Origin: Celeribacter ethanolicus
Lineage (GTDB): Bacteria > Pseudomonadota > Alphaproteobacteria > Rhodobacterales > Rhodobacteraceae
DNA: 64,000 bases
Direction: 5' to 3'
NCBI RefSeq assembly: GCF_001550095.1
Contig: NZ_LRUC01000052.1
Coordinates: 124,001-188,000 of the forward strand
In this document: one piece after another, positions 1-64,000 of the stretch
How the letters are laid out: the number at the start of each line of letters is the position of its first letter
How positions within the stretch are numbered: the first letter of the stretch is position 1
Notes under the pieces: generated by a model
The model's input: only the letters and a program-made list of their open reading frames with translations
Databases searched by the model: none
What the model was told of the DNA's origin: nothing
Program-made: the position numbers and the translations under genes

Positions 1-852
1 GATCAGCACGAAAGGCAGATCGCAGATCGCGGTCACGGTGGAGGAGGTGAAAAACTCCCGCACCGTCGCGAAATCACGCACCTGATTGGCAAAGACGCCA
101 GACGAGCCGGGCTGATGCGCCAGACGCATATTGGCGACCTTGTTGAACAATTGCGCCGAGAGCCGCAGATCGAGATCACGCCCGGACACGTCGACCAGAG
201 AGGCGCGCACGATCCGAAGCGCCACTTCGAGCACAATGGCGATGCCGACGCCGCTGGCGAGAATCCACAGCGTGTCGAAGGCGTTGTTCGGCACCACCCG
301 GTCGTAGACCTGCATGGAAAACAGCGCCGTCGCGATCGCCAGAATATTGGCCGCCAGAGAGGCCAGCATCACATCGCGGTACACCCACCAGTTTTCCATC
401 ACCGGGCCGAAAATCCAGTGACGCCCGTCCTTCTTCTTCTGGTCCAGTCGATTGGACACGATATCGAGCGGCTTCGAGATCAGGATGCGCCCGTCAAAAC
501 GCTCTTCGAGCGTCGCCCGATCCCAGATCGCGCGCCCACCGCCGGCTTCCGGCAGGATGACCTTGGCCTCGGTGTCGGACAGGGCCTCAAGGACGACAAT
601 GTGCCCCTCTTTCAGAAACAGCAGAACCGGCAGGCTGTGTGTCGGGAAGGCACTGAGGCTTTCACGGCTGATCCGGCAGCTCATATTGGCGCGCCGCAGC
701 GCGCTCGGCGCCAGATCGGGGCTCATACGCTCCCCGGCCTTCGCCGGCAGACCGTCGGTGAGTTGCGCCAGAGATGTGGAAACGCCCTGAACCCGGCATA
801 GCTCGATCAACCCGAGGGCAAGTGGGTCTGATATGAATTGTTCTTGTTTCAA
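1..852 (-). CDS. Type I secretion ABC exporter (LapB/HlyB-like), partial
   Basis: This is the inner-membrane permease/ATPase of a type I secretion system; only the first 284 codons lie in the window and the ATPase half is cut off at base 1. The visible part has an N-terminal C39-like domain (about residues 1-125) without an obvious catalytic Cys-Gly motif, as in HlyB/LapB exporters. An ABC transmembrane region follows, with the family string YDRVVPN and a later RDFATVREF stretch. The start is TTG at 852, chosen because GAGAGG sits 8 bases upstream and the first residues then read MKQEQFISDP. It lies 22 bp after the tolC-like gene on the same strand, so the two are probably cotranscribed. Confidence 0.85.
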   Translation of the reverse strand, partial: MKQEQFISDPLALGLIELCRVQGVSTSLAQLTDGLPAKAGERMSPDLAPSALRRANMSCRISRESLSAFPTHSLPVLLFLKEGHIVVLEALSDTEAKVILPEAGGGRAIWDRATLEERFDGRILISKPLDIVSNRLDQKKKDGRHWIFGPVMENWWVYRDVMLASLAANILAIATALFSMQVYDRVVPNNAFDTLWILASGVGIAIVLEVALRIVRASLVDVSGRDLDLRLSAQLFNKVANMRLAHQPGSSGVFANQVRDFATVREFFTSSTVTAICDLPFVLI

Positions 853-874
853 AGGTCCAATCCTCTCCCAGCCC

Positions 875-2164
875 TCATTGTCCGACCGATGACGACAGGA
901 TCAATGTCCCCAGCACACCAAGGTCGCGCGCGGTCTCGTATTCCGTGCGTTTGCGTTCATCATAACTGTCGATCTGTTCAATCTCGGCATCGTAGAGATC
1001 GCGCCCCGTGGTCAGCAGATCAATCAATTCGCGCTGACCGCCGATGAACTGCTGTTCATAGGTGTCGAGGACCCGCTGGGATTCCGTCAGTTGCGCTGCG
1101 CGGGACATTTCGCTCCGACGCAGCATCTCAAGGCTGACCAGCGCGGTGGTCGCGGCATTGGTCAGATCCTTCTCGACCCCGCTCATCGTCGACTGGGCCG
1201 CGGCCAGCTCCAGTTCCGCCGCCTGAACTTCGCGCCGCCCCAGACCGCTCGAACTCAGATTCATGCTGGTCGCAATCCCGACCGCCGTGCGGCTGTTGCC
1301 ACCATCGAGATCGACACGCCCCTGCGCCTGAAGCGAGATCGTCGGGAAACGCGCGGCTTTTGCGGTCTCGACACCGGCTTCGGCCTCATCCGCCGCAGCG
1401 CGGGCGGCAATATAATCAGGGGAAATACGCACGGCTGTCTTCAGTCGCGCGGGGTCCTTGTAAATCTCCGCGAAACCGAGCGCGGGAATGTCGGCGACCC
1501 CGCCGGGATCGCGCCCGATGAGATAGGCGAGCTGCGACAGCGCCATCTGACGGTTGGCGACAAGCTGTGCCATCTGATCTTCGGCGCGGACAATCTCCAG
1601 ACGCGCGCGCGCAACCTCCGCCGCATCGCTCACACCTGCGCGGGCCCGATCTTCGGCCTGTTTGGCGATCCGGCGCGCAAAAGACAGGTAGTCGCGGGTG
1701 CGCGCGATCTTGCGGTCCATCACCTCGACATCGAGGAAATAGCCCGCCAGGTTGAATGTCAGATCCTCGACCGCCATTTTCAGATCGGAAATCGCCTGAA
1801 CCCGGACATGAGACGCGGCCTTGATCTCACTGCGGATCAGCCCCCAGTCGAACAGAACCTGCGTGACAGTGAGCGAAACGCCCGCCCCATCGCCATCGGT
1901 CGTGCTGCTCTCCGCCGAGAGGCTGATCGAAGGGAAATATGCGTCTCGCGCAGCCTGAATCTCGATGGTCCTGCGGCTGACCTGCTGACGCAGCGCATTC
2001 ACTTGCGGGTCCTGTTCGGTCGCGATCAGGGTGGCTTCCTGAAGCGACATCTGTGCGAAAGACCCCGCGCTCGACATCAACAGAACAGTCGACGATGCAA
2101 GCACACCGAGCGCAATGCGCAAGCGAAAGGAACGGAACATCCGGGAACTGCTATCTCGTTTCAT
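875..2164 (-). CDS. TolC-family outer membrane channel protein
   Basis: This is the outer-membrane channel partner of the type I exporter that follows it. The 429-residue product has a signal peptide ending near SAGSFAQ. The mature part starts with the family-typical SLQEATLIATEQDPQVNA and contains two long alpha-helical coiled-coil halves, the repeat architecture of TolC/AggA/LapE proteins. The ATG overlaps the stop of the preceding gene (ATGA), indicating translational coupling with the BapA-prefix-like protein. Its substrates are not proven; the two upstream proteins are the best local candidates. Confidence 0.88.
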   Translation of the reverse strand: MKRDSSSRMFRSFRLRIALGVLASSTVLLMSSAGSFAQMSLQEATLIATEQDPQVNALRQQVSRRTIEIQAARDAYFPSISLSAESSTTDGDGAGVSLTVTQVLFDWGLIRSEIKAASHVRVQAISDLKMAVEDLTFNLAGYFLDVEVMDRKIARTRDYLSFARRIAKQAEDRARAGVSDAAEVARARLEIVRAEDQMAQLVANRQMALSQLAYLIGRDPGGVADIPALGFAEIYKDPARLKTAVRISPDYIAARAAADEAEAGVETAKAARFPTISLQAQGRVDLDGGNSRTAVGIATSMNLSSSGLGRREVQAAELELAAAQSTMSGVEKDLTNAATTALVSLEMLRRSEMSRAAQLTESQRVLDTYEQQFIGGQRELIDLLTTGRDLYDAEIEQIDSYDERKRTEYETARDLGVLGTLILSSSVGQ

Positions 2165-2835
2165 AAGGTATTTTCCGCGAACAGATCAGACAGCAGGTCG
2201 GAACCGGCATCCGTGAGATTGCCAAACAAAACATTGATTTCAGGTGATGTTTCGACATCCGCCTCGCCAAGCGCGACAGCGTCCTCATCGGCATCAATCG
2301 CCATCAGGCGCTCCTCAAGCTCGCTTGCCGCAAGCGCATCGACAGCCGCGCTCTTCGGGCTGCCGCCCTGCGAGGAGCTGTCGTCGAAAAAGTCCACGGC
2401 GCTCGATGTCGCCAGGCCGGCCAATCCGGCCCCCACCAGCAAAAGCGGATCGGTGCCCTCGTGCGCGATCCCCTCGCCCGCCTCCGATGGCGCCTGAGGC
2501 GCGTCAGACACCGACATTTCGCTTGCGACATCAGCACCTGCCTGCAACTCGGGCTCGGGGGCCATCAGTCCGGTCACCAGGACATCTCCGGCCTGAGTGA
2601 CCAGACGGCTGTAATCTCCGTTCTCGCCCATGACAAAGAAATCGTCGACGTAGAGAGAGTCTCCCGAAGCGAATTCGACCGTCAGATCCGTGCCGATTTT
2701 TTCATATCCGGAAATATCTTGTGCGGATACCGACAGAAAGAGTTGCTGCGGCACCTCAAGAGAAAGGTGTGACGCGACCTGTCGCTGGGCTTCCCCTTCA
2801 TCGCCATAACTGCGCAACACAACCTCAACGGGCAT
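2161..2835 (-). CDS. Free-standing BapA-prefix-like protein
   Basis: This 224-residue acidic protein has an N-terminal portion (about 20-90) that reads like the BapA/LapF prefix domain normally found at the very N-terminus of giant RTX adhesins: alternating beta-strand segments such as QQLFLSVSAQDISGYEKIG, then SGDSLYVDDFF. A Gly/Ala-rich hydrophobic segment (LLLVGAGLAGLA) follows near residue 140, then a disordered acidic tail. No adhesin repeats or RTX nonapeptides follow; the gene ends at 2161. Stop and tolC start overlap, so it belongs to the secretion operon. It could be a retention or periplasmic plug module working in trans, or a truncated adhesin. The prefix call is by pattern only. 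Confidence 0.6.
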   Translation of the reverse strand: MPVEVVLRSYGDEGEAQRQVASHLSLEVPQQLFLSVSAQDISGYEKIGTDLTVEFASGDSLYVDDFFVMGENGDYSRLVTQAGDVLVTGLMAPEPELQAGADVASEMSVSDAPQAPSEAGEGIAHEGTDPLLLVGAGLAGLATSSAVDFFDDSSSQGGSPKSAAVDALAASELEERLMAIDADEDAVALGEADVETSPEINVLFGNLTDAGSDLLSDLFAENTL

Positions 2836-3081
2836 CTATTTCTCCGTCCCCCAGAATTTCAACGCCACACCCAATCCTCGACCCCGCATCCATGCGGCAC
2901 AAATAAAAGGTATATCTTGGAATCATCTATTAACAGCTTTCCGCCACTTTTGGGATAGGAAAACTATTCTAAAGAATGGAATACAAACACCTTGTATAGA
3001 GTGGCATAAAAACCCCACCGAAGGCAACACGATAAGAGCTATGCGAACTATATTCCCATACGTAAGTTTAACTCAGAGCCC

Positions 3082-4983
3082 TCAAACGTCTCCCTCATCA
3101 CCGACGCCAAGCCCCGAGAGCAAACTGTCGCCATCGCCGAAGAGCGCGCCAAGCGCCTCTTCCACAACCGCGTCCCCCAGAATGCCGTCGGAACCGCCAT
3201 CACCAGCCCCCTCATCCCCATCGAGAAGCGCTCCAAATTCACTATCCGCACCGAGAATGTCCCCCATGCCGAGCCCAAGGATGTCGCTCAACAGGCCGTC
3301 AACCTCCGGGTCGTATTCCACAGCCGGACCGTGAGTGTCTGTCGGATCAATGATGCCACCATCGACAAGCATCCCTGCAAGGCTTTCAATCCCGGCGAGC
3401 CCGGCAAAGAGATCGTCAACGACACCCCCTGCCCCCACGGCTGCGTCATCGAGCGCAAGGCCGAAGGGATCGTCGTCCCCCAGAAGCCCGGCCAGAAGCG
3501 GGTCCTCCGCTCCCGGATCGCCCTCGACGGCACCCCCACCAAGCAAGCCATCCAGAAAGCCGTCATCGCCGTCCACCAGATCGGAAACGCCGTCACCAAC
3601 GGCATCCACCGCCTCCCCGACCCCCGTGACAACAGCTTCCACGGCCTCGGGTACAGCCTCGACAGCCTCGTCGACCGGGCTCGCGATCTCGGCCGTTTCA
3701 CTGGCAAGGACTTCGTCCTCAACGGCGGCGGTGTCTTCACTGCCTCCAAGCAGACCGCCCAAGAGACTGTTTCCACCCAAAAGCGTTCCGACCAGCCCAT
3801 CCTCTCCGAGCAAGGTCCCGACAAGGCCGTCCGAGCCAAGCAACGGATCGAGAAGCGGCACATCATCGACCAACTCGTCGAGAAGACCGTCTTCACCGAC
3901 GATTTCATCGAGCACGCCCGCCACAAGGCCGTCCTCCCCCACCAACCCGGCGACGACACCGTCTTCACCAAGCAGCGGATCAAGAAGGCCCGTCAAAAGA
4001 CCATCATCGCCAAGGAGATCGCCCACAAGAGGAACGTCTCCGAGCAGATCGTCCAGAATGCTGTCATCGCCGAAGAGCCCGCCCAACAGACCATCGTCCC
4101 CGACGAGAACCTCGACCAGAGCGTCGAGCAGCCCATCTTCTCCGGCAAGGCTTTCCAGCAGTCCGCCCTCGCCCACCAGTGAATCCAGAACGCCATCCTG
4201 ACCGAGCAGACCGGACAAAAGCCCTTCGTCGCCGACAAGACCGCCAAGCAACCCATCCTCGCCCAGGAGACCGCCGAGAAGACCATCTTCGCCAAGAAGC
4301 GCGTCGAGCAGATCGTCGATGAACCCCTCATCGCCCAGCAGACTGTCCAGCAAACCGTCTTCGCCGACAATGCCGTCCAGCAACCCGCCCACGACACCGT
4401 CATCCGCCGTAAGACTGTCCAGCAGATCGACACCCTCTTCCGTGGCAGTCTGCGTCAAGGATGTGACCGCGGTCAGGGTGGACGCCACCCCGTCTTCGCT
4501 GGCATCTTCCGGCAAAGAGGTCGCGACGGGAATGTCGGCGGCCGTTTTGATCGCGCCTCCGGACAGCGCAACACCATCTGCCGCCGCATCCAGAACATCC
4601 GCCAGACTCGCTTCATCGAACAAGTCGCTCTCGAAGCCCGCCACCAGCGCCCCGTCGCTCAAATCGGACAGGACACGAACACCGTCTTCCACGGTGACGT
4701 CAGAGGCGAACAGTGGCGACACGCCCCCCTGATCGGTGGAAAAGATCACTGCATTGGACGCGCCAGCCCCGGTCGCGACAGGGGCCGCCTGAGCCCCAAG
4801 CCCGCCGGACTGCGCAGCCAGGCCCATGCCGATCGCACTGGCCGCGACAGAAAAGCCGGTTTGCCCGGAACCATTCGAGGAAGAAACGCTCGAAGCGCTC
4901 GGAATGGATGCGCTGAAACTGGAGGCGATATCACCTGCCCCCTTGCGCACCCCAACGTCGCTCGCAGTCTTATCCTTCGCCAC
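3082..4983 (-). CDS. Acidic Leu/Gly/Asp tandem-repeat protein, T1SS-linked
   Basis: The 633-residue product is not a recognised family. It starts at a GTG (4983) preceded by GGAGAG. Residues 1-180 are Ser/Ala/Gly rich without a Sec signal. Residues about 185-415 are a degenerate array of 10-15 residue units of the type LLGEDGLLDSLLG. The rest is acidic and Gly-rich with further LLGG motifs. There are no cysteines and almost no basic residues, typical of leaderless type I secretion cargo. It lies 246 bp upstream of the BapA-prefix gene on the same strand as the exporter, so it is inferred to be the exported substrate or a surface/biofilm matrix component. The function is unknown. Confidence 0.7.
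   Translation of the reverse strand: MAKDKTASDVGVRKGAGDIASSFSASIPSASSVSSSNGSGQTGFSVAASAIGMGLAAQSGGLGAQAAPVATGAGASNAVIFSTDQGGVSPLFASDVTVEDGVRVLSDLSDGALVAGFESDLFDEASLADVLDAAADGVALSGGAIKTAADIPVATSLPEDASEDGVASTLTAVTSLTQTATEEGVDLLDSLTADDGVVGGLLDGIVGEDGLLDSLLGDEGFIDDLLDALLGEDGLLGGLLGEDGLLGGLVGDEGLLSGLLGQDGVLDSLVGEGGLLESLAGEDGLLDALVEVLVGDDGLLGGLFGDDSILDDLLGDVPLVGDLLGDDGLLTGLLDPLLGEDGVVAGLVGEDGLVAGVLDEIVGEDGLLDELVDDVPLLDPLLGSDGLVGTLLGEDGLVGTLLGGNSLLGGLLGGSEDTAAVEDEVLASETAEIASPVDEAVEAVPEAVEAVVTGVGEAVDAVGDGVSDLVDGDDGFLDGLLGGGAVEGDPGAEDPLLAGLLGDDDPFGLALDDAAVGAGGVVDDLFAGLAGIESLAGMLVDGGIIDPTDTHGPAVEYDPEVDGLLSDILGLGMGDILGADSEFGALLDGDEGAGDGGSDGILGDAVVEEALGALFGDGDSLLSGLGVGDEGDV
3740..4430 (-). repeat. Degenerate GEDGLL coding repeats
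   Basis: Within the acidic protein, roughly two dozen imperfect units encode variants of GEDGLLxxLLG, GDEGLLSGLLG or GDDGLLTGLLD. At DNA level the plus strand shows recurring words such as GAGACCATCTTCGCC and AAGCCCTTCGTCGCC. The units vary in length, unlike a recent exact tandem duplication. The high strand bias creates long antisense open frames that are not genes. Confidence 0.75.
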
Positions 4984-5231
4984 TCTCTAGGCTCTCCATG
5001 CTAAGTGATCGCATCTTGTCGCACTCACGACGAAGACAAGACCGGGCCTACGCGCAATTGCACACCACGAACGAATCCGAAAGCGGCAAACGCAGACCTA
5101 TTACCACCGATAGTATGTATAAATCTATCCCTTTGCAACATCATGCTCGACCAGAGCATATCCAGACCACAAGCGCATAAAGCTTAGTGCCTTTCGAGAA
5201 AACAGACGAAGAGCCGAAAACGTCATCTTTA

Positions 5232-5606
5232 TCATGCAAATGCGACAGCACCCGATGGGTATCGCCCCAAACATGCCGCCACAAACCCCACGACGATACG
5301 AGTTACCACCCAGACCATTGCGCCCGCCACAACGTAAAATCGCGCGCCCCCGAAAGCCCCCAGCGCAACGAGTCCGAACAAGGCCGCCCCAATCCAGAAT
5401 GTTCGAATAATATAGAGAAAATGGGCATCCGATATCGAATTTTCTCTTTGAGACCAATAGGCCGATATCACCCCGGCAATTGCGAAAACCGGGATCACAA
5501 GACCTATCGCCATACATCCGTAAAGGATTTTCGCTTTCACAAGAACATCATGGCCCTCAGCCCCCCTATCATCCCGGGAGGAAAGACCGCTCTTCAACCA
5601 GGCCAT
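5232..5606 (-). CDS. DUF4870/Tic20-like small membrane protein
   Basis: This 124-residue protein resembles small alphaproteobacterial membrane proteins annotated as DUF4870/Tic20-like. It has a first transmembrane helix (about 28-48, YGCMAIGLVIPVFAIAGVIS) followed by AYWSQ, then the family-like string HFLYIIRTFWIGAALFG opening a second helix, and a third around residues 90-110. The role is unknown. It reads toward the repeat-protein gene with a 248-bp gap containing no other gene I can support. An overlapping open frame at 5125-5517 on the same strand is rejected as a frame shadow. Confidence 0.7.
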   Translation of the reverse strand: MAWLKSGLSSRDDRGAEGHDVLVKAKILYGCMAIGLVIPVFAIAGVISAYWSQRENSISDAHFLYIIRTFWIGAALFGLVALGAFGGARFYVVAGAMVWVVTRIVVGFVAACLGRYPSGAVAFA

Positions 5607-5653
5607 CGAAGATCACCGCCTCAGCAAGATATAAACTAAAGTAAATGTTACAA

Positions 5654-5925
5654 CTAAAGTATATATTCAAGCAATTCATAATTTTGCGCTGTCAGACGAA
5701 TCCGAACTTCCTTCAACATGGACAGTGGACCGGTCCTTTCAGCCACGCTGTGAAGCTCGTCGGCAAGATTCAGAGCGCGTGTCCAAGTCCACTTGTTGAT
5801 CGTGCCGAAGTACCTCAAGGAGACTTTTCCGCGGCTCAGTGACCTTCTGCTCCCTAGGATTTGCTCTGTCTGAGCCCATCGTATTTCAGGGTCAATGTCT
5901 TGGCGCCGGTCACGCCGCCCCTCCT
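5654..5925 (-). pseudogene. Possible gene remnant without a start codon
   Basis: On the minus strand an open frame of about 85 codons runs from a TGA near 5925 to a TAG at 5654-5656. It reads like natural protein (for example RYFGTINKWTWTRALNLADE and KEVRIRLTAQNYELLEYIL), but the only ATG is late and there is no ribosome-binding site at its beginning. It may be the 3' end of a gene cut by an earlier insertion on the downstream side of tRNA-Ser. No family is recognised. The rest of 5607-6055 shows nothing I can name. Confidence 0.3.
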
Positions 5926-6055
5926 CTCAAATCCGCATAGATGGGAGCGATTGAGGCGCCGTAAGAGACAGTCGACGACGTTTCACAATTTGTAGCACAA
6001 ATTTGTGCACAAAAATCGCTTAAGTCATTGTTTTTGCATGATGTGAAAAATGAGA

Positions 6056-6069
6056 TGGCGGAGGAGGTG
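6056..6069 (+). repeat. Distal att repeat (tRNA-Ser 3' end copy)
   Basis: TGGCGGAGGAGGTG duplicates the last 14 bases of tRNA-Ser(UGA), here without the rest of the tRNA. It marks the integrase-proximal border of the island, about 160 bp upstream of the integrase start. Confidence 0.8.
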
Positions 6070-6189
6070 TCGCCCATCGTAGATTCTGGGGTATTCCTGA
6101 AATTTGCATTTTGTTCCTAATATAACAACGTATTAGTCGATTTTCGCGTTCCGACTAATTCTTGTGGATTCCTGCTATTTCCCGTTTTA

Positions 6190-6213
6190 AAAGGGGGAAC
6201 AAAAGAGGGAACA
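6190..6213 (+). repeat. Integrase arm-site-like tandem 12-mers, left end
   Basis: There are two adjacent 12-mers, AAAGGGGGAACA (6190-6201) and AAAGAGGGAACA (6202-6213), between the att repeat and the integrase start. The same word recurs in the same orientation near the other end of the island (14576-14598). They are proposed arm-type binding sites for the N-terminal domain of the integrase; they may also overlap its promoter. Confidence 0.6.
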
Positions 6214-6227
6214 TAGTATAGTTTTTT

Positions 6228-7445
6228 ATGGGAAACGGGATGGGTAAGAAACTCACGGCGACCTTCGTGCGAAATATTCAAGCGCCGGGGAGCTATTCGG
6301 ATATGGGCGGCATGGGGCTGCGTCTGCGGGTCAAACCGGATGGTCGGAAAAACTGGATTCAGCGCCTCACTGTGCGCGGGAAGGTCAGGGAGACCGGTCT
6401 CGGGTCTTTCCCGGTTGTGACCCTCGCCATGGCGCGTGACAAGGCGATTGAGAATAAGCGCATGGTGATCGACGGGCTGGACCCGATTGAGGAACGCCGC
6501 AAGACACGCGCCCGGCTGAGTTTCGCGGATGCTGTGGATCGCTACATTGACGTGAAGGTGCGGGAGCTTCGGAACGAGAAACACCAAAAGCAATGGCGGT
6601 CTACGCTGGACACGTATGCCGTGCCGATCATCGGGGCGCTGCCGGTCGATAGCCTGACCGTGCATGACGTGCTGCGGGTGCTTGAGCCGATCTGGACGAC
6701 GAAAACCGAAACCGCGACCCGGCTGCGGCAACGCATGGAAGCGGTCCTGTCATGGGCGAGCGTGTCGGGGTTCCGCACCGATGCAAACCCGGCGATCTGG
6801 AAAGGCAATCTCTCGGAATTGCTGCCCAAGCCCGGCAAGGTCGCCAGCAAGCGCCACCATGCGGCGGTGCGTGTCGCGGATATGCCCGAATTCTGGCAGG
6901 CGCTGTTGGCGCGGGACGGAATGAGTGTCATGGCGCTGCGCTTCCTGTGCCTGACGCTCGCGCGTTCGGGCGAGGTGCGCGGGATGGTCTGGAACGAGGT
7001 GGATTTGGACAACCGTCTGTGGGTCATTCCGGCAGAGCGGATGAAAGCCGGGCGCGAACATCGTGTGCCGCTTCCCGATACGGCGGTGAGCCTACTCAAG
7101 GCGGTGCCCCGGGTGAAGGGCTGTGACCATGTGTTCTTTTCGACCCGCAACGGTCCACTCTCGGATATGTCCCTGTCTGCGGTCATGCGACGGATTGACG
7201 AGAAAGCACAGGAAACCGGCAGCAAACGCTTCCTAGACCCTCGCTCCAACCGCCCAGCCGTCCCGCATGGCCTGCGCTCCACCTTCCGCGATTGGGCGGC
7301 AGAGAATGGCGTTGATCACATTCAAGCCGAGTTGGCGCTGGCGCATACTGTTGGAAGCGAGGTGGAAAGGGCGTACCGGCGCACGGATATGGTGGAGCAG
7401 AGACGGGGGCTTTTGGAGAAGTGGGTGGGGTTTGTGGGTGGGTAG
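6228..7445 (+). CDS. P4-type tyrosine integrase
   Basis: This is a site-specific recombinase that would integrate and excise the island at tRNA-Ser. The product is 405 residues, standard length. An N-terminal arm-binding domain (about 5-85) carries LRLRVKPDGRKNWIQRL. A SAM-like core-binding domain (about 100-180) precedes the catalytic domain. Visible catalytic residues are the Arg in LARSGEVRG, HGLRSTFRDW (His-x-x-Arg), a late His in LALAHTVGSE and the nucleophile Tyr in ERAYRRTD. The start is 6228 (ATG), with an in-frame ATG at 6240 as alternative. It is transcribed into the island, away from the att repeat. Confidence 0.95.
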   Translation: MGNGMGKKLTATFVRNIQAPGSYSDMGGMGLRLRVKPDGRKNWIQRLTVRGKVRETGLGSFPVVTLAMARDKAIENKRMVIDGLDPIEERRKTRARLSFADAVDRYIDVKVRELRNEKHQKQWRSTLDTYAVPIIGALPVDSLTVHDVLRVLEPIWTTKTETATRLRQRMEAVLSWASVSGFRTDANPAIWKGNLSELLPKPGKVASKRHHAAVRVADMPEFWQALLARDGMSVMALRFLCLTLARSGEVRGMVWNEVDLDNRLWVIPAERMKAGREHRVPLPDTAVSLLKAVPRVKGCDHVFFSTRNGPLSDMSLSAVMRRIDEKAQETGSKRFLDPRSNRPAVPHGLRSTFRDWAAENGVDHIQAELALAHTVGSEVERAYRRTDMVEQRRGLLEKWVGFVGG

Positions 7446-7662
7446 GAGGAGCAGGAGGCTTGGCCTCAACGACACAGCCTAGCTTCCAAGGATTTCATTC
7501 GAGAGATCCACACGCTAGGGCTTTTCAGGAGCGCGCGCCGGATGAATTCAGCGGCAGGAGAGTTGATCTTGGTGTGTTATGAGATTCTTGCTGCAAGGAT
7601 ACTGCGCATAAGTTATGTCTTTTCTGCACACATATTTGGTGTTCTTTTGCTGTCAGCACTAG

Positions 7663-8097
7663 TTGGTTGACAGTGCGCGCGAGCGGTTTAGTTATAGCTT
7701 AACAAAATTCAGGCAGGTTGCTTTGAAAGATGGGTACGAAAAAGTCGCTGAAGGAGCCTATTGTGAGGTATGGCTTTCGAAAAAAGCGATCAAAATCCTC
7801 AAGAAGGCGCCGCCAAAAGATCGGGGACGTATTGGGAATATTTTCGAACACCTGTGTGAGCAAGGTCCTGAAGACCTGAATGAAGAACAGTTTAAGGCCG
7901 AAGGTCGTTTTCCGACCGGAGGACAAAAGAGCAAGAATGTGATGATATATGTTGGAAAGTCGTATCAACTCCGCGTGTACGGGTGTTGGAATGATGGCCC
8001 GCCCAGACAATTTGAATGCCCAGAAGCCGTAATCAAGAAAAAAAATAGGGCAGATCAAGAGGTGCTAAAACGAGTAGCACGCAATTTTGGAGAATAG
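7663..8097 (+). CDS. RelE/HigB-type toxin of a TAC-like module
   Basis: This is the probable toxin of a three-gene module. The core reads YCEVWLSKKAIKILKKAPP then DRGRIGNIFEHLCEQGP, followed by QLRVYGCW, a layout like RelE/HigB mRNA-interferase folds (alpha-alpha-beta with basic helices). The longest frame begins at TTG 7663; an in-frame TTG at 7723 gives a 124-residue product and may be the real start, since no ATG fits. Two bases separate it from the antitoxin ATG. The toxin-first order is the one used by HigBA. GC content is clearly lower than in the flanking core genes, consistent with transfer. The specific toxin family is inferred. Confidence 0.6.
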   Translation: MVDSARERFSYSLTKFRQVALKDGYEKVAEGAYCEVWLSKKAIKILKKAPPKDRGRIGNIFEHLCEQGPEDLNEEQFKAEGRFPTGGQKSKNVMIYVGKSYQLRVYGCWNDGPPRQFECPEAVIKKKNRADQEVLKRVARNFGE

Positions 8098-8099
8098 AG

Positions 8100-8501
8100 A
8101 TGGCGATCAATAAAGAGCTGTTTGGCCCTCAAAATGACGGCGAAAAAGAAGCGTTCGCGATTGAGGCACTCGTTTTCTCGGTTCAGGTCGCGCTTCAGAA
8201 AGCAATGAACCGCAACGGCGTTACGAACAAACAACTGGCTGAGCGTTTGGGGATGACGCCGGCGCGAGTTTCACAGATCTTCTCGACGAAAGGTGCAAAC
8301 CTGACTCTGAAGACGATTGCTCGCATTCAGGAAGCGCTGGGGGAAGAGTTTGAGTTGATCTCGAAACAAGACATTCGACGCCCGGTGAACACTCGACGTG
8401 TCCAAGAGTTCAGGCTTTATGTGGCGCGTGGAAATTCGTCCGTATGGAAAGAGCAAGCGCCGACCAATCACAATGCGAAGGTCGAAAGAGTAGCTGCGTG
8501 A
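8100..8501 (+). CDS. XRE-family antitoxin with C-terminal extension
   Basis: This 133-residue DNA-binding antitoxin has a helix-turn-helix of the Cro/C1 type at about residues 35-85: GVTNKQLAERLGMTPARVSQ, then NLTLKTIARIQEALGEEFEL. A roughly 45-residue tail follows, with EFRLYVARG and SSVWKEQ. In chaperone-dependent antitoxins such a tail carries the chaperone-addiction segment with exposed aromatic residues, so the tail here is the candidate for binding the next gene product. Its stop overlaps the start of the SecB-like gene by one base. It probably autoregulates the operon. Confidence 0.8.
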   Translation: MAINKELFGPQNDGEKEAFAIEALVFSVQVALQKAMNRNGVTNKQLAERLGMTPARVSQIFSTKGANLTLKTIARIQEALGEEFELISKQDIRRPVNTRRVQEFRLYVARGNSSVWKEQAPTNHNAKVERVAA

Positions 8502-8992
8502 TGGCTGGTGTAATCCCAAAAGCTGAAACTAGCGAGGTTAAACCACATAGCGAAAAGTTCGAATTCGACTATGAAGTTTATGCTGACATCTCCGTTTCGG
8601 CGATACTGTCCGAAATCAGGCTGATCGGGTCTGAGTATTCCGTGAAACCAGAAATTTTCCGTGTACTCGAAGACCTTGGTAACATGGCTCATGATTTTTC
8701 TGGTGTATGCAAAGCTCTCGACTTTATCGAAGAGGAAGGTGTCGCGATAGGGCAGTATAGCTGGACTGCTTCTATTAAGTATGGCCGGAAGAAAGTGCTC
8801 AAACTATCGACAAACTATTTGGTTACTTATGAGGGGCTTGAAGGAAAGGATGGTGATCACGTCGCTGTCTTTTTCAATAAGGTCGTTCGCTTTGCGACCT
8901 ACCCCTACTTTCGGGCACTCTTTAGTCATCATACTGCGGAAACGGGCATTATGATGCCGCCTTTGCCGTCTCTCAATGAGCGAGTTGACTGA
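8501..8992 (+). CDS. SecB-like chaperone of a TAC-like module
   Basis: This 163-residue protein with a SecB-like pattern has an N-terminal strand region FEFDYEVYADISVS and the C-terminal string FATYPYFRALFSHHTAETG then MMPPLPSL, matching the SecB layout in which a YxR helix is followed by Gly-x-x-PLPL. The ATG at 8501 overlaps the antitoxin TGA. A longer in-frame start at 8444 lies wholly inside the antitoxin and is rejected. In TAC systems the chaperone binds the antitoxin tail and protects it from proteolysis. The family call is by eye and should be confirmed by profile or structure search. Confidence 0.6.
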   Translation: MAGVIPKAETSEVKPHSEKFEFDYEVYADISVSAILSEIRLIGSEYSVKPEIFRVLEDLGNMAHDFSGVCKALDFIEEEGVAIGQYSWTASIKYGRKKVLKLSTNYLVTYEGLEGKDGDHVAVFFNKVVRFATYPYFRALFSHHTAETGIMMPPLPSLNERVD

Positions 8993-9020
8993 AGGAATAC
9001 TGCATTTGCCATGTGTTGTG

Positions 9021-9048
9021 ACCGGCGCCGCTATCGCGCCGGTTTTTT
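9021..9048 (+). terminator. Rho-independent terminator after the TAC-like module
   Basis: The 8-bp stem ACCGGCGC / GCGCCGGT encloses a 7-base loop and is followed by a run of T. It lies 29 bp after the chaperone stop, closing the three-gene transcript. Confidence 0.85.
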
Positions 9049-9138
9049 AGTGTCGGATCGGACTCGACATTTGAGCGAGCTTCGTGGAGCGCGGGATGGC
9101 TTCTGCACGATTTATGTTCACTTTCTCCTGCCGAGAAT

Positions 9139-9669
9139 CTAATTGGTTTTTGAAATGTCCAGGTCGATCCCAAGCTTGATCCATGCCTCAATCGTATCTT
9201 TCACCTGATCGAACATGTATTCGTTCAGGTTTTTTGAGTCCCACACCGTCCAGACATATGGAAATCCTATTTGCCCAACGATGAGCTTGCTCTGGTCGTA
9301 GCCCGGAGCAATCGCGCCGCGAAATGTCGAGTTCAAGTAGCCAATACAAACACCACTGTCTTCGCGGGAGGCTCGTACGTGTAGGTTGTATTCTGCGATA
9401 TTTTCGCGGAGTAAAGGGTGCGGAGCGTGCGGAAGTTCTGCTTTAAATTCGGGCTCGTCTATTACGTTGAATCCTGCGAGTGCCAGTTGGTCTTCTGCGT
9501 ACTTTTTCGTCTCGCGAATGTTGGTCCAGCAACCGTTGGTTGCGTCGTCATTTAGCCGCACATAGACCCCATCAAAGTCATTTGGTTCCCAGAGCGGGTC
9601 GGCGAAAATTGGCGCTGCAACTAAAGCGGTTTGCACCACAATAAGGCCTCTGAATACTGATCTAAGCAA
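9139..9669 (-). CDS. Secreted protein of unknown function
   Basis: This 176-residue protein has a clear Sec signal peptide (basic MLRSVFRG, hydrophobic core, AAPIFA cleavage region). The mature part contains two cysteines (NDDATNGCW and SGVCIGYLNS) that could form a disulfide, and an aromatic-rich segment GFPYVWTVWDS. No family is recognised. It is a single gene on the minus strand facing the TAC-like terminator and is island cargo by position; its AT-richer codon use matches the TAC genes. Probably periplasmic or exported. Confidence 0.65.
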   Translation of the reverse strand: MLRSVFRGLIVVQTALVAAPIFADPLWEPNDFDGVYVRLNDDATNGCWTNIRETKKYAEDQLALAGFNVIDEPEFKAELPHAPHPLLRENIAEYNLHVRASREDSGVCIGYLNSTFRGAIAPGYDQSKLIVGQIGFPYVWTVWDSKNLNEYMFDQVKDTIEAWIKLGIDLDISKTN

Positions 9670-10396
9670 TGAGGCTCCTCCAATGCCGTGAAACTATATC
9701 GCCCAAATTCTGAGGTGCAATGATAGTCAAAGAAACGCGTGGAAAAGTGCAGAAATGTTTTGATCTGTGCAGACGAAGAAATCGGACATTTGCTGAATTC
9801 CTTTGTGAAATGGAGCCACAGCTCTCATCGAAAGGTTCGCGCATTCTGAAAATGGGTATTTTTTGATTCGAGGTTTTGGCGGCTTCGGCACCCGTTTTCG
9901 ATCTGATTTGTCCGAAAACGCCGTCTGAAATCGTCAGCTTGGAGTAAATAAGCTGGGTATTTATCGGTTCATAAGCTTATTAACGGTTTGCAATCTCAAT
10001 GGCTCTCAAAAGCAGGGGTTTTGAAACTATGACTATCCGAATAGGTAAATAACGAAGGGCGCGCTTATATACCCTTGATTGGCAAATTTGAAATCTCGAA
10101 ACAGGATTATCATATTGATAAATTGTATTTATTTTCGCCTCTGGGGCGCATGTCGTCTATATTGACTTACGTACTTTAAGCCTGAGTTCATAAGTCGATT
10201 TCATTTGAATTCTGCCCCCGTCTTGCGCTTATTTCGGCCTTGCGAGGCGCTTCCCGGTGGTAGGCGGCTTGTGTCGGAACCGATGCGCTAACATCGGTCC
10301 CGACGAGTTGGGACTCAGCAAGACCCACTCCCTCATATCGCCAGAAACATGACCGCGTCAAAGCTCTTGGCGCGGAACAGAGGAGGTTTGTCCAAA
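9670..10396. other. AT-rich non-coding stretch upstream of the AlpA block
   Basis: No convincing gene occurs in this 727-bp stretch; short open frames lack ribosome-binding sites and protein-like composition. Visible structure includes an 8-bp inverted repeat AATAAGCT (9947-9954) / AGCTTATT (9974-9981) and a TACGTA (10168-10173). The location between divergent genes, next to a Toprim/DUF3987 block, would suit promoters and possibly a replication origin, but nothing proves that. Confidence 0.5.
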
Positions 10397-10573
10397 ATGG
10401 AAAGCCGTGTTCTGAGACGACCCGAGGTCGAACATATGGTGGGCCTGTCCCGCTCGACGATTTACGCGATGATGGCCGAGGGGCTTTTCCCGAAGCCGGT
10501 GCGGCTGGGACGCCGAGCGGTCGGGTGGCGCGAGGCGGATTTGCGCCGCTGGCTTGCAAGCCGGGAGGTGTAA
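10397..10573 (+). CDS. AlpA-family regulator / excisionase-like protein
   Basis: This 58-residue winged-helix DNA-binding protein reads [22 protein letters not shown], then [14 protein letters not shown] and [11 protein letters not shown], the complete AlpA/MerR-like pattern. The start at 10397 is chosen because AGGAGG lies 10-16 bases upstream; a longer frame from 10349 lacks such a site. AlpA proteins in P4-like islands activate integrase or act as recombination directionality factors. It heads a tightly packed five-gene block. Confidence 0.9.
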
Positions 10574-10576
10574 GCG

Positions 10577-10882
10577 ATGGAGGGATCAAGCCCGACGCCC
10601 GGCAATGTCTCGGCCAATCAGGGCCATTGCGAAACCGCCGCGAACTATCGCTGCGTCATTGTCACACATGGCCGCTACCGGGTCGCGATCTGTCGCGATG
10701 GGGTGCAGTGGCTGTTTCAAAAATGCACCCGCGAAAAACCCTGTGCTCGGGCGCGCTGGAAGACGGTCGGGTACTTCGTCACCCGCGAGGCGCTGCGCGC
10801 GCTCCAACACAGGTCTACGGGCGCGAATTGGCCGGAATTGGACGCACTTCCCGAGGGAATGAATCGGGAGACCAAAGAATGA
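10577..10882 (+). CDS. Small island protein of unknown function
   Basis: This 101-residue protein begins 4 bp after the AlpA stop and overlaps the next start. Its middle contains [19 protein letters not shown], then WLFQKC and [15 protein letters not shown], a compact alpha/beta pattern with four cysteines. I do not recognise a family. Its fixed place between AlpA and a Toprim primase-like protein suggests a role in replication or control of the island. Confidence 0.65.
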
Positions 10883-11763
10883 GCCGCGCGGAGAACCTGA
10901 CCCGTCAGCTCGGCGGGCGCTGGCACGGCCATTACGGTATGGCACTTTGCCCTTCACATGAAGATCGCAGGCCAAGTCTCAGTATCGCATTAGGAAATGA
11001 CGGACGCATTTTGCTCAAATGCCACGCGGGATGCTCTTACGCGGACATTCGCGCGGCGCTTGAGGTGGGCGGTATGGATCGGAGCACGTTGCAGGGCAAT
11101 CCGGCCATCGATCCCGAACGAGACGCGGCGCGGCGGGCCAAGGCGGAGGCGGAGCACCGTAAGCGTTCGGAACAGGCACGGCGGCTTTGGGAGGTCGCGC
11201 AACCTATCTACCGTAGCGTAGCGGAGACCTACCTACGTAGGCGCGGGATCAGTTGCGCGCTACCTGATACGCTACGCTACGTAGAGAATTGCTGGCACCC
11301 GAGCGCCAAGCGGCTGCCAGCCCTTATGAGCTACGTATCGGGCGGGACCGGGTTTGCGGTGCATCGCACTTACCTACGTACCGATGGGAGCGGTAAGGCC
11401 CCCGTCACGCCCGCCAAGGCCATGCTCGGGCGCACCAAGGGCGGAGCTGCGCGCCTAATTAGGGGCTACGGGCGTTTGGTGGTCGCGGAAGGGATCGAAA
11501 CCGCTCTTTCCCTCGCCTCGGGCCTAATTAAAGATCGCCCGTCGATCTGGGCCGCTTTAAGCGCGTCCGGGATGATCTCCCTGCGCCTGCCGCAACAACC
11601 GGGCCTGCTAACCATTGCCGGGGATGGTGATCCTGCCGGACGCGCGGCGGCGGAGCAACTGGCCCGGCGGGCCTCGGACATGGGCTGGCAGGTCTCGCTC
11701 ATGACGGCCCCCGAAGGGAAAGACTGGAATGACGTGCTGCGGGAACGGGAGGGGGCGCTGTGA
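10879..11763 (+). CDS. Toprim-domain primase-like protein
   Basis: This 294-residue protein is likely to handle primer synthesis or DNA replication of the island. The N-terminal part reads [16 protein letters not shown], then [13 protein letters not shown], a CHC2-type zinc-binding module as in DnaG-like primases. The C-terminal part has the Toprim signature [13 protein letters not shown] and [18 protein letters not shown] (Glu and Asp-x-Asp metal ligands). The start at 10879 overlaps the upstream gene, and a longer open frame from 10525 overlaps it in a different frame and is rejected. Four TACGTA hexamers lie within 150 bp of this gene. DUF3987 follows with stop/start overlap. Confidence 0.85.
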
Positions 11764-13259
11764 ACATGCTGCCGCAAGAAACCCCGTTCCTCGGCGACTG
11801 GCCCGTACCCTCACCACGTCTCACGCAGGGCACGACCTTGCCCGCGCCGGAATTGCCTCTCACAGATGTGTTCGGGCCGCTCTGGGCCGATTGGATCAGT
11901 CGGGCGGCAGAGGCCAAATCTGCCCCGCCGGATTATGTCGTGGCGGGTCTGCTCGCCACGGTCGGTTCGGCCATCGGCAACACCCGTTGGGCTGCACCAT
12001 GGGAGGGCTGGCAAGAGCCGCCGATCCTCTGGACCATGGCGATTGGGTCGCCGTCTTCGAACAAATCGCCCGGCCTCGACGCGGTGCTGGGACTGATCAA
12101 GGAAGTTGAGCGCGAGAAGCGACAGGCCATGGAAGGCGATCTGGCGGAGTGGCGCGAGAAAGCCGAGATTGCCAAGCTGGCGGAAAGCGCGTGGAAAGAG
12201 GCGGCAAAGGCCGCGCTGAAAGACGGGAGCGAGCCACCGGAGCGCCCCGATACGCTACGTATCGAACCTGAACCATTCCTTCCGCGCTTTTCGATTGCAG
12301 ACGGAACTGTGGAACGGTTGGCGGTGATCGTCTCGAAACAGCCGCGTGGCACCTTGCTGGCGCGCGATGAGCTGGCAGGGTGGTTACAGGGTATGACGCG
12401 CTATTCCGGCGGTGGCTCTGACCGGCCTTTCTGGTTGGAAGCCTATGGCGGGCGGGCCTATTCGGTCGAACGGATGGGGCGGGAGCCGGTGCATATCGAC
12501 CGGCTGTCCATCGCCGTCACCGGGGGCATTCAGCCGGACCGGCTCAAGTCCCTGCTGCTGCGGAGCGATGATGACGGGTTGCTGGCGCGGTTCATCCCGA
12601 TCTGGCCCGATCCGGTGCCGCTGCGCAGACCACGCACACAGGCCGGGGCGGAACGCTGCGCCATGGCCCTTCGGCGTCTCTACGGCCTCTCGATGTATCG
12701 CGACGAAAACGACAGGGAGCGGCCTTGGGTCATGCCCTTCTCCGATCCGGCGCGGGATGTGCTCGACGCCTTCCGCCTCTCGGTGCGGGCGTGGGAGCGC
12801 GATGCGGAGGGGCTGCTCTTGTCTTTCATTGGCAAGATGTCCGGTCTCGCGGTGCGCCTGTCGCTGATCCTGTCCTATCTCGATTGGGCTATGAGCGATG
12901 AGCCGGAGCCGCAAGAGATCAGCCATAATGCTTTGGGACGGGCGGCGCATTTCATTGAGTTTTACGCCCTGCCGATGGCACGGCGGGCCTATGCGGATGC
13001 GGCGACTTCGAAAGCCGAACGCGGCGCGCGGCGTTTGCTCGATGCGATCCGGGCGCGGGGCTGGCCGCGCTTTACAAGCCGGGAGGCTCTGCGCCTTGAT
13101 TTGTCCGGCCTCAACTCCGTAGCACAGCTCAACGCGGCGCTGACGGTGCTGGAGGACGGGGACGCGATCCGCCCGATTGCACCGCCGCCCAATCCCAACG
13201 GAGGTCGCCCCACACGGCTCTTCGCGGTCAATCCGGCGCTCTTGGCAGGACTGCCATGA
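11760..13259 (+). CDS. DUF3987 (YfjI-like) protein
   Basis: This 499-residue protein of the DUF3987 family is commonly paired with Toprim/primase proteins in integrated elements. It starts at GTG 11760 overlapping the upstream TGA, with ATG at 11766 as alternative. A P-loop-like region ([15 protein letters not shown], about 95-110), then [10 protein letters not shown] (about 205) and [14 protein letters not shown] match the family. The family resembles superfamily-3 or DnaB-type helicase folds, so a helicase role in replication is inferred, not shown. A charged coiled-coil insert lies at about residues 120-170. Confidence 0.82.
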
Positions 13260-13570
13260 GCGTCTGGCTCGATGCCGCCCGGCAGGGTCCGGGGGCGATG
13301 ACAAAACTGACAAAACCGACAAAACTCAAGTCCGGGCGGGCTGCCGGTCCGGGCGTTCCGGGGGAGGTTTTGTCAGTTAAGTCGGTTTTGTCAGAGGGGG
13401 TAAGGCTTGCCCCCTCTGATCAATTCGACCTCTGGGAAGAAGGCGCCGCAATCCTACAATTTGACGCCGGGATGAGCCGGGAGCGAGCAGAAAGCGAGGC
13501 GGCAAGGCGACTCGGGTTGTCACTGTTTGACATGCAGACATTGGTGGAGAGTGCGGCGAAAGCGAACTAA
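13256..13570 (+). CDS. Small island protein with TK-repeat coding segment
   Basis: This 104-residue protein overlaps the DUF3987 stop (ATGA). Residues about 15-27 read MTKLTKPTKLKSG, and the C-terminal half (FDLWEEGAAILQFDAGMSRERAE, split by a short linker from LGLSLFDMQTLVE) is helical. The DNA encoding the N-terminal third carries GACAAAAC words in direct and inverted orientation (see the repeat entry). No function is known; it is the last gene of the AlpA block. Confidence 0.65.
   Translation: MSVWLDAARQGPGAMTKLTKPTKLKSGRAAGPGVPGEVLSVKSVLSEGVRLAPSDQFDLWEEGAAILQFDAGMSRERAESEAARRLGLSLFDMQTLVESAAKAN
13298..13395. repeat. Direct and inverted GACAAAAC words
   Basis: GACAAAAC occurs three times in direct spacing (ACAAAACTGACAAAACCGAC region, 13299-13326). 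Its complement GTTTTGTC appears twice (13367-13391), separated by a GC-rich 40-bp loop. The arms can pair, so the segment could act as an iteron-like or hairpin element although it lies within a reading frame. Confidence 0.6.
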
Positions 13571-13649
13571 GAGCCCATATTACCGGATGCTGCGCAGCGC
13601 ATGAGCGTCAATTTTGTGGAAACGACACGCTCATTGTGCGGCGACTGAG

Positions 13650-14009
13650 CTACTCCCCATTTCTGGTTAAGTCCAATTTGAAAAATTTAATTATGAACGC
13701 GCGCGCTGGTCGATGTTCGCATCCTGTAATTCGCCCCAAGCGCAAACTCGTAAGCAACCACTCATTCGCTAGGAAAAAAGTTATAAGAAAAGCTGCTGCC
13801 GAAAATCCCCAAACAGGGAATGAGAGGATGAGCACAAAGCTTATGTCCCACCCCAAGTACTGGCTCACCTCATCTAAGAGCAGAAATGCCATAGCCTGAA
13901 CGTAGAGGGTTAAGAATAAGCCGACTGGAGAAGCTAAGAATGGTAGCCTGTCATATTGCCTAATATACCATTTAACCAATTGTCGGAAAGGCTTCATTAT
14001 TTTCCTCAT
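13650..14009 (-). CDS. Small membrane protein of unknown function
   Basis: This 119-residue protein has two strongly hydrophobic helices (about 25-47, LASPVGLFLTLYVQAMAFLL, and 57-80, FVLILSFPVWGFSAAAFLIT) flanked by basic ends (MRKIMKPFRQLVKWYIRQYD and a Lys/Arg-rich tail), typical of a small inner-membrane protein. It may start at 14009 or at the second ATG (13997), which has GAGGA upstream. It faces the AlpA block tail-to-tail. AT-rich codon use marks it as island cargo. Confidence 0.55.
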   Translation of the reverse strand: MRKIMKPFRQLVKWYIRQYDRLPFLASPVGLFLTLYVQAMAFLLLDEVSQYLGWDISFVLILSFPVWGFSAAAFLITFFLANEWLLTSLRLGRITGCEHRPARAFIIKFFKLDLTRNGE

Positions 14010-14024
14010 AAAATCAAACCCCTT

Positions 14025-14417
14025 TCAAAGCTGAAACCCATAATTCCCTCCCAACCCGACAGCTCCCAGCTTCCGAAAGAACCGATCTGCCTTTGCGATA
14101 TGTTCCCCGGAGCTGACATAGAACAACACCAGATGCGCGTCCTGTGATTTTGACCAATCCAGCACCTCACGAACAATATTCAGGGTCACTTTGCCACCAA
14201 GAAAGGTCCCGTGCACGCTTTTTACGTGTGAAATTCAAAACAATAACTGTCCAAAATGTGGATTGGTAATTTGATATCCGAGCGCGTGCTCCCAAATGCC
14301 GTGGCATTTCGTGGAATGCATCTGCAGCGAATGTCCGGTTTCCCGCCCTTCGAGCAAAACCTCCCGCATATGCGGCACATATCGAGCGATTGCTGCAAAC
14401 GGCAGTTTCGTCCGCAT
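14025..14417 (-). pseudogene. Gene interrupted by an in-frame TGA
   Basis: Two open segments (14238-14417 and 14025-14234) are in the same minus-strand frame and separated by a single TGA at 14235-14237. The second segment, VREVLDWSKSQDAHLVLFYV then KADRFFRKLGAVGLGGNYGF, resembles the C-terminal end of a GNAT acetyltransferase. The first has no obvious acetyl-CoA motif. The simplest reading is a decayed gene of about 130 codons; two unrelated short genes are less likely because the second has no good start. Confidence 0.5.
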
Positions 14418-14575
14418 AGTGATCGTTGGTAGATCAGCAGATGAATGTCGGCTTTCTCCTAGATCGGCAGTCTTTCAATATCTCAGGTCAAAACCAAAAC
14501 ACCCAACGCGCCGTCACGAAACCCCGTGGTCGGCGCGTTGTTTTTGAGAAACCCAAACTCAGGCATGGAATCCAA

Positions 14576-14598
14576 AAAGGGGATCAAAAGGGGGAACA
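14576..14598 (+). repeat. Integrase arm-site-like tandem 12-mers, right end
   Basis: AAAGGGGATCA (14576-14586) is followed directly by AAAGGGGGAACA (14587-14598), the latter identical to the left-end copy at 6190-6201 and in the same orientation. It lies 55 bp inside the tRNA-Ser end of the island. Confidence 0.6.
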
Positions 14599-14652
14599 AA
14601 TTTCGCGAAGTCGTGAAAAATTGCTCAAATACAATGAGTTAATGGAAATATG

Positions 14653-14666
14653 TGGCGGAGGAGGTG
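14653..14666 (+). repeat. tRNA-proximal att repeat
   Basis: TGGCGGAGGAGGTG forms the 3' terminus of tRNA-Ser (minus strand), identical to 6056-6069. The tRNA stays intact, as expected for P4-type integration into the tRNA 3' end. Confidence 0.8.
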
Positions 14667-14740
14667 GGATTCGAACCCACGGATGCTTGCACATCGCCGG
14701 TTTTCAAGACCGGTGCATTCGACCACTCTGCCACTCCTCC
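14653..14740 (-). tRNA. tRNA-Ser(UGA)
   Basis: On the minus strand the gene begins GGAGGAGTGG at 14740 and ends CCTCCGCCA at 14653 with an encoded CCA. The acceptor stem GGAGGAG pairs with CTCCTCC, the anticodon loop reads CTTGAAA (anticodon TGA), and the T arm GGATTCGAACCC is visible in complement. The long variable arm fits a class II serine tRNA. Its 3' end is the attachment site of the island. Confidence 0.97.
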
Positions 14741-15025
14741 GTGAGCGCATGTGTTGCGATCCGCAGAGCCTTAGCGCCCTTGTTACGATTCTGAAACCCG
14801 GGATGTGACAGACCACGCCCCGGCATTTGCCGTTTTTCGCCGTCTGGCACACGCGGGGCTTTCCTGTTTCCGACCGAAACGCTAGACTGCCCGCAAGACG
14901 CCGGGGAAGGTGTGTCCAACGGGTTCGCCCATGTGCCCCTTCCGCCTTGGTGCAACCATGAGCAGACCAATAAACCACATATAAAATCCGTGCCGCACCA
15001 AAAGGCACGACGAAGGGGCAAGATC

Positions 15026-15871
15026 ATGCGACAGACAGGGACCGGACAGCGTCTCGCGCTTCTCCTGACCGCCACGCTCGCGCTCGGCGCATGTCAGGAC
15101 GGACAATCCTTTCTCGACAGCTTCAAGAAACCGCAAAGCGGCAGCACGGCGACGTCGACCAAGCTGGTGGAGCGTGACGTCGAGGCGCCGGATGTGTTCC
15201 AGGTAACCGACAAGGGACTCTGGGACGGACGTCCCTCGCTCGGCGGGGTCTGGGTCGCGCATTCCGACGTGACCGACCCCGAACGTGTGATCATCCGCAA
15301 CGAGACCAATGGAAAATTCGTCATCGGCGCGCTGTTCAAACGCGAAGCCACGGCCCCCGGGCCGGGCATTCAGGTGTCGTCGGACGCCGCCGAAGCGCTC
15401 GGCATGCTGGCCGGATCGCCGGTCGAACTCAACGTCACGGCGCTGCGCCGCGAGGAAGTGGCGCAGGAGCCCGAAACCGTCGCGACCATTGCGGAGACCG
15501 AAACCATCGCCGCAGCGCCGCTCGACGATCCGATTGCCGATGCCGCCGCCGCGCTTGATGCGATGGACGCCCCCGCCGCGCAGGCAACCCCGGCGGCGAA
15601 ACCGGCCGCTCCCGCCGCGCCGAAAGCCGCTTCCGCGCTCGACAAACCCTTCCTCCAGATCGGCATCTTCTCGGTCGAGGCCAATGCCAAGCGCACGGTC
15701 GACATGCTCGGCTCGCAGGGCATCGTCGCCATGGTCAAACCCGGCACCTCGAACGGCAAATCCTTCTGGCGCGTCATCGTCGGCCCCGCCGGATCGAGTG
15801 CCGAGCGCAAAGCGCTTCTCGAAAAAGTGAAAAAGGCGGGCTTCACGGACGCCTATGCCGTCACGCATTAA
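15026..15871 (+). CDS. SPOR-domain lipoprotein
   Basis: This 281-residue envelope protein is predicted to bind denuded peptidoglycan at the septum. The lipoprotein signal ends LALGAC (Cys23). A middle domain (about 55-150) contains WDGRPSLGGVWVAHSDV and RVIIRNETNGK, like RlpA-type or DPBB-adjacent proteins. After an Ala/Pro-rich linker, the C-terminal SPOR domain (about 207-281) has LQIGIFSVEANAKRTVDML and WRVIVGPAGS. The start at 15026 follows AAGGGGC and gives a proper signal peptide; the open frame extends further upstream without one. The D,D-carboxypeptidase gene follows after a terminator. Confidence 0.88.
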   Translation: MRQTGTGQRLALLLTATLALGACQDGQSFLDSFKKPQSGSTATSTKLVERDVEAPDVFQVTDKGLWDGRPSLGGVWVAHSDVTDPERVIIRNETNGKFVIGALFKREATAPGPGIQVSSDAAEALGMLAGSPVELNVTALRREEVAQEPETVATIAETETIAAAPLDDPIADAAAALDAMDAPAAQATPAAKPAAPAAPKAASALDKPFLQIGIFSVEANAKRTVDMLGSQGIVAMVKPGTSNGKSFWRVIVGPAGSSAERKALLEKVKKAGFTDAYAVTH

Positions 15872-15872
15872 G

Positions 15873-15896
15873 AAAGGGGGCGCACAGCCCCCTTTT
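15873..15896 (+). terminator. Rho-independent terminator after the SPOR lipoprotein
   Basis: AAAGGGGGC / GCCCCCTTTT forms a 9-bp stem with a 5-base loop and terminal T run, immediately after the SPOR-protein stop. Confidence 0.8.
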
Positions 15897-15945
15897 CACA
15901 TGAATCGCCCGAACCATCTGCACGAATAAGGACCTGCCCGTTTCC

Positions 15946-17115
15946 ATGCTGCGCCTTCTTGCCCTCCGCTTCGCCTTCCTGTTCACCTTGCTGGGCCTTG
16001 CCCTGCCCGCCAACGCCTTTGAAAGTGCGGCGCGGGCCGTCTGGGTCTATGACCTGACCACGCAGACGGTGCTGATGGAAAAGGATGCACAAACGCCGCT
16101 GCCGCCCGCGTCCATGTCGAAGCTGATGACGATCAACATGCTGTTCGAAGCCCTGCGCGACGGGCGTGTGACGCTCGACACCCGGTTTTCCGTCTCGACC
16201 CGGGCCAAGAACATGGGCGGTTCGACCATGTTCCTCAACGAGACCGACCGACCGACCGTCGAGGAACTCATTCAGGGCATCGTCGTGCTGTCCGGCAATG
16301 ACGCCTGTGTCACCGTGGCCGAAGGGCTTGCGGGCACCGAGGACAATTTCGCGCGGCTGATGAACGAACGCGCCAAGGCGCTCGGCATGGAGAACTCGAC
16401 CTTCGCCAATGCCTCCGGCTGGCCCAACCCCGGCCAGCGCATGTCGGTCGAGGACCTCGGCATCCTCGCCGTGCGCCTGATCTCCGAATTCCCGGAATAT
16501 TACGGCTATTTCGGCGAGCAGGAGTTCCCCTATGACAACCGCGCGCCGCAGAACCGCCACAACCGCAACCCGCTTCTGAAACTCGGGATCGGAGCCGACG
16601 GGCTCAAGACCGGGCACACAGAGGAGGCGGGCTATGGTATGGTCGGCTCCGCCACCCAGGGCACGCGCCGCGTCGTTTTCGTGATCTCCGGGCTGGCGAC
16701 CGATGCCGACCGCGCCCAGGAAGGCGAGCGCATCGTCAACTGGGCCTTTCGCCAGTTCGCCGAGAAAACCGTAGCGGAAAAAGGCCATGAATTCGCCCGC
16801 GCCAAAGTCTGGATGGGCGATCAGACCGAGGTCGGTCTCGTCGCGCCCGAAGAGGTCTCGATCCTGCTGCCCGGCGCCCAGCTCGAAGAGCTGAAAGGCG
16901 AGGTGGTCTACACCGGTCCGTTCGAAGCGCCGATCACCCAGGGCGACACGCTGGCCGAACTTGTGATCCCGCGCGAGGACCTTCCCGAAGCACGTATTCC
17001 GCTGGTCGCGGACCGCTCGATTGCCCGTGGCGGCATCGCTCCGAGGTTGCGCACAGCGTTTCTGGTGCTTAAGGACAAGCTGGAGGGACAAACGGGTCTG
17101 GCCGTGTCCGAATGA
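15946..17115 (+). CDS. dacC: D-alanyl-D-alanine carboxypeptidase (PBP5/6 family)
   Basis: This is a periplasmic serine peptidase that trims the terminal D-Ala from peptidoglycan pentapeptides. The 389-residue product has a Sec signal (cleavage after PANA). All three penicillin-binding motifs are visible: SMSK (S56-K59), SGN at about 116-118 and KTG at about 221-223. The C-terminal PBP5 beta domain (about 270-360) and a final amphipathic helix for membrane attachment (LRTAFLVLKDKLEG) are present. The gene symbol is a family-level choice. tmk follows 30 bp downstream. Confidence 0.93.
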   Translation: MLRLLALRFAFLFTLLGLALPANAFESAARAVWVYDLTTQTVLMEKDAQTPLPPASMSKLMTINMLFEALRDGRVTLDTRFSVSTRAKNMGGSTMFLNETDRPTVEELIQGIVVLSGNDACVTVAEGLAGTEDNFARLMNERAKALGMENSTFANASGWPNPGQRMSVEDLGILAVRLISEFPEYYGYFGEQEFPYDNRAPQNRHNRNPLLKLGIGADGLKTGHTEEAGYGMVGSATQGTRRVVFVISGLATDADRAQEGERIVNWAFRQFAEKTVAEKGHEFARAKVWMGDQTEVGLVAPEEVSILLPGAQLEELKGEVVYTGPFEAPITQGDTLAELVIPREDLPEARIPLVADRSIARGGIAPRLRTAFLVLKDKLEGQTGLAVSE

Positions 17116-17145
17116 CCAACCGCTGAAAAGCCTGACGGGAGTGCC

Positions 17146-17757
17146 ATGTTCATCAGCTTCGAGGGCATCGACGGGTCGGGAAAATCGACGCAAGCCCGGC
17201 TTCTGGCCGAAACCCTGCGCAGGGACGGCGTGGACGTGATCCACACCCGCGAACCGGGCGGATCGCCCGGCGCCGAGGAGATCCGCTCCCTCGTACTCGA
17301 AGGCGATCCCGACCGCTGGTCGGCGGAAACCGAAATCCTGCTGTTCACCGCCGCGCGTCGCGATCATCTTGAGAAAACCATCCGCCCCGCGCTGGCCGCT
17401 GGCAAGGTGGTGATCTGCGACCGGTTTGCGGACAGTACCCGCGTGTTCCAGGGCGTCACCCGTGGCGATTTGCAGGACAAGGTCAACCGGCTGCATGACG
17501 AGATGATCGGGGTCGAACCCGATCTGACGCTCCTGTTCGACATGGACCCGCAGATCGGCCTGTCCCGCGCCAAGGGGCGGCAGACCTCAGAAGAGCGCTT
17601 CGAGGATTTCGGGCTGGAATTTCAGGAGAAATGCCGCGCCGCCTTCCTCGCTCTGGCCGATCAATACGCGCGTTTCACCGTGATCGACGCAGCGCGCGAC
17701 ATCGGGCCTGTGGCCGCGGAGGTCGCGACACTTGTCACCGCAAGGCTCAAGGCATGA
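17146..17757 (+). CDS. tmk: Thymidylate kinase
   Basis: It phosphorylates dTMP to dTDP in the cytoplasm. The product has 203 residues, normal length. The P-loop FEGIDGSGKSTQ is at residues 4-15, TREPGG supplies the substrate-binding DR/E-P-G motif, and CDRFADSTRVFQG is the thymidylate-binding signature. The LID region contains RAKGRQTSEERFED. It shares ATGA overlap with holB, the usual tmk-holB pair. Confidence 0.96.
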   Translation: MFISFEGIDGSGKSTQARLLAETLRRDGVDVIHTREPGGSPGAEEIRSLVLEGDPDRWSAETEILLFTAARRDHLEKTIRPALAAGKVVICDRFADSTRVFQGVTRGDLQDKVNRLHDEMIGVEPDLTLLFDMDPQIGLSRAKGRQTSEERFEDFGLEFQEKCRAAFLALADQYARFTVIDAARDIGPVAAEVATLVTARLKA

Positions 17758-18914
17758 GCCCGAGATCTCCCTCCGCACTCGGCGAAATCGACATGGGCCC
17801 GGAGGCGGATTGCGCCCCGGGTGCGCCACATCCGCGCCAGACCGCCACGCTGTTCGGCCAGAACCACGCCGAGGAAAGCTTTCTCGACGCGTTCAACTCG
17901 AACCGGATGCACCACGCCTGGCTGATCACCGGCCCGCGCGGCGTCGGAAAGGCCACGCTCGCCTGGCGCATCGCGCGGTTTCTGCTCGCTCAGCCGATCG
18001 AAGAGGGCAGCGAGTTGTTCGGCGAGGCCCCCCCCGCCCACGACACGCTGGAGCTAGGTCATGAGCACCCGGTCTATCGCCGCTCCGCGCAACTGGCCGA
18101 GCCCCGTCTGTGCCTCATTCGCCGCGAATGGGACGACAAGAAATCCCGCTTCGGCACGGTGATTTCCGTCGAGGAGGTGCGCAAGCTCAACTCCTTCTTC
18201 CACATGTCCGCCACCGATGGCGGGCGCCGCGTCGTCATCGTCGACAGCGCCGATGAGATGAACGTCTCGGCCGCCAACGCGCTTTTGAAAACCCTCGAAG
18301 AACCGCCGAAACACGCCTTTCTGCTGCTGGTCTCGCACCAGCCCTCCCGGCTTTTGCCCACCATCCGGTCGCGCTGCCGCGAGTTGCGCCTTGGCCCGCT
18401 TTCGCCCGAAGATCTCGGTCGCGCCCTTGACGCGGCGGGCTCGAATGCGGCAGACCGCTCGGATGCTTTGGCGGAATTGTCCGCCGGATCCGTGGGGGAG
18501 GCATTGCGTTTGACCAATCTGGGCGGGCTTGAGGCCTATCATGACATCGTGGCGCTGTTCGCCACCCTGCCCCGGCTCGACCGCTCGCAGGCGCTCAAGC
18601 TTGCCGAGGCCTGTGTCGGTGCAGCGAACAGCGACCGCTATGAGTTGACTCTCGGGCTGATCGACCGTTTCCTCACCCGTCTGGCGCGCACCGGCGCGGG
18701 GCATCCGCCGATCGTCGAGGCCGCGCCCGGCGAGGCGGCGTTGATGCTGCGGCTGTCGCCCGACACCTATGCCGCGCGCGACTGGGCGGTTCTGCAACAG
18801 GAATTGTCGGCCCGCGCCCAGCACGCCAAGGCGGTCAACCTTGACCCTGCGGCGCTGATCCTCGATATGGTATTCAAGATCAACGACACGGCCAGCCGCA
18901 TCGCGCGCGAATAG
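17754..18914 (+). CDS. holB: DNA polymerase III subunit delta'
   Basis: This is the clamp-loader subunit. The start at 17754 (386 residues) overlaps the tmk stop; the longer frame from 17631 runs inside tmk and is rejected. A Walker A-like GPRGVGKATLAWRIA lies near residue 58, and the AAA+ core includes VVIVDSADEMNVSAANALLK and the sensor-type region LLLVSHQPSRLLPTIRSRC. The helical collar domain lies beyond about residue 260. The central position in a tmk-holB-tatD-MBL operon is typical of alphaproteobacteria. Confidence 0.94.
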   Translation: MSPRSPSALGEIDMGPEADCAPGAPHPRQTATLFGQNHAEESFLDAFNSNRMHHAWLITGPRGVGKATLAWRIARFLLAQPIEEGSELFGEAPPAHDTLELGHEHPVYRRSAQLAEPRLCLIRREWDDKKSRFGTVISVEEVRKLNSFFHMSATDGGRRVVIVDSADEMNVSAANALLKTLEEPPKHAFLLLVSHQPSRLLPTIRSRCRELRLGPLSPEDLGRALDAAGSNAADRSDALAELSAGSVGEALRLTNLGGLEAYHDIVALFATLPRLDRSQALKLAEACVGAANSDRYELTLGLIDRFLTRLARTGAGHPPIVEAAPGEAALMLRLSPDTYAARDWAVLQQELSARAQHAKAVNLDPAALILDMVFKINDTASRIARE

Positions 18915-18959
18915 CAGGGCGATCTTGGGCAGGGCCAGAGCAGAACAGAGCACCACCCG

Positions 18960-19748
18960 ATGAGCCTTCCCCACATTACCGACAGTCACTGCCATCTGGA
19001 TTTCCCCGATTTCGCCGACGAACTCCCCGAGGTGGTCAGCCGCGCGGTCGACGCAGGTGTGCATCGCATGGTGACGATCTGCACGCGGCTGCGGCAGGTG
19101 GATCAGGTGCGCGCGATTTCCGAGCGCTTCGGTCCTGTGTTCTGGGCGGCGGGCACGCATCCGATGTCGGCGGCAGAGGAACCGATGGCAACGGTGGACG
19201 AGTTGCTCGCGCTGGCCGAACATCCGAAATTCGTCGGCATCGGCGAAACCGGGCTCGATTATCATTACACCGCCGAGAGCGCGGAGGTTCAGAAGACAAG
19301 CCTGCGCATCCACATCGAAGCGGCGCGCGAAACGCAGTTGCCGCTGATCATCCACGCCCGCGACGCCGATGCAGATGCGATGGAGATTCTCGGCGAAGAA
19401 TATCGCAAAGGCGCCTATCCTTGCGTATTGCATTGCTTCACCGCCTCGAAAGAGTTTGCGCTGGCGGCAATGGACTGGGGGTTTTACATTTCGATGTCGG
19501 GCATTACGGCCTTTCCGCGCTCAAAAGAGCTGCGCGACATCTTCCGCGCCGTGCCGCGCGACCGTATTCTTGTCGAGACCGACAGCCCCTATCTTGCGCC
19601 CCCGCCGCATCGCGGTCGACGCAATGAACCGGCCTATACGGCGCACACAGCGGCGCGCGCTGCCGAGACCTTTGAGATGGGCTATGCCGAATTCGCGGCG
19701 CTGACCGAGGCGAATTTCGAACGCCTCTTCACGAAAGCCAAATTATGA
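18960..19748 (+). CDS. TatD-family metal-dependent DNase
   Basis: This 262-residue TIM-barrel hydrolase has DSHCHLDFPDF at the N-terminus (metal-binding His-x-His), GIGETGLDYHY, IHARDADADAMEIL, LHCFTASKEFALAAM and VETDSPYLAPPPHRGRRNEP, the full set of TatD signatures. The start is the ATG at 18960. It lies 45 bp after holB and overlaps the MBL hydrolase by four bases. Confidence 0.95.
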   Translation: MSLPHITDSHCHLDFPDFADELPEVVSRAVDAGVHRMVTICTRLRQVDQVRAISERFGPVFWAAGTHPMSAAEEPMATVDELLALAEHPKFVGIGETGLDYHYTAESAEVQKTSLRIHIEAARETQLPLIIHARDADADAMEILGEEYRKGAYPCVLHCFTASKEFALAAMDWGFYISMSGITAFPRSKELRDIFRAVPRDRILVETDSPYLAPPPHRGRRNEPAYTAHTAARAAETFEMGYAEFAALTEANFERLFTKAKL

Positions 19749-20545
19749 GCGCACGTTTCACCATTCTGGGCTGTGGTTCCTCGGGCGGTGTGCCGCGGAT
19801 CGGCAATATCTGGGGCGATTGCGACCCGCAGAACCCGAAGAACCGCCGCCTGCGCTGCTCCGCACTGATCGAACGCGACGGCCCGAACGGCACCACCAGC
19901 GTGTTGATCGACACCGGGCCGGACATGCGCCAACAGCTATTGAACGCCGGCGTGTCGCGGCTCGACGGGGTGGTGTTCACCCACTCCCACGCCGATCACA
20001 TGCACGGGCTCGATGACCTGCGCCAGATCGTGTTCAACATGCGCGAGCGGGTGAAGGTCTATGCCGACAGCGAGACGGAAAACGATCTGATCGCCCGGTT
20101 CGGTTATGCCTTTGTCCAGCCTGAAGGGTCGAACTACCCGCCCATTCTGGATTTGCATGCCATTCGCGGACCGGTCACCATCGACGGCCCCGGCGGGCCG
20201 GTGACGCTGACGCCCTTGCAGGTCAATCACGGCCAGATCGACGCCAAAGGGTTCCGCGTCGGCGATCTCGCCTATATCCCCGACGTGTTGGAGATTTACG
20301 AACCGACCTGGGCGCTCATGGCAGGGCTCGACACGTTTGTGATCGACGCTTTGCGCTACAAGCCGCACCCGTCGCACGCGCATCTTGAGTTGGCGCTTCA
20401 GTGGATCGAACGCGCCGCGCCAAGGCAGGGCGTGTTGACCAATATGCATATCGACATTGATTACGCGACCGTGGCTGAGGAGACCCCGGATCACGTCACC
20501 CCCGCTTACGACGGGATGGTGATCGAGATCACAGGAGCGCTCTGA
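19745..20545 (+). CDS. MBL-fold hydrolase (PhnP-like)
   Basis: This 266-residue metallo-beta-lactamase-fold phosphodiesterase has ILGCGSSGGVPRIG at the N-terminus and the metal-binding THSHADHMHGLDDLRQ motif. The Cys-containing segment WGDCDPQNPKNRRLRCSALI matches PhnP-like zinc-site proteins. The position immediately downstream of tatD is conserved in many alphaproteobacteria. The substrate is not known here; there are no phosphonate genes nearby. Confidence 0.9.
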   Translation: MSARFTILGCGSSGGVPRIGNIWGDCDPQNPKNRRLRCSALIERDGPNGTTSVLIDTGPDMRQQLLNAGVSRLDGVVFTHSHADHMHGLDDLRQIVFNMRERVKVYADSETENDLIARFGYAFVQPEGSNYPPILDLHAIRGPVTIDGPGGPVTLTPLQVNHGQIDAKGFRVGDLAYIPDVLEIYEPTWALMAGLDTFVIDALRYKPHPSHAHLELALQWIERAAPRQGVLTNMHIDIDYATVAEETPDHVTPAYDGMVIEITGAL

Positions 20546-21483
20546 TGCAGGCGCTGATCGAGGTCATTCTTCCGGTTTTTCTCGTCATCGGCTATGGGTA
20601 TCTGGCGCGCCGGCAAGGCTGGGTCAGCGACGAGCTGGTCGACAGCGTGATGAAATTCGCCCAGAATTTCGCCGTGCCGCTCCTGCTCTTCTCCGGCATT
20701 GCCAAGATGGATCTCGGCCAGAATTTTCACCCGCCGATCCTGATTTCCTTTTACGCAGGCGCGCTCTCGGGCGGGCTTTTCTGTTTTCTGGGCGCGCGCT
20801 ATCTGTTTGACCGCGACCTGACGGATGCCGTAGCCATCGGCTTCATCGGTCTGTTCTCCAATTCACTTCTGTTGGGCATTCCGATCACCGAACGTGCCTA
20901 TGGCGAGGCGGCGCTCGCAGGGAATTTCGCGATCATCTCGATCCATTCGCCCCTGCTTTACGGCATCGGTATCGCCGCGATGGAGATCGCGCGAACGCGG
21001 GGGCTGGGCCTGTCGGGCTTCGGCCTGATGCGGCAGATCGCGCGTTCCGTGCTGCGCAACCCCCTGATCCTTGGCATCACGGCGGGCTGGATCGTCAATC
21101 TTGCTCATATCCCCCTGCCCGCCCCCGTCTGGGATGCGGTCGGACTGATGACCCGCGCGGCAATCCCGGCGGCACTTTTCGGCCTCGGCGGCGTGCTGTT
21201 GCGCTACAAACCCGAGGGCGACATGCGGATCATCGTCTGGGCTGTCTTCGCCTCTCTGGTGCTGCACCCGGCCATCGCCTACGGGCTCGGGCATTTCGTC
21301 TTCGAACTGCCCACCCCGTCGTTGCGCTCCGCCACAATGACCGCCGCCATGGCGCCGGGGGTGAACGCCTATCTCTTCGCCAATATGTACGGCGTCGCGA
21401 AACGTGTGGCCGCCTCTTCGGTGCTGATCGGCACCGGGCTGTCGATTCTCACCATCTGGTGCTGGCTCGCACTCCTGCCCTGA
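20545..21483 (+). CDS. AEC-family permease (auxin efflux carrier type)
   Basis: This 312-residue membrane protein has about ten hydrophobic helices. It opens with LIEVILPVFLVIGYGYLARR, the typical AEC N-terminus, and repeats the fold after a central loop, ending with a helix pair at VLIGTGLSILTIWCWLALL. The start codon touches the previous stop (one-base overlap). It is probably an exporter or organic-acid permease; no substrate can be inferred. The 280 bp after it hold no gene I can support. Confidence 0.88.
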   Translation: MQALIEVILPVFLVIGYGYLARRQGWVSDELVDSVMKFAQNFAVPLLLFSGIAKMDLGQNFHPPILISFYAGALSGGLFCFLGARYLFDRDLTDAVAIGFIGLFSNSLLLGIPITERAYGEAALAGNFAIISIHSPLLYGIGIAAMEIARTRGLGLSGFGLMRQIARSVLRNPLILGITAGWIVNLAHIPLPAPVWDAVGLMTRAAIPAALFGLGGVLLRYKPEGDMRIIVWAVFASLVLHPAIAYGLGHFVFELPTPSLRSATMTAAMAPGVNAYLFANMYGVAKRVAASSVLIGTGLSILTIWCWLALLP

Positions 21484-21763
21484 GCGGGGCCTGTATCACA
21501 CGACCGAAGCCCGGGAACCCGGCACCGCCTTGCCTGCCCGCCCCCCCAGGAGAGCGTTGCGGCAAAGGTCTCAGGTTGCATTTTAAGGAAATCCATCCTG
21601 TCTCGCAGCAAAGCCGCCCCGGCCCCGGCAGGGGTTTTCACAGCTTCGACCCGCTCTTGCCGCAATCCCGCCGCAATGCCCGGGCAAATCGTTAACCAAG
21701 AAAACCGACGCCCGGGCTGTCTCCTGTTCCCTGCGACAGACCTGGTCACACGAGGGCAGGATC

Positions 21764-24397
21764 ATGGCCGTTTACGATATTGAGCTTTACGATTTCGACC
21801 CTGCCGGAGTCATCGGCACCACGACGGGGTCCACCTTCACCTATTCCGGTGGCGGCCCGACCGGCACGGCCACCATCAGCGACAGCAATGGCGCCCTGAC
21901 CGACGACAGCGCTCAGGGCGATCGTGAAACCGCGACCGGCAACATCACCATCGGCAGCACCAGCTCGACAGGGGTGAATGTCGACGCCGAACAGGTCTGG
22001 ACCGTCACCGACCTGACCACGGGTGAAAGCTTTCAGATCGTCCAGCTCGATGTCGAGGGCGGTGGTGCCCAGGGCAAATACACGCTCTCCGAACAGCCTC
22101 TGATCGACGGTCACCAGTATCAGGTCACCGCCTATAGCAGCAATCCGGGGACCGCGAGCGGAAGCAGCACGACACCGAGCTTCACCTATGCCGATTACGT
22201 GTCGACTGCGGATCTGGCCGACGGGATCGTCTCCGGCACCTCCGGCAATGATACGATCGACACAAACTATAGCGACACGGACGGCGATACGATCGACACG
22301 GAGAGCTATACCTCCGGCACGATGCATTGGGACAACCTGGGCAACGGTCAGGATTACATGAACGGCTCCGGCACGCTGTCGGATGCCGGCGTCACCATGA
22401 CCTTCACCGTCACTGACGATGGTGCCGGGGGGCCGGCTTATGACCCGACGGGCACGAGCTACGACGCCAGCGTCTATGTCGACACGGCGAATGGAGAGAC
22501 CTTCGACTCCGGCAGTTCGTTCTTCCTCTTTGGCGACAATGACGCCAACAACGACGGTGTCGCCGATCAGGGCAGTGACACCATGACCATGACCATGGAT
22601 TTCGCCGCCACCGACAGCACCAGCGGGGTGAGCGACGAGGTCTATAACGTCTCGTTCCGGATCAACGATCTCGATTACGCCGCCGGCGGTTTCGTGGATG
22701 TGATCACGATCACAGCCTATGACGCCGACGGCAACGAAGTCACGGTCACGCTCACCGGTGGCAGCGCCATGACCGTCGACGGCAACACCGTGACCGGTAT
22801 CACCGCCACGGCCAGCACCGATGGCAGCGGCTCGCTTCTCGTGGAGATCCCCGGCCCGGTGTCCAGAATCGTCGTCGATTACGACAACGAAGGCGTGAAC
22901 ACCCAGGGCGTGTGGATTTCCGATGTCCAGTTCGATGCCCAGACCACCGATTACGACGATATGGTCGAAGCCGGTGACGGCGACGACATCGTCGCCTCCG
23001 GGCTTGGCGACGACGTGGTTTATGGCGGCACTGGAAATGACACGATTAACGGTGGCACCGGCAATGACACGCTTTATGGCGAAGACGGCAACGACACGCT
23101 CGACGGCGGCGAAGGCGACGACATGCTGTCGGGCGGCACAGGCGATGACACGCTGATCGGCGGCGAAGGCGCGGACGTCAACTCCGGCGGCTCCGGGATG
23201 GACATGATCGACTATTCCGGCTCGGATGCGGCGGTCTCCGTCAATCTTGCCGATGGCACGGCCTCGGGCGGCTATGCCGAGGGCGACACGCTCTCGGGCG
23301 TCGACGGCATCATCGGGTCGGATTACGACGACACGCTGATCGGTTTCGACGGTCAGGGCACCGGAACGGACGCCTATACCAACGTGTTCTACGGCGGTGC
23401 GGGCAACGACACCCTCGACGGCGCGGGCGGCGATGACCGGCTCTATGGCGAAGAAGGTGATGACACCATCTATGGCGGTGACGGCGACGACGTCATCGAC
23501 GGCGGCACCGGCAATGACACGCTTTATGGTGGCGCGGGCGCCGACATCATCGACGGCGGTGACGGCGACGATACGATCTACGCGGGTGGCAGCGACACGG
23601 TCACCGGTGGCGAGGGCAACGACACCATCGTCATCGACCCCTCCCAACTCGACGGCAATGCGATCACCATCGTCGGCTCAGAGACCGGCGACGAGACGGG
23701 AGATGTGCTCGACCTCTCGGCTCTGGGCGAAGACCTCTACCATCGCGGCTCCATCGTCTATGACGAAAACGACCCGGAAAGCGGCACGCTGACGCTGACG
23801 GATGGCACCGTCATAACCTTCTCCAACATCGAAACCATCATCTGTTTCGCCAGGGGCACCCGGATCGCCACGCCCTATGGCGCCCGCCCCGTCGAGGATC
23901 TCAGACCCGGCGATCTGGTGATCACCATGGACAACGGCATCCAGCCGCTGCGCTGGGTCGGCGCGCGCACCGTGCCCGCCATGGGCCGCTTTGCGCCCAT
24001 CGAGATCACGAAAGGCGCGCTTGGCAATGAGGCCGATCTCATCGTCTCGCCGCAGCACCGCATGTTGTTGCAGGGCTGGCGTTCCGAAATGCTGTTCGGC
24101 GCCTCGGAGGTGTTTTCCGCCGCCAAGCATCTTGTCAACGGCACCACCATCCGCGCGCGTCCGGGGGGGCTTGTGAGCTATTACCACCTGATGTTCGACC
24201 GCCACGAAGTGATCTTTGCCGAGGGCGCGGCGACCGAAAGCTTCCACGTCTCCGATCACTCGCTGACCGGCGTGGCGGATGCGGCACGGGACGAGCTTTT
24301 CGGTCTCTTCCCCGAGCTGCGCTCCATGCCGACACGCCACGGCGACACCGCCCGCAAATGTCTCAAGGCGCATGAGGCCGAGCTTCTGGTGGCGTGA
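21764..24397 (+). CDS. RTX calcium-binding protein with C-terminal Hint domain
   Basis: This 877-residue protein is a probable type I secretion substrate. It has no Sec signal. The N-terminal 400 residues are acidic beta-rich domains. Two RTX blocks of GGxGxDxLx nonapeptides lie at about residues 400-480 (GGTGNDTINGGTGNDTLYG) and 540-625. The C-terminal Hint_2 domain (about 693-840) begins ICFARGTRIATPYGARPVED and continues with SPQHRMLL and a late FHVSD. In this family, common in Rhodobacteraceae, the Hint domain is thought to self-cleave. No exporter gene is adjacent; the nearest T1SS is at 1-2164. Confidence 0.9.
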   Translation: MAVYDIELYDFDPAGVIGTTTGSTFTYSGGGPTGTATISDSNGALTDDSAQGDRETATGNITIGSTSSTGVNVDAEQVWTVTDLTTGESFQIVQLDVEGGGAQGKYTLSEQPLIDGHQYQVTAYSSNPGTASGSSTTPSFTYADYVSTADLADGIVSGTSGNDTIDTNYSDTDGDTIDTESYTSGTMHWDNLGNGQDYMNGSGTLSDAGVTMTFTVTDDGAGGPAYDPTGTSYDASVYVDTANGETFDSGSSFFLFGDNDANNDGVADQGSDTMTMTMDFAATDSTSGVSDEVYNVSFRINDLDYAAGGFVDVITITAYDADGNEVTVTLTGGSAMTVDGNTVTGITATASTDGSGSLLVEIPGPVSRIVVDYDNEGVNTQGVWISDVQFDAQTTDYDDMVEAGDGDDIVASGLGDDVVYGGTGNDTINGGTGNDTLYGEDGNDTLDGGEGDDMLSGGTGDDTLIGGEGADVNSGGSGMDMIDYSGSDAAVSVNLADGTASGGYAEGDTLSGVDGIIGSDYDDTLIGFDGQGTGTDAYTNVFYGGAGNDTLDGAGGDDRLYGEEGDDTIYGGDGDDVIDGGTGNDTLYGGAGADIIDGGDGDDTIYAGGSDTVTGGEGNDTIVIDPSQLDGNAITIVGSETGDETGDVLDLSALGEDLYHRGSIVYDENDPESGTLTLTDGTVITFSNIETIICFARGTRIATPYGARPVEDLRPGDLVITMDNGIQPLRWVGARTVPAMGRFAPIEITKGALGNEADLIVSPQHRMLLQGWRSEMLFGASEVFSAAKHLVNGTTIRARPGGLVSYYHLMFDRHEVIFAEGAATESFHVSDHSLTGVADAARDELFGLFPELRSMPTRHGDTARKCLKAHEAELLVA
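22970..23640 (+). repeat. Two RTX nonapeptide repeat blocks
   Basis: Recurring 27-bp units encode GGxGxDxLx repeats (words such as GGCAATGACACGCTTTATGG repeated at 23060 and 23512). They are interrupted around 23200-23390 by a non-RTX segment. A long antisense frame across them is a shadow of codon bias. Confidence 0.85.
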
Positions 24398-24460
24398 TCC
24401 GACAGGCATGACCCGGGGCCGAGGCTTGCATGCTGTGCAATCCCGGCTTGCGTGCATTTA

Positions 24461-24475
24461 ATTTGAATACCAAAT
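24461..24475. promoter_or_regulatory. Candidate MarR operator
   Basis: ATTTG-AATAC-CAAAT is a perfect 5-bp inverted repeat with a 5-base spacer, 8 bases before the marR start codon. The size and position fit an autoregulatory MarR site; unproven. Confidence 0.45.
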
Positions 24476-24482
24476 CATTTTG

Positions 24483-24959
24483 ATGCACATGCAAATCATG
24501 GCGCAAGATGACTCCTCCCCCAAAACCCTGTTCGGCTTTCAGTTCATCCAGCTCTCCCGCCGCTGGCGCAAGGTGATCCATGCCGAGATTGCCCGCGCCG
24601 GGCTGACCGACGCCACATGGGCGCCGCTCGTGCATCTCGAGGCCGATGGCGACGGTATCAGCCAGACGGAACTGGCCGAACGCGTCGCCCTCGACACTTC
24701 GACGCTGGTGCGGCTTCTGGACATTCTCGCGGAGCGCGGATTGATCGAGCGGCGGGTGAACCCGCAGGACCGGCGAGCACGGCTGATCGTCCTGACGCCG
24801 CAGGGCCGCACGGAAGTGCAGCGCATCAAGCGGCACCTGAGCGCGGTCGAGGCCGAACTCCTCACCGGCTTGAGCGAGGCGGATGTGACCGCCCTGCTCG
24901 CCGGGTTCGCGAAAATCTCGGCCCGTGTCGAGGCCACTCTGGAGCAGAAATCCTCATGA
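24483..24959 (+). CDS. MarR-family transcriptional regulator
   Basis: This 158-residue winged-helix regulator has helix SQTELAERVALDTSTLVRLL (about residues 59-78) and the wing VNPQDRRARLIVLTPQGR, both diagnostic. Start choice: ATG 24483; an ATG at 24498 is possible and TTG 24480 is less likely. The stop overlaps the FUSC transporter start, so it most likely represses that efflux gene in response to an aromatic ligand. Confidence 0.92.
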   Translation: MHMQIMAQDDSSPKTLFGFQFIQLSRRWRKVIHAEIARAGLTDATWAPLVHLEADGDGISQTELAERVALDTSTLVRLLDILAERGLIERRVNPQDRRARLIVLTPQGRTEVQRIKRHLSAVEAELLTGLSEADVTALLAGFAKISARVEATLEQKSS

Positions 24960-26827
24960 ATGCCTGGTTGACCGCCCGCGGTTTCGACACTGTTCGGATG
25001 GGCTTTGCCTTCCGCACCGCGCTTGCCGCCTGTGCCGCCTTCGTCCTCGCATGGCTGATCGGGCTCGAACACCCGCAATGGTCTGCGATGACGGTCTGGG
25101 CCGCCTCGCAACCCACCCGTGGCCAGCTTTGGGAGAAAAGCCTGTTCCGCCTTCTGGGCTCCGTGAGCGGCACAATCGTCGGCGTGCTTCTGGTGCTGGC
25201 GATGCAGATCCACCCGGCGCTTCTGGTCGTGGGGTTGGCGCTCTGGGTCAGCGCCTGTACCTGGATCGGCAATCTTCAACGCGGCTTCGTGGCCTATGGC
25301 ACGGTGCTGGCCGGCTACACGGCGGCGATGGTGTCGCTCTTGGATGCCGCCCACCCGGATCAGGTGCTGCACCTCGGCGTCGACCGGCTTGCCACCGTGC
25401 TCACCGGGGTGGTCGTCGCCACGCTGGTCGGGTCTCTGTTCGCTCCCGCCGCCGCCACTGGAGAATTGCGCGAGCGGGTGCGCCGACTGCTGTCCGATAT
25501 GCTCGACAAGGCCGCCAGCGCCACACCGACCGAGAGCGACAAACGCGCTCTTCTGAACGAGCTGGCCACCGTCGAGGACGGGCTCGACCCGCATGCCGCC
25601 GGGTCCATCCGTTCGCGCCAGACCATTCGCGCCACCCGCGCATTGCTGATCGCCGCCACGCCGCTTCTGCTCTGGAAACACGGCCCCGCGCAGGCTCCCG
25701 CCTTCCGCGCAGGCCTCGCAGGGGCCTCCAAGGCACTGGCCGATCAGGACATTTCCGCCGCCCGTGCCGCCCTCACGCAGGCCGCCGCGACCGAGGACCT
25801 CTCCCCCCGCCTCTCCGAGACACTCACCGCCGTCGAAACCGCGCTTGGCGACTGGCATGCGCAATCGCACAAACGCCGCAGCCTGAGCGAGATCGCCCCG
25901 CCCGTGGTGCTTCATCGCGACTGGGTCGGCGCACGCGAGGCCGGCTTGAGGGCACTCGGCGCCATCGCCCTGTTCGGCGGCCTCTGGCTGTTCACCGGCT
26001 GGAGCGTCGGCCCGTTCATGTTGCTCGGGCTGTCGGTGATGATCTCGCTGTTCTCGACCTTCGAAAACCCGGCGCAGATGATGAAATGGGTGTTCTACGG
26101 CCAGCTCGCCGGGGTCATCGGTGCGCTGGCTCTGCGCTGGCTGGTCTGGCCGCTGGCTCAGAGCGAGGCGCAGATGATCCTCCTCGCCCTGCCCTTCATC
26201 CTGATCGGCCCGGTCTTTGTCGGCCACCGCCGCACCGTGGCGATGAGTTTCGATTACAACATGGTGCTGATGCTGATGTCACAGCCGCATTGGCCGCTCA
26301 CCGGCAGCTTTGGCGGCTCTTTCGCCGCGGGGCTGGCCGTGGTTGCCGCCCCGATTGCCGCGATGGTCGCCTATCTTACCGTCTATCCCGCCAATCTCAA
26401 ACGTCGCACCGACACGGTGATGCGGGCGATGATCCATGATCTGCGCGATCTGGCCGCCGATCCGAAAGCGCTCAGGGCGCGATCGCATTGGCAGGCCCGG
26501 CTGTATCACCGCACCCTGCGTCTGGTGCGCCTCTCGGAACGGTCCAACCGCGCGCATCTGGCGGCGCTGGACGCGGGGTTGGCGGTGTTGAACCTTGGCC
26601 ATGCGGCAATGTGGTGTCACCGGATCACCGCCGACCCGGCCCAAAGCGCGGAAGATCGCGCCGCCGCGCGCGAGGCGCTCAAGGAACTGGCCAGAATGGG
26701 GCCGGCCCCGCAACAGGCCCTCACCGCACTCACACGGCTGAGCCAGCGCCCGGGACCCGAAGCGGCGCTGTTTCGCGAGGCGCTCGAAGGGCTGGACACG
26801 CTGAAACCGGCCCTCACCAACGCCTGA
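24956..26827 (+). CDS. FUSC-family efflux protein (AaeB-like)
   Basis: This 623-residue inner-membrane protein has the FUSC arrangement: an N-terminal six-helix block (about 15-160, beginning FRTALAACAAFVLAWLIGLEHPQWSAM), a cytoplasmic segment, a second helical block (about 330-480) and a cytoplasmic tail. It is usually involved in export of aromatic acids. The AaeA-type membrane-fusion partner is not nearby. The start at 24956 overlaps the marR stop; the longer frame from 24617 in this phase runs inside marR and is rejected. Confidence 0.88.
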   Translation: MNAWLTARGFDTVRMGFAFRTALAACAAFVLAWLIGLEHPQWSAMTVWAASQPTRGQLWEKSLFRLLGSVSGTIVGVLLVLAMQIHPALLVVGLALWVSACTWIGNLQRGFVAYGTVLAGYTAAMVSLLDAAHPDQVLHLGVDRLATVLTGVVVATLVGSLFAPAAATGELRERVRRLLSDMLDKAASATPTESDKRALLNELATVEDGLDPHAAGSIRSRQTIRATRALLIAATPLLLWKHGPAQAPAFRAGLAGASKALADQDISAARAALTQAAATEDLSPRLSETLTAVETALGDWHAQSHKRRSLSEIAPPVVLHRDWVGAREAGLRALGAIALFGGLWLFTGWSVGPFMLLGLSVMISLFSTFENPAQMMKWVFYGQLAGVIGALALRWLVWPLAQSEAQMILLALPFILIGPVFVGHRRTVAMSFDYNMVLMLMSQPHWPLTGSFGGSFAAGLAVVAAPIAAMVAYLTVYPANLKRRTDTVMRAMIHDLRDLAADPKALRARSHWQARLYHRTLRLVRLSERSNRAHLAALDAGLAVLNLGHAAMWCHRITADPAQSAEDRAAAREALKELARMGPAPQQALTALTRLSQRPGPEAALFREALEGLDTLKPALTNA

Positions 26828-26837
26828 TGGCGCGGCC

Positions 26838-27242
26838 TCAGACGGCGTCCACCGGGCGCGGTTTGCCTTCCGCATCGACCGCCACCATGGTGAAGCGGGC
26901 CTGGGTGACATGCTCGCGCTGCGCGGTATAGGCCCGGCGTGCCCAGACCTCGATGCGGATCACCATGGAACTGCGCCCGACCTGATCGACGGCGGTGTAG
27001 ACGCAAAGCGTATCGCCCACTTTCACCGGTTGCTTGAAGACGATTTCATTCGCGGCAATGGTCACCGTGCGCCCGTTGCAGCGCTCATTGGCGCGGATCG
27101 CGGCGGCAAGGTCCATCTGGCTCATCACCCAGCCCCCGAAGATGTCCCCGGCGGCATTGGTATCGGCTGGCATGGCAAGGGTACGAAGCGTGAGCTCCAT
27201 GCCGTCGGGTGTATGTGCATCTGACATGATCTGGGCTTCCAT
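26838..27242 (-). CDS. Acyl-CoA thioesterase (YciA-like hotdog)
   Basis: This hotdog-fold thioesterase of 134 residues has TLAMPADTNAAGDIFGGWVM (the catalytic Asp region), ANERCNGRTVTIAANEIVF and VYTAVDQVGRSSMVIRIEVW, matching YciA/BACH-type acyl-CoA hydrolases. The start at 27242 (MEAQIMSD) is chosen over the longer open frame to 27281; MSDAHTPD at 27227 with GGAAG upstream is equally possible. It converges with the FUSC gene. Confidence 0.9.
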   Translation of the reverse strand: MEAQIMSDAHTPDGMELTLRTLAMPADTNAAGDIFGGWVMSQMDLAAAIRANERCNGRTVTIAANEIVFKQPVKVGDTLCVYTAVDQVGRSSMVIRIEVWARRAYTAQREHVTQARFTMVAVDAEGKPRPVDAV

Positions 27243-27619
27243 TCTCTGACTGCTCCCCCTGTCTTCCAGATGGCACAGCAAACAGACGACCTCAACCCCT
27301 TGATCCGGAAAGCAAAGCCGCTTTCACCACATCGCATGGCAAGCTGGCCAGCCACGATGCGCTAACCCGGATGCAGCGCAACAGAACCTTGCGTCTGCCG
27401 GAAAACATGCCGCCTCTGATGGCCCGGAAGCGATCTGGATCACCAATCCCGATCCGCTTGGGACGTCCATCCGAGCGCGGTCCGCCCGCTGACATCGCCC
27501 CCAAACCGGACAAGCCGCACACCCGGCCTTGCGCCGAATGGCGGCATCGTCGCAGCGCGCGAGCTTCCCGGGCATGACCAAAGCCAGAGCACGCCGAGAC
27601 ATCCGCTTTGCGGATTGGG
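27243..27619. other. Intergenic region without a supported gene
   Basis: This 377-bp stretch lies between the thioesterase and the peptidase operon end. Overlapping minus-strand open frames (27292-27627, 27324-27623) lack start sites and protein-like composition. A 10-bp inverted repeat TGGGTCATTC (27616-27625) / GAATGACCCA (27645-27654) straddles the aminopeptidase stop and may help end transcription. Confidence 0.5.
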
Positions 27620-29437
27620 TCATTCATTGCGCGGAAGCCCCCGCGAATGACCCACCCTGGCAGAAGGCTCGGTCTGAGCCAGCATCCAATCCCGCGCGAT
27701 CCCTGACAGCAAGGGGGCGAGGCGCATGCGCACCTGCGCGTGATACTGATCGAGCCAGCCGCGCTCCCGATCCGTCAGGAGCGCCATATCGAACAGCCCG
27801 AGCGGGATCGGCGCCATGGTCAATGGCGCAAAGCGACAGAACCCCGGCACCTCCGGGTCGGCGATCACTTCGACCTGATTTTCGATCCTGAGACCGAACT
27901 GCCCCTCGAGGTAATACCCCGGCTCGATCGTCATGATATGACCGGGCAAGAGCGGATAGGGATTGGCACGTTTGCCGAAGCGGTGCGGATGTTCGTGCAC
28001 CAGAAGATTGTGCCCCACGCCATGGCCGGTGCCGTGGTCGTAATCCAAGCCCATCTGCCACAAAGGCGCGCGCGCCAGAGCATCGAGATGATGTGGAAAG
28101 CTGCCTTCCGGGAACCGTGCAGAGGACAGGGCGATGAAGCCTTTGAGCACCGCCGTCGCGATCCGCCGGACATCCTCGGACACGGGACCGAAGGCCAAGG
28201 TCCGGGTGGCGTCCGTGGTGCCGTTGACGTACTGCCCGCCGCTGTCGAGCAAATAGAGCGCCTCGGGGGTGATCGGCACATTCTCCGCCCGTTTCGGCGC
28301 ATAATGGCACATGGCGGCATTCGTCCCGGCGGCGGAGATCGAGTTGAAACTGGCCTCCAGAAACCCGTCCTGTTGCTGACGCAGCCGAAGGATTTCATCC
28401 GCCGCTTCGCATTCCGTCACCGGATTTCCCGTGGCGAACCGCGCAGGCACAGTCTCGGCCAACCACGCCATGAACCCGGTCCAGGCGACCCCGTCTTTGA
28501 CATGCGCCGCGCGATAGCCCGCAAGCTCCACCGCATTCTTCGCGGCCTTCAGAACCGTGATCGGATCGTCGCCCCGCACCGGCGTGCCCCCGGCCTTGAG
28601 AATCGCCGCTTCGACCGCCTGCGGCGCGAAATTGGGATCGAGCCCGATCGCATTGCCTTCGGCGATCTGCGCGAGACGGTCAAGAAACCGCTCGGGTGGC
28701 GTGATCTCGACATCCGGGTCGGGGGCGATCTGACCGGCTGTCAGTTTGTCTTTGAAAATGGCCCAGATCATCGGACCATCGACCGGCAGGATCGCGACGG
28801 ACAGCGGCACCGGATGCATCGGAACATCGCGCCCCCGTGTGTTGGTCAGCCAGGCGATGTCATCGGGACGCGTCACGACCCAGGCCGCAAGGCCCTGTTC
28901 GCGCAAATGCTCCCGCACACGCGCGCGTTTTTCAGCGCCGCTTTCCCCGGCGACCTCATCCGGCATCCGCCGCAGCGCCCCCATCGGCGCGGCGGGGCGG
29001 TCCGACCAGATCGAGGCGAAGGGGGCGACGCTCAACGCAACGAGATCATGCCCGACAGGCGCAATCGCCGCCGTCATCTCCTCAATCTGCGACACGGTCC
29101 AGAGCATCGGATCGTAACCGACCCGCAGCGGCTCTGAGAAGCTTCGCAAAGCGGCCTCGGGGGGCGCATCGTGCAAATGCGCGATCTGCCAAAGCGTGGG
29201 ATCGACCTGCCGCGTGGCCTGCACCTGATAGCGGCCATCGACGAAGAGGATCGCCCGATCCGCTGTGATCAAGGCCCGCCCCAGAGAGCCGGAAAACCCG
29301 CTGAGCCACGCCAGACAACGGTCGCGCTCCGGGCAATCCTCGCTTTGATGCGCATCGGCGGAGGTAACGAGATAGGCGGAAAGGCCATGATCGGCCATCC
29401 AGCCGCGCAGAGTGGCGAGTTTGTCGGCGGGTGTCAT
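27620..29437 (-). CDS. Aminopeptidase P family protein (Xaa-Pro aminopeptidase)
   Basis: This M24 metallopeptidase removes an N-terminal residue before proline. The product has 605 residues with two creatinase-like N-terminal domains and a C-terminal pita-bread domain (about 310-540). Metal-ligand regions are LLDSGGQYVNGTTDATRT (Asp and Asp), DHGTGHGVGHNLLVHEHP (His), TIEPGYY (Glu) and the late GLRIENQVEV (Glu). The C-terminal AMP_N_C-type extension is present. It is the last gene of a peptide-uptake operon, overlapping the upstream hydrolase, so it acts on imported proline peptides. Confidence 0.95.
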   Translation of the reverse strand: MTPADKLATLRGWMADHGLSAYLVTSADAHQSEDCPERDRCLAWLSGFSGSLGRALITADRAILFVDGRYQVQATRQVDPTLWQIAHLHDAPPEAALRSFSEPLRVGYDPMLWTVSQIEEMTAAIAPVGHDLVALSVAPFASIWSDRPAAPMGALRRMPDEVAGESGAEKRARVREHLREQGLAAWVVTRPDDIAWLTNTRGRDVPMHPVPLSVAILPVDGPMIWAIFKDKLTAGQIAPDPDVEITPPERFLDRLAQIAEGNAIGLDPNFAPQAVEAAILKAGGTPVRGDDPITVLKAAKNAVELAGYRAAHVKDGVAWTGFMAWLAETVPARFATGNPVTECEAADEILRLRQQQDGFLEASFNSISAAGTNAAMCHYAPKRAENVPITPEALYLLDSGGQYVNGTTDATRTLAFGPVSEDVRRIATAVLKGFIALSSARFPEGSFPHHLDALARAPLWQMGLDYDHGTGHGVGHNLLVHEHPHRFGKRANPYPLLPGHIMTIEPGYYLEGQFGLRIENQVEVIADPEVPGFCRFAPLTMAPIPLGLFDMALLTDRERGWLDQYHAQVRMRLAPLLSGIARDWMLAQTEPSARVGHSRGLPRNE

Positions 29438-30717
29438 TGCTGGCCCCTTTGCACCATGTCGAACAGGCGTTGAAGCACGCGCGGATCGCGGCGCAACCCG
29501 TCATGTTCGTATTCATTCGTGACCCAGGCGCGCAGATTGCCAACCCGACCCGCCGTGTCCAGCGACAGCCCGGCATCGACATACATATCGTCGTAGTAGA
29601 CGACCGCCGCCACCGGCACCTGATTGTCCCGCAGCCGCGCCAGATCGTAGAACGGCGCATCGAACCGGCGCCGGGCCAGCGCATCCGTGGCCGCAGCGAA
29701 CGGGCGCAGGCAACGGATGTCCTCAAACATCCAGGGGAACATCATTTCGCCGGTGAACATCAGCGGGGTCTGGTCGGTGGCGAACTCCGGATGCACCTCC
29801 CGCGCCCTCTGCGCCGCCCAGTCGGAGACATTGCCGCTTTGGGCATAGATCGTCTCCTGCAAGGCGGCGAAAAGCGGATTGGTGGCAAAGCCCGTGCGGG
29901 TCATGACCTCGAACAGAAACGTGTCGCTGAGGACACCGTCCGCAGTGAACGCCTCGTCCAGCAGCCAATGCAGGTTTTCGAAACAGGGCGCCATGCCGAA
30001 ATCCATACCAAGCGTCTGGAACCGCTCCACGCTCAGCCTGTCGCCATCGGGCAGCCGGACATCCTCTTGCGTCAGAAGATCGGCAATGCGGGCAACGGTT
30101 TCGACATCCTGCGGATAGCGGGCGTAGAAGGTCTCCGTCTTGGCCTTCACGCGCGGGAATGTGCGGGCATAGACATCGTCGGCGCTGGCCGTGAGACCGG
30201 GCAAGCCGCCGGTCACGTAACAGGCTTCAAGCGCCTCGGGCGCGAAGGACAGGTAGCTGAGCGTCAGAAACCCGCCGTAGCTCTGCCCCAAAGTGGACCA
30301 TTTACGCCCGCCATAAAGGGTTTTGCGCAGGTGTTCGGCATCGCGAATGATGCTGTCGGCACGAAAACAGGCGAGGAAATCCGCGCCTTTTTCCGCCGTC
30401 GCAAACGCCGCCATATGACGTCCCTCGACCGGCGAGGAGCGGCCCGTGCCACGCTGATCCATCAGGATCACCCGAAACTGTTTGAGCGCCACGTCGAGCC
30501 AGGGCGGCGTGCCGTCCTGAGGCCGGTTGGACTTGCCGCCGGGGCCGCCTTGCAGGAACAGAAGACAGGGCAGGTCGTCATGCTTGCGCATCGGATCGAC
30601 CACCTCGCGGGCGAACAAGGTGATGGTCTCGCCCTCCGGCTTCGACCAATCGAGCGGCACGGCAAGGCTGTGATCCGTGAGGACCAGACCGGGGATGGAA
30701 TAAGACAAAGACGACAT
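29434..30717 (-). CDS. Prolyl aminopeptidase-like alpha/beta hydrolase (S33)
   Basis: This 427-residue serine hydrolase has the oxyanion-hole region LLFLQGGPGGKS, DQRGTGRSSP, the nucleophile elbow GQSYGGF and a late YYDDMYVDAGLS (acid/His region), as in proline iminopeptidases. The start at 30717 (MSSLSYSIPG) follows an AGGGTTCC-type site; a longer frame to 30870 runs into the permease gene and is rejected. It sits between the permease and aminopeptidase P, supporting release of N-terminal proline from peptides. Confidence 0.9.
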   Translation of the reverse strand: MSSLSYSIPGLVLTDHSLAVPLDWSKPEGETITLFAREVVDPMRKHDDLPCLLFLQGGPGGKSNRPQDGTPPWLDVALKQFRVILMDQRGTGRSSPVEGRHMAAFATAEKGADFLACFRADSIIRDAEHLRKTLYGGRKWSTLGQSYGGFLTLSYLSFAPEALEACYVTGGLPGLTASADDVYARTFPRVKAKTETFYARYPQDVETVARIADLLTQEDVRLPDGDRLSVERFQTLGMDFGMAPCFENLHWLLDEAFTADGVLSDTFLFEVMTRTGFATNPLFAALQETIYAQSGNVSDWAAQRAREVHPEFATDQTPLMFTGEMMFPWMFEDIRCLRPFAAATDALARRRFDAPFYDLARLRDNQVPVAAVVYYDDMYVDAGLSLDTAGRVGNLRAWVTNEYEHDGLRRDPRVLQRLFDMVQRGQQ

Positions 30718-30724
30718 GGAACCC

Positions 30725-31678
30725 TCAGCGTGTGCGTGGATCGAGTGCCGCATAGAGCAGATCGACCAGAATGTTGGAGATAACGATGAACAGCCCGCCC
30801 AAAAGGACGACGCCGATGATGATCGGTCGGTCCTGATTGCGCACCGCCTGGACAGCCATGGAACCGACACCTTGCAGCCCGTAGACCTGCTCGATGACGA
30901 TCACGCCCCCCAGCATGACGGCAATATCGGCGCCCAATTGCGTGACCAGAGCGGTCAGGGTCGCGCGCATGCCGTGTTTGTAGACCACACAACGCTCGCT
31001 CAGCCCCTTGGCGCGGGCGGTGCGGATGTAATCCTCGCCCAGCACGGACAAAAGCTGGCCACGGGTCAACCGGGCATAGATCGCCGCCGTCACCAGAGCC
31101 AGCGTCAGCCACGGCAGGGTCAGATGCCACGCCCATTTCAGCGGATCGTCGAGCAAAGGCGCATAGCCGCCGGGCGGGAACAGCACGAAGCCATTTTTGC
31201 GCGGCAGGAAATACAGCGTGTAAAGCGCCAGCATACCCAAAACGAAGGTCGGGAAACTCAGCCCGATCAGGATGAACACCTGCCCCAAACGGTCGCGCAG
31301 CCCGCCGGCAAACCGCGCCGACATGATGCCGATGGGAATGCCGATGGCAAGCCAGACCACGACACCGCCCAAGACCAGGGACACGGTCACAGGAATACGT
31401 CGCACGATCAGATCCACGACAGGCTGTTGATTGCGATAGGAAAACCCCAGATCGCCCCGCAGCGCATCGCCCAGAAACGACGCGTATTGCACCAGAATGG
31501 GGCGGTCGAGTCCGAGGTTTTCGCGGATTTGCGCAAGCTGCTGCGCGGTGGCCTTTTCGCCCGCGATCATCCGCGCGGGATCACCCGGCGCGACATAGAA
31601 CAGCAGGAAGACGAAGGCGCTGAGCGTGAAGAGCACCAGAACGCCAAAAGACAGACGACGGGTCAGAAAGGCGATCAT
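30725..31678 (-). CDS. Peptide ABC transporter permease (DppB-like)
   Basis: This 317-residue permease has an N-terminal helix (FLTRRLSFGVLVLFTLSAFVFLLFYVAPGDPA) typical of DppB/OppB and the EAA-type loop region YIRTARAKGLSERCVVYKHGMR. It forms the membrane channel with the DppC-like partner, overlapping it by four bases. There are six predicted helices. Confidence 0.95.
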   Translation of the reverse strand: MIAFLTRRLSFGVLVLFTLSAFVFLLFYVAPGDPARMIAGEKATAQQLAQIRENLGLDRPILVQYASFLGDALRGDLGFSYRNQQPVVDLIVRRIPVTVSLVLGGVVVWLAIGIPIGIMSARFAGGLRDRLGQVFILIGLSFPTFVLGMLALYTLYFLPRKNGFVLFPPGGYAPLLDDPLKWAWHLTLPWLTLALVTAAIYARLTRGQLLSVLGEDYIRTARAKGLSERCVVYKHGMRATLTALVTQLGADIAVMLGGVIVIEQVYGLQGVGSMAVQAVRNQDRPIIIGVVLLGGLFIVISNILVDLLYAALDPRTR

Positions 31679-32661
31679 TGCGCGGTCTCCTTGCGAGTTG
31701 TAGTGCGGTTTTTGCGGGATTTACGGCGGCGGACGATCTTGCGCCCTTTCGGGTCCAAAGCATCGCGCAACCCGTCACCCAGAATGTTGAAGGCAAGCGT
31801 CGTGAACAAAAGCGCAAAGCCCGGGAACACCACCAGCCACCAGGCCACGAGGTAGATCGAATTCGCCCCCGCATCGGCCAACATCCCGCCCCAGCTCGGC
31901 GTCGGCGGCACGATGCCAAGGCCAAGGAAGGACAGCGTCGCTTCGAACACGATGGAGGACGGGATCATCATCGTCGTGTAGACGATGATCGGCACCGCCA
32001 GATTGGGCAGTACATCGCGGATCAGGATCGACAGGTTCGACGCCCCCATCGAGCGGCTGGCCTGAATGAATTCACGCTTGGCAATAGAGGCGCTTTCGGC
32101 GCGGATCACCCGCCCGATGGTCGTCCAACTGAAGAACACGATGACCGAGACTGACAGGCTCAGAGACGGGCCGAAGACCGACACCAGCGCCAGTGCGCAG
32201 AGGAGGAACGGCACGCTCATCACCAGATCCATGATCCGGCCCAGAACCGTATCGACCCAACCGCCGAAGAACCCCGCGCACATGCCGATGGTCACGCCAA
32301 TCGTCGCCGCAGCGAGCGAGGCCAAAACACCCACGGCAAGGGAAATTCGTGCACCGTAAGCCAGTCGTACAAAGACATCGCGACCAAGCTGATCGGTGCC
32401 CATAAGAAAAGACCCGTTCGGCCCGACGGGCAGGCCCATCGGCGTCATGCCGGTCTCGCGATATTGCTCGATCGCACTGTGGCCGGTCCATATCTCGGTC
32501 AGCGGGGCAAAAATGGCGAAGAGGCTCAGCAGCACGATAAAGGCGAAGGAGATCAGCGTCGCCGGGTCGCGCAACAAGCGCCGCATGGTGAGGGCAAAAG
32601 CACCGCGCTGGACGATCTCAGGTGCATCCGAGGAGGACGTCGAAGAGGGGGCGTTGCTCAT
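31675..32661 (-). CDS. Peptide ABC transporter permease (DppC-like)
   Basis: This 328-residue permease has an N-terminal helix (LISFAFIVLLSLFAIFAPL), the DppC signature MGTDQLGRDVFVRLAYGARIS and an EAA loop FIQASRSMGASNLSILIRDV. It overlaps both neighbours. The C-terminus is unusually basic (KGRKIVRRRKSRKNR). Confidence 0.95.
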   Translation of the reverse strand: MSNAPSSTSSSDAPEIVQRGAFALTMRRLLRDPATLISFAFIVLLSLFAIFAPLTEIWTGHSAIEQYRETGMTPMGLPVGPNGSFLMGTDQLGRDVFVRLAYGARISLAVGVLASLAAATIGVTIGMCAGFFGGWVDTVLGRIMDLVMSVPFLLCALALVSVFGPSLSLSVSVIVFFSWTTIGRVIRAESASIAKREFIQASRSMGASNLSILIRDVLPNLAVPIIVYTTMMIPSSIVFEATLSFLGLGIVPPTPSWGGMLADAGANSIYLVAWWLVVFPGFALLFTTLAFNILGDGLRDALDPKGRKIVRRRKSRKNRTTTRKETAQ

Positions 32662-34523
32662 GCCTGGGCCTCCTGTGTCATAAAGGGCGTTTCCGAAATC
32701 AGATGGCGTGTGTCCACTCCAGTCAGAGCCGGGGGATGATGTGTGGCCCCCAAAAGTTCGCGGGTGAAGGGATGTGCGGGTGCGCGGAAGAGCTGCTCGG
32801 AGGTGGAGCTTTCGACGATCTGGCCCTTGTCCATGACGGCGATCCGGTCACAGATGTGGCGCACCACCGAGAGATCATGGCTGATGAACAGATAGGTCAG
32901 CCCCAGGTCGCGCTGAAGCGCCTGCAAGAGGTTCAGAATCTGCGCCTGAATCGAGACATCAAGCGCCGAGACCGGTTCATCGAGGATGATCAGCGCGGGT
33001 TCCAAAGCCAGCGCACGGGCGATGCCTATCCTTTGCCGTTGGCCACCGGAAAACTCCGAGGGGAAGCGATTGAAATGTTCGGGGTTCAGCCCGACGGTTT
33101 CCATGAGTTCCTGCACCCGCGCCTTGCGGCTGGCCGCCGTACCGATGTTGTGGATGCGCATCGGATCGCTGATGATCGCACCGACACGACGGCGCGGATT
33201 GAGCGAGCCGAAAGGGTCCTGGAACACCATCTGAACCCGCCGCCGCATCTCGCGCCAGCGTGCGGCGGTGAGGCTGGCGATGGGTTCGCCCTGAATTTTG
33301 ACCTCGCCATCGGTCGGCACCGCAAGACCGGCCAAAACGCGGGCGAGCGTGGATTTGCCACAGCCGGATTCGCCCACCAGTCCCAGCGTCTCGCCCTTGC
33401 GCACGGTCAGGTCCACGCCTTTCAAAACATGGTTCTCCACTGCCCGGCCAAAGCCCTTTTTTGAGCGGTAAGTGAGCGACAGGCCGGAGGCCTCGACCAC
33501 ATAGCGCGCGGATGTGCGCGATGCGGCAGGCGGGGTCGTTTGCTCCGTCACAGGCTCATCCTCAGGAAGGCTGGCCGTGAAATGGCACAGCGCCTCAGTC
33601 GCGTCACTATAGCGGCGCAGCGGCGGGGGCGTCGTGTGGCACAGGTCGCTGGCCTGCGCACAGCGCGGCGCAAAAACACATCCACGGGGTCGCGCCAAGA
33701 GGCTTGGCGGCTTGCCGGCAATCGGGATCAACGGGCTGCCATTGCTGTCGGCGGCGGGCGAAGAACGCAACAGGCCCAACGTGTAGGGATGCGCCGGCAT
33801 GGCAAACAGCGCCTCCGTCGCGCCGATCTCAAGCCGGGTGCCCGCATACATCACCATCACATGATCGGCGACCGACGACAAAAGCCCCAGATCATGGGTG
33901 ATCATGATCACCGTCGTGCCGAAACTGCGACGCATCTCGTCCAGCAGTTCGACGATCTGAGCCTGAACCGTCACATCGAGCGCGGTGGTCGGCTCGTCGG
34001 CGATGATCAGCGGCGGGCGCAGGATCAGCGCCATGGCGATCATCACGCGTTGCCGCATGCCGCCGGAAAATTCGTGAGGATAGGCATCGTATCTTTTGTC
34101 CGCCTCCGCAATGCCGACCCGTTCGAGCATCTCGACCACGCGCCGTCTCGCTTCGGCTTTGTCCACTTTTTCATGGGCATGGATCATTTCGGCGATCTGC
34201 GATCCGATGGTGTAAAACGGATGCAGGCTTGAGAGCGGGTCCTGGAAAATCATGCCGATCTGCGCCCCGCGCAGGGCACGCCGCTCCGCCTCGCTCATCG
34301 TCAGCATGTCGCGCCCGTTGAACAGCACTTCGCCCTCGATCTCGGCGCCCGGCAACAACCCCGCGATGGCCTGCATCAGGACGCTTTTGCCCGACCCGGA
34401 CTCGCCCGCAATGCCGAAAAGTTCGCCTTCTTCGACGGAAAAGGACACCGAATTGGCGGCATGGATCCCCCCGTCTTCGGTTGGGATACGAATGGTGACG
34501 TTGCGCGCTTCTATCAGGGGCAT
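32658..34523 (-). CDS. Fused dipeptide ABC ATPase (DppD-DppF type)
   Basis: This protein of about 621 residues carries two complete nucleotide-binding domains. The first has GESGSGKSV (Walker A), FSGGMRQR signature and LIIADEPTTALD; the second has GESGCGKST, FSGGQRQRIG and LIILDEPVSALD. Each is followed by an oligopeptide-transporter C-terminal motif (for example AHPYTLGLL, and AHPFTRELLG). The start at 34523 (MPLIEARN) is chosen because it is the usual family start; the frame is open to 34553. It powers the importer formed with the two permeases downstream. Confidence 0.94.
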   Translation of the reverse strand: MPLIEARNVTIRIPTEDGGIHAANSVSFSVEEGELFGIAGESGSGKSVLMQAIAGLLPGAEIEGEVLFNGRDMLTMSEAERRALRGAQIGMIFQDPLSSLHPFYTIGSQIAEMIHAHEKVDKAEARRRVVEMLERVGIAEADKRYDAYPHEFSGGMRQRVMIAMALILRPPLIIADEPTTALDVTVQAQIVELLDEMRRSFGTTVIMITHDLGLLSSVADHVMVMYAGTRLEIGATEALFAMPAHPYTLGLLRSSPAADSNGSPLIPIAGKPPSLLARPRGCVFAPRCAQASDLCHTTPPPLRRYSDATEALCHFTASLPEDEPVTEQTTPPAASRTSARYVVEASGLSLTYRSKKGFGRAVENHVLKGVDLTVRKGETLGLVGESGCGKSTLARVLAGLAVPTDGEVKIQGEPIASLTAARWREMRRRVQMVFQDPFGSLNPRRRVGAIISDPMRIHNIGTAASRKARVQELMETVGLNPEHFNRFPSEFSGGQRQRIGIARALALEPALIILDEPVSALDVSIQAQILNLLQALQRDLGLTYLFISHDLSVVRHICDRIAVMDKGQIVESSTSEQLFRAPAHPFTRELLGATHHPPALTGVDTRHLISETPFMTQEAQA

Positions 34524-34650
34524 TTCAGGTCCATTTGTGGTCCCGCGGCCCATGGCCGGACGGAACTCTGTTGTGCATTTGGAAGTCGGTTCGGATTGCA
34601 GCCAAGGGGAAGCGGCTGCAATCCAGTGTTCAGAGCGATGGCTCAGTGTG

Positions 34651-36402
34651 TCAGCGTTTCAGCCAGACATTGGTCCAATCACCCTGCCCGCCCAACGCGT
34701 AGGGTTGGAAGTTCTCGACCGCGGGCCCACGATAAAGCACGACCTGCTCCGAGTAGTAGGGCACCACCGGCGCATCGGCCATGACCAGCTCGTCGACCTG
34801 GGCCCAGAGCCGCGCGGCCTCTTCGGGCGTGGTGGCGTTGATCGCCTGTTTGGCGACCTCATTGGCCTCCGGATTGTTGTAGTCGGTGTAGTTGTAGGTC
34901 TGGTGGCGCCCGTCAAAGGTGAACTGCGGCTGGAAGACCGACCGCGCAGCGCCGCCGACCCAATCCGGCGCCCAGCCGACCGGCGCGATGTCCCATGCCC
35001 CCTCTTCGGTGTTGCGCGGATTGGTCATGAATTTGGAATAGTAATCCGAGGCCGTCACCGGAGTGAGCTCCAACGTGATCCCCGCCTCCGCCATAGCGGC
35101 CTGAATGGTCTGGGCGATCTCCGGTTGGTTGTTCTGATTGCGATATGGCATCTTAAGCGTGATGCCATCCGGGTAGCCCGCCTCGGCCAGAAGCGCGCGC
35201 GCCTTCTCGGGATCCCCGGCATCGCCCTCGGAGGGGTAGAGATCGAAGTCGTGATAGCCCAGAACACCAGCGCCGAAGATGCCGCTTTGCGGTTGTGCCA
35301 TGGCAGGCCCGCCCATCTGCTGCACCAGAGCCGTCTTGTCGATGGCGTAGTTCAGAGCCTGGCGCACGCGCAGATCCTTCAAGGCGCCGCCATTGTTGTC
35401 GGACACGGTGTTGATGAACAGAAACGCGGTGCGCCCGGCCGACATGGTCATCACCTTGTCGTCCGCCGTCGCGGTCAGAAGCGACAGGATCGCGGGCGGG
35501 ATGGTGATGTCATAGACCATATCCGCGTCGCCGGCCTGAAGCTGTTGAATGGCCGCATCCGGCTGAATGCCGAAGGTGATTTCGATATTGTCGACATTGG
35601 CGGCGCGCAGCGGATCCGCCTCGGCACTCCAGGCCGGGTTGCGCGCGAGTGTCAGGGAGGCGTCGGGGACGTAATCCACCGGCGTGTAAGGCCCGGATGC
35701 GATGAAGTTTTCGCGATACTCCGGCCCATCCGGCATATAGTCGAGCACTTCGATCGGTGCGGGCGCGGAGGTCGGCAGGGACACCATGTAGATGAAATCG
35801 CCCGCGGTCTCGGACAGTGTGATGTCCACGGTCAGATCGTCAGGCTGGGTGATGCCCGAGATGTCGTTCTCCTCGATATAGGCCTTCATCGCCTCGACCG
35901 TCGGTTCCACCTCGGCGAAGCCGTCGCAGAACGTGTCCATCCCGTCGATCAGCGACACGAAATAGGTCAGCATCGCGGACCCCAGCGCCGGATTGCACAT
36001 GCGTTTCACGCCGCGCTCGAAATCGGTCGAGGTGATCTGACGCGCGCCGCCCGGCGTGTTCCACATCGCTCCTTCGCGCAGATGAAAGGTGTAGGTCAGC
36101 CCCCCGTTCGTCGGCTGAGGCACTTCGGTGGCGAGATCGCCGACGGGGCGAATGCGCTCTTCTTCGTCGGTGGAGGCGTGATAGCTGATCAACGTGCGTT
36201 GCGTCGCACGCAGGAAATTGTTGGTGGTCACCAGCGCCCCACTCGTCGGGTCGAAGTGATCCAGATCGGCTGTGCCGACGATCCTGAGCGTGCCGCCCTT
36301 TTGCGCATCCTGGGCCAGTGCTCCACCCGCCAGTGCAAGCGTCATGGCCGTGCAGACCGCTGTGTTCCGGAACGCGTGCTCCGAGAGCTGTATCAGTTTC
36401 AT
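34651..36402 (-). CDS. Peptide ABC transporter substrate-binding protein
   Basis: This is a periplasmic binding protein of family 5 (SBP_bac_5), 583 residues. The start at 36402 (MKLIQLSEH) has AGGGAAG upstream; the signal peptide ends AGGALAQ. The family pattern GGTLRIVGTADLDHFDPTS and later RDLRVRQALNYAIDKTALV (written here in two family-typical parts) is present. It is the first gene of the six-gene operon SBP-ATPase-permease-permease-prolyl aminopeptidase-aminopeptidase P, so its ligand is probably a proline-containing peptide. Confidence 0.94.
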   Translation of the reverse strand: MKLIQLSEHAFRNTAVCTAMTLALAGGALAQDAQKGGTLRIVGTADLDHFDPTSGALVTTNNFLRATQRTLISYHASTDEEERIRPVGDLATEVPQPTNGGLTYTFHLREGAMWNTPGGARQITSTDFERGVKRMCNPALGSAMLTYFVSLIDGMDTFCDGFAEVEPTVEAMKAYIEENDISGITQPDDLTVDITLSETAGDFIYMVSLPTSAPAPIEVLDYMPDGPEYRENFIASGPYTPVDYVPDASLTLARNPAWSAEADPLRAANVDNIEITFGIQPDAAIQQLQAGDADMVYDITIPPAILSLLTATADDKVMTMSAGRTAFLFINTVSDNNGGALKDLRVRQALNYAIDKTALVQQMGGPAMAQPQSGIFGAGVLGYHDFDLYPSEGDAGDPEKARALLAEAGYPDGITLKMPYRNQNNQPEIAQTIQAAMAEAGITLELTPVTASDYYSKFMTNPRNTEEGAWDIAPVGWAPDWVGGAARSVFQPQFTFDGRHQTYNYTDYNNPEANEVAKQAINATTPEEAARLWAQVDELVMADAPVVPYYSEQVVLYRGPAVENFQPYALGGQGDWTNVWLKR

Positions 36403-36547
36403 GTGACTTCCCTGCTTGTTCATTATGCAGCCACGCTAGCAACAGCATCGCTCGCAATCCAGCATAAAATACTATTTGTATTTTTAATGTAGATTAAAAA
36501 TGTTTTATGCGCATTTTTTAACATATGCGCAAAATATAAGCAGAAAC

Positions 36548-36586
36548 GAAAAACGCCCTGACCTGTCAAAACAACAGATCAGGGCG
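36548..36586 (-). terminator. Rho-independent terminator of the hydroxyproline operon
   Basis: Read on the minus strand, CGCCCTGA and TCAGGGCG form an 8-bp stem around a 17-base loop, followed by TTTTT. It lies just after the semialdehyde dehydrogenase stop and separates this operon from the peptide importer. Confidence 0.8.
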
Positions 36587-36599
36587 CGGGCTGTGATGG

Positions 36600-38114
36600 T
36601 TACACGAGGTCCAGCGGCAGAACGGCAGACGGGATGTTCTGATAGCAAACCGGACGCAGAAAGCGACGAATCGCCATCGTCCCCACGGAGGTCGCCCCGA
36701 AATTGGTCGAGGCCGGGTAAGGCCCGCCGTGCACCATGCTGTCGCACACCTCGACGCCGGTCGGGAACCCATTTGCCATGACGCGGCCCGCCTTGCGTTC
36801 GAGAATGGGCATGAGCTGACCCGCAAGCGCCATATCGGCCTCGTCCATATGCAGGGTCGCGGTCAGCTGGCCCTCAAAGGATTTCGCCACCTCGATCATT
36901 TGCGCCGCATCCTTCACGGTGACGATCAGACCGAGCGGACCAAAGACCTCTTCCGACAGGGTCTCATTCGCCAGCCAATCTTCGGCCTTCACTTTGAACA
37001 GGAAGGGCTTCGCCTCGCGGCGGTCGCACATCTGGGTCAAAAGCTCCTGCACGCCGGGCTGGGTTTTGATCTTGGCGCCGCCTTTGACATAGGCGCTGGC
37101 GATGCCCTCGGTGAGCATGACCTGTGACCCGGTGGCGGTGAGCGCCGCGAGCGCCGCTTTGGTAAAGGCCTCTTCTTCGGCACCTTCGATAACCACGACG
37201 ATCCCCGGATTGGTGCAGAACTGCCCCGCCCCCATCGCCAGCGACCCGGCCCAGCCTTTGCCAAGTTCCTCACCGCGCGCCGAGAGCGCCTCGGGCAAGA
37301 GGAACATCGGGTTGACCGAGCCCAGCTCGCCAAAGAACGGGATCGGGTTGACCCGCTTGGCGCAGAGATCGAACAGCGCGCGGCCACCAGCGAGAGAGCC
37401 GGTGAAGCCCACGGCATTGATCAGAGGATGCTGGACCAAAGCCGCGCCGACCTCGTGCGCGCCGCCATGCACCATTGAGAAGACGCCCGCAGGCAAGCCG
37501 TATGTTTCAATTGCGGCTTTGAAGGCGTCGGCGACGATCTCGGAGGTGGCCGGGTGGGCTTCGTGGCCCTTCACAACGACAGGACACCCCGCCGCCAAGG
37601 CAGAGGCCGTATCGCCGCCCGCGACCGAGAAAGCGAGCGGAAAATTCGACGCGCCGAACACCGCGACCGGCCCGATGGGGCGCTGCATCAGACGCAGATC
37701 GGGACGCGGCAGAGGCGCGCGATTCGGCAGGGCCTCGTCATGGCGGCGGTCCAGATAGTCGCCTTTGCGAATGTGATCGGCAAAAAGTTTGAGCTGGCCA
37801 GTGGTGCGTTCGCGCTCGCCCACAAGACGCGCTTCGGGCAGGCCGCTTTCCGCCATGGCAGTGGGCGTGATCAGATCGGCGCGGGCTTCGATCTCGGCGG
37901 CGATGGTTTCGAGAAACGCCGCGCGCTCTTCGCGCGTCGTGTAGCCATAGGTCCAGAACGCGTCCTCTGCGGCCTGCACGGCCTGGTCGACCAGCGCGGG
38001 CGTGCCTTTGGAAAAACTCTGGCCCTCGCCGGTCGTCGGCGTGGAGGTAAAGCTCTCCGCGCCCGCAACCCATGCGCCTGCAATCAAATGTTTCCCATGC
38101 GGGGTGAATGTCAT
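36600..38114 (-). CDS. 2-Ketoglutarate semialdehyde dehydrogenase (NADP+)
   Basis: This ALDH-superfamily enzyme oxidises alpha-ketoglutarate semialdehyde to 2-oxoglutarate, the last step of hydroxyproline degradation. It has 504 residues. VFGASNFPLAFSVAGGDTASAL is part of the cofactor region, FTGSLAGGRALFDL follows, FFGELGSVNPMF carries the general-base Glu, and GAGQFCTNPG contains the catalytic Cys. The start at 38114 (MTFTPHG) has AAGGA 7 bases upstream. The family call is strengthened by the adjacent epimerase and dehydrogenase. Confidence 0.92.
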   Translation of the reverse strand: MTFTPHGKHLIAGAWVAGAESFTSTPTTGEGQSFSKGTPALVDQAVQAAEDAFWTYGYTTREERAAFLETIAAEIEARADLITPTAMAESGLPEARLVGERERTTGQLKLFADHIRKGDYLDRRHDEALPNRAPLPRPDLRLMQRPIGPVAVFGASNFPLAFSVAGGDTASALAAGCPVVVKGHEAHPATSEIVADAFKAAIETYGLPAGVFSMVHGGAHEVGAALVQHPLINAVGFTGSLAGGRALFDLCAKRVNPIPFFGELGSVNPMFLLPEALSARGEELGKGWAGSLAMGAGQFCTNPGIVVVIEGAEEEAFTKAALAALTATGSQVMLTEGIASAYVKGGAKIKTQPGVQELLTQMCDRREAKPFLFKVKAEDWLANETLSEEVFGPLGLIVTVKDAAQMIEVAKSFEGQLTATLHMDEADMALAGQLMPILERKAGRVMANGFPTGVEVCDSMVHGGPYPASTNFGATSVGTMAIRRFLRPVCYQNIPSAVLPLDLV

Positions 38115-38162
38115 GTCGTATCCTTTCAGAATCTCAGAACAGCCGACGCCGCGCACGACACC

Positions 38163-39176
38163 TCACACCACGGTAAACCCGTGGGCATAGGGGTCGCGGT
38201 CGTCGATGAAGATGGTGTTGAAGCCGGTCTGGCGCGCCCATCCGCCAATAGAGGGGATGATCGCATCGCGCTCTTTGTCCTTGGCACCGACTTTGACGGC
38301 GGCTTCGACGCGGCCCTTGAACAGGCTGCCGATGATGCTTTCGTGGATAAATTCATCACCCACGTTGAGCCGACCTTTGGCGGCCCATTGCGCCATGCGC
38401 GCCGAGGTGCCGGTGCCACAGGGCGAGCGGTCGATGGCCTTGTCGCCATAGAACACGGCGTTGCGGGCCGTCGCGCCCTCGATCGTCGGTTTGCCGGTCC
38501 ACATGATATGCGACAGCCCGTTGATCTCGGGCTTTTCGGGGTGCACGAAATCGTATTTCTCATTGAGCGCCCGACGCAGCGCCCGACTCATTTCGATCAA
38601 CTCGCCCGCCGTAAAATCGGCCATATCATTGAAACAGGCCTGCGGCTCGACGATGGCGTAGAAATTGCCGCCATAAGACACATCCACCGTGACGTCGCCA
38701 AGCGCGTCGATCTCGGCGGTCATGCCTTCGGCGTAAAGAAAGGCGGGCACATTGGTGAGGCGCACCTCTTCGACAAAGCGGCCCTCCTGGCGGTAGTCGA
38801 TGGCCACAGGACCGGCGGGCGTATCGAGCCTGAGCTTGCCCGGCTCTTTCGGCGTCACCAACCCGTTCTCGATCGCCATTGTGACCGTGCCGATGGTGCC
38901 GTGCCCGCACATCGGCAGACAGCCGGAGGTCTCGATGAACAGCACGGCGACATCGCAATCCTCGCGCGTCGGCGGGTAGAGGATGGAGCCGGACATCATG
39001 TCATGCCCGCGCGGCTCGAACATCAGCCCGGTGCGGATCCAGTCGAAGTCGCGCAGGAAATGCGCGCGCTTTTCGATCATGTTCGCGCCTTCGAGACGCG
39101 GACCGCCCCCCGCCACAAGACGCACGGGGTTGCCACAGGTGTGGCCGTCGATACAGGTGAAGGTGTGATTGCTCAT
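38163..39176 (-). CDS. 4-Hydroxyproline 2-epimerase (proline racemase family)
   Basis: It converts trans-4-hydroxy-L-proline to cis-4-hydroxy-D-proline. The product has 337 residues. Both catalytic cysteines are present: Cys90 in LPMCGHGTIG and Cys253 in SPCGTGTSAR, so this is a two-base epimerase and not the Ser/Cys dehydratase form. The N-terminal DGHTCGNPVRLVAGG is typical. The gene overlaps the dehydrogenase upstream by four bases. Confidence 0.94.
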   Translation of the reverse strand: MSNHTFTCIDGHTCGNPVRLVAGGGPRLEGANMIEKRAHFLRDFDWIRTGLMFEPRGHDMMSGSILYPPTREDCDVAVLFIETSGCLPMCGHGTIGTVTMAIENGLVTPKEPGKLRLDTPAGPVAIDYRQEGRFVEEVRLTNVPAFLYAEGMTAEIDALGDVTVDVSYGGNFYAIVEPQACFNDMADFTAGELIEMSRALRRALNEKYDFVHPEKPEINGLSHIMWTGKPTIEGATARNAVFYGDKAIDRSPCGTGTSARMAQWAAKGRLNVGDEFIHESIIGSLFKGRVEAAVKVGAKDKERDAIIPSIGGWARQTGFNTIFIDDRDPYAHGFTVV

Positions 39177-40420
39177 GCGCGATATCCGGCAAATCTGGTG
39201 GGACGGAACGGGGTAAGATCGAGGGACGGTGTGCGCCCGGCGATCAGATCAGAGACCACCCGGGCGGTTCCCGCAGATTGCGTGAGACCCAGGTGGCCAT
39301 GGCCAAAGGCGAACACCACGGAAGAGGTGTCGGGATGTGCGCCGATGACAGGGAGGGAGTCCGGCATGGAGGGGCGGAACCCCATCCATTGTGTGCCGCC
39401 TTCGGTGTCGAGTGTCGGCAGGAAGCGCTTGGCCTTGGTCAAAAGCGCCTCGGCGCGGGCCATGCGCGGGGCGAGGGTCATCCCGCCCAGTTCGACCGCA
39501 CCGCCGACCCGCACGCCCTCGCCGATTTTCGTGACGACGAAGCCATGATCGGAGAAGGTCAGATGGGTTTTCAGATCGAACGCGCCGGCAGGCAGTGTGG
39601 TGTTATAGCCGCGCTCAGTTTCGAGCGGCAGCTTGAGGCCGAGGGTCTTGAGAAGCGGATTGCCATAGGCCCCTGCGGCCAGGACAATTTTATCGAACCG
39701 CTCCGCGCCTTCCTCAGAATGCACGACAGCCCCCTGCTCTGCCGGTTCGATCCGGGTGACATCGCGGCGGGCGAAAGTGGTGCCCAGCCGTTGCGCCTCT
39801 TCAGCGATGCGCCGGGTCCAGACCGCCGGATCGGTGACGTTCTTCCACTCGGGCGTGAACCCCGCATGGGTAAAGCGCGGATCAATGCCGGGCTGAATCT
39901 CGGCAATCGCCTCCGGGCCTGTCAGGAATTCGAATTTCACCCCGGCCTTGCGGCGCTCGTCCCAGCCCTTTTGGCTGACCTGAAACGCGGCCTCGCCTTC
40001 GTAGAGCTGCATCTGTCCCTCGGGACGGATAAGATCGGAAAGATTGAAATCGACCACCAGCGCATCGAGCGCCTCTTGCGACAGGCGCATCATGTCGGAC
40101 TGCGCCTTGAGTGCTGCGACATAGCGGTCCCGCCAGCTCGCGCGCCAATACCGGATGAGCCAGGGAGCGATTGTCAAAGCATAGGCGGGCGGCACGGAGA
40201 GCGGCCCGAGCGGGTCGAGCAGCCATTTCGGCGCCTTCTTCATGATCCCCGGCGTCGCCAGCGGAATCACATCGGCAAAAGCAAAGGCACCGGCATTGCC
40301 CTGCGAGGCCCCGGCGGCCACGCCGTCACGGTCGAGCAGCGTCACGGCATGACCGTCACGCACCAGATCGAGCGCGGCGCTTGCGCCGATGATTCCCGCT
40401 CCGATAACACAAACCTTCAT
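39173..40420 (-). CDS. FAD-dependent D-amino acid (D-hydroxyproline) dehydrogenase
   Basis: This DadA-like flavoprotein has 415 residues with the N-terminal dinucleotide-binding motif VIGAGIIGASAALDLVRDGH and a C-terminal FAFGHGHLGLTQSAGTARVV. Position directly before the epimerase suggests it oxidises cis-4-hydroxy-D-proline to pyrroline-4-hydroxy-2-carboxylate. It is the first gene of the minus-strand operon, transcribed from the region containing the 40501-40510 palindrome. Confidence 0.92.
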   Translation of the reverse strand: MKVCVIGAGIIGASAALDLVRDGHAVTLLDRDGVAAGASQGNAGAFAFADVIPLATPGIMKKAPKWLLDPLGPLSVPPAYALTIAPWLIRYWRASWRDRYVAALKAQSDMMRLSQEALDALVVDFNLSDLIRPEGQMQLYEGEAAFQVSQKGWDERRKAGVKFEFLTGPEAIAEIQPGIDPRFTHAGFTPEWKNVTDPAVWTRRIAEEAQRLGTTFARRDVTRIEPAEQGAVVHSEEGAERFDKIVLAAGAYGNPLLKTLGLKLPLETERGYNTTLPAGAFDLKTHLTFSDHGFVVTKIGEGVRVGGAVELGGMTLAPRMARAEALLTKAKRFLPTLDTEGGTQWMGFRPSMPDSLPVIGAHPDTSSVVFAFGHGHLGLTQSAGTARVVSDLIAGRTPSLDLTPFRPTRFAGYRA

Positions 40421-40500
40421 GAAGAGAGCCCTTCCCTGATCTCACGGCCAGATCTCACGACCTAATCTCATGGCCGGAACGCTAACACCCTGCATTTGCC

Positions 40501-40510
40501 TTGTCGACAA
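40501..40510. promoter_or_regulatory. TTGTCGACAA palindrome, candidate GntR operator
   Basis: This perfect 10-bp palindrome lies in the divergent promoter region between the dehydrogenase operon and the GntR regulator gene. An identical copy precedes the DapA-family gene (41435-41444). The spacing and sequence fit FCD-type GntR operators (TTGTnnACAA style). Confidence 0.65.
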
Positions 40511-40590
40511 TAAAAATTTTAAAAAGGGTATGGCGCCGTATTCCCCGTTTATGCAAACATATTTCACGTTGAGCAGAGGACATCCAACTC

Positions 40591-41307
40591 ATGACAAAAA
40601 CCAAAGAAAAAAAAGCCGATCACCCTCCGCTGAAGCGTGGATCGGGGGTCACGCATGTCTATGAGACCCTGCGCAACGAGATCATCGAGCTGAAACTCAC
40701 CCCCGGCAGCCCGATCGACGAGGTTCAGTTGTCCGAGCGGTTTTCGCTGTCGCGCACGCCGATCCGGGAGGCGCTTGTGCGGCTGGCAGCCGAGGGGCTT
40801 ATTACCACGCTGACCAACCGCGCCACGATCGTCTCCAACATCGACTTTCTGAATTTGGCCGACTTCTTTGACGCGCTCACACTGATGTACCGCGTCACCA
40901 CCCGCCTTGCCGCGCAGAAGCATCGCCCGGAGCATATCGCGGAAATTCAGGCGTTTCAGGACGCCTTTGCCCAGACCGTCGCCGAACAGGATGTGCTCGG
41001 GATGATTGCCAGCAATCGCGATTTCCATGTCGCCATCGCCAGGGCGGGTGGCAATCGCTATTACATCGAACTGTTCACCCGGCTGCTGGACGAAGGCCGA
41101 CGCATCTTGCGGCTGTATTATTCTTCTTTCAACGACAAGCTGCCGCAACAATATGTCACCGAGCACGAAGACATGATTGCCGCCATTGTCGCCCGGGACG
41201 TGAGCCGCGCGGATGAGCTGGCCCGAATCCATGCGGACCAGATCGTGTTGCAGATCCAGTCTTATATCTCCGCAGATACGCGCCCGAACGCGACCCTGTC
41301 GCTCTAA
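40591..41307 (+). CDS. GntR-family regulator, FCD domain
   Basis: This 238-residue regulator has an N-terminal winged helix (about residues 20-80) with SPIDEVQLSERFSLSRTPIR and EALVRLAAEGLI, and a C-terminal all-helical FCD ligand domain with metal-type His residues (NRDFHVAIARAGGN, and TEHEDMIAAI). It is placed between the two arms of the hydroxyproline cluster and is likely their local regulator. The N-terminus is Lys-rich. Confidence 0.92.
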   Translation: MTKTKEKKADHPPLKRGSGVTHVYETLRNEIIELKLTPGSPIDEVQLSERFSLSRTPIREALVRLAAEGLITTLTNRATIVSNIDFLNLADFFDALTLMYRVTTRLAAQKHRPEHIAEIQAFQDAFAQTVAEQDVLGMIASNRDFHVAIARAGGNRYYIELFTRLLDEGRRILRLYYSSFNDKLPQQYVTEHEDMIAAIVARDVSRADELARIHADQIVLQIQSYISADTRPNATLSL

Positions 41308-41329
41308 ACGGCAGCACATCCCCTTTACG

Positions 41330-41357
41330 AGAGCGGCCTTTCAGGGCCGCTCTTTTT
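41330..41357 (+). terminator. Rho-independent terminator after the GntR gene
   Basis: AGAGCGGCC / GGCCGCTCT is a 9-bp stem with a loop of about 5 bases and a TTTTT tail, 22 bp after the regulator stop. Confidence 0.85.
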
Positions 41358-41434
41358 CATTTCCGGCACAAATATCACCAACAACCGATTGCTTTTTAAT
41401 CATTTTCACTTCGGTTTTCATTTTTAAATTTTAT

Positions 41435-41444
41435 TTGTCGACAA
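41435..41444. promoter_or_regulatory. Second TTGTCGACAA palindrome
   Basis: Identical to 40501-40510. It lies 148 bp before the DapA-family start, in AT-rich promoter-like sequence (AATTTTATTTG upstream, AATTATTAATCC downstream). Confidence 0.65.
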
Positions 41445-41591
41445 TTATTAATCCAAATGATATTTCAAAAATCGACACGATTGGACGCACCCGGGAAATA
41501 CGTCGGACCGTCCAGCCACGGATCACAAGACACCGCAGGAGGTCCGGCCCATGACCGCATCTCTGCAAGGAACATTTTGAAAGGACCGCAG

Positions 41592-42521
41592 ATGAGCGAC
41601 TCAATCTTTACCGGCTGCATTCCCGCGCTGATGACCCCCTGCACAGAGGCGCGCGAGCCCGATTACGCGGCTCTGGCCCGCAAGGGTCAGGAGCTGATCG
41701 CAGCGGGCATGTCCGCCGTGGTCTACTGTGGCTCCATGGGCGACTGGCCGCTTTTGACCGACGAGCAGCGCATGAAGGGCGTCGAAGTCCTCGTCGAGGC
41801 CGGCGTGCCCGTCATCGTCGGCACCGGCGCCGTGAACACGAAATCCGCCGTCGCCCACGCCGCCCATGCCGCAAAAGTCGGCGCCAAAGGTCTGATGGTG
41901 ATCCCGCGCGTCCTGTCCCGCGGCGCGTCCGTTCCGGCCCAAAAGGCGCATTTCGCCGCCATTCTCGACGCCGCCAAAGACATCCCGGCGGTGATCTACA
42001 ACAGCCCCTATTACGGCTTCGCCACCCGCGCCGATTTGTTCTTCGAGCTGAACGCCGCCTACCCGAACCTCATCGGCTTCAAGGAATTCGGCGGCGCCAA
42101 GGATCTGACCTACGCGGCCGAAACCATCACCTCGGGCAATGACGACCTGACCCTCATGGTCGGCGTCGACACTCAGGTCTGCCATGGTTTCATCAACTGC
42201 GGCGCGACGGGCGCGATCACCGGCATCGGCAACGCGCTTCCGAAAGAGGTGCTGCACCTCGTCGCGCTGAGCAAGAAAGCCGCCACCGGCGACATCGAGG
42301 CCCGCAAGAAAGCCAAAGAGCTGGAAGACGCGCTGATGGTGCTGTCGACCTTCGACGAAGGCCCGGAACTTGTCCTGTTCTACAAGCGCCTCATGGTTCT
42401 CGCGGGCGATGCGGAATATGAGCTGCATTTCAACGAAACCGATATGCTCTCGCCCGCGCAGCAAGCCCATGTCGACAGCCAATACGCGCTGTTCCGCGCC
42501 TGGTATGACGCCTGGGCCTGA
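41592..42521 (+). CDS. DapA-family enzyme, probable pyrroline-4-hydroxy-2-carboxylate deaminase
   Basis: This 309-residue Schiff-base TIM-barrel enzyme has the Lys in GFKEFGGAKD and the Tyr in IYNSPYYGFATR, both catalytic in the family. The general dihydrodipicolinate synthase function is unlikely because it sits in a hydroxyproline cluster; the known pathway needs a DapA-like deaminase at this step to make 2-ketoglutarate semialdehyde. The start at 41592 has AAGGA upstream; an alternative frame from 41457 is rejected. Confidence 0.88.
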   Translation: MSDSIFTGCIPALMTPCTEAREPDYAALARKGQELIAAGMSAVVYCGSMGDWPLLTDEQRMKGVEVLVEAGVPVIVGTGAVNTKSAVAHAAHAAKVGAKGLMVIPRVLSRGASVPAQKAHFAAILDAAKDIPAVIYNSPYYGFATRADLFFELNAAYPNLIGFKEFGGAKDLTYAAETITSGNDDLTLMVGVDTQVCHGFINCGATGAITGIGNALPKEVLHLVALSKKAATGDIEARKKAKELEDALMVLSTFDEGPELVLFYKRLMVLAGDAEYELHFNETDMLSPAQQAHVDSQYALFRAWYDAWA

Positions 42522-42546
42522 TCGCCTGACATCGCCCTGAAGGACA

Positions 42547-42576
42547 AAGGCGGGCGCTTTGAGTGGCCCGCCTTCT
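42547..42576 (+). terminator. Candidate terminator after the DapA-family gene
   Basis: AAGGCGGGC / GCCCGCCTT forms a 9-bp stem with a 10-base loop but only a short T/C tail, so it is a weaker terminator. Confidence 0.5.
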
Positions 42577-42928
42577 CCATGCCAGCGCGCACGTCATCAA
42601 GAGTGTATCGTGCCCGCCCTTGTCGGTCAGGGATTGCTCTCATTGTTGCGGACACAAATACATGCTTTAACGAGAAAACATGGTAAAAAATACGGTGCGC
42701 ATGGACACAGCCACGGATCAAAGCGCCGGTGACGGGCGGAAAGCGGAACGGCAGCACCTGCGTGCCGACCCCGACAACAGCAGCAAAACCGCCCGACAGG
42801 CCGCTGGTCCGGGTCTGAAGATTGCGCCTGTTTCGGACAGCACATTGTCTCACGGAGTGTCCGCGCCTGCACCGCCACCGACATCACCACATAAGCAGGC
42901 CTCGCCCTGCGGACCAAAGGACTATGAG
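42577..42928. other. Intergenic leader before the Ldh2-type gene
   Basis: This 352-bp stretch has no supported gene. A reading frame extends from 42680 into the next gene, but its first 83 codons are Pro/Ala/Arg-rich and unlike the family. It may contain a separate promoter for the reductase gene; no clear TTGTCGACAA copy is present. Confidence 0.5.
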
Positions 42929-43960
42929 ATGAGCACCCCTGCCCCGATTTCCGTTGAAACCCTGCACACACGTGTCCAGTCGATTTTCCAGTCCTGCGGC
43001 CTCACCCCGCAAAATGCCAGTGCCGTCACCGACGTGATCGTCGCGGGCGAGCGGGACCATTGCAAATCGCACGGGATTTACCGGATCGAAGGCTGTCTGC
43101 GCGTGATCAAGGCAGGCATGGTCAAACCCGATGCCATCCCGGAGCTCCATGACAGCGGCAAGGCCGTGATCGAGGTGGATGCCCATGCCGGGTTTTCCAA
43201 TCCAGCGTTTTTTGCCGCCAAGGACACGCTTGTGGCACGGGCGAAAGAGACCGGAATTGCCGCTCTGGTGATCCGCGATTGTCTGCATTTCTCGGCGCTG
43301 TGGCACGATGTCGAGGCGCTGGCCGAAGAAGGCCTCGCCGCATTGTCCATGTGCCCGAGCTACGCCTCGGTCGCCCCCACCGGCGGCACCGAGCCTTTGC
43401 TGGGCACCAACCCCTTTGCCTTCGGCTGGCCGCGCCCGGGCCCCCACCCTTATGTCTTCGACTTCGCTACTTCGGTGGCAGCAAGAGGCGAGATCGAGCT
43501 GCACCGCCGCGCAGGCACGCCAATCCCCGAAGGCTGGGCCATCGACCGCGACGGCAAGCCCACGACCGACCCGGATGCCGCACTTGCCGGGGCGATGTTG
43601 CCTTTTGGTGGGCACAAGGGCTCGGCGATTTCCACCATGGTCGAATTGCTCGCCGGTGCGCTTCTGGGCGAGTTCATGAGCAAGGAGGCGCTTGAGTTCT
43701 CCGGCGGCACGCATCTGTTGCCCCGCCATGGCGCGCTGATCCTGGCACTCGATCCCGCGACCTTCTCCGCGCGCAGCGGCCGCGATCCGCTGGCCGAGGG
43801 CGAACGGCTTTTGACCGCGATTGCCGGACAGGGCGCGCGGCTTCCGTCGCAACGGCGGTTCAAGGCACGCGTCTCCTCCTTGCGGGACGGTATTTTCCTG
43901 AGCGAGGCGGAACTGGCACAGCTCGACCGGTTCGAGGCCGAGGGGCTTGCCGCGCTCTAA
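42929..43960 (+). CDS. Ldh2/MDH2-family dehydrogenase, probable pyrroline-2-carboxylate reductase
   Basis: This NAD(P)H-dependent enzyme of the Ldh2 superfamily has 343 residues: GERDHCKSHGIYRIEGCL, DAHAGFSNPAFFAAK, LGTNPFAFGWPRPG and LPFGGHKGSAISTMVELLAG. In proline/hydroxyproline clusters this family reduces delta-1-pyrroline-2-carboxylate, from D-proline or trans-3-hydroxy-L-proline, to L-proline. The start at 42929 has AAGGA 7 bases upstream. A malate- or lactate-type dehydrogenase is the alternative. Confidence 0.82.
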   Translation: MSTPAPISVETLHTRVQSIFQSCGLTPQNASAVTDVIVAGERDHCKSHGIYRIEGCLRVIKAGMVKPDAIPELHDSGKAVIEVDAHAGFSNPAFFAAKDTLVARAKETGIAALVIRDCLHFSALWHDVEALAEEGLAALSMCPSYASVAPTGGTEPLLGTNPFAFGWPRPGPHPYVFDFATSVAARGEIELHRRAGTPIPEGWAIDRDGKPTTDPDAALAGAMLPFGGHKGSAISTMVELLAGALLGEFMSKEALEFSGGTHLLPRHGALILALDPATFSARSGRDPLAEGERLLTAIAGQGARLPSQRRFKARVSSLRDGIFLSEAELAQLDRFEAEGLAAL

Positions 43961-44256
43961 GCCCGGCTACATCCGATGGAAAGGCGCGGGACACGATCCC
44001 CTCCCGCTGTCTCCCCCAACCTTTGCTGTTCCCCGCGGAAATGTTCCACAGGCCGGAAAGAAATCTTTGCGGTTCGACGTGGTGCGGAGCGTCGAACCGC
44101 AGCTCCGGCACACCGAAGACCTCAAGCGGCGGCGCTCGAATGCCCCCGAGATTTCCGTTTGCAAATCCGGGCACGACAGAAGACTTTATCGCCCAAACGA
44201 GGTGCCGCCCGATAGGGCGAGACCCTTCCTGTTCAGACGACGAATTGAGGCGCGGT

Positions 44257-45273
44257 ATGGCCCTTTCAAAAACGGTTGAGCCTTGGCAAATCGCACAAGC
44301 GCTTTTGCACCCTGAAGAAAACGAGACCGTGACGCACCGGATTCTGGCGGAAGCTCCGCCGCTTCTGACCGGCCTGCAAGCGCCTGAGGAGCGTCAGCCC
44401 ATAGAAGATGTGCTGGATGCGCTTTTCTCTTCGGCCGCTGATCCCGACCAGACCTGGCATGTCTATGCCCTTCTGGATGCGGCGCGCTCACAGGGGCTGC
44501 CCGCCCGACTGGACAGCAGTGATCTTGCACATAGCTGTCTCTACGATCTGAAGGATGCGCCCCAGCTTGCCGATGGCGCGCCATGGCTTGTCGAACTGAC
44601 GCGCGAGGCCGCGTTTACAGGCGCTTGTTTTGCACATGACCCCGAAAGGGACGACCCCCGCAAAATGCTCGGTGCCGGGATCTTCCTTACCTCTGCGCTG
44701 CCGCCCGACGCGATGAAACGTCATCTCAAACATTACACCAAACTGTCGGACGAAGCTGGGATCGCACAGTATTTTCGTCTGCAGGAGCCGGGAATGCTTG
44801 ATGCGCTTCTATGTGTCAGCGATCCCGCCGCAGTGACGAAATTCTTTCAGGCCGGGATGCAGCTTGTCTATCCCCGCCCGGCGCTCGAACCGGGCCTGTG
44901 GGAGTTCGTCGCTCTGACAGCCGGTCGATCAGGAACCGAGGGGGCGGCCATACCCCGCCTTGATCGCCCGGCGCGGATCGCATTGGCGCTTTTCGTCAAT
45001 GACACCCGTGCCCGAAACCTTGCAGCCGAAGCCATTTCAGCCCCCGATGCGCGCCCCTTTGCCCATTATGTCTTTGCCAGAATGATGCAGGCCGGTTTCG
45101 ATCATGCCCCGCGTCTTTTGGAGACGCACCGGCTTCTTTGCGCCCTCCCTGAAGAGGCCCGCACTGCCTTTTGGGCCGATGCGGAAAGCGGTGTTTTTTC
45201 TCCGCGCCCCTTGCTGTTACGTTATGCGAATAGATATGGTTGCCTTGAGCTTCTCGATGGAGAGAATGTATGA
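44257..45273 (+). CDS. DUF4123 T6SS effector adaptor (Tap/Tec type)
   Basis: This 338-residue protein is of a family that loads effectors onto the VgrG spike. The DUF4123 core is visible at about 60-190: WHVYALLDAARSQGLPARL, APWLVELTREAAFTGA, then GIFLTSALPPDAMKRHLKHY and AQYFRLQEPGMLDAL. The start at 44257 has GAGG 8 bases upstream; the frame from 44023 is an extension through non-coding DNA. It overlaps the effector gene by four bases. No vgrG is present in the window. Confidence 0.85.
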   Translation: MALSKTVEPWQIAQALLHPEENETVTHRILAEAPPLLTGLQAPEERQPIEDVLDALFSSAADPDQTWHVYALLDAARSQGLPARLDSSDLAHSCLYDLKDAPQLADGAPWLVELTREAAFTGACFAHDPERDDPRKMLGAGIFLTSALPPDAMKRHLKHYTKLSDEAGIAQYFRLQEPGMLDALLCVSDPAAVTKFFQAGMQLVYPRPALEPGLWEFVALTAGRSGTEGAAIPRLDRPARIALALFVNDTRARNLAAEAISAPDARPFAHYVFARMMQAGFDHAPRLLETHRLLCALPEEARTAFWADAESGVFSPRPLLLRYANRYGCLELLDGENV

Positions 45274-47087
45274 GTATTTGTGTTGAATGCGGTGAATTCG
45301 AACTTTTTTATGTGCTGGCTTGCGGCGACTCGGCTGTCGGTGAAAGCAACGTTCTCCTTTACGCAGGTGAGGAGCTGACAGCGCTCAATCAGGAAATCCG
45401 CGATATGGATGCCGCCTTTGGCGCCCTGGATCGGGCCAAGGTCGAGGGCGATCCCGAAGCCGTCATCGAAGCGCAGGAGCATCTCGCCGATATGCTCAAA
45501 GGATATGTCAGACCCACCGAACGCCTGCCGGACAAACATCTGGTGCAGGCCTATTCCATCCGGGGCAAAAAATGGACCCGGATTCGGTCCGACAAGATGC
45601 GCAATCATTGGCGCAGCTACAAAATCGACACATCCCTCCTGCAAGCCCAAACCGGGGCCGCGGGCACGTCGGAGCTTGATCGCGGCAAGCTGCGTCAGGC
45701 CTTCACCTCGGTGCGCGACAAGATCAAATCCGATCTTTCGGACGGGATCGCCTACAAACAACAGATCGCAAAAGGCAAGGCCTCCGGGTCGATCACCGAC
45801 GTCTGGGACGCCAATTGGCTCAAATGGGTCGATGCGGTCAACGACAGCCTGAGCTATTCCGCGAGCGGGGCGCATTTCGATCTTTCCGCTGGTGCGCAAC
45901 TGATGCGTGGCTATGCCGGGTTTGGCGTGCAGCTGGGCTATGATCCGAAAAAAGGCGCTTACTCTCTGAAAGGCAATGCCGAAGCGCGCGCCATTCTGGG
46001 AGAGGCAAAAGCGACGTTCAACGGCTATTTCGTCGACAGGGATGGCTGGCACGCTCTGATTGAGCTGTCCGAACAGGATGCCTCTGAGGCGGGCACGCAG
46101 GCGCGTCTCGATTTTGGCTATTTCCGGTTCAATGCCACGGTGTCCGCAAATGCCATGTTGGGAGCTTCGGTCTATGCCACCGCAGGTCTTGAATTTAAAA
46201 CCGAGCCTGCGGGGAAGGTCCTCGTCAAACCCTCCGCCGCCGACAGCAAAGGGGAAGTGGCCGCCGGACTGTTTGCCGGGCTTGAGGCGGGTGGCAGTGT
46301 CAAAGGCGCTTTCGAATGGTACAATCCGGGCCTTGTCGAAGCAGGCGGAGTGGTCGAAAGCCCCAAATGGGCAGCCTTCGTGTCCGTGGGGGCGAGCGTG
46401 GCCGCAAACGCCGGGGCCGGTCTCGAAGGGGTGCTCAAGATCACCTATGATAAAGAGAGTAGCAAATTCATGTTCCGCTGCGAGGCCCGTGCCGTGCTCG
46501 GCGTCGGTGCTAAAGGCGGGCTCTTGGGTGAGGTGAATTTCGCGAAAATTCTGGAATTCATCAAATACATCTACTGCCAGCTCAAGGACAACGACTTTGC
46601 CTTCCTGCGGTTTGTCGCCGAGGATGCATGGGAGGCGCTCGTTCAGGTCACGATTTCCCTGATCACCGAAGGGGCCATCGCGCTTGAGGCCGCGCTTGAA
46701 CCGATCCGAAGCGCCAATGCCGCAGAAGATTTTGCACTTAAGGTCAAGGCCCGCCCGGCCGCTCTGATCTTTGCGGCGCCGGAGGCCAAGGGCGCCATTC
46801 TCTACAAGCTTTCCGAACGCTATCTCTTCTCCTTCGAAGAACATCAGGAAGCTGCAATTCTCACAGTTGTCGGCACGATGCAAAGCCAACGCGAATGGGC
46901 GCAGGTCGTCGAGCGGATCACCGTGATAGGCAAGAAATCCTCGGCTGCCGCGGGCTATGCCCGTCTGCGTGCCGTGCTCGATGGGGGCTCCGCCCGCAAA
47001 TTCGAAACGCTGGTGCAGGCGATCAACTCCTTGCCGACCAACACACTGATTGCCGGTGAACCTGTCCACGTAAGGAATGTCGCATGA
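45270..47087 (+). CDS. Probable T6SS effector linked to a DUF4123 adaptor
   Basis: This 605-residue protein does not match an enzyme I can name. The N-terminal part includes a helical segment (residues 40-120) and WTRIRSDKMRNHWRSY. Residues about 200-380 are glycine-rich beta-like (SAGAQLMRGYAGFGVQLGYD, then GVGAKGGLLGEVNFAKILEF). Two hydrophobic helical stretches follow (IKYIYCQLKDNDFAFLRFV, then LVQVTISLITEGAIALEAAL). The layout resembles adaptor-linked effectors of VasX-like or pore-forming type. It is translationally coupled to the adaptor before and the SUMF1 protein after it, which supports the effector role. Confidence 0.6.
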   Translation: MSICVECGEFELFYVLACGDSAVGESNVLLYAGEELTALNQEIRDMDAAFGALDRAKVEGDPEAVIEAQEHLADMLKGYVRPTERLPDKHLVQAYSIRGKKWTRIRSDKMRNHWRSYKIDTSLLQAQTGAAGTSELDRGKLRQAFTSVRDKIKSDLSDGIAYKQQIAKGKASGSITDVWDANWLKWVDAVNDSLSYSASGAHFDLSAGAQLMRGYAGFGVQLGYDPKKGAYSLKGNAEARAILGEAKATFNGYFVDRDGWHALIELSEQDASEAGTQARLDFGYFRFNATVSANAMLGASVYATAGLEFKTEPAGKVLVKPSAADSKGEVAAGLFAGLEAGGSVKGAFEWYNPGLVEAGGVVESPKWAAFVSVGASVAANAGAGLEGVLKITYDKESSKFMFRCEARAVLGVGAKGGLLGEVNFAKILEFIKYIYCQLKDNDFAFLRFVAEDAWEALVQVTISLITEGAIALEAALEPIRSANAAEDFALKVKARPAALIFAAPEAKGAILYKLSERYLFSFEEHQEAAILTVVGTMQSQREWAQVVERITVIGKKSSAAAGYARLRAVLDGGSARKFETLVQAINSLPTNTLIAGEPVHVRNVA

Positions 47088-48073
47088 CACGCAAGTCTCT
47101 CGTTTTGCTCATTGTCGGGGCCACGGTGCTGCTCGCCGCCGGTGGCCTGACGTTCAACATGATCGACCAGAAACGCGCCCGTGCGAATTTGGTCGACAGC
47201 ACCCGCGCGACGATGGTTTTCGTCGAAGGCGGCACATTCACCATGGGCAATTATCGCGCCCCTTTGCAGAGGCAAGATGGCACTGTGATCGAGACCTATG
47301 TGGCGGATCACAGCACATCGGAAACGCGTCAGGTCACCGTCGACAGCTTTTACATCGCGCCGCGTCAGGTCACGGAAGCGGAGGCTGCGCTTTTTGACCG
47401 GGCGCAGGGCAGGGCGCGTGATGTCGCCGCAGGAATGGAAAACAAGCCCGCCGCGTTGAGCTATCAGGAGGCGACGGCGTATTGTGCCTGGCTCGGAGAC
47501 GCGGCGGGCCTGCCAATGCGTCTGCCGACCGAGGCGGAATGGGAATATATGGCGCGTAGCCGGGGGCAGACGCCTTTCTGGCCCACAGACAACGGCAGTT
47601 TCGAATATGGGCGCAACGTGTTCGATCTAAGCACGCTGCCCCGGATGAGTCAGGACCGCCCCGATGTGGCGAGTTTCCCGCCCAACCCCTTGGGGATTTA
47701 CGATTTGTCTGGCGGATTGGCCGACTGGGTCAGCGACCGCGCCGCTACGGACCCGGAAGAGGCACTTATCTACAAAGGCAGCACCGACGACTCATCTGCC
47801 ATTTACGCAACCGTCCCAACACGCGGCATGTCCGATCGGACGGGCAGGGCGCACGACGCTGCGCTGAAGGCCATGTTGACGGGGGCGTATGACTCGGCAG
47901 AGATGGAGGAGATGGGACAGCTTTACGGGCTCCCTCCCACTCATGTCGGCGCGCGATGTGTTGTCGAACTGGATCAGAGGCCCTCCGAGACCGGGTTTGG
48001 AACTTTGCCCGGGCCGATCCTGCTCAGTCCGCCCTATCGCGCGACGTCCCCCGAGGGGTGGGGCACCGACTAA
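47084..48073 (+). CDS. Degenerate SUMF1/FGE-fold protein with membrane anchor
   Basis: This 329-residue protein has an N-terminal signal-anchor helix (LVLLIVGATVLLAAGGLTF) followed by a formylglycine-generating-enzyme fold: VEGGTFTMGNYRAP, FYIAPRQVTEAEAALF, LPTEAEWEYMARSRG and ADWVSDRAA. The usual RGGSW segment is replaced by YKGSTDDSS, and the enzyme cysteine pair is not evident, so catalysis is doubtful. It overlaps the effector stop and is probably periplasmic; an immunity or accessory role is inferred. Confidence 0.7.
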   Translation: MTRKSLVLLIVGATVLLAAGGLTFNMIDQKRARANLVDSTRATMVFVEGGTFTMGNYRAPLQRQDGTVIETYVADHSTSETRQVTVDSFYIAPRQVTEAEAALFDRAQGRARDVAAGMENKPAALSYQEATAYCAWLGDAAGLPMRLPTEAEWEYMARSRGQTPFWPTDNGSFEYGRNVFDLSTLPRMSQDRPDVASFPPNPLGIYDLSGGLADWVSDRAATDPEEALIYKGSTDDSSAIYATVPTRGMSDRTGRAHDAALKAMLTGAYDSAEMEEMGQLYGLPPTHVGARCVVELDQRPSETGFGTLPGPILLSPPYRATSPEGWGTD

Positions 48074-48120
48074 GCGATTGTTCTGGAGGGACTTCAGTGT
48101 GAGTCTAGGATTTTTCCTTG

Positions 48121-48558
48121 AGAGCGGGAAAGAGCACTTCGAGAGACCGGCGATCAGGCGCAGGATATCATCCATGCCGCCAAACGGCGGATTGCGACGA
48201 TTGATAAAGAGATCGCCACGCTGCTGGACCGCATCATGGTGGCGAGCAATCACATCGTGATTCAGAGCTATGAAACCAAGATCGAAGAACTGGAACAGCA
48301 AAAGGCTTTGGTGGCTGAAACGCTGCATCACCAGCCGCAGAAGCCAGACAGCTTCGAAGACAAGCCAGAACCAGTCCTGACGTTCCTCGCAAACCCTTGG
48401 AAACTCTGGGAAACGGGTCATATCCACGCCCGCAGACTGGTCGCAAAACTGGCGTTCGCAGAGCGCGTTGTCTATGATCGAAAACTGGGTGCTAGAACCC
48501 CGGAAATAGCCTTACAATTCAAGGCTTTTGGGAGTGTTTATACCCTTCAAAAGAAGAG
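48121..48558 (+). pseudogene. C-terminal remnant of a serine recombinase
   Basis: After a TGA at 48118-48120 the plus frame reads like the C-terminal half of a large serine recombinase: ETGDQAQDIIHAAKRRIATI, IEELEQQKALVAETL, PVLTFLANPWKLWETG and RRLVAKLAFAERVVYDRKLG, then RTPEIALQFKAFG. The catalytic N-terminal domain is missing and there is no start. The frame runs on into the tRNA-Leu gene. It is the scar of an element that used this tRNA or landed next to it, and it may have delivered the T6SS cargo upstream. Confidence 0.75.
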
Positions 48559-48645
48559 TGGTGCGGTCGAGAAGACTCGAACTTCCACGGGAGTTACCCC
48601 ACAGCGACCTCAACGCTGCGCGTCTACCAATTCCGCCACGACCGC
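48559..48645 (-). tRNA. tRNA-Leu(GAG)
   Basis: On the minus strand it starts GCGGTCGTGG at 48645 and ends CGACCGCACCA at 48559 (CCA encoded). The acceptor GCGGTCG pairs with CGACCGC, the anticodon stem/loop is CAGCG-TTGAGGT-CGCTG with anticodon GAG, and the long variable arm fits a class II leucine tRNA. Confidence 0.96.
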
Positions 48646-48791
48646 ACTGTCTAGGCTTGGTGAGGGGCTATGTAGCGAAGCGGTTCGGGGAAGTGAAGAG
48701 GAAAATGAAGGGGGAGGCGAATTTTTTTCCGCCTCCCCCGAAAGCTGTTGTGACAGGGAGGTCTGCCCCCCTGCCCGGCCTCGTCAAAGGC

Positions 48792-50111
48792 TCATTCCGT
48801 GACCGAAAAACTCGGCAACGTGGTGCTGGCCGGAACCGGCGTCAGCGTGGCGGGAGCCGGAGCGCCAGACACCGCGAAGGCCGCCTTGCGCAAAAGCCCG
48901 GTGCGTTCCGGCTGCCCCGGAGCAAACACCGCAGGCACACCGCTTTCAACGGCGGTCAGGCTGTCCTCATACCAGGCCTTCGCCAGATCGGGACGCAGGC
49001 TGACACCGACGCCCTGGCTCAGGTGATGGCCCAGAAGCTCGCCATAGGCACGCTCGCCCAGCGCCACCAGAAGCAGCGAGGAAGCCAGCGCCACATCCAT
49101 CTTGTCGGTGCGATAGCCAACGGAGAGACAGATTTTTGCCGTGCCCGACAGCTGTGCCGGAGACATGCCGGACGCCAGCACGAAGGAGGACGTGTCCATC
49201 AGAACCTGATCGCGCGGCTTGAGCGACAGCGCCGCGATCTGTGTCGTCATCGAGGGCACCAGCCCCTCGCATTGGGCGGCGATCTGCTGCGGGGTGAAGC
49301 CCTGAACCTTCGAGATCATGTCTTCGCCCTGCGAAATCGCATAGGTGCGCGCAAGGCAGAACTGTTCGTTGAGCGCCTGGTTGGGATCGGACATCGACGC
49401 TTCGGTCACGAACCCGCCGTTGGTGTTGGTCAGCAGAGAGACCTTATTGCAATGCGATGCCAGCGACACGGTCGCACCATTGCCGAGAAAATTGGGCATC
49501 GCGCTTTCCGGAGCGGCCGGAGCGGCGGCGGCAAAGCTCGGCATCGTGCCCTGCTGCGCCGTCGTGCCGGGCATGGTCTGCGGCATCACCGGGTTGACCA
49601 CGACGGTGGTCGTCGGTGCGGCTGCCATGGTCGCACCGCCACTGGCCATCTCGGTGCGATACTGCTTAAGAAGACCACGCGTGCCATCCGGGTTGGCGGC
49701 AACGAGCTGGGCCGTCTGTGCCCCCCCGGCCTGCGCCCTGTTATAGGACGAAATCAGCAGTTCCTGCTCGTAGGGCGAGAGCTGGCCGGTCACCGGATAG
49801 CCGAGATAAGCCTGATAGGACGACACGGCATTGCGGGTCTTTTGCCCGAGCTGACCGTCCACCGTGCCGGCGTTGAAGCCGAAATAATTGAGGGAGGCCT
49901 GGATTTCCTTGCCCTCCTGCGTCGAGGGCAGGCGCGGCCGGTAGGACGAGGTGGTGGTGGTTTTGCGCTTCGGTTGCTGGCTGGCAGCGCCAAGCAACCC
50001 GCCGATCACCGCCCCGGCGATAAAATCGCCGCCATCGGCCTGAACTCGTGACGTGGTCCCCATCACCAGGACGGCGGCCAGAGCTGCGGAAATGACATGT
50101 TTGAATCGCAT
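48792..50111 (-). CDS. Exported peptidoglycan-binding-domain protein
   Basis: This 439-residue protein has a signal peptide (cleavage around SRVQA), a short Gly-rich segment IAGAVIGGLLGAASQQ and a PG_binding_1 domain at about 62-118 (QEGKEIQASLNYFGFNAGTV, DGQLGQKTRNAVSSYQAYLG). A roughly 300-residue C-terminal region of unknown fold has regularly spaced helices. Probably periplasmic and bound to the cell wall. The promoter side faces lipB. Confidence 0.82.
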   Translation of the reverse strand: MRFKHVISAALAAVLVMGTTSRVQADGGDFIAGAVIGGLLGAASQQPKRKTTTTSSYRPRLPSTQEGKEIQASLNYFGFNAGTVDGQLGQKTRNAVSSYQAYLGYPVTGQLSPYEQELLISSYNRAQAGGAQTAQLVAANPDGTRGLLKQYRTEMASGGATMAAAPTTTVVVNPVMPQTMPGTTAQQGTMPSFAAAAPAAPESAMPNFLGNGATVSLASHCNKVSLLTNTNGGFVTEASMSDPNQALNEQFCLARTYAISQGEDMISKVQGFTPQQIAAQCEGLVPSMTTQIAALSLKPRDQVLMDTSSFVLASGMSPAQLSGTAKICLSVGYRTDKMDVALASSLLLVALGERAYGELLGHHLSQGVGVSLRPDLAKAWYEDSLTAVESGVPAVFAPGQPERTGLLRKAAFAVSGAPAPATLTPVPASTTLPSFSVTE

Positions 50112-50310
50112 CGGATTCCCCCCCGTTACATATAAAAAAACTGGGAAAAGCCTATCACGCGATCGTGAGATTCGTAGGATTTTTTTCCTGCAAAGGTAAA
50201 AGACAGGTGCTTTGCATCTTCTTTGGGCGCATGCCGCAGTGCCAACGCCCTTTCCCCCGCACGCGGCAAGGGCTACATCTCGCCAGAGATCGAACGCGCG
50301 GAGGCATGAT

Positions 50311-50961
50311 ATGGTGGAATGGCGGATTTCCGAGGGGCTGACCGATTACGACTTTGCCGTGGCCGAAATGGAGGCCCGCGCCGAGGCCATCGCCAGGGGA
50401 GAGGCCGAGGAGCTGATCTGGCTGGTGGAGCACCCCCCGCTTTATACAGCGGGCACCTCCGCCAAGCGCGAGGACCTTGTCGATCCCGACCGTTTCCCGG
50501 TCTATGAGAGCAAACGCGGCGGGCAGTATACCTATCACGGGCCGGGGCAGCGTGTGGCCTATGCCATGCTCGACCTGAACACGCGTGGCAAGGATGTCCG
50601 CAAATTCGTCGCCGATATGGAAGCTTGGGTGATCGCGGCGCTGGCCGAGTTCAACGTGACGGGCGAGATCCGCGAGGGCCGCGTCGGCGTCTGGGTGGTG
50701 CGCGAGGACAAGCCGCTGACCATCACCGGCGCCAAACCTGAAGACAAGATCGCCGCCATCGGTTTGCGGGTGCGCAAATGGGTGTCGTTCCATGGCCTGT
50801 CGATCAATGTCGAGCCGGATCTCAGCCATTTCGGCGGCATCGTGCCCTGCGGCATCCGCGACCATGGCGTGACGTCGCTGGTCGATCTCGGCCTGCCGGT
50901 GACGATGGAGGACGTTGACATTGCACTCAGGCGTGCCTTTGACGAGGTGTTCGGCGACTGA
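50311..50961 (+). CDS. lipB: Octanoyltransferase LipB
   Basis: It transfers octanoate from acyl carrier protein to lipoyl domains. The product has 216 residues. Motifs: [35 protein letters not shown] and the catalytic region [17 protein letters not shown] (Cys about 180). The start at 50311 has GGAGG 6 bases upstream; the longer frame from 50212 is rejected. It is a single gene in divergent orientation to the preceding peptidoglycan-binding gene. Confidence 0.97.
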
Positions 50962-51065
50962 TCTCGACGGTCGCTCTGTGAGAAGCCCCGCGACAGGTTT
51001 GCCGAACTGCGCAAAGGCGTGTTAGGAAAGTCCATATTTCCAGAAGATTTCAGGACGGGCCTTCC

Positions 51066-52687
51066 TTGTTCAGGGCGATTTTCAGATATCTGACGGCAGG
51101 CGCTCTGGCGGGTGTCATCGCCCTGCTCCTGCTGACCTCCGCCCCGCCCCGTCATCTGTCCCAGCCCCATCTGCCCCAAACCGAACCATCCCGGCCCGAT
51201 AAAACCGCATTCGCCGCCTGTCGCCGCGTGCCCTCCGCCCAGTGCCTCACCGATCTCGGCGTCGCTCAGGCTATGCACCGCCGATCTTTGCCAGGATATC
51301 TGCGCGAAGTCGATATACTGGCCCAGATGGGCCGGTTCGAGGAGGCACGCGCTTTGGCAATGCGCGTGGAAAGCGGGAAGCAACGCGCGCAGGAAATCCC
51401 GCCGGAGACGATTGAGGCCTCGGTCAACCGCAGGCTCGCCCCGCATCTTTTGGCCGCCGCTCTGCGCGGTGGCGGAAATCTGCAGGCAGCAATGGCGGAC
51501 ACGCCCGGCGTCGACACCGGCGTCTTGTATATCGGCGCGCTCGATCTGCTCGGTCGTCACCCCTACGACACAAATACGGCCCCCGAAGAGCGCCCCGCCG
51601 ACCGCACGCGAACTGTCGTTTTCGAGATCGCCGCCGCCATCGCGACGCTGGCGCAACAACAACCGGAAAAGCCCCGCGCGAACGCGCTGATCCATGCCGC
51701 AGAACTGCACGCCGCACTCGGCCAACGTGACCGCGCCATGGCAGTGCTCGCGGCCCTGCCCCAAAACATGGAAAATCCTCTCCTGATCATGAGCGAAGAT
51801 CTGATCCGGATCATCGGCGCCCCCGAGGCCCTGAGGATGTACCGCGATGCCGGAGGGCAACGCACGTCCTTCCTGCTGGCCATTGCCGAGGCGGAAACCG
51901 ACGGGACCCGCGCCACGAAGGTTCTGGAACAGGCATTTTCCGAGTTTCAGGCCCAAAAGATTTTCCCCGATTTTCGAGGCATGGAAAACACTGTGGAGCG
52001 CGCGGCGGCGCTCGGGCTGGACGCGTTGTCGCTCCGGCTCGCGCGCGCTCTCGCGGAACAGGCACAAACGGCGCCCTCCGCGCTGCCGGTCTTTCCGCAC
52101 CTCACTGCCGCCCGCGCCCTTCTGAGCGCAAAGGCCCCCGAGGCAGAGGTCCGCGCCAGTCTGGCACGCGCTGAGGCGGCGATTCCCGGAAACCCGAACA
52201 AGGTCGTGGCGGTCGGCGCCATCGGCGGCGCGTATCGCTGGGGGAAATCGGGGCTCGCGTCTGAGGCCCGTCGCGACATCGCCACCATGCAAGCACGGCT
52301 GGGCGATGTTTCCGAAGCGGTTCATATCATGGAAGGGATCGACCAGCCTGTATTCGCATGGAATGACATGCTGAGCGCTGATATTCCTCTCGACGCTCTG
52401 AACGATCTTCTGGCCGCATCGGAGAATATCTTGCCCGAGGACGGACAGGCCTATCTGCGTGCGCAACCGCACACGACCTGCTTGAGGCGAAGCGGTTTGA
52501 CGGAGCGCGCGCGGGGGTCATCTACGCCACGCTGGCGCGCCTCGGCGCCCAGTTGGGCAATCAGGACATCGAACGGCAGGCCTTGAGCCGTCTTGCAGAG
52601 GCCGCACTCGCGTCACGGGACCATGGCGATCTGATAAGGGCGGGCTTTTACTGGCATCAGACAACAGGCAAGATGCCGCAGGACTGA
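51066..52687 (+). pseudogene. Exported helical-repeat protein with a frameshift
   Basis: The first frame (51066 to about 52467) encodes an N-terminal membrane segment and TPR-like helical pairs (for example LREVDILAQMGRFEEARALA and ALIHAAELHAALGQRDRAMA). After AYLRA the frame turns Arg/Ser/Trp-rich and ends at 52586. The neighbouring frame continues naturally with AHDLLEAKRFDGARAGVIYA, TLARLGAQLGNQDIERQALS and ends at 52687. One missing base (likely a G near 52467) explains both. This is either a true frameshift mutation or a sequence error. The function is unknown. Confidence 0.75.
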
Positions 52688-52859
52688 TCCGGGAGGGATG
52701 CGCGCATAATCTGCCGAGAGCCGGACACACCACAGGTCAACTTCAGGTCGCACCCCGCATTTGAGCATGATCAAAGTACGACCATCGCGGGCTGGTATCA
52801 CGATCCGAAGTCACTATGCTGAGACCGGGACACATGAATCACACGGGAGAGAGAACCGA

Positions 52860-53369
52860 ATGACCAAGCTTTTTGCCTTCACAGCCGCCGCCCTGTTGGC
52901 AACCTCCGCCGCCGCGTTTGCCGATGGCCACGGGCATGGCCATGGCGACCCGGACAAAGGCGCCAAGGACTTCAACAAATGCAAGGCCTGCCACACGATC
53001 GTGTCGGATTCGGGTGAAACCATCGTCAAGGGCGGCAAGACCGGTCCGAACCTCTTCGGCGTCGTCGGACGCCCCGTCGCCTCCTACCCGGACTTCAAAT
53101 ATGGCGACGGCATTCTTGCCGTGGGCGCGACCGGCATGGTCTGGACCCCGGAACTGATCACCGAATATGCCGTCGACCCGACCAAGTTCATCGACACCCA
53201 TGGTGGTTCCGGGCGCTCCAAGATGACGTTCAAGCTGAAAGACGCCTCCGACGTCGTGGCCTATCTCTCCACCTTCTCCGACGCTCCGGAAGCGATGGAA
53301 GCTACGGAAGAGGAAAGTGACGAAGCCATGGAAGAAATGCCCGCCGAAGAGGCACCGGCCTCCGAATAA
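52860..53369 (+). CDS. Class I cytochrome c (c550-like)
   Basis: This is a periplasmic electron carrier of 169 residues with a signal peptide ending AAAFA. The haem-binding CKACH is at 41-45 after a His-rich linker, GPNLFGVVGR follows, and the axial Met is at about 122 in SKMTFKLKD. An acidic Glu/Ala-rich tail (about 145-169) follows the haem domain, an extension seen in some Rhodobacteraceae cytochromes. The start at 52860 gives a good signal peptide; the frame is open upstream. Confidence 0.93.
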   Translation: MTKLFAFTAAALLATSAAAFADGHGHGHGDPDKGAKDFNKCKACHTIVSDSGETIVKGGKTGPNLFGVVGRPVASYPDFKYGDGILAVGATGMVWTPELITEYAVDPTKFIDTHGGSGRSKMTFKLKDASDVVAYLSTFSDAPEAMEATEEESDEAMEEMPAEEAPASE

Positions 53370-53393
53370 GCCGCATTTCGAGGTCAGATCAGG

Positions 53394-53422
53394 CGCCGTC
53401 CCCTTTGGGGCGGCGTTTTTTT
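53394..53422 (+). terminator. Rho-independent terminator after cytochrome c
   Basis: CGCCG-CCCC / GGGG-CGGCG hairpin (one mismatch or bulge) with loop TTT and a seven-T tail, 24 bp after the stop. Confidence 0.85.
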
Positions 53423-53603
53423 ATGACCGACGTCCCTATCCACCCATTACCATTCAAAAAAACGATCAGATTTCTAGAGTCACCCAAAACAGTCAGACCG
53501 AAAATCTTTGTGTGGCCCGCCACGAAACACACCTTTTCGACTTGTCCTTTTGTATAGGTTTGCCACTATTTCTCCCAAGACCTTCCCCAAGAAAAGAGAC
53601 ATC

Positions 53604-54245
53604 ATGCTTAGCTTCTTCAGCCTCCCCAGCTCATTTCCCCGCCTGACAGACCCACTGACTGAAAGCCTCGTAACGGCCCTGCAACAGGCCACACTCGCAA
53701 CGGAACCGGTTGCGCCCGCCACAGAAACCGCCGCGACGGACACTCTTGACGAACCGATGCCCCTCGCCGAAGAACGTATAGAGTCGGCGATAGAGCCTTT
53801 GACGGAAAATCCGCTCGAAGACCCCTTCGCACTGCTCTACGAGGAGGAGGTGCCCGTGACACTGAGTGCTATGAACGATCCGGCTGTGAGCGCACCCGCA
53901 GGCGGCGCGAACGGGTGGCTGGTCGGGACCGGCACTGCGGGCAGCCTGCTCAACAGCACCCTGTTGATCGCCGGTGCGGATTACATCACCAATCTCACCC
54001 TCAAGGATCTGGTCGGCTACGACCTGACCGAGGAGGATATTGAAGCATTCACGCAGGAAGCCGAGGAATTCGCCGAAGGACTTCAGCAGGATTACGACAG
54101 CTTCCAATGGCCAGATGGCAACGATGTGCTCGAGAGTATCGAGATTCCCTTGGTCAGCGATTTGCTCGGCGGCGATCTGTTGGGCGGCCTTCTGGGAGGC
54201 GTCGTCGGCGGGGTTCTCGACACCGTCACGGATATTCTGATCTGA
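53604..54245 (+). CDS. Small acidic protein with LLGG-rich C-terminus
   Basis: This 213-residue protein of unknown function begins [17 protein letters not shown], has a long acidic low-complexity region (about 30-95) and a C-terminal tail [20 protein letters not shown]. The tail is like the LLGG motifs of the T1SS-linked repeat protein at 3082-4983; both are acidic and cysteine-free. The start at 53604 is chosen because the upstream extension from 53508 runs through promoter-like sequence. It stands alone between the cytochrome c and coxA genes. Confidence 0.65.
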
Positions 54246-54502
54246 ACCGTCCCGATCAAGCCTCAGGCGCCCCCGACAGAAACGTGGGCGCCCCCGCGCA
54301 TCCAGAAATGCGCATATTTTACAGCCGCATATGTCTCAGCAGATATTTTCTCTGTCACATTGCGCAAAAAATTTGCTCTCGGGATTGTTCCTCTCTAAGA
54401 CTGTATGTGTCAATCTGTCGCACAGACCCCGAAAACGGGGCAGACAGGACGGCGCGGACGCACGTCCAGGGGGCAACCCCGAGGAGGAATAGGGAGGAAA
54501 GC

Positions 54503-56194
54503 ATGGCAGACGCCGCCATTCATGGCCACGGCCATGAGGACAGCCGCGGGTTCTTCACCCGCTGGTTCTTGTCGACAAATCATAAGGATATCGGGATTCT
54601 CTACCTGATCACGGCGGCCGTGGTCGGGTTCATTTCGGTGTGTTTCACCGTTTACATGCGGCTCGAGCTGATGGAGCCGGGGGTACAGTTCATGTGCCTC
54701 AACGAATCCGGTGAGGCCGCCGCACGGCTATTGTCCGGTTTCGGGGCGGAAGACTGCGCACCGAATGGTCATTTGTGGAACGTGATGATCACCTATCACG
54801 GTGTGCTGATGATGTTCTTCGTGGTCATTCCGGCCCTGTTCGGAGGCTTCGGCAATTACTTCATGCCGCTCCAGATCGGCGCGCCGGACATGGCCTTCCC
54901 GCGCCTCAACAACCTGTCCTACTGGCTCTATGTCTGCGGCGTGGCGCTCGGCATCGCGTCCCTGTTTGCCCCCGGCGGCAACAATCAGGCCGGTTCCGGC
55001 ATCGGCTGGGTGCTCTACCCGCCGCTTTCGACCTCGGAAGCGGGCTATTCCACCGATCTGGCGATCTTTGCGGTACACGTTTCCGGCGCTTCGTCGATCC
55101 TCGGTGCGATCAACATGATCACCACCATGCTGAACATGCGCGCCCCGGGGATGACCATGTTCAAGGTCCCGCTCTTCGCCTGGTCGATTTTCGTCACCTC
55201 CTGGCTGATCCTCCTAAGCCTGCCGGTTCTGGCGGGCGCGATCACCATGCTTTTGACCGACCGCAATTTCGGCACCTCCTTCTTCCAGCCCGCAGGCGGC
55301 GGTGACCCGATCCTCTACCAGCATATCCTCTGGTTCTTCGGGCATCCGGAGGTCTATATCGTGGTGCTGCCCGGTTTCGGCCTGATCTCCCACATCATCG
55401 CGACCTTCTCGAAAAAACCGGTCTTCGGCTATCTGCCGATGGTCTGGGCGCTGATCGCGATCGGGGTTCTGGGCTTCGTCGTCTGGGCGCACCACATGTA
55501 TACGGTCGGGCTGTCGCTCTCGCAGCAGACCTATTTCATGATGGCCACCATGGTCATTGCGGTGCCGACGGGGGTGAAAATCTTCTCCTGGATCGCGACC
55601 ATGTGGGGCGGGTCCATCGAGTTCAAGACGCCGATGCTATTTGCCTTCGGCTTCCTGATCCTCTTCACCATCGGCGGCGTGACTGGCGTCGTGCTGTCTC
55701 AGGCGGGGGTCGACCGGGCCTATCATGACACCTATTACGTGGTGGCGCATTTCCACTACACGATGTCGATGGGCGCGGCCTTCTGTATCTTTGCCGGGAT
55801 CTATTTCTACATCGGCAAGATGTCCGGTCGTCAATACCCGGAGCTTGCGGGCAAGATTCACTTCTGGCTGTTCTTCATCGGCGTGAACCTGACCTTCTTC
55901 CCGCAGCATTTCCTCGGCCGCCAAGGCATGCCGCGCCGCTATATCGACTATCCGGAGGCCTTTGCCTATTGGAACAAGATCTCGTCCTATGGTGCGCTTT
56001 TGTCCTTCGCCTCCTTCCTGTTGTTCATCGGCATCGTCGCCTACACGCTTCTGGCCGGGCGTCGTGTGACCGAAAACAACTATTGGAACGAATATGCCGA
56101 TACGCTGGAATGGACCCTGCCCTGCCCACCGCCGGAGCATACGTTCGAACAGCTCCCCAAGCGCGAAGACTGGGATCACCAGCATTCGCACTGA
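54503..56194 (+). CDS. ctaD: Cytochrome c oxidase subunit I (aa3 type)
   Basis: This is the catalytic subunit of the terminal oxidase, 563 residues with 12 helices. It opens [20 protein letters not shown], the hallmark of aa3-type subunit I. IFFTMWGG-type helix pairs, [17 protein letters not shown] (Cu_B His and the cross-linked Tyr) and [15 protein letters not shown] (haem ligands) are visible. The start at 54503 has AGGGAGGAA upstream. Subunits II and III are not in the window, so it is a detached subunit I gene, as is common in this group. Confidence 0.97.
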
Positions 56195-56212
56195 GCGGAC
56201 TACACCAACTCG

Positions 56213-56239
56213 AAAGGCCCCCCGACCGGGGGCCTTTTT
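56213..56239 (+). terminator. Rho-independent terminator after coxA
   Basis: AAAGGCCCCC / GGGGGCCTTTTT stem with a short loop, 19 bp after the coxA stop. Confidence 0.9.
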
Positions 56240-56358
56240 CATGTTGGCCTCAAGCCCACGTTAACCAGTTAAGACATAAGACACGCTCCGCCCTGTCACA
56301 GCCACGGTTTGTGCCCAATCCCGCGTTAGCCTGACAACAGGGATGAGCAGGAGCACCC

Positions 56359-56808
56359 ATGTTGACCTTTTTCTTCAAACCCAGAGACAGCGGCGAGATG
56401 CCCCGCGCGACGGAGATTTCCGACCGCTGGCACGTACCGCAATTCTCGAAGATCTTTGACGCCCGGGTGCGCGAGACCCGGGTGGCGATGCTGATCGCCT
56501 GCCCCGAGCCCCTGTTCGAAAATCATCCCCCCGACCCCGCCCGCATCGACGCACTGGCCGAAGAGATCGAGCGCATCGTGCGCGCGAAATGGACCAGTCG
56601 GGAAGCCGAACGGGTAACGCGATTCTTCGGCGCAGACGAAACCACAAGCTTCGTCGCGGTACTCGAACACACCGCCATAGGCGCCTATGCAGCCCCCGAG
56701 CAACGGGTCAAGGCCTATTACGAATTCGACGGAACCCGCATCGGCAATCTGGTGCCGCGCGGACGGGCGTTCGACGATACCTCCGCCGCTCAATGCGTCA
56801 CACTTTAA
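56359..56808 (+). CDS. Conserved-looking protein of unknown function
   Basis: This 149-residue protein has no recognised family. It contains an alpha/beta pattern with FSKIFDARVRETRVAMLIAC, then DALAEEIERIVRAKWTS and a C-terminal YYEFDGTRIGNLVPRG. It converges on, and overlaps by 4 bp, the decayed gene on the other strand. The composition is normal for the genome, so it is probably a real gene. The start ATG at 56359 follows AGGAGC. Confidence 0.6.
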   Translation: MLTFFFKPRDSGEMPRATEISDRWHVPQFSKIFDARVRETRVAMLIACPEPLFENHPPDPARIDALAEEIERIVRAKWTSREAERVTRFFGADETTSFVAVLEHTAIGAYAAPEQRVKAYYEFDGTRIGNLVPRGRAFDDTSAAQCVTL

Positions 56809-57596
56809 GGCAAACCCTGAAATACGTAATCCAGCACCGTCCTGCGCCCCGACCGCACGGCAGTTTTGCGCGAAGCGATGTTCTGCCCGTCGATGGTTCC
56901 GATCATCAGCCGATCGCAATCCGTGCCGAGCCGCCGGGCCAGTTCGTCCTCCTCACGCGGCGAGACATTGCGGCACAATCCGGGCTGATGCTGCGCCATG
57001 CGGGCGAACCGGGCACGGATCAGCGCAAGCGCGTCTTCCGGGAGTTCGAAAGGCAGAGATCGACTTGCGGGTCACGCGCCATCTCGCTCATATGCCCGGC
57101 ATAGAGGCTGGTGTCGATCCACCTCGCCCCCAGAGGCGCGCCGGTGCTTTGCCGCAGCCGCATCGCGCCCGGATGAAAGCCGCACCATTCCCCTGCCACC
57201 ACCTCCGCCAGCTCGTTCAGATCCGAGAAATCATGTGCAATCACCTCAACGAAAGGCCGTGTCACATCCTGTGCGTAAAACCGGATGCCGCCGATCAACC
57301 GACCCCGCCCGACGTGACAAGGCGATGCGCATAGTCGAAAGGGCGATCCCCGGCAGGGTGATATGATCGGAAAACAGCCGTGCGAAGGCCAAACCGTCGA
57401 TCCGCGCACATTGCTCCGCAATCCAGTCGGCCACACGCCCCTCGCCTTCGACACCATAAAGCCGTTCGGCCAGATCAAGGTCAGAGCTTAGGGAGGCCAG
57501 TCGGAAAGATCGTTCGGCATGGCGCCATGCTATCGCATCGCGTGCTTCAAAGACATGCACAAAGGTTTTACACTGATAAAAACGCACCCTCATCAC
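56805..57596 (-). pseudogene. Gene broken across three reading frames
   Basis: Three protein-like pieces occupy successive frames on the minus strand. The first is 57596 to about 57315 (DLDLAERLYGVEGEGRVADW, AEQCARIDGLAFARLFSDH). The second is about 57315 to 57055 (VGRGRLIGGIRFYAQDVTRP, FVEVIAHDFSDLNELAEVVA, GEWCGFHPGAMRLR). The third is about 57055 to 56805 (LPFELPEDALALIRARFARM, DCDRLMIGTIDGQNIASRKT). Reading them in series gives one protein of about 250 residues, so at least two frameshifts have broken it. The family is unknown. Sequence error is possible but two shifts make decay more likely. Confidence 0.6.
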
Positions 57597-57600
57597 GCAT

Positions 57601-58125
57601 ATGCCCTACCTCTGGACCCCGCCCCATGACACCGTTCCGACCGGCTCCCCCGAGACCGGCACGCCGCTCTGGCGGCTCGAACTCTGGCCCTATCGCAGTC
57701 TGAAGGGCAAAGGCTTTTCCGCCGCGATCTGGATCATGTTCGGCGGCGGTCTCATTCCCATCGTACCATTCATCGGCACCATGGCTTTCTGGGTGCTGCT
57801 GGGTTTCATGCTGATCGCCCTGACCGCGCTCTGGACAGCACTTCGGCGCTCGGACCGCGACCGGCTACACGAGGAAATGCTGATCTGGCCCGACCGCGTC
57901 ACCCTCACCCACTGGCCGGAAAAGGGCGCGCCGCTCACATGGGAGGCCAATCCCTATTGGGTCCGCCTCTCGCTCAATACCGAAGACGGCAAGGTCGAAA
58001 ATTACATTACACTCAAGGGCGCAGGGGACCATCGCGAGGTCGAACTCGGCGCCTTTCTCAGCCCCGAAGAGCGCAAGGTCCTGCATGGGAACCTCACGCG
58101 CGTGCTGGCACAGCTCAATCGCTGA
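57601..58125 (+). CDS. DUF2244 membrane protein
   Basis: This 174-residue protein of the DUF2244 family has two transmembrane helices (about 40-78: GFSAAIWIMFGGGLIPIVPF, then GTMAFWVLLGFMLIALTAL) followed by a cytoplasmic domain with the family string WPDRVTLTHW and a late VELGAFLSPEERKVLH. The role is unknown. It faces yqeY tail-to-tail with a shared hairpin between. Confidence 0.9.
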   Translation: MPYLWTPPHDTVPTGSPETGTPLWRLELWPYRSLKGKGFSAAIWIMFGGGLIPIVPFIGTMAFWVLLGFMLIALTALWTALRRSDRDRLHEEMLIWPDRVTLTHWPEKGAPLTWEANPYWVRLSLNTEDGKVENYITLKGAGDHREVELGAFLSPEERKVLHGNLTRVLAQLNR

Positions 58126-58148
58126 GGCTTTTCTGATGGCCCAAATAC

Positions 58149-58183
58149 TCAAAAGCCACCCGGATCAAAACGACCGGGCGGCT
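58149..58183 (-). terminator. Hairpin terminator between DUF2244 and yqeY
   Basis: AGCCACCCGG / CCGGGCGGCT pairs over about 10 bp with one mismatch. On the minus strand it is followed by CTTTTGAG, so it mainly serves yqeY; on the plus strand the tail is weak. Confidence 0.65.
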
Positions 58184-58211
58184 CTCAATTCATTCAATCC
58201 GAAAGGACAGC

Positions 58212-58670
58212 TCAGCTCAGCTGCGCCTTGATCAGCGCACCGACGGCACCGAAATCCATCTGACCGGTGTATTTCGCCTTGAGCGCGCCCATGACCTTGC
58301 CCATGTCACGGATGCTCTCGGCCCCGGTCTCATTGATCACCGCCTCGATTGCGGCCTTGACCTCAACCTCGGAGAGCTGACGCGGCAGGAATTCCTCGAT
58401 CACGGTGATCTCGGAGCGCTCCTTTTCGGCCAGTTCAAGACGCCCGCCCTCTTCAAAGGCCTTGGCGCTTTCCTGGCGCTGTTTCACCATTTTGCCGAGG
58501 ATGGCGAGAATATCGCTGTCGGTGACAGCCACATCGTCGCCCTCGCCGCGATTGGCGATCTCGCGGTCCTTGATGGCGGCGTTGATCAGGCGCAGCGTCG
58601 CGAGGCGCTCGCTGTCCTTTTCCTTCATCGCCGTTTTCAGTGCGGCGCTTAGCCGGCTTCGCATATCCAT
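58212..58670 (-). CDS. GatB/YqeY-domain protein
   Basis: This 152-residue protein related to the tail domain of GatB has LSAALKTAMKEKDSERLATL, LRLINAAIKDREI, then EFLPRQLSEVEVKAAIEAV and MGKVMGALKAKYTGQMDFGA. The start at 58670 (MDMRSRL) has GAGG upstream; a frame to 58694 also exists. It is divergent from carA, the usual neighbour in Rhodobacterales. Its cellular role is not established. Confidence 0.9.
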   Translation of the reverse strand: MDMRSRLSAALKTAMKEKDSERLATLRLINAAIKDREIANRGEGDDVAVTDSDILAILGKMVKQRQESAKAFEEGGRLELAEKERSEITVIEEFLPRQLSEVEVKAAIEAVINETGAESIRDMGKVMGALKAKYTGQMDFGAVGALIKAQLS

Positions 58671-58869
58671 ATGGGCCTCATCCCCTGATGACATCGCAAG
58701 TGGTCAACATAGCGAAAGCCCGACACATTCTCAACCACCGATGAGAGCGATAACATCCTGAAAACGCTGCGTCGCAGAAATGCCGGAAAAACCCGTCCGG
58801 CTGCGCTTGACGCCGGAGATGCCTTTCCTTAGGTTCCGGCCAATTTTGCCCATATAGGAGAGTCGTGTC

Positions 58870-60039
58870 ATGGCATCTGGTCAAACCACCGGAAAACCAA
58901 CCGCTTGTCTGGCCCTGGCCGACGGAACCATCTTCTATGGGAAGGGTTTCGGCGCGACGGGCACCACCACCGCCGAACTGTGCTTCAACACCGCGATGAC
59001 CGGTTATCAGGAAATCATGACCGATCCTTCCTATGCCGGGCAGGTCGTGACCTTCACCTTCCCGCACATCGGCAACGTCGGCGTGAACAGCGAAGACGAG
59101 GAGACCGCCGATCCGGTGGCCGCCGGCATGATCGTGAAATGGGACCCGACCGAGCCCTCTAACTGGCGTGCGCAGGACGAGCTTGGCCCCTGGCTTGCCA
59201 GGCACGGTCGCATCGGCATGGGCGGCATCGACACTCGTCGCCTGACCCGCGCGATCCGCCAACAAGGCGCGCCTCATGTCGCCATCGCCCATGATCCGGA
59301 CGGCAATTTCGACATCGAAGCGCTGGTCAAACAGGCGCGGGACTTCTCCGGTCTGGTCGGCCTCGACCTCGCCAAGGATGTGACCTGTGCGCAGTCCTAT
59401 AAATGGGATGAGATGCGCTGGTCCTGGCCGGATGGTTTCCCGAAACGCGAAGGTAAAGGCTTCAAAGTCGTCGCCGTCGATTTCGGCGCAAAACGCAACA
59501 TCCTGCGTTGTCTTGCCTCCGCAGGCTGCGATGTGACCGTGCTTCCCGCCACCGCCACTGCCGATGAGGTTCTGGCGCATACTCCGGACGGTGTATTCCT
59601 GTCGAACGGTCCGGGCGATCCGGCGGCGACAGGCACATATGCCGTGCCGATGATCAAGGGCGTGCTTGAGAAAGACTTGCCAGTTTTTGGGATTTGCCTT
59701 GGGCATCAGATGCTTGCGCTCGCTCTCGGCGCCAAGACCATCAAGATGAACCACGGCCACCACGGCGCCAACCACCCGGTGAAGGATCTCGACACCGGCA
59801 AGGTGGAAATCACCTCGATGAACCACGGCTTTACCGTCGACACCCAGACCCTGCCCGCCGGTGTCAAGGAAACCCATGTCTCGCTGTTCGACGGCTCGAA
59901 CTGCGGCATTGCGGTCGAGGGAAAACCGGTGTTCTCCGTGCAATACCACCCGGAGGCCTCCCCGGGCCCGATGGACAGCTACTACCTGTTCGAACGCTTC
60001 GCTACCGCCATGGCCGAGCGCGCAGGCGCTCCGGCCTGA
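58870..60039 (+). CDS. carA: Carbamoyl-phosphate synthase small chain
   Basis: This is the glutaminase subunit that feeds ammonia to CarB for arginine and pyrimidine synthesis. It has 389 residues. The N-terminal domain has TGYQEIMTDPSYAGQVVTFT; the class I amidotransferase domain has the Cys in FGICLGHQMLALALG (about 276) and the His/Glu in VQYHPEASPGP. It starts 175 bp from divergent yqeY. carB is not adjacent. Confidence 0.97.
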   Translation: MASGQTTGKPTACLALADGTIFYGKGFGATGTTTAELCFNTAMTGYQEIMTDPSYAGQVVTFTFPHIGNVGVNSEDEETADPVAAGMIVKWDPTEPSNWRAQDELGPWLARHGRIGMGGIDTRRLTRAIRQQGAPHVAIAHDPDGNFDIEALVKQARDFSGLVGLDLAKDVTCAQSYKWDEMRWSWPDGFPKREGKGFKVVAVDFGAKRNILRCLASAGCDVTVLPATATADEVLAHTPDGVFLSNGPGDPAATGTYAVPMIKGVLEKDLPVFGICLGHQMLALALGAKTIKMNHGHHGANHPVKDLDTGKVEITSMNHGFTVDTQTLPAGVKETHVSLFDGSNCGIAVEGKPVFSVQYHPEASPGPMDSYYLFERFATAMAERAGAPA

Positions 60040-60075
60040 GCGCGACAGAGCGCAGAACAGGGCACAAGAGGATGC

Positions 60076-60103
60076 AAAAGGCGGGGAGCTCCCCGCCTTT
60101 TTT
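60076..60103 (+). terminator. Rho-independent terminator after carA
   Basis: GGCGGGGAG / CTCCCCGCC is a perfect 9-bp palindromic stem preceded by AAAA and followed by TTTTTT, about 40 bp after the carA stop. Confidence 0.9.
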
Positions 60104-60142
60104 GTGACGCGAACGGTTGATTTACCCGTTTTAAAGACGTGG

Positions 60143-60158
60143 TTAACCCCTTGTTAAC
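60143..60158 (+). promoter_or_regulatory. CtrA-type box TTAA-N7-TTAAC
   Basis: The sequence TTAACCCCTTGTTAAC matches the full CtrA consensus (TTAA, seven bases, TTAAC). It lies 136 bp upstream of the glycosyltransferase start, suggesting control by the CtrA phosphorelay known from Rhodobacterales. Confidence 0.6.
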
Positions 60159-60216
60159 CCTCCGTGACGCAAGTTGCCCACAAGGGGCTGGGGATAAACC
60201 TGATCGGGGGCATTCC

Positions 60217-60278
60217 GGACAGTCCCGATTTCGGACGGTCCTGATTTCAGACAGCCCTGTTTTCAGACGGTCGTAACC
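60217..60278 (+). repeat. 16-bp tandem repeat, 3.9 copies
   Basis: The units are GGACAGTCCCGATTTC, GGACGGTCCTGATTTC, AGACAGCCCTGTTTTC and AGACGGTCGTAACC, each starting 16 bp after the last. The array sits between the CtrA-type box and the glycosyltransferase start. It could be a regulatory or leader element; it does not encode a supported protein. Confidence 0.75.
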
Positions 60279-60293
60279 GGGGTACGGCATCCG

Positions 60294-62795
60294 ATGTCCT
60301 TCGACAGGCATCCTCTCGTTCCGACCTTGACCCTGCACGCATCGCAGCGCTGCGATGCGGCCCCTGCCGCCACCTCCCCCCGACCGAACCGAAAACCGAT
60401 CGGGCAGGTTCTTGTCGACATGGGGGCACTCGCCGCCGAGGACCTGCTGCGCGCCACCGTGCTGCGCCAGCGCGAGGATGCGCGGATCGGCGACATCCTT
60501 CTGGCCCACGGCATGGTGAACGAAGCCACGCTGTATGAAGCGCTCGGACATCAGTATCACGCCGAGGTCGCCAATCTGATGCGTAGCCCCCCCGATGTGC
60601 GGCTGATCGACCGTCTGGGCGCCGATGTCTGCCTGCGCAAGGGCCTCCTGCCCTGGCGCCAGGCCGGGGGAACGGTGATCATCGCCTCCTGCCGCCCGGA
60701 AGAATTCGAAGGAATGCGCCCCCGGCTCACCGCAATCTTCGGACCGGTGCGCATGGCGGTTACCCCGGAAACCTCGCTGCACGAGGCACTGTTACGCTCG
60801 CGTCAGCGACGTCTGGCAAGCGCGGCGGAAACCCGCGTTGCCGCCCATGAGAGCTGCCGCGAAATGGATGTGCGCAAGCTCACCGGCGTACTCTCCTCGC
60901 TCGGTATGTTCGGCCTGCTGCTGTTTCTGCTGTCGCCGCTCATGGCCTCGATCCTGCTGACCGGCTGGGCGGTGCTGACCCTGCTGGTCGCCACCGGCCT
61001 GCGCCTTGCCGCCGCTTTCGCACAGGCCCGGACCGCGCGCTCCCGCAAATCCACCTTCGCCACACGCCGCGCCCGCAACGCCCTGCCCATTGTGTCGATC
61101 ATGGTGCCGCTGTTCAAGGAGCGCGAGATCGCCACACGACTGATCAAACGTGTATCCCGGCTGAATTATCCGCGTGAATTGCTCGACATCTGCCTGGTGG
61201 TCGAAGAGGATGACACGATCACACAAGACGCCATCGCCCATACCGACCTGCCGCGCTGGATGCGGCAGATCATCGTGCCGCGCGGCGGGGTCAAGACCAA
61301 GCCGCGGGCGCTGAATTTCGCCCTAGACTTCTGTCGTGGCTCGATCATCGGCATCTATGACGCCGAGGATGCCCCCGAACCCGACCAGATCCACAAGATC
61401 GTCGCTCATTTCGCCCAGACCGGGCCGGAAGTCGCCTGTCTGCAAGGGATTCTCGATTTCTACAACGCCCGCACCAACTGGCTGTCCCGCTGTTTCACCG
61501 TGGAATACGCAAGCTGGTTCCGGGTGATCCTGCCCGGTTACGAAAAACTTGGCCTGACCGTCCCCCTGGGCGGCACCACGCTGTTCTTCCGCCGCGAGGC
61601 GATTGAGGAACTGGGCGGTTGGGACGCCCATAACGTCACCGAAGACGCCGATCTCGGCATTCGTCTGGCCCGGCACGGCTACCGCACGGAACTCTTGCAC
61701 ACGGTGACCGAGGAGGAGGCGAACTGCCGTTTCTGGCCCTGGATCAAGCAGCGCTCGCGCTGGCTCAAAGGCTATGCCATGACCTACGCCGTCCATATGC
61801 GCAGCCCGCGCCGCCTCTGGTCCGATCTCGGTCCGTGGCGGTTCTTCGGAGTTCAGGCGCTGTTTCTCGGTACGCTGAGCCAGTTCGTCCTCGCGCCCTT
61901 CCTGTGGTCCTTCTGGATGTTCCCTCTGGGCCTGCCGCATCCGATGCGTGCGGTGCTGCCGCACGACCTTCTTGTCGGGTTGGGCGGGATTTTCCTCCTA
62001 TCGGAGGCGATCACCGTCGCCACCGGTATGGTCGCCACCTCGACACCCAAGCACAAATGGCTCTGGCCCTGGGTGCCGACTCTACATCTCTACTATCCGC
62101 TCGCCACGCTTGCGGCGCTCAAAGGGCTCTGGGAGATGATCACCAAACCCTATTACTGGGACAAGACCGCCCACGGGGTGCATGATCTCGGCTTTCATGA
62201 AGATCTGCCCGAGGAAGAACTCATGCCCGATCCTCCGCCATCGCACAGCCCGGATCGCCCCGCACCGTTGCTGCTGACCGGCACAAGCAGTGCCGCCGCC
62301 AAGACGTCACATCCTCCCATGAGCCGCCCCCTGATCCTCTATCCCACGGCCGCCTCCGTCGCCCTTGCCGAGGCCGCCGAGGCGCCGCGCGGCTTTGCCG
62401 AGCCCAGTACGGAATTCAGTGCCGGTTTCAGGGCCGGGTTCGCGGACAGCGCCCGGATCGAACAACAGGCCTTCGGAGCCCTGCCTGTGCCTGGCCGACG
62501 GCTCACATTCGGGCTCGACATGACGCACAAACCGGAAAGCCCGGCGCTCAGACGCGCCCTGAATGCGGCCGTCATCGCCTTTGAGCCGGAGCGCCTGCGT
62601 CCCACTCCCAAACCCAAACCCAAACCCGCCGCAGCCCCGCACGGCACCGAGGTCACACATCCCGCCGCCGTCAACGCCCCCGGCGCGCCCGACTGGGCCC
62701 ATATCGCCGCCTTCGCCGAGAGGCCCATCTTCATTGCGCGCGCCGAAAAGGGGAGCCTGATGCCAGCGCCCCGGTTAAGAGGGATGACGGTTTAA
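60294..62795 (+). CDS. Family 2 glycosyltransferase with MshEN-like N-terminus
   Basis: This 833-residue membrane glycosyltransferase probably makes an exopolysaccharide. Residues 35-100 contain two tandem motifs of the MshEN type (IGQVLVDMGALAAEDLL then IGDILLAHGMVNEATLYEAL), known in MshE and NfrB as c-di-GMP-binding units. Two helices lie at about 200-245; the GT2 domain (about 255-500) has YDAEDAPEPDQ, EDADLGIRLARHG (DxD and catalytic Asp) and QRSRWLKGY (QxxRW). Further helices follow at about 510-610, then a disordered Pro/Ala/Lys-rich tail. The ligand and product are inferred. Confidence 0.88.
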   Translation: MSFDRHPLVPTLTLHASQRCDAAPAATSPRPNRKPIGQVLVDMGALAAEDLLRATVLRQREDARIGDILLAHGMVNEATLYEALGHQYHAEVANLMRSPPDVRLIDRLGADVCLRKGLLPWRQAGGTVIIASCRPEEFEGMRPRLTAIFGPVRMAVTPETSLHEALLRSRQRRLASAAETRVAAHESCREMDVRKLTGVLSSLGMFGLLLFLLSPLMASILLTGWAVLTLLVATGLRLAAAFAQARTARSRKSTFATRRARNALPIVSIMVPLFKEREIATRLIKRVSRLNYPRELLDICLVVEEDDTITQDAIAHTDLPRWMRQIIVPRGGVKTKPRALNFALDFCRGSIIGIYDAEDAPEPDQIHKIVAHFAQTGPEVACLQGILDFYNARTNWLSRCFTVEYASWFRVILPGYEKLGLTVPLGGTTLFFRREAIEELGGWDAHNVTEDADLGIRLARHGYRTELLHTVTEEEANCRFWPWIKQRSRWLKGYAMTYAVHMRSPRRLWSDLGPWRFFGVQALFLGTLSQFVLAPFLWSFWMFPLGLPHPMRAVLPHDLLVGLGGIFLLSEAITVATGMVATSTPKHKWLWPWVPTLHLYYPLATLAALKGLWEMITKPYYWDKTAHGVHDLGFHEDLPEEELMPDPPPSHSPDRPAPLLLTGTSSAAAKTSHPPMSRPLILYPTAASVALAEAAEAPRGFAEPSTEFSAGFRAGFADSARIEQQAFGALPVPGRRLTFGLDMTHKPESPALRRALNAAVIAFEPERLRPTPKPKPKPAAAPHGTEVTHPAAVNAPGAPDWAHIAAFAERPIFIARAEKGSLMPAPRLRGMTV

Positions 62796-62919
62796 AGTGG
62801 CTCGCCAAGCCATTGGGACACCGCTTTTGCAGGACCTCAGGACAAGATACGGGCGCTGCACGCGCCTTACCTGTATCCAGTGCCTTCATCCGGTGCCGAA
62901 AGCTTAAAGGCGTGACGCT

Positions 62920-63564
62920 TTAGCGTTCCTTGTCCGCGTCGATTTTCAGACGGGTGATAAAGGCCTTGGAAATGTGATCCGACAATGCCTTGTGCGCCGC
63001 CTCGCCGTCGCCCGCCTCTATCGCGGACACGATCAGGTCGTGCTCCTTGATCGCTTCCTCGCCACGACCCTCGGCCGCCAGAGACGTGCTTGCCAGAAGC
63101 GCCATGGAGCGGTGCACCAAGTCGAGCTGCTGCACGAGATACTTGTTGTGCGAGGCCAGATGGATCTGTTTGTGAAAGCGGCGGTTGGCACGGGACATAT
63201 CGTCCGGGTGACCGATCAGGGCCCGGTCGTCCTCGACCATATCGCGCAGCACACGGACCTCCTCGGGGGTCGCATGCCGGGCAGCGAGACGCGCGGCCAG
63301 CCCTTCGAGTTCGGTACGAACGACGTAGAGATCGGCCATCTGATTGTGATCGAGCGAGGCCACAATGAGTGAGCGCCCGTCGCGGCTCAGCATCGACTGG
63401 GTCTCCAACCGCTGCAAGGCCTCACGCACCGGGGTGCGCGACACACCGAAGCGCTCCGCCAGCTCGCTTTCCACAAGCCGGTCGCCCGGGCGGTAAATCC
63501 CGGTGTCGATCGCCTCGAGGATCATCTCATAAGCGTCTTTCTGGCTGGCACGCTGGTCTTTCAT
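62920..63564 (-). CDS. GntR-family regulator, FCD domain
   Basis: This 214-residue regulator has a winged-helix N-terminus (RPGDRLVESELAERFGVSRT, PVREALQRLE) and a helical FCD domain with ANRRFHKQIHLASHNKYLVQ and IKEHDLIVSAIEAGD, which carries metal-type His residues. The minus-strand start lies 130 bp from the divergent HAD gene. The target is unknown; no catabolic genes are visible in the remaining sequence. Confidence 0.93.
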   Translation of the reverse strand: MKDQRASQKDAYEMILEAIDTGIYRPGDRLVESELAERFGVSRTPVREALQRLETQSMLSRDGRSLIVASLDHNQMADLYVVRTELEGLAARLAARHATPEEVRVLRDMVEDDRALIGHPDDMSRANRRFHKQIHLASHNKYLVQQLDLVHRSMALLASTSLAAEGRGEEAIKEHDLIVSAIEAGDGEAAHKALSDHISKAFITRLKIDADKER

Positions 63565-63694
63565 CGGACGTCACTTTTCTCAATCGGGATCAGGACCTGA
63601 CCATAGCCAGCCCCGCCCCCCGCGATCAAGCGCTAACATCCCCTCCGCCAGCCATCTGCTTGCATGTGCCGCAGGCTGCGCCTAACAGGGAGGC

Positions 63695-64000
63695 ATGGTA
63701 GCCGATCATTTTTCCCATGTCAGAACCTGGGTCTTCGACCTCGACAACACGCTTTACCCGCCCGAGGCGGCACTTTTCGCGCAGATCGAGGTCAAGATGA
63801 CCGATTGGGTCTCCCGCGAACTGAACGTCACTTCAGAGGAGGCGAACCGGCTGCGGCACACCTACTGGCGCGAATTCGGCACGACGCTCTCCGGCATGAT
63901 GGCGAAACACGGCACCGACCCGCTGCCTTATCTCAGCTATGTGCATGACATCGACTTCTCCGGGCTGTCGCGCGATGCCGAGCTGAAAGCCGCGATCACG
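63695..64000 (+). CDS. HAD-family pyrimidine 5'-nucleotidase, partial
   Basis: Only the first 102 codons are inside the window. The N-terminus contains TWVFDLDNTLYPPEAALFAQ, the HAD motif I with nucleophile Asp and Asp at +2, and the cap-domain helix VSRELNVTSEEANRLRHTYW typical of the SDT1/pyrimidine 5'-nucleotidase family. ATG 63695 follows GGGAGG. The gene runs off the right edge. Confidence 0.9.
   Translation, partial: MVADHFSHVRTWVFDLDNTLYPPEAALFAQIEVKMTDWVSRELNVTSEEANRLRHTYWREFGTTLSGMMAKHGTDPLPYLSYVHDIDFSGLSRDAELKAAIT

Follow-up and report, generated by a model that had tools for sequence, protein, structure and literature searches.

The closest described systems are toxin–antitoxin–chaperone (TAC) modules. 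According to the excerpted text of the sources cited, tryptophan W108 in the antitoxin tail of the Mycobacterium tuberculosis TAC is buried against D27 and R29, among other residues, of the chaperone, and Y114 of the tail contacts L154-L157, among others (PMC6377645); the ClpX degron of the antitoxin HigA1 consists of its last residues, Val-Ala (PMC8165232). Excerpts of the same kind report that HigBAC is activated by the major tail protein of lambda (PMC11980606), that the antitoxin of CmdTAC is degraded by ClpP unless the chaperone is bound, with the capsid protein of T4 as the trigger (PMC11618068), and that MqsRAC protects against T2 (PMC9519451).

Three adjacent genes of the window (the whole stretch of DNA analysed, 64,000 nucleotides) were compared with these systems. 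Very probably they constitute a TAC module that rides as cargo on a P4-type integrative island of 8.6 kb in a tRNA-Ser gene and works by means of a chaperone-addicted antitoxin; the module is most likely a genuine TAC, representing a divergent clade of the known kind. The gene order, homologies, co-divergence, tail features, operator-like palindrome and island borders are present at sequence level. A TAC module had already been proposed in the initial annotation and that proposal is supported; neither of the two results named there as speaking against it, a third product lacking the SecB fold or a triplet not conserved as a unit, was found. The module comprises the following features:

7667-7672, + strand: TTGACA, putative -35 box of the operon, in a similar place 5' of the toxin in several closer relatives
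7686-7703, + strand: putative palindromic operator GTTTAG-N6-CTTAAC, from the pattern match in relatives
7723-8097, + strand: toxin, remote Gp49/HigB (RelE superfamily), TTG start, placed from the alignment of relatives; profile match to the Gp49 toxin of locus L124
8100-8501, + strand: HigA-like antitoxin with an XRE/HTH_3 domain at residues 32-85 (HTH_3 2.9e-8; HigA chains among the PDB matches of the family profile)
8364-8498, + strand: antitoxin tail, residues 89-133, putative chaperone-addiction region (W116 codon at 8445-8447, C-terminal AA at 8493-8498)
8501-8992, + strand: SecB-like TAC chaperone, 163 aa, from the profile match to Rv1957 and the TAC-type SecB group
9020-9044, + strand: terminator-like hairpin followed by a T run (9 pairs, 7 of them G-C)

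Toxin, antitoxin and SecB-like chaperone are adjacent in one predicted operon. The coupling described earlier (three + strand genes, a 2-bp gap, then a 1-bp overlap) was confirmed in the open reading frames: 2 bp separate the toxin end at 8097 from the antitoxin start at 8100, and the antitoxin and chaperone frames share 1 bp at 8501, all on the + strand. The toxin start had been placed at 7663, a mechanically called TTG just 5' of the TTGACA box and the palindrome; it is probably wrong, because the relatives begin to align at window position 7723 (TTG start, 124 aa) and counterparts of box and operator lie upstream of their toxins, so that 7723 is the most likely start. The codon at the matching position is TTG in the window, L004, L029, L030, L032, L033 and L041, and GTG in L034 and L039.

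A second, identical copy of the module was found in the assembly of the source genome (G000). Contigs C10 (1-149179) and C48 (111718-260896) appear to overlap end to end over 149 kb; the first 17 kb of the window and two further places that were compared showed 0 differences, and the first 1283 bases of C10 showed 1. Since the two contigs look like such an overlap at the places compared, the second copy is probably assembly redundancy and the genome has one copy; a true duplication was judged less likely.

The island around the module spans 6056-14666 (8.6 kb) in the tRNA-Ser gene, between 14-bp repeats, and its other recognized features are:

6056-6069, no strand assigned: left attachment repeat, 14 bp, identical to 14653-14666, from the repeat search
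6228-7445, + strand: tyrosine integrase, P4 type (Arm-DNA-bind_3 2.9e-17, Phage_int_M 4.7e-27, Phage_integrase 2.8e-19)
10349-10573, + strand: AlpA-type regulator (Phage_AlpA 8.6e-21)
10525-11763, + strand: Toprim primase, true start uncertain (Toprim_3 1.3e-20, DUF7146 6.2e-31)
11760-13259, + strand: DUF3987 protein (PF13148 2.3e-63)
14653-14740, - strand: tRNA-Ser (tga), whose 3' end is the attachment site with the right repeat at 14653-14666, from the repeat and the tRNA call

An arm-binding tyrosine integrase together with repeats at the tRNA 3' end characterizes a P4-type island as a predicted element, and the view of the module as island cargo was borne out by the P4-type integrase, AlpA, primase and repeats at the tRNA. 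Apart from this repeat, no 14-mer of the tRNA region (14600-14760) has a second exact occurrence in the window, both strands considered. When five congeners were opened, homology to the window began at 14643-14653, and nothing in the 14-19 kb to the left matched window positions 1-14642. The tRNA-Ser gene is an integration hot spot, because one of the five, L139, has a different integrase (36% identical) beside it.

Other observations were made in the window. The 169 bp left of the island (5894-6062) are 80% identical to L020 (G000:C44:14151-14319), a stretch abutting a tRNA-Ser (gga), which suggests that a related element of greater age ends here and that elements accreted in tandem. The - strand of 3082-4983 encodes a predicted 633-aa protein in which repeats of the LLGEDGLLGGLLG type are numerous, adjoining an ORF at 875-2164 labelled by eye as outer-membrane-efflux-like. 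Behind the terminator, an ORF on the - strand (9139-9669, 176 aa) has a signal-peptide-like start and no Pfam match.

Relatives of the module occupy comparable settings. That of L039 is on an integrase/DUF3987 island, that of L014 lies about 3.5 kb from a P4-type integrase, one is on a Sphingobium plasmid typed as conjugative, and two viral contigs carry the module behind a terminase-like gene (gpA domains were tested for L029, one of the two). On plasmid NZ_CP128179.1 (L009, 432-5495), a TAC has a Mov34/MPN/PAD-1 gene and a metallohydrolase as neighbours and VirB/conjugation genes nearby, in what may be a defence cluster; the toxin of this locus lacks several residues conserved in the other toxins.

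These settings bear on the role of the module. The same TAC machinery could serve to keep the island in the genome, since its loss would leave a stable toxin and an unstable antitoxin. In favour of such addiction, the module is located on an integrative island, near P4-type integrases in L039 and L014, on the conjugative-typed plasmid and in viral contigs, and island, plasmid and viral carriers would all profit from it. The TAC modules tested elsewhere, in the excerpts available of those reports, nevertheless defend against phages, and simple addiction needs no chaperone sensor; as the main effect of the module, island maintenance is rated less likely than not. By analogy with the tested systems, a switch for phage defence is plausible, with chances about even, and the two roles are compatible and not mutually exclusive.

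As a single sequence, the window chaperone matched no model of Pfam, NCBIfam or PADLOC at E up to 1, gave weak matches to PHROGs families of unknown function (best 0.069), retrieved nothing useful from the PDB and found no counterpart among 50,697 phage records. The 19-row profile of the chaperone family (A7) matched one distinct sequence among 177,635 of the PDB set at E up to 10, namely 5mtw_C, the SecB-like chaperone Rv1957 (E = 0.003). The cut-off of Pfam SecB (PF02556) was not reached; this model touched 2 of the 19 chaperones (best 0.14), weakly, and yet more members than any other family did. Known TAC chaperones also fall outside PF02556, as reported in excerpt for 33 sequences.

In the alignment of A7 with 5mtw_C, window residues E38-I39-R40 fall on D27-I28-R29 of Rv1957 and M152-P153-P154-L155 on L154-P155-P156-L157; this matching requires the numbering of the 5mtw_C chain to run 3 ahead of that of the protein, an offset that suits both motifs. 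The correspondence to D27 and R29, two of the residues that contact the ChAD peptide of the antitoxin, is suggestive, because the first segment scores just 3.4 bits. Position 40 is R or K in 16/19 chaperones and position 38 is acidic in 12/19, the seven without an acid at the D27 position counting against the correspondence; P156 is kept in all 19.

A phylum-wide search with A7 gave, beside the source genome, a single locus, L124 (E = 0.0013 for one genome; 2/299 genomes), and this match alone proves little because 299 genomes should yield about 0.4 such matches by chance. L124, too, is a triplet of Gp49 toxin, HTH_3 antitoxin and chaperone, and its Gp49 toxin and HTH gene make it credible as a bridge. 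Its chaperone alone again matched only 5mtw_C in the PDB set (E 0.031), and it finds plasmid genes annotated 'preprotein translocase subunit SecB' in 4/5 records. In the plasmid loci L140 and L141, a hypothetical protein and an MqsA-family antitoxin are encoded upstream of the SecB-like gene, so that these loci look like MqsRAC-type TACs; the L140 antitoxin belongs to PF15731 (1.7e-16), and the first gene of L140 had no Pfam match. The chaperones of L124, L140 and L141 were combined in a three-row profile (A12), to which A7 was aligned by hhalign (90%, E = 1.7e-6, score 44.9; best of 100 shuffles 18.8); with L124 left out the values were 48%, E = 1.9e-4 and 32.2 (best of 60 shuffles 18.4), each hhalign E-value referring to one comparison. 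The third protein is homologous, by profile, to SecB/TAC chaperones. The comparison with SecB by profile HMM that the initial annotation had suggested thus yielded homology to the TAC-type SecB chaperones, in support of its SecB-like label.

The toxin was assigned through the same bridge. As a single sequence, it had no match with E up to 1 in Pfam, NCBIfam or PADLOC, and its PHROGs matches were weak and to families of unknown function (best 0.15); without a Pfam match, it lies below the cut-off of Gp49/HigB (PF05973), a family matched by 3/18 members of the toxin family (best 0.0022). The toxin profile (A8, 18 rows) had five PDB matches at 0.042 or worse, none of them a toxin. Against the toxin of L124, which had no part in finding that locus, A8 aligned with 94% and E = 1.2e-7 (score 45.8, maximum 18.1 in 100 shuffles), and HMMER gave 18.4 bits (E 1.8e-4) in a comparison set made of the ORFs of 26 viral stretches and five toxins. 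The L124 toxin is a Gp49 protein at 5.3e-13, over the cut-off, and through it the window toxin is homologous to an accepted member. Against a mixed Gp49 set A8 matched weakly (7%, E 0.0052; 0/100 shuffles as good). The description as a RelE/HigB-like toxin is upheld by this path from the family profile to the Gp49/HigB toxin of L124, and the protein is most likely a toxin of Gp49/HigB type, which would be a ribosome-dependent mRNA endonuclease.

The antitoxin matches HTH_3 at 2.9e-8 in Pfam. Its family profile matches HigA structures in the PDB, two chains of other names ranking higher. The PADLOC matches to PDC-M64B/C cover the HTH region and were not taken as a classification.

In the alignment of 23 antitoxins (A9), one tryptophan of the tail (W116 in the window) is aligned in 23/23, while the rest of the tail is variable. 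This residue lies 16-22 positions from the end in 18 antitoxins and 24-57 in the other five, where the alignment is less certain. The final residue is alanine in 22/23 and the last two are Ala-Ala in 19/23; a C-terminal alanine occurs in 0/18 toxins and 1/19 chaperones. After clustering at 70% identity, the tryptophan was found in 20/20, the final alanine in 19/20 and Ala-Ala in 16/20. The aromatic residue in the C-terminal extension and the terminal alanines, both read from sequence alone, are a putative chaperone-binding site and a putative ClpX-type degron, and they fit such elements as expected. Two tail motifs had been pointed out as aromatic candidates; the tryptophan of VWKEQ never varies in the alignment, and LYV shows no conservation. 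The antitoxin of L124 has neither the tail tryptophan nor AA, which counts against the assignment, and the two MqsA-type TAC antitoxins are mixed, one having the tryptophan and ending in YGY, the other lacking it and ending in VA.

Relatives were gathered from whole genomes, plasmids, viral contigs and GTDB genomes, and 17 loci, either controls or records fetched a second time, were excluded before the triplet scan; the rows of A7-A9 were hand-picked among the loci, leaving out near-duplicates. Locus L002, a 49-residue tblastn segment only and without a profile match, was dropped. The chaperone was found in 34 of the 35 loci scanned, the window included, and in 30 of the 34 toxin, antitoxin and chaperone follow in this order. 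In distinct records, after merging L005 with L034, L006 with L036, L007 with L041 and L025 with L038, toxin and antitoxin precede the chaperone in 26/30; L044 and L045 are still identical in all three proteins, and L031 and L046 in the chaperone. The exceptions are L031 and L042, which start at a contig end, and the plasmids L010 and L011, with two other genes upstream. Of the 30 triplet loci, eleven had contributed rows to the toxin and antitoxin profiles and four are duplicate records of those eleven; toxin matches in the other 15 range from 4.2e-5 (L044, L045) to 3.4e-47. The suggested check on co-occurrence in other genomes accordingly shows a triplet kept as a unit.

The three proteins co-diverge: over 18 loci, pairwise distances correlate with r of 0.89 (toxin-antitoxin), 0.88 (antitoxin-chaperone) and 0.84 (toxin-chaperone), and 0/5000 permutations were as high for any pair; shared ancestry contributes to these values. 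In the genome searches, toxin and antitoxin stood upstream in 8/8 other genomes where the chaperone was found. Counting the source genome, the chaperone occurs in 5/292 genomes of the order, 5/394 of the family, 3/385 of the class and 2/299 of the phylum.

These data also bear on a rival reading, that of an ordinary higBA pair followed by a third gene that is unrelated or there by coincidence. In its favour, Pfam does not recognize the third protein, and antitoxins of the HigA type function without a chaperone. There is, in the excerpt of the report, a precedent in Caulobacter, where the gene behind higBA encodes a LytTR regulator and not a chaperone (PMC13384398). The association in the scanned loci is no argument against this explanation, because most loci were collected through the chaperone. 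The third protein, however, co-diverges with the other two and is homologous to TAC chaperones, and in the reverse search, a small test, the toxin matched in 2/248 family genomes, both at TAC loci. A plain higBA pair is considered quite improbable.

Upstream of the toxin, TTGACA (7667-7672) stands 19 or 20 bases before TTATAG/TATAGC; a generic promoter scan of the window did not report this box. The pattern GTTWAG-NTATAN-CTTAAC occurs 5' of the toxin with up to 4 mismatches in 22/23 loci and up to 3 in 20/23, only L028 failing, and random stretches, as many as 100 from each locus, had minima of 4-6 mismatches; chance would give 0.01 matches with up to 3 mismatches in the window. The pattern is a description and not an independent test, because it was derived from the same loci. 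It led in viral contigs to 26 stretches, two of them with all three genes (both already known loci) and one further with a weak antitoxin-profile match only; as few of the 26 carry the module, the pattern alone is not specific. The antitoxin probably binds at 7686-7703, and autorepression is the natural reading, since the antitoxin carries an HTH. Downstream, the strong terminator claimed earlier is present as the hairpin of 9020-9044 with its T run; as one such site was found against a mean of 1.6 in shuffles, the case for it lies only in its form and position.

That the module has decayed and is inactive is very improbable. Its rarity (5/394 family genomes) would suit decay, but the frames are open, all three proteins keep conserved motifs and the operator-like palindrome is conserved. 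In addition, among ten pairs from one related clade, the seven that had diverged further (those including L038 or L040) have dN/dS of 0.05-0.22 in each of the three genes, a test that covered loci of that clade and not the window; the other three pairs, too similar to judge well, gave 0.00-1.93. It is extremely improbable that an export SecB landed by chance behind a toxin–antitoxin pair, because, despite a weak profile similarity to export SecB (A7 against A10, 16 export SecBs: 4%, score 21.7, barely above the shuffle maximum of 20.7; single export SecBs 0.1-16%), the chaperone is nearer to the TAC type (44.9, or 32.2 without L124) and the source genome has its own export SecB.

Taken as a TAC, the module may be pictured to work as follows. 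The antitoxin would bind the toxin and, with its HTH, probably the operator, repressing the operon. Its tail could not survive alone, having a W-centred site for a dedicated chaperone and an Ala-Ala end that fits a ClpX-type degron. With the chaperone on the tail, the antitoxin would fold and be protected; if other clients drew the chaperone off, the antitoxin would be degraded and the toxin would stop translation. RNase activity, autoregulation, chaperone addiction and proteolysis are what we infer here. If CmdTAC and HigBAC are a guide, the most likely natural trigger, at about even odds, would be a structural protein from a phage that infects the cell.

The same chaperone clade was also observed with other partners on the Sphingobium plasmids NZ_CP128178.1 (L010, 2926-5462) and NZ_CP005085.1 (L011, 2908-5462). 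In L010, the chaperone follows a 417-aa protein that no family matches and a MarR-like protein of 245 aa (below cut-off) with tryptophans in its tail and DLAA at its end. A nitrilase assignment of the 417-aa protein, made by eye, had no support in Pfam, NCBIfam and PDB searches. These loci are possibly TACs with a new type of toxin. One may speculate, although we consider it unlikely, that the SecB-like clade is an exchangeable sensor head for phage-like structural proteins; it would guard HigB on alphaproteobacterial islands and viral contigs, and the 417-aa protein, via the MarR-like antitoxin, on plasmids. Relatives of the Rhodobacteraceae make gene transfer agents, and in this family the capsid proteins of the host itself could also trip the sensor. 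If true, the 417-aa protein would be a new toxin type for TAC systems.

Among the literature matches listed (including PMC5105189, PMC4257090, PMC13236601 and PMC6504116), the excerpts contained no description of the clade, a prior listing being possible; the kind is known, and none of the family libraries searched appears to classify the clade. The TAC systems thereby gain a divergent clade, whose window toxin and chaperone are invisible to Pfam and NCBIfam. At this distance features of chaperone addiction would persist, namely the tail tryptophan, the C-terminal alanines, YPYFR of the chaperone and the conserved proline of LPPLP, and a predicted operator and a compact, testable module become available for the question of what TAC chaperones sense.

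Compared with the described systems, the module shares with CmdTAC (PD-T4-9) its tripartite composition, and the CmdTAC antitoxin ends in LAA; the CmdTAC toxin, in contrast, is an ADP-ribosyltransferase, and the excerpt of the source (PMC11618068) does not speak of an XRE domain in its antitoxin. With the MqsRAC-type TACs of plasmids L140 and L141, it has in common the SecB-like group to which the window chaperone aligns by profile, whereas the antitoxin of L140 is of MqsA type (PF15731). HigBAC of Escherichia coli, likened from its description in the excerpted source, combines a toxin of the Gp49 family with an antitoxin and a SecB-like chaperone (PMC11980606), the same layout as in the bridging locus L124. 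The HigBA-SecB TAC of M. tuberculosis (Rv1955-Rv1957) is remote in sequence, the tail tryptophan of the window clade often being followed by x-E/D and not by HR, and the window clade is found in integrative island and viral contig contexts. Both have the order toxin, antitoxin, chaperone, an HTH antitoxin with a tail and a SecB-like chaperone, as well as, in the part of the literature available, a tail tryptophan and a hydrophobic-alanine antitoxin C-terminus, and Rv1957 is the only PDB match of the window chaperone family profile.
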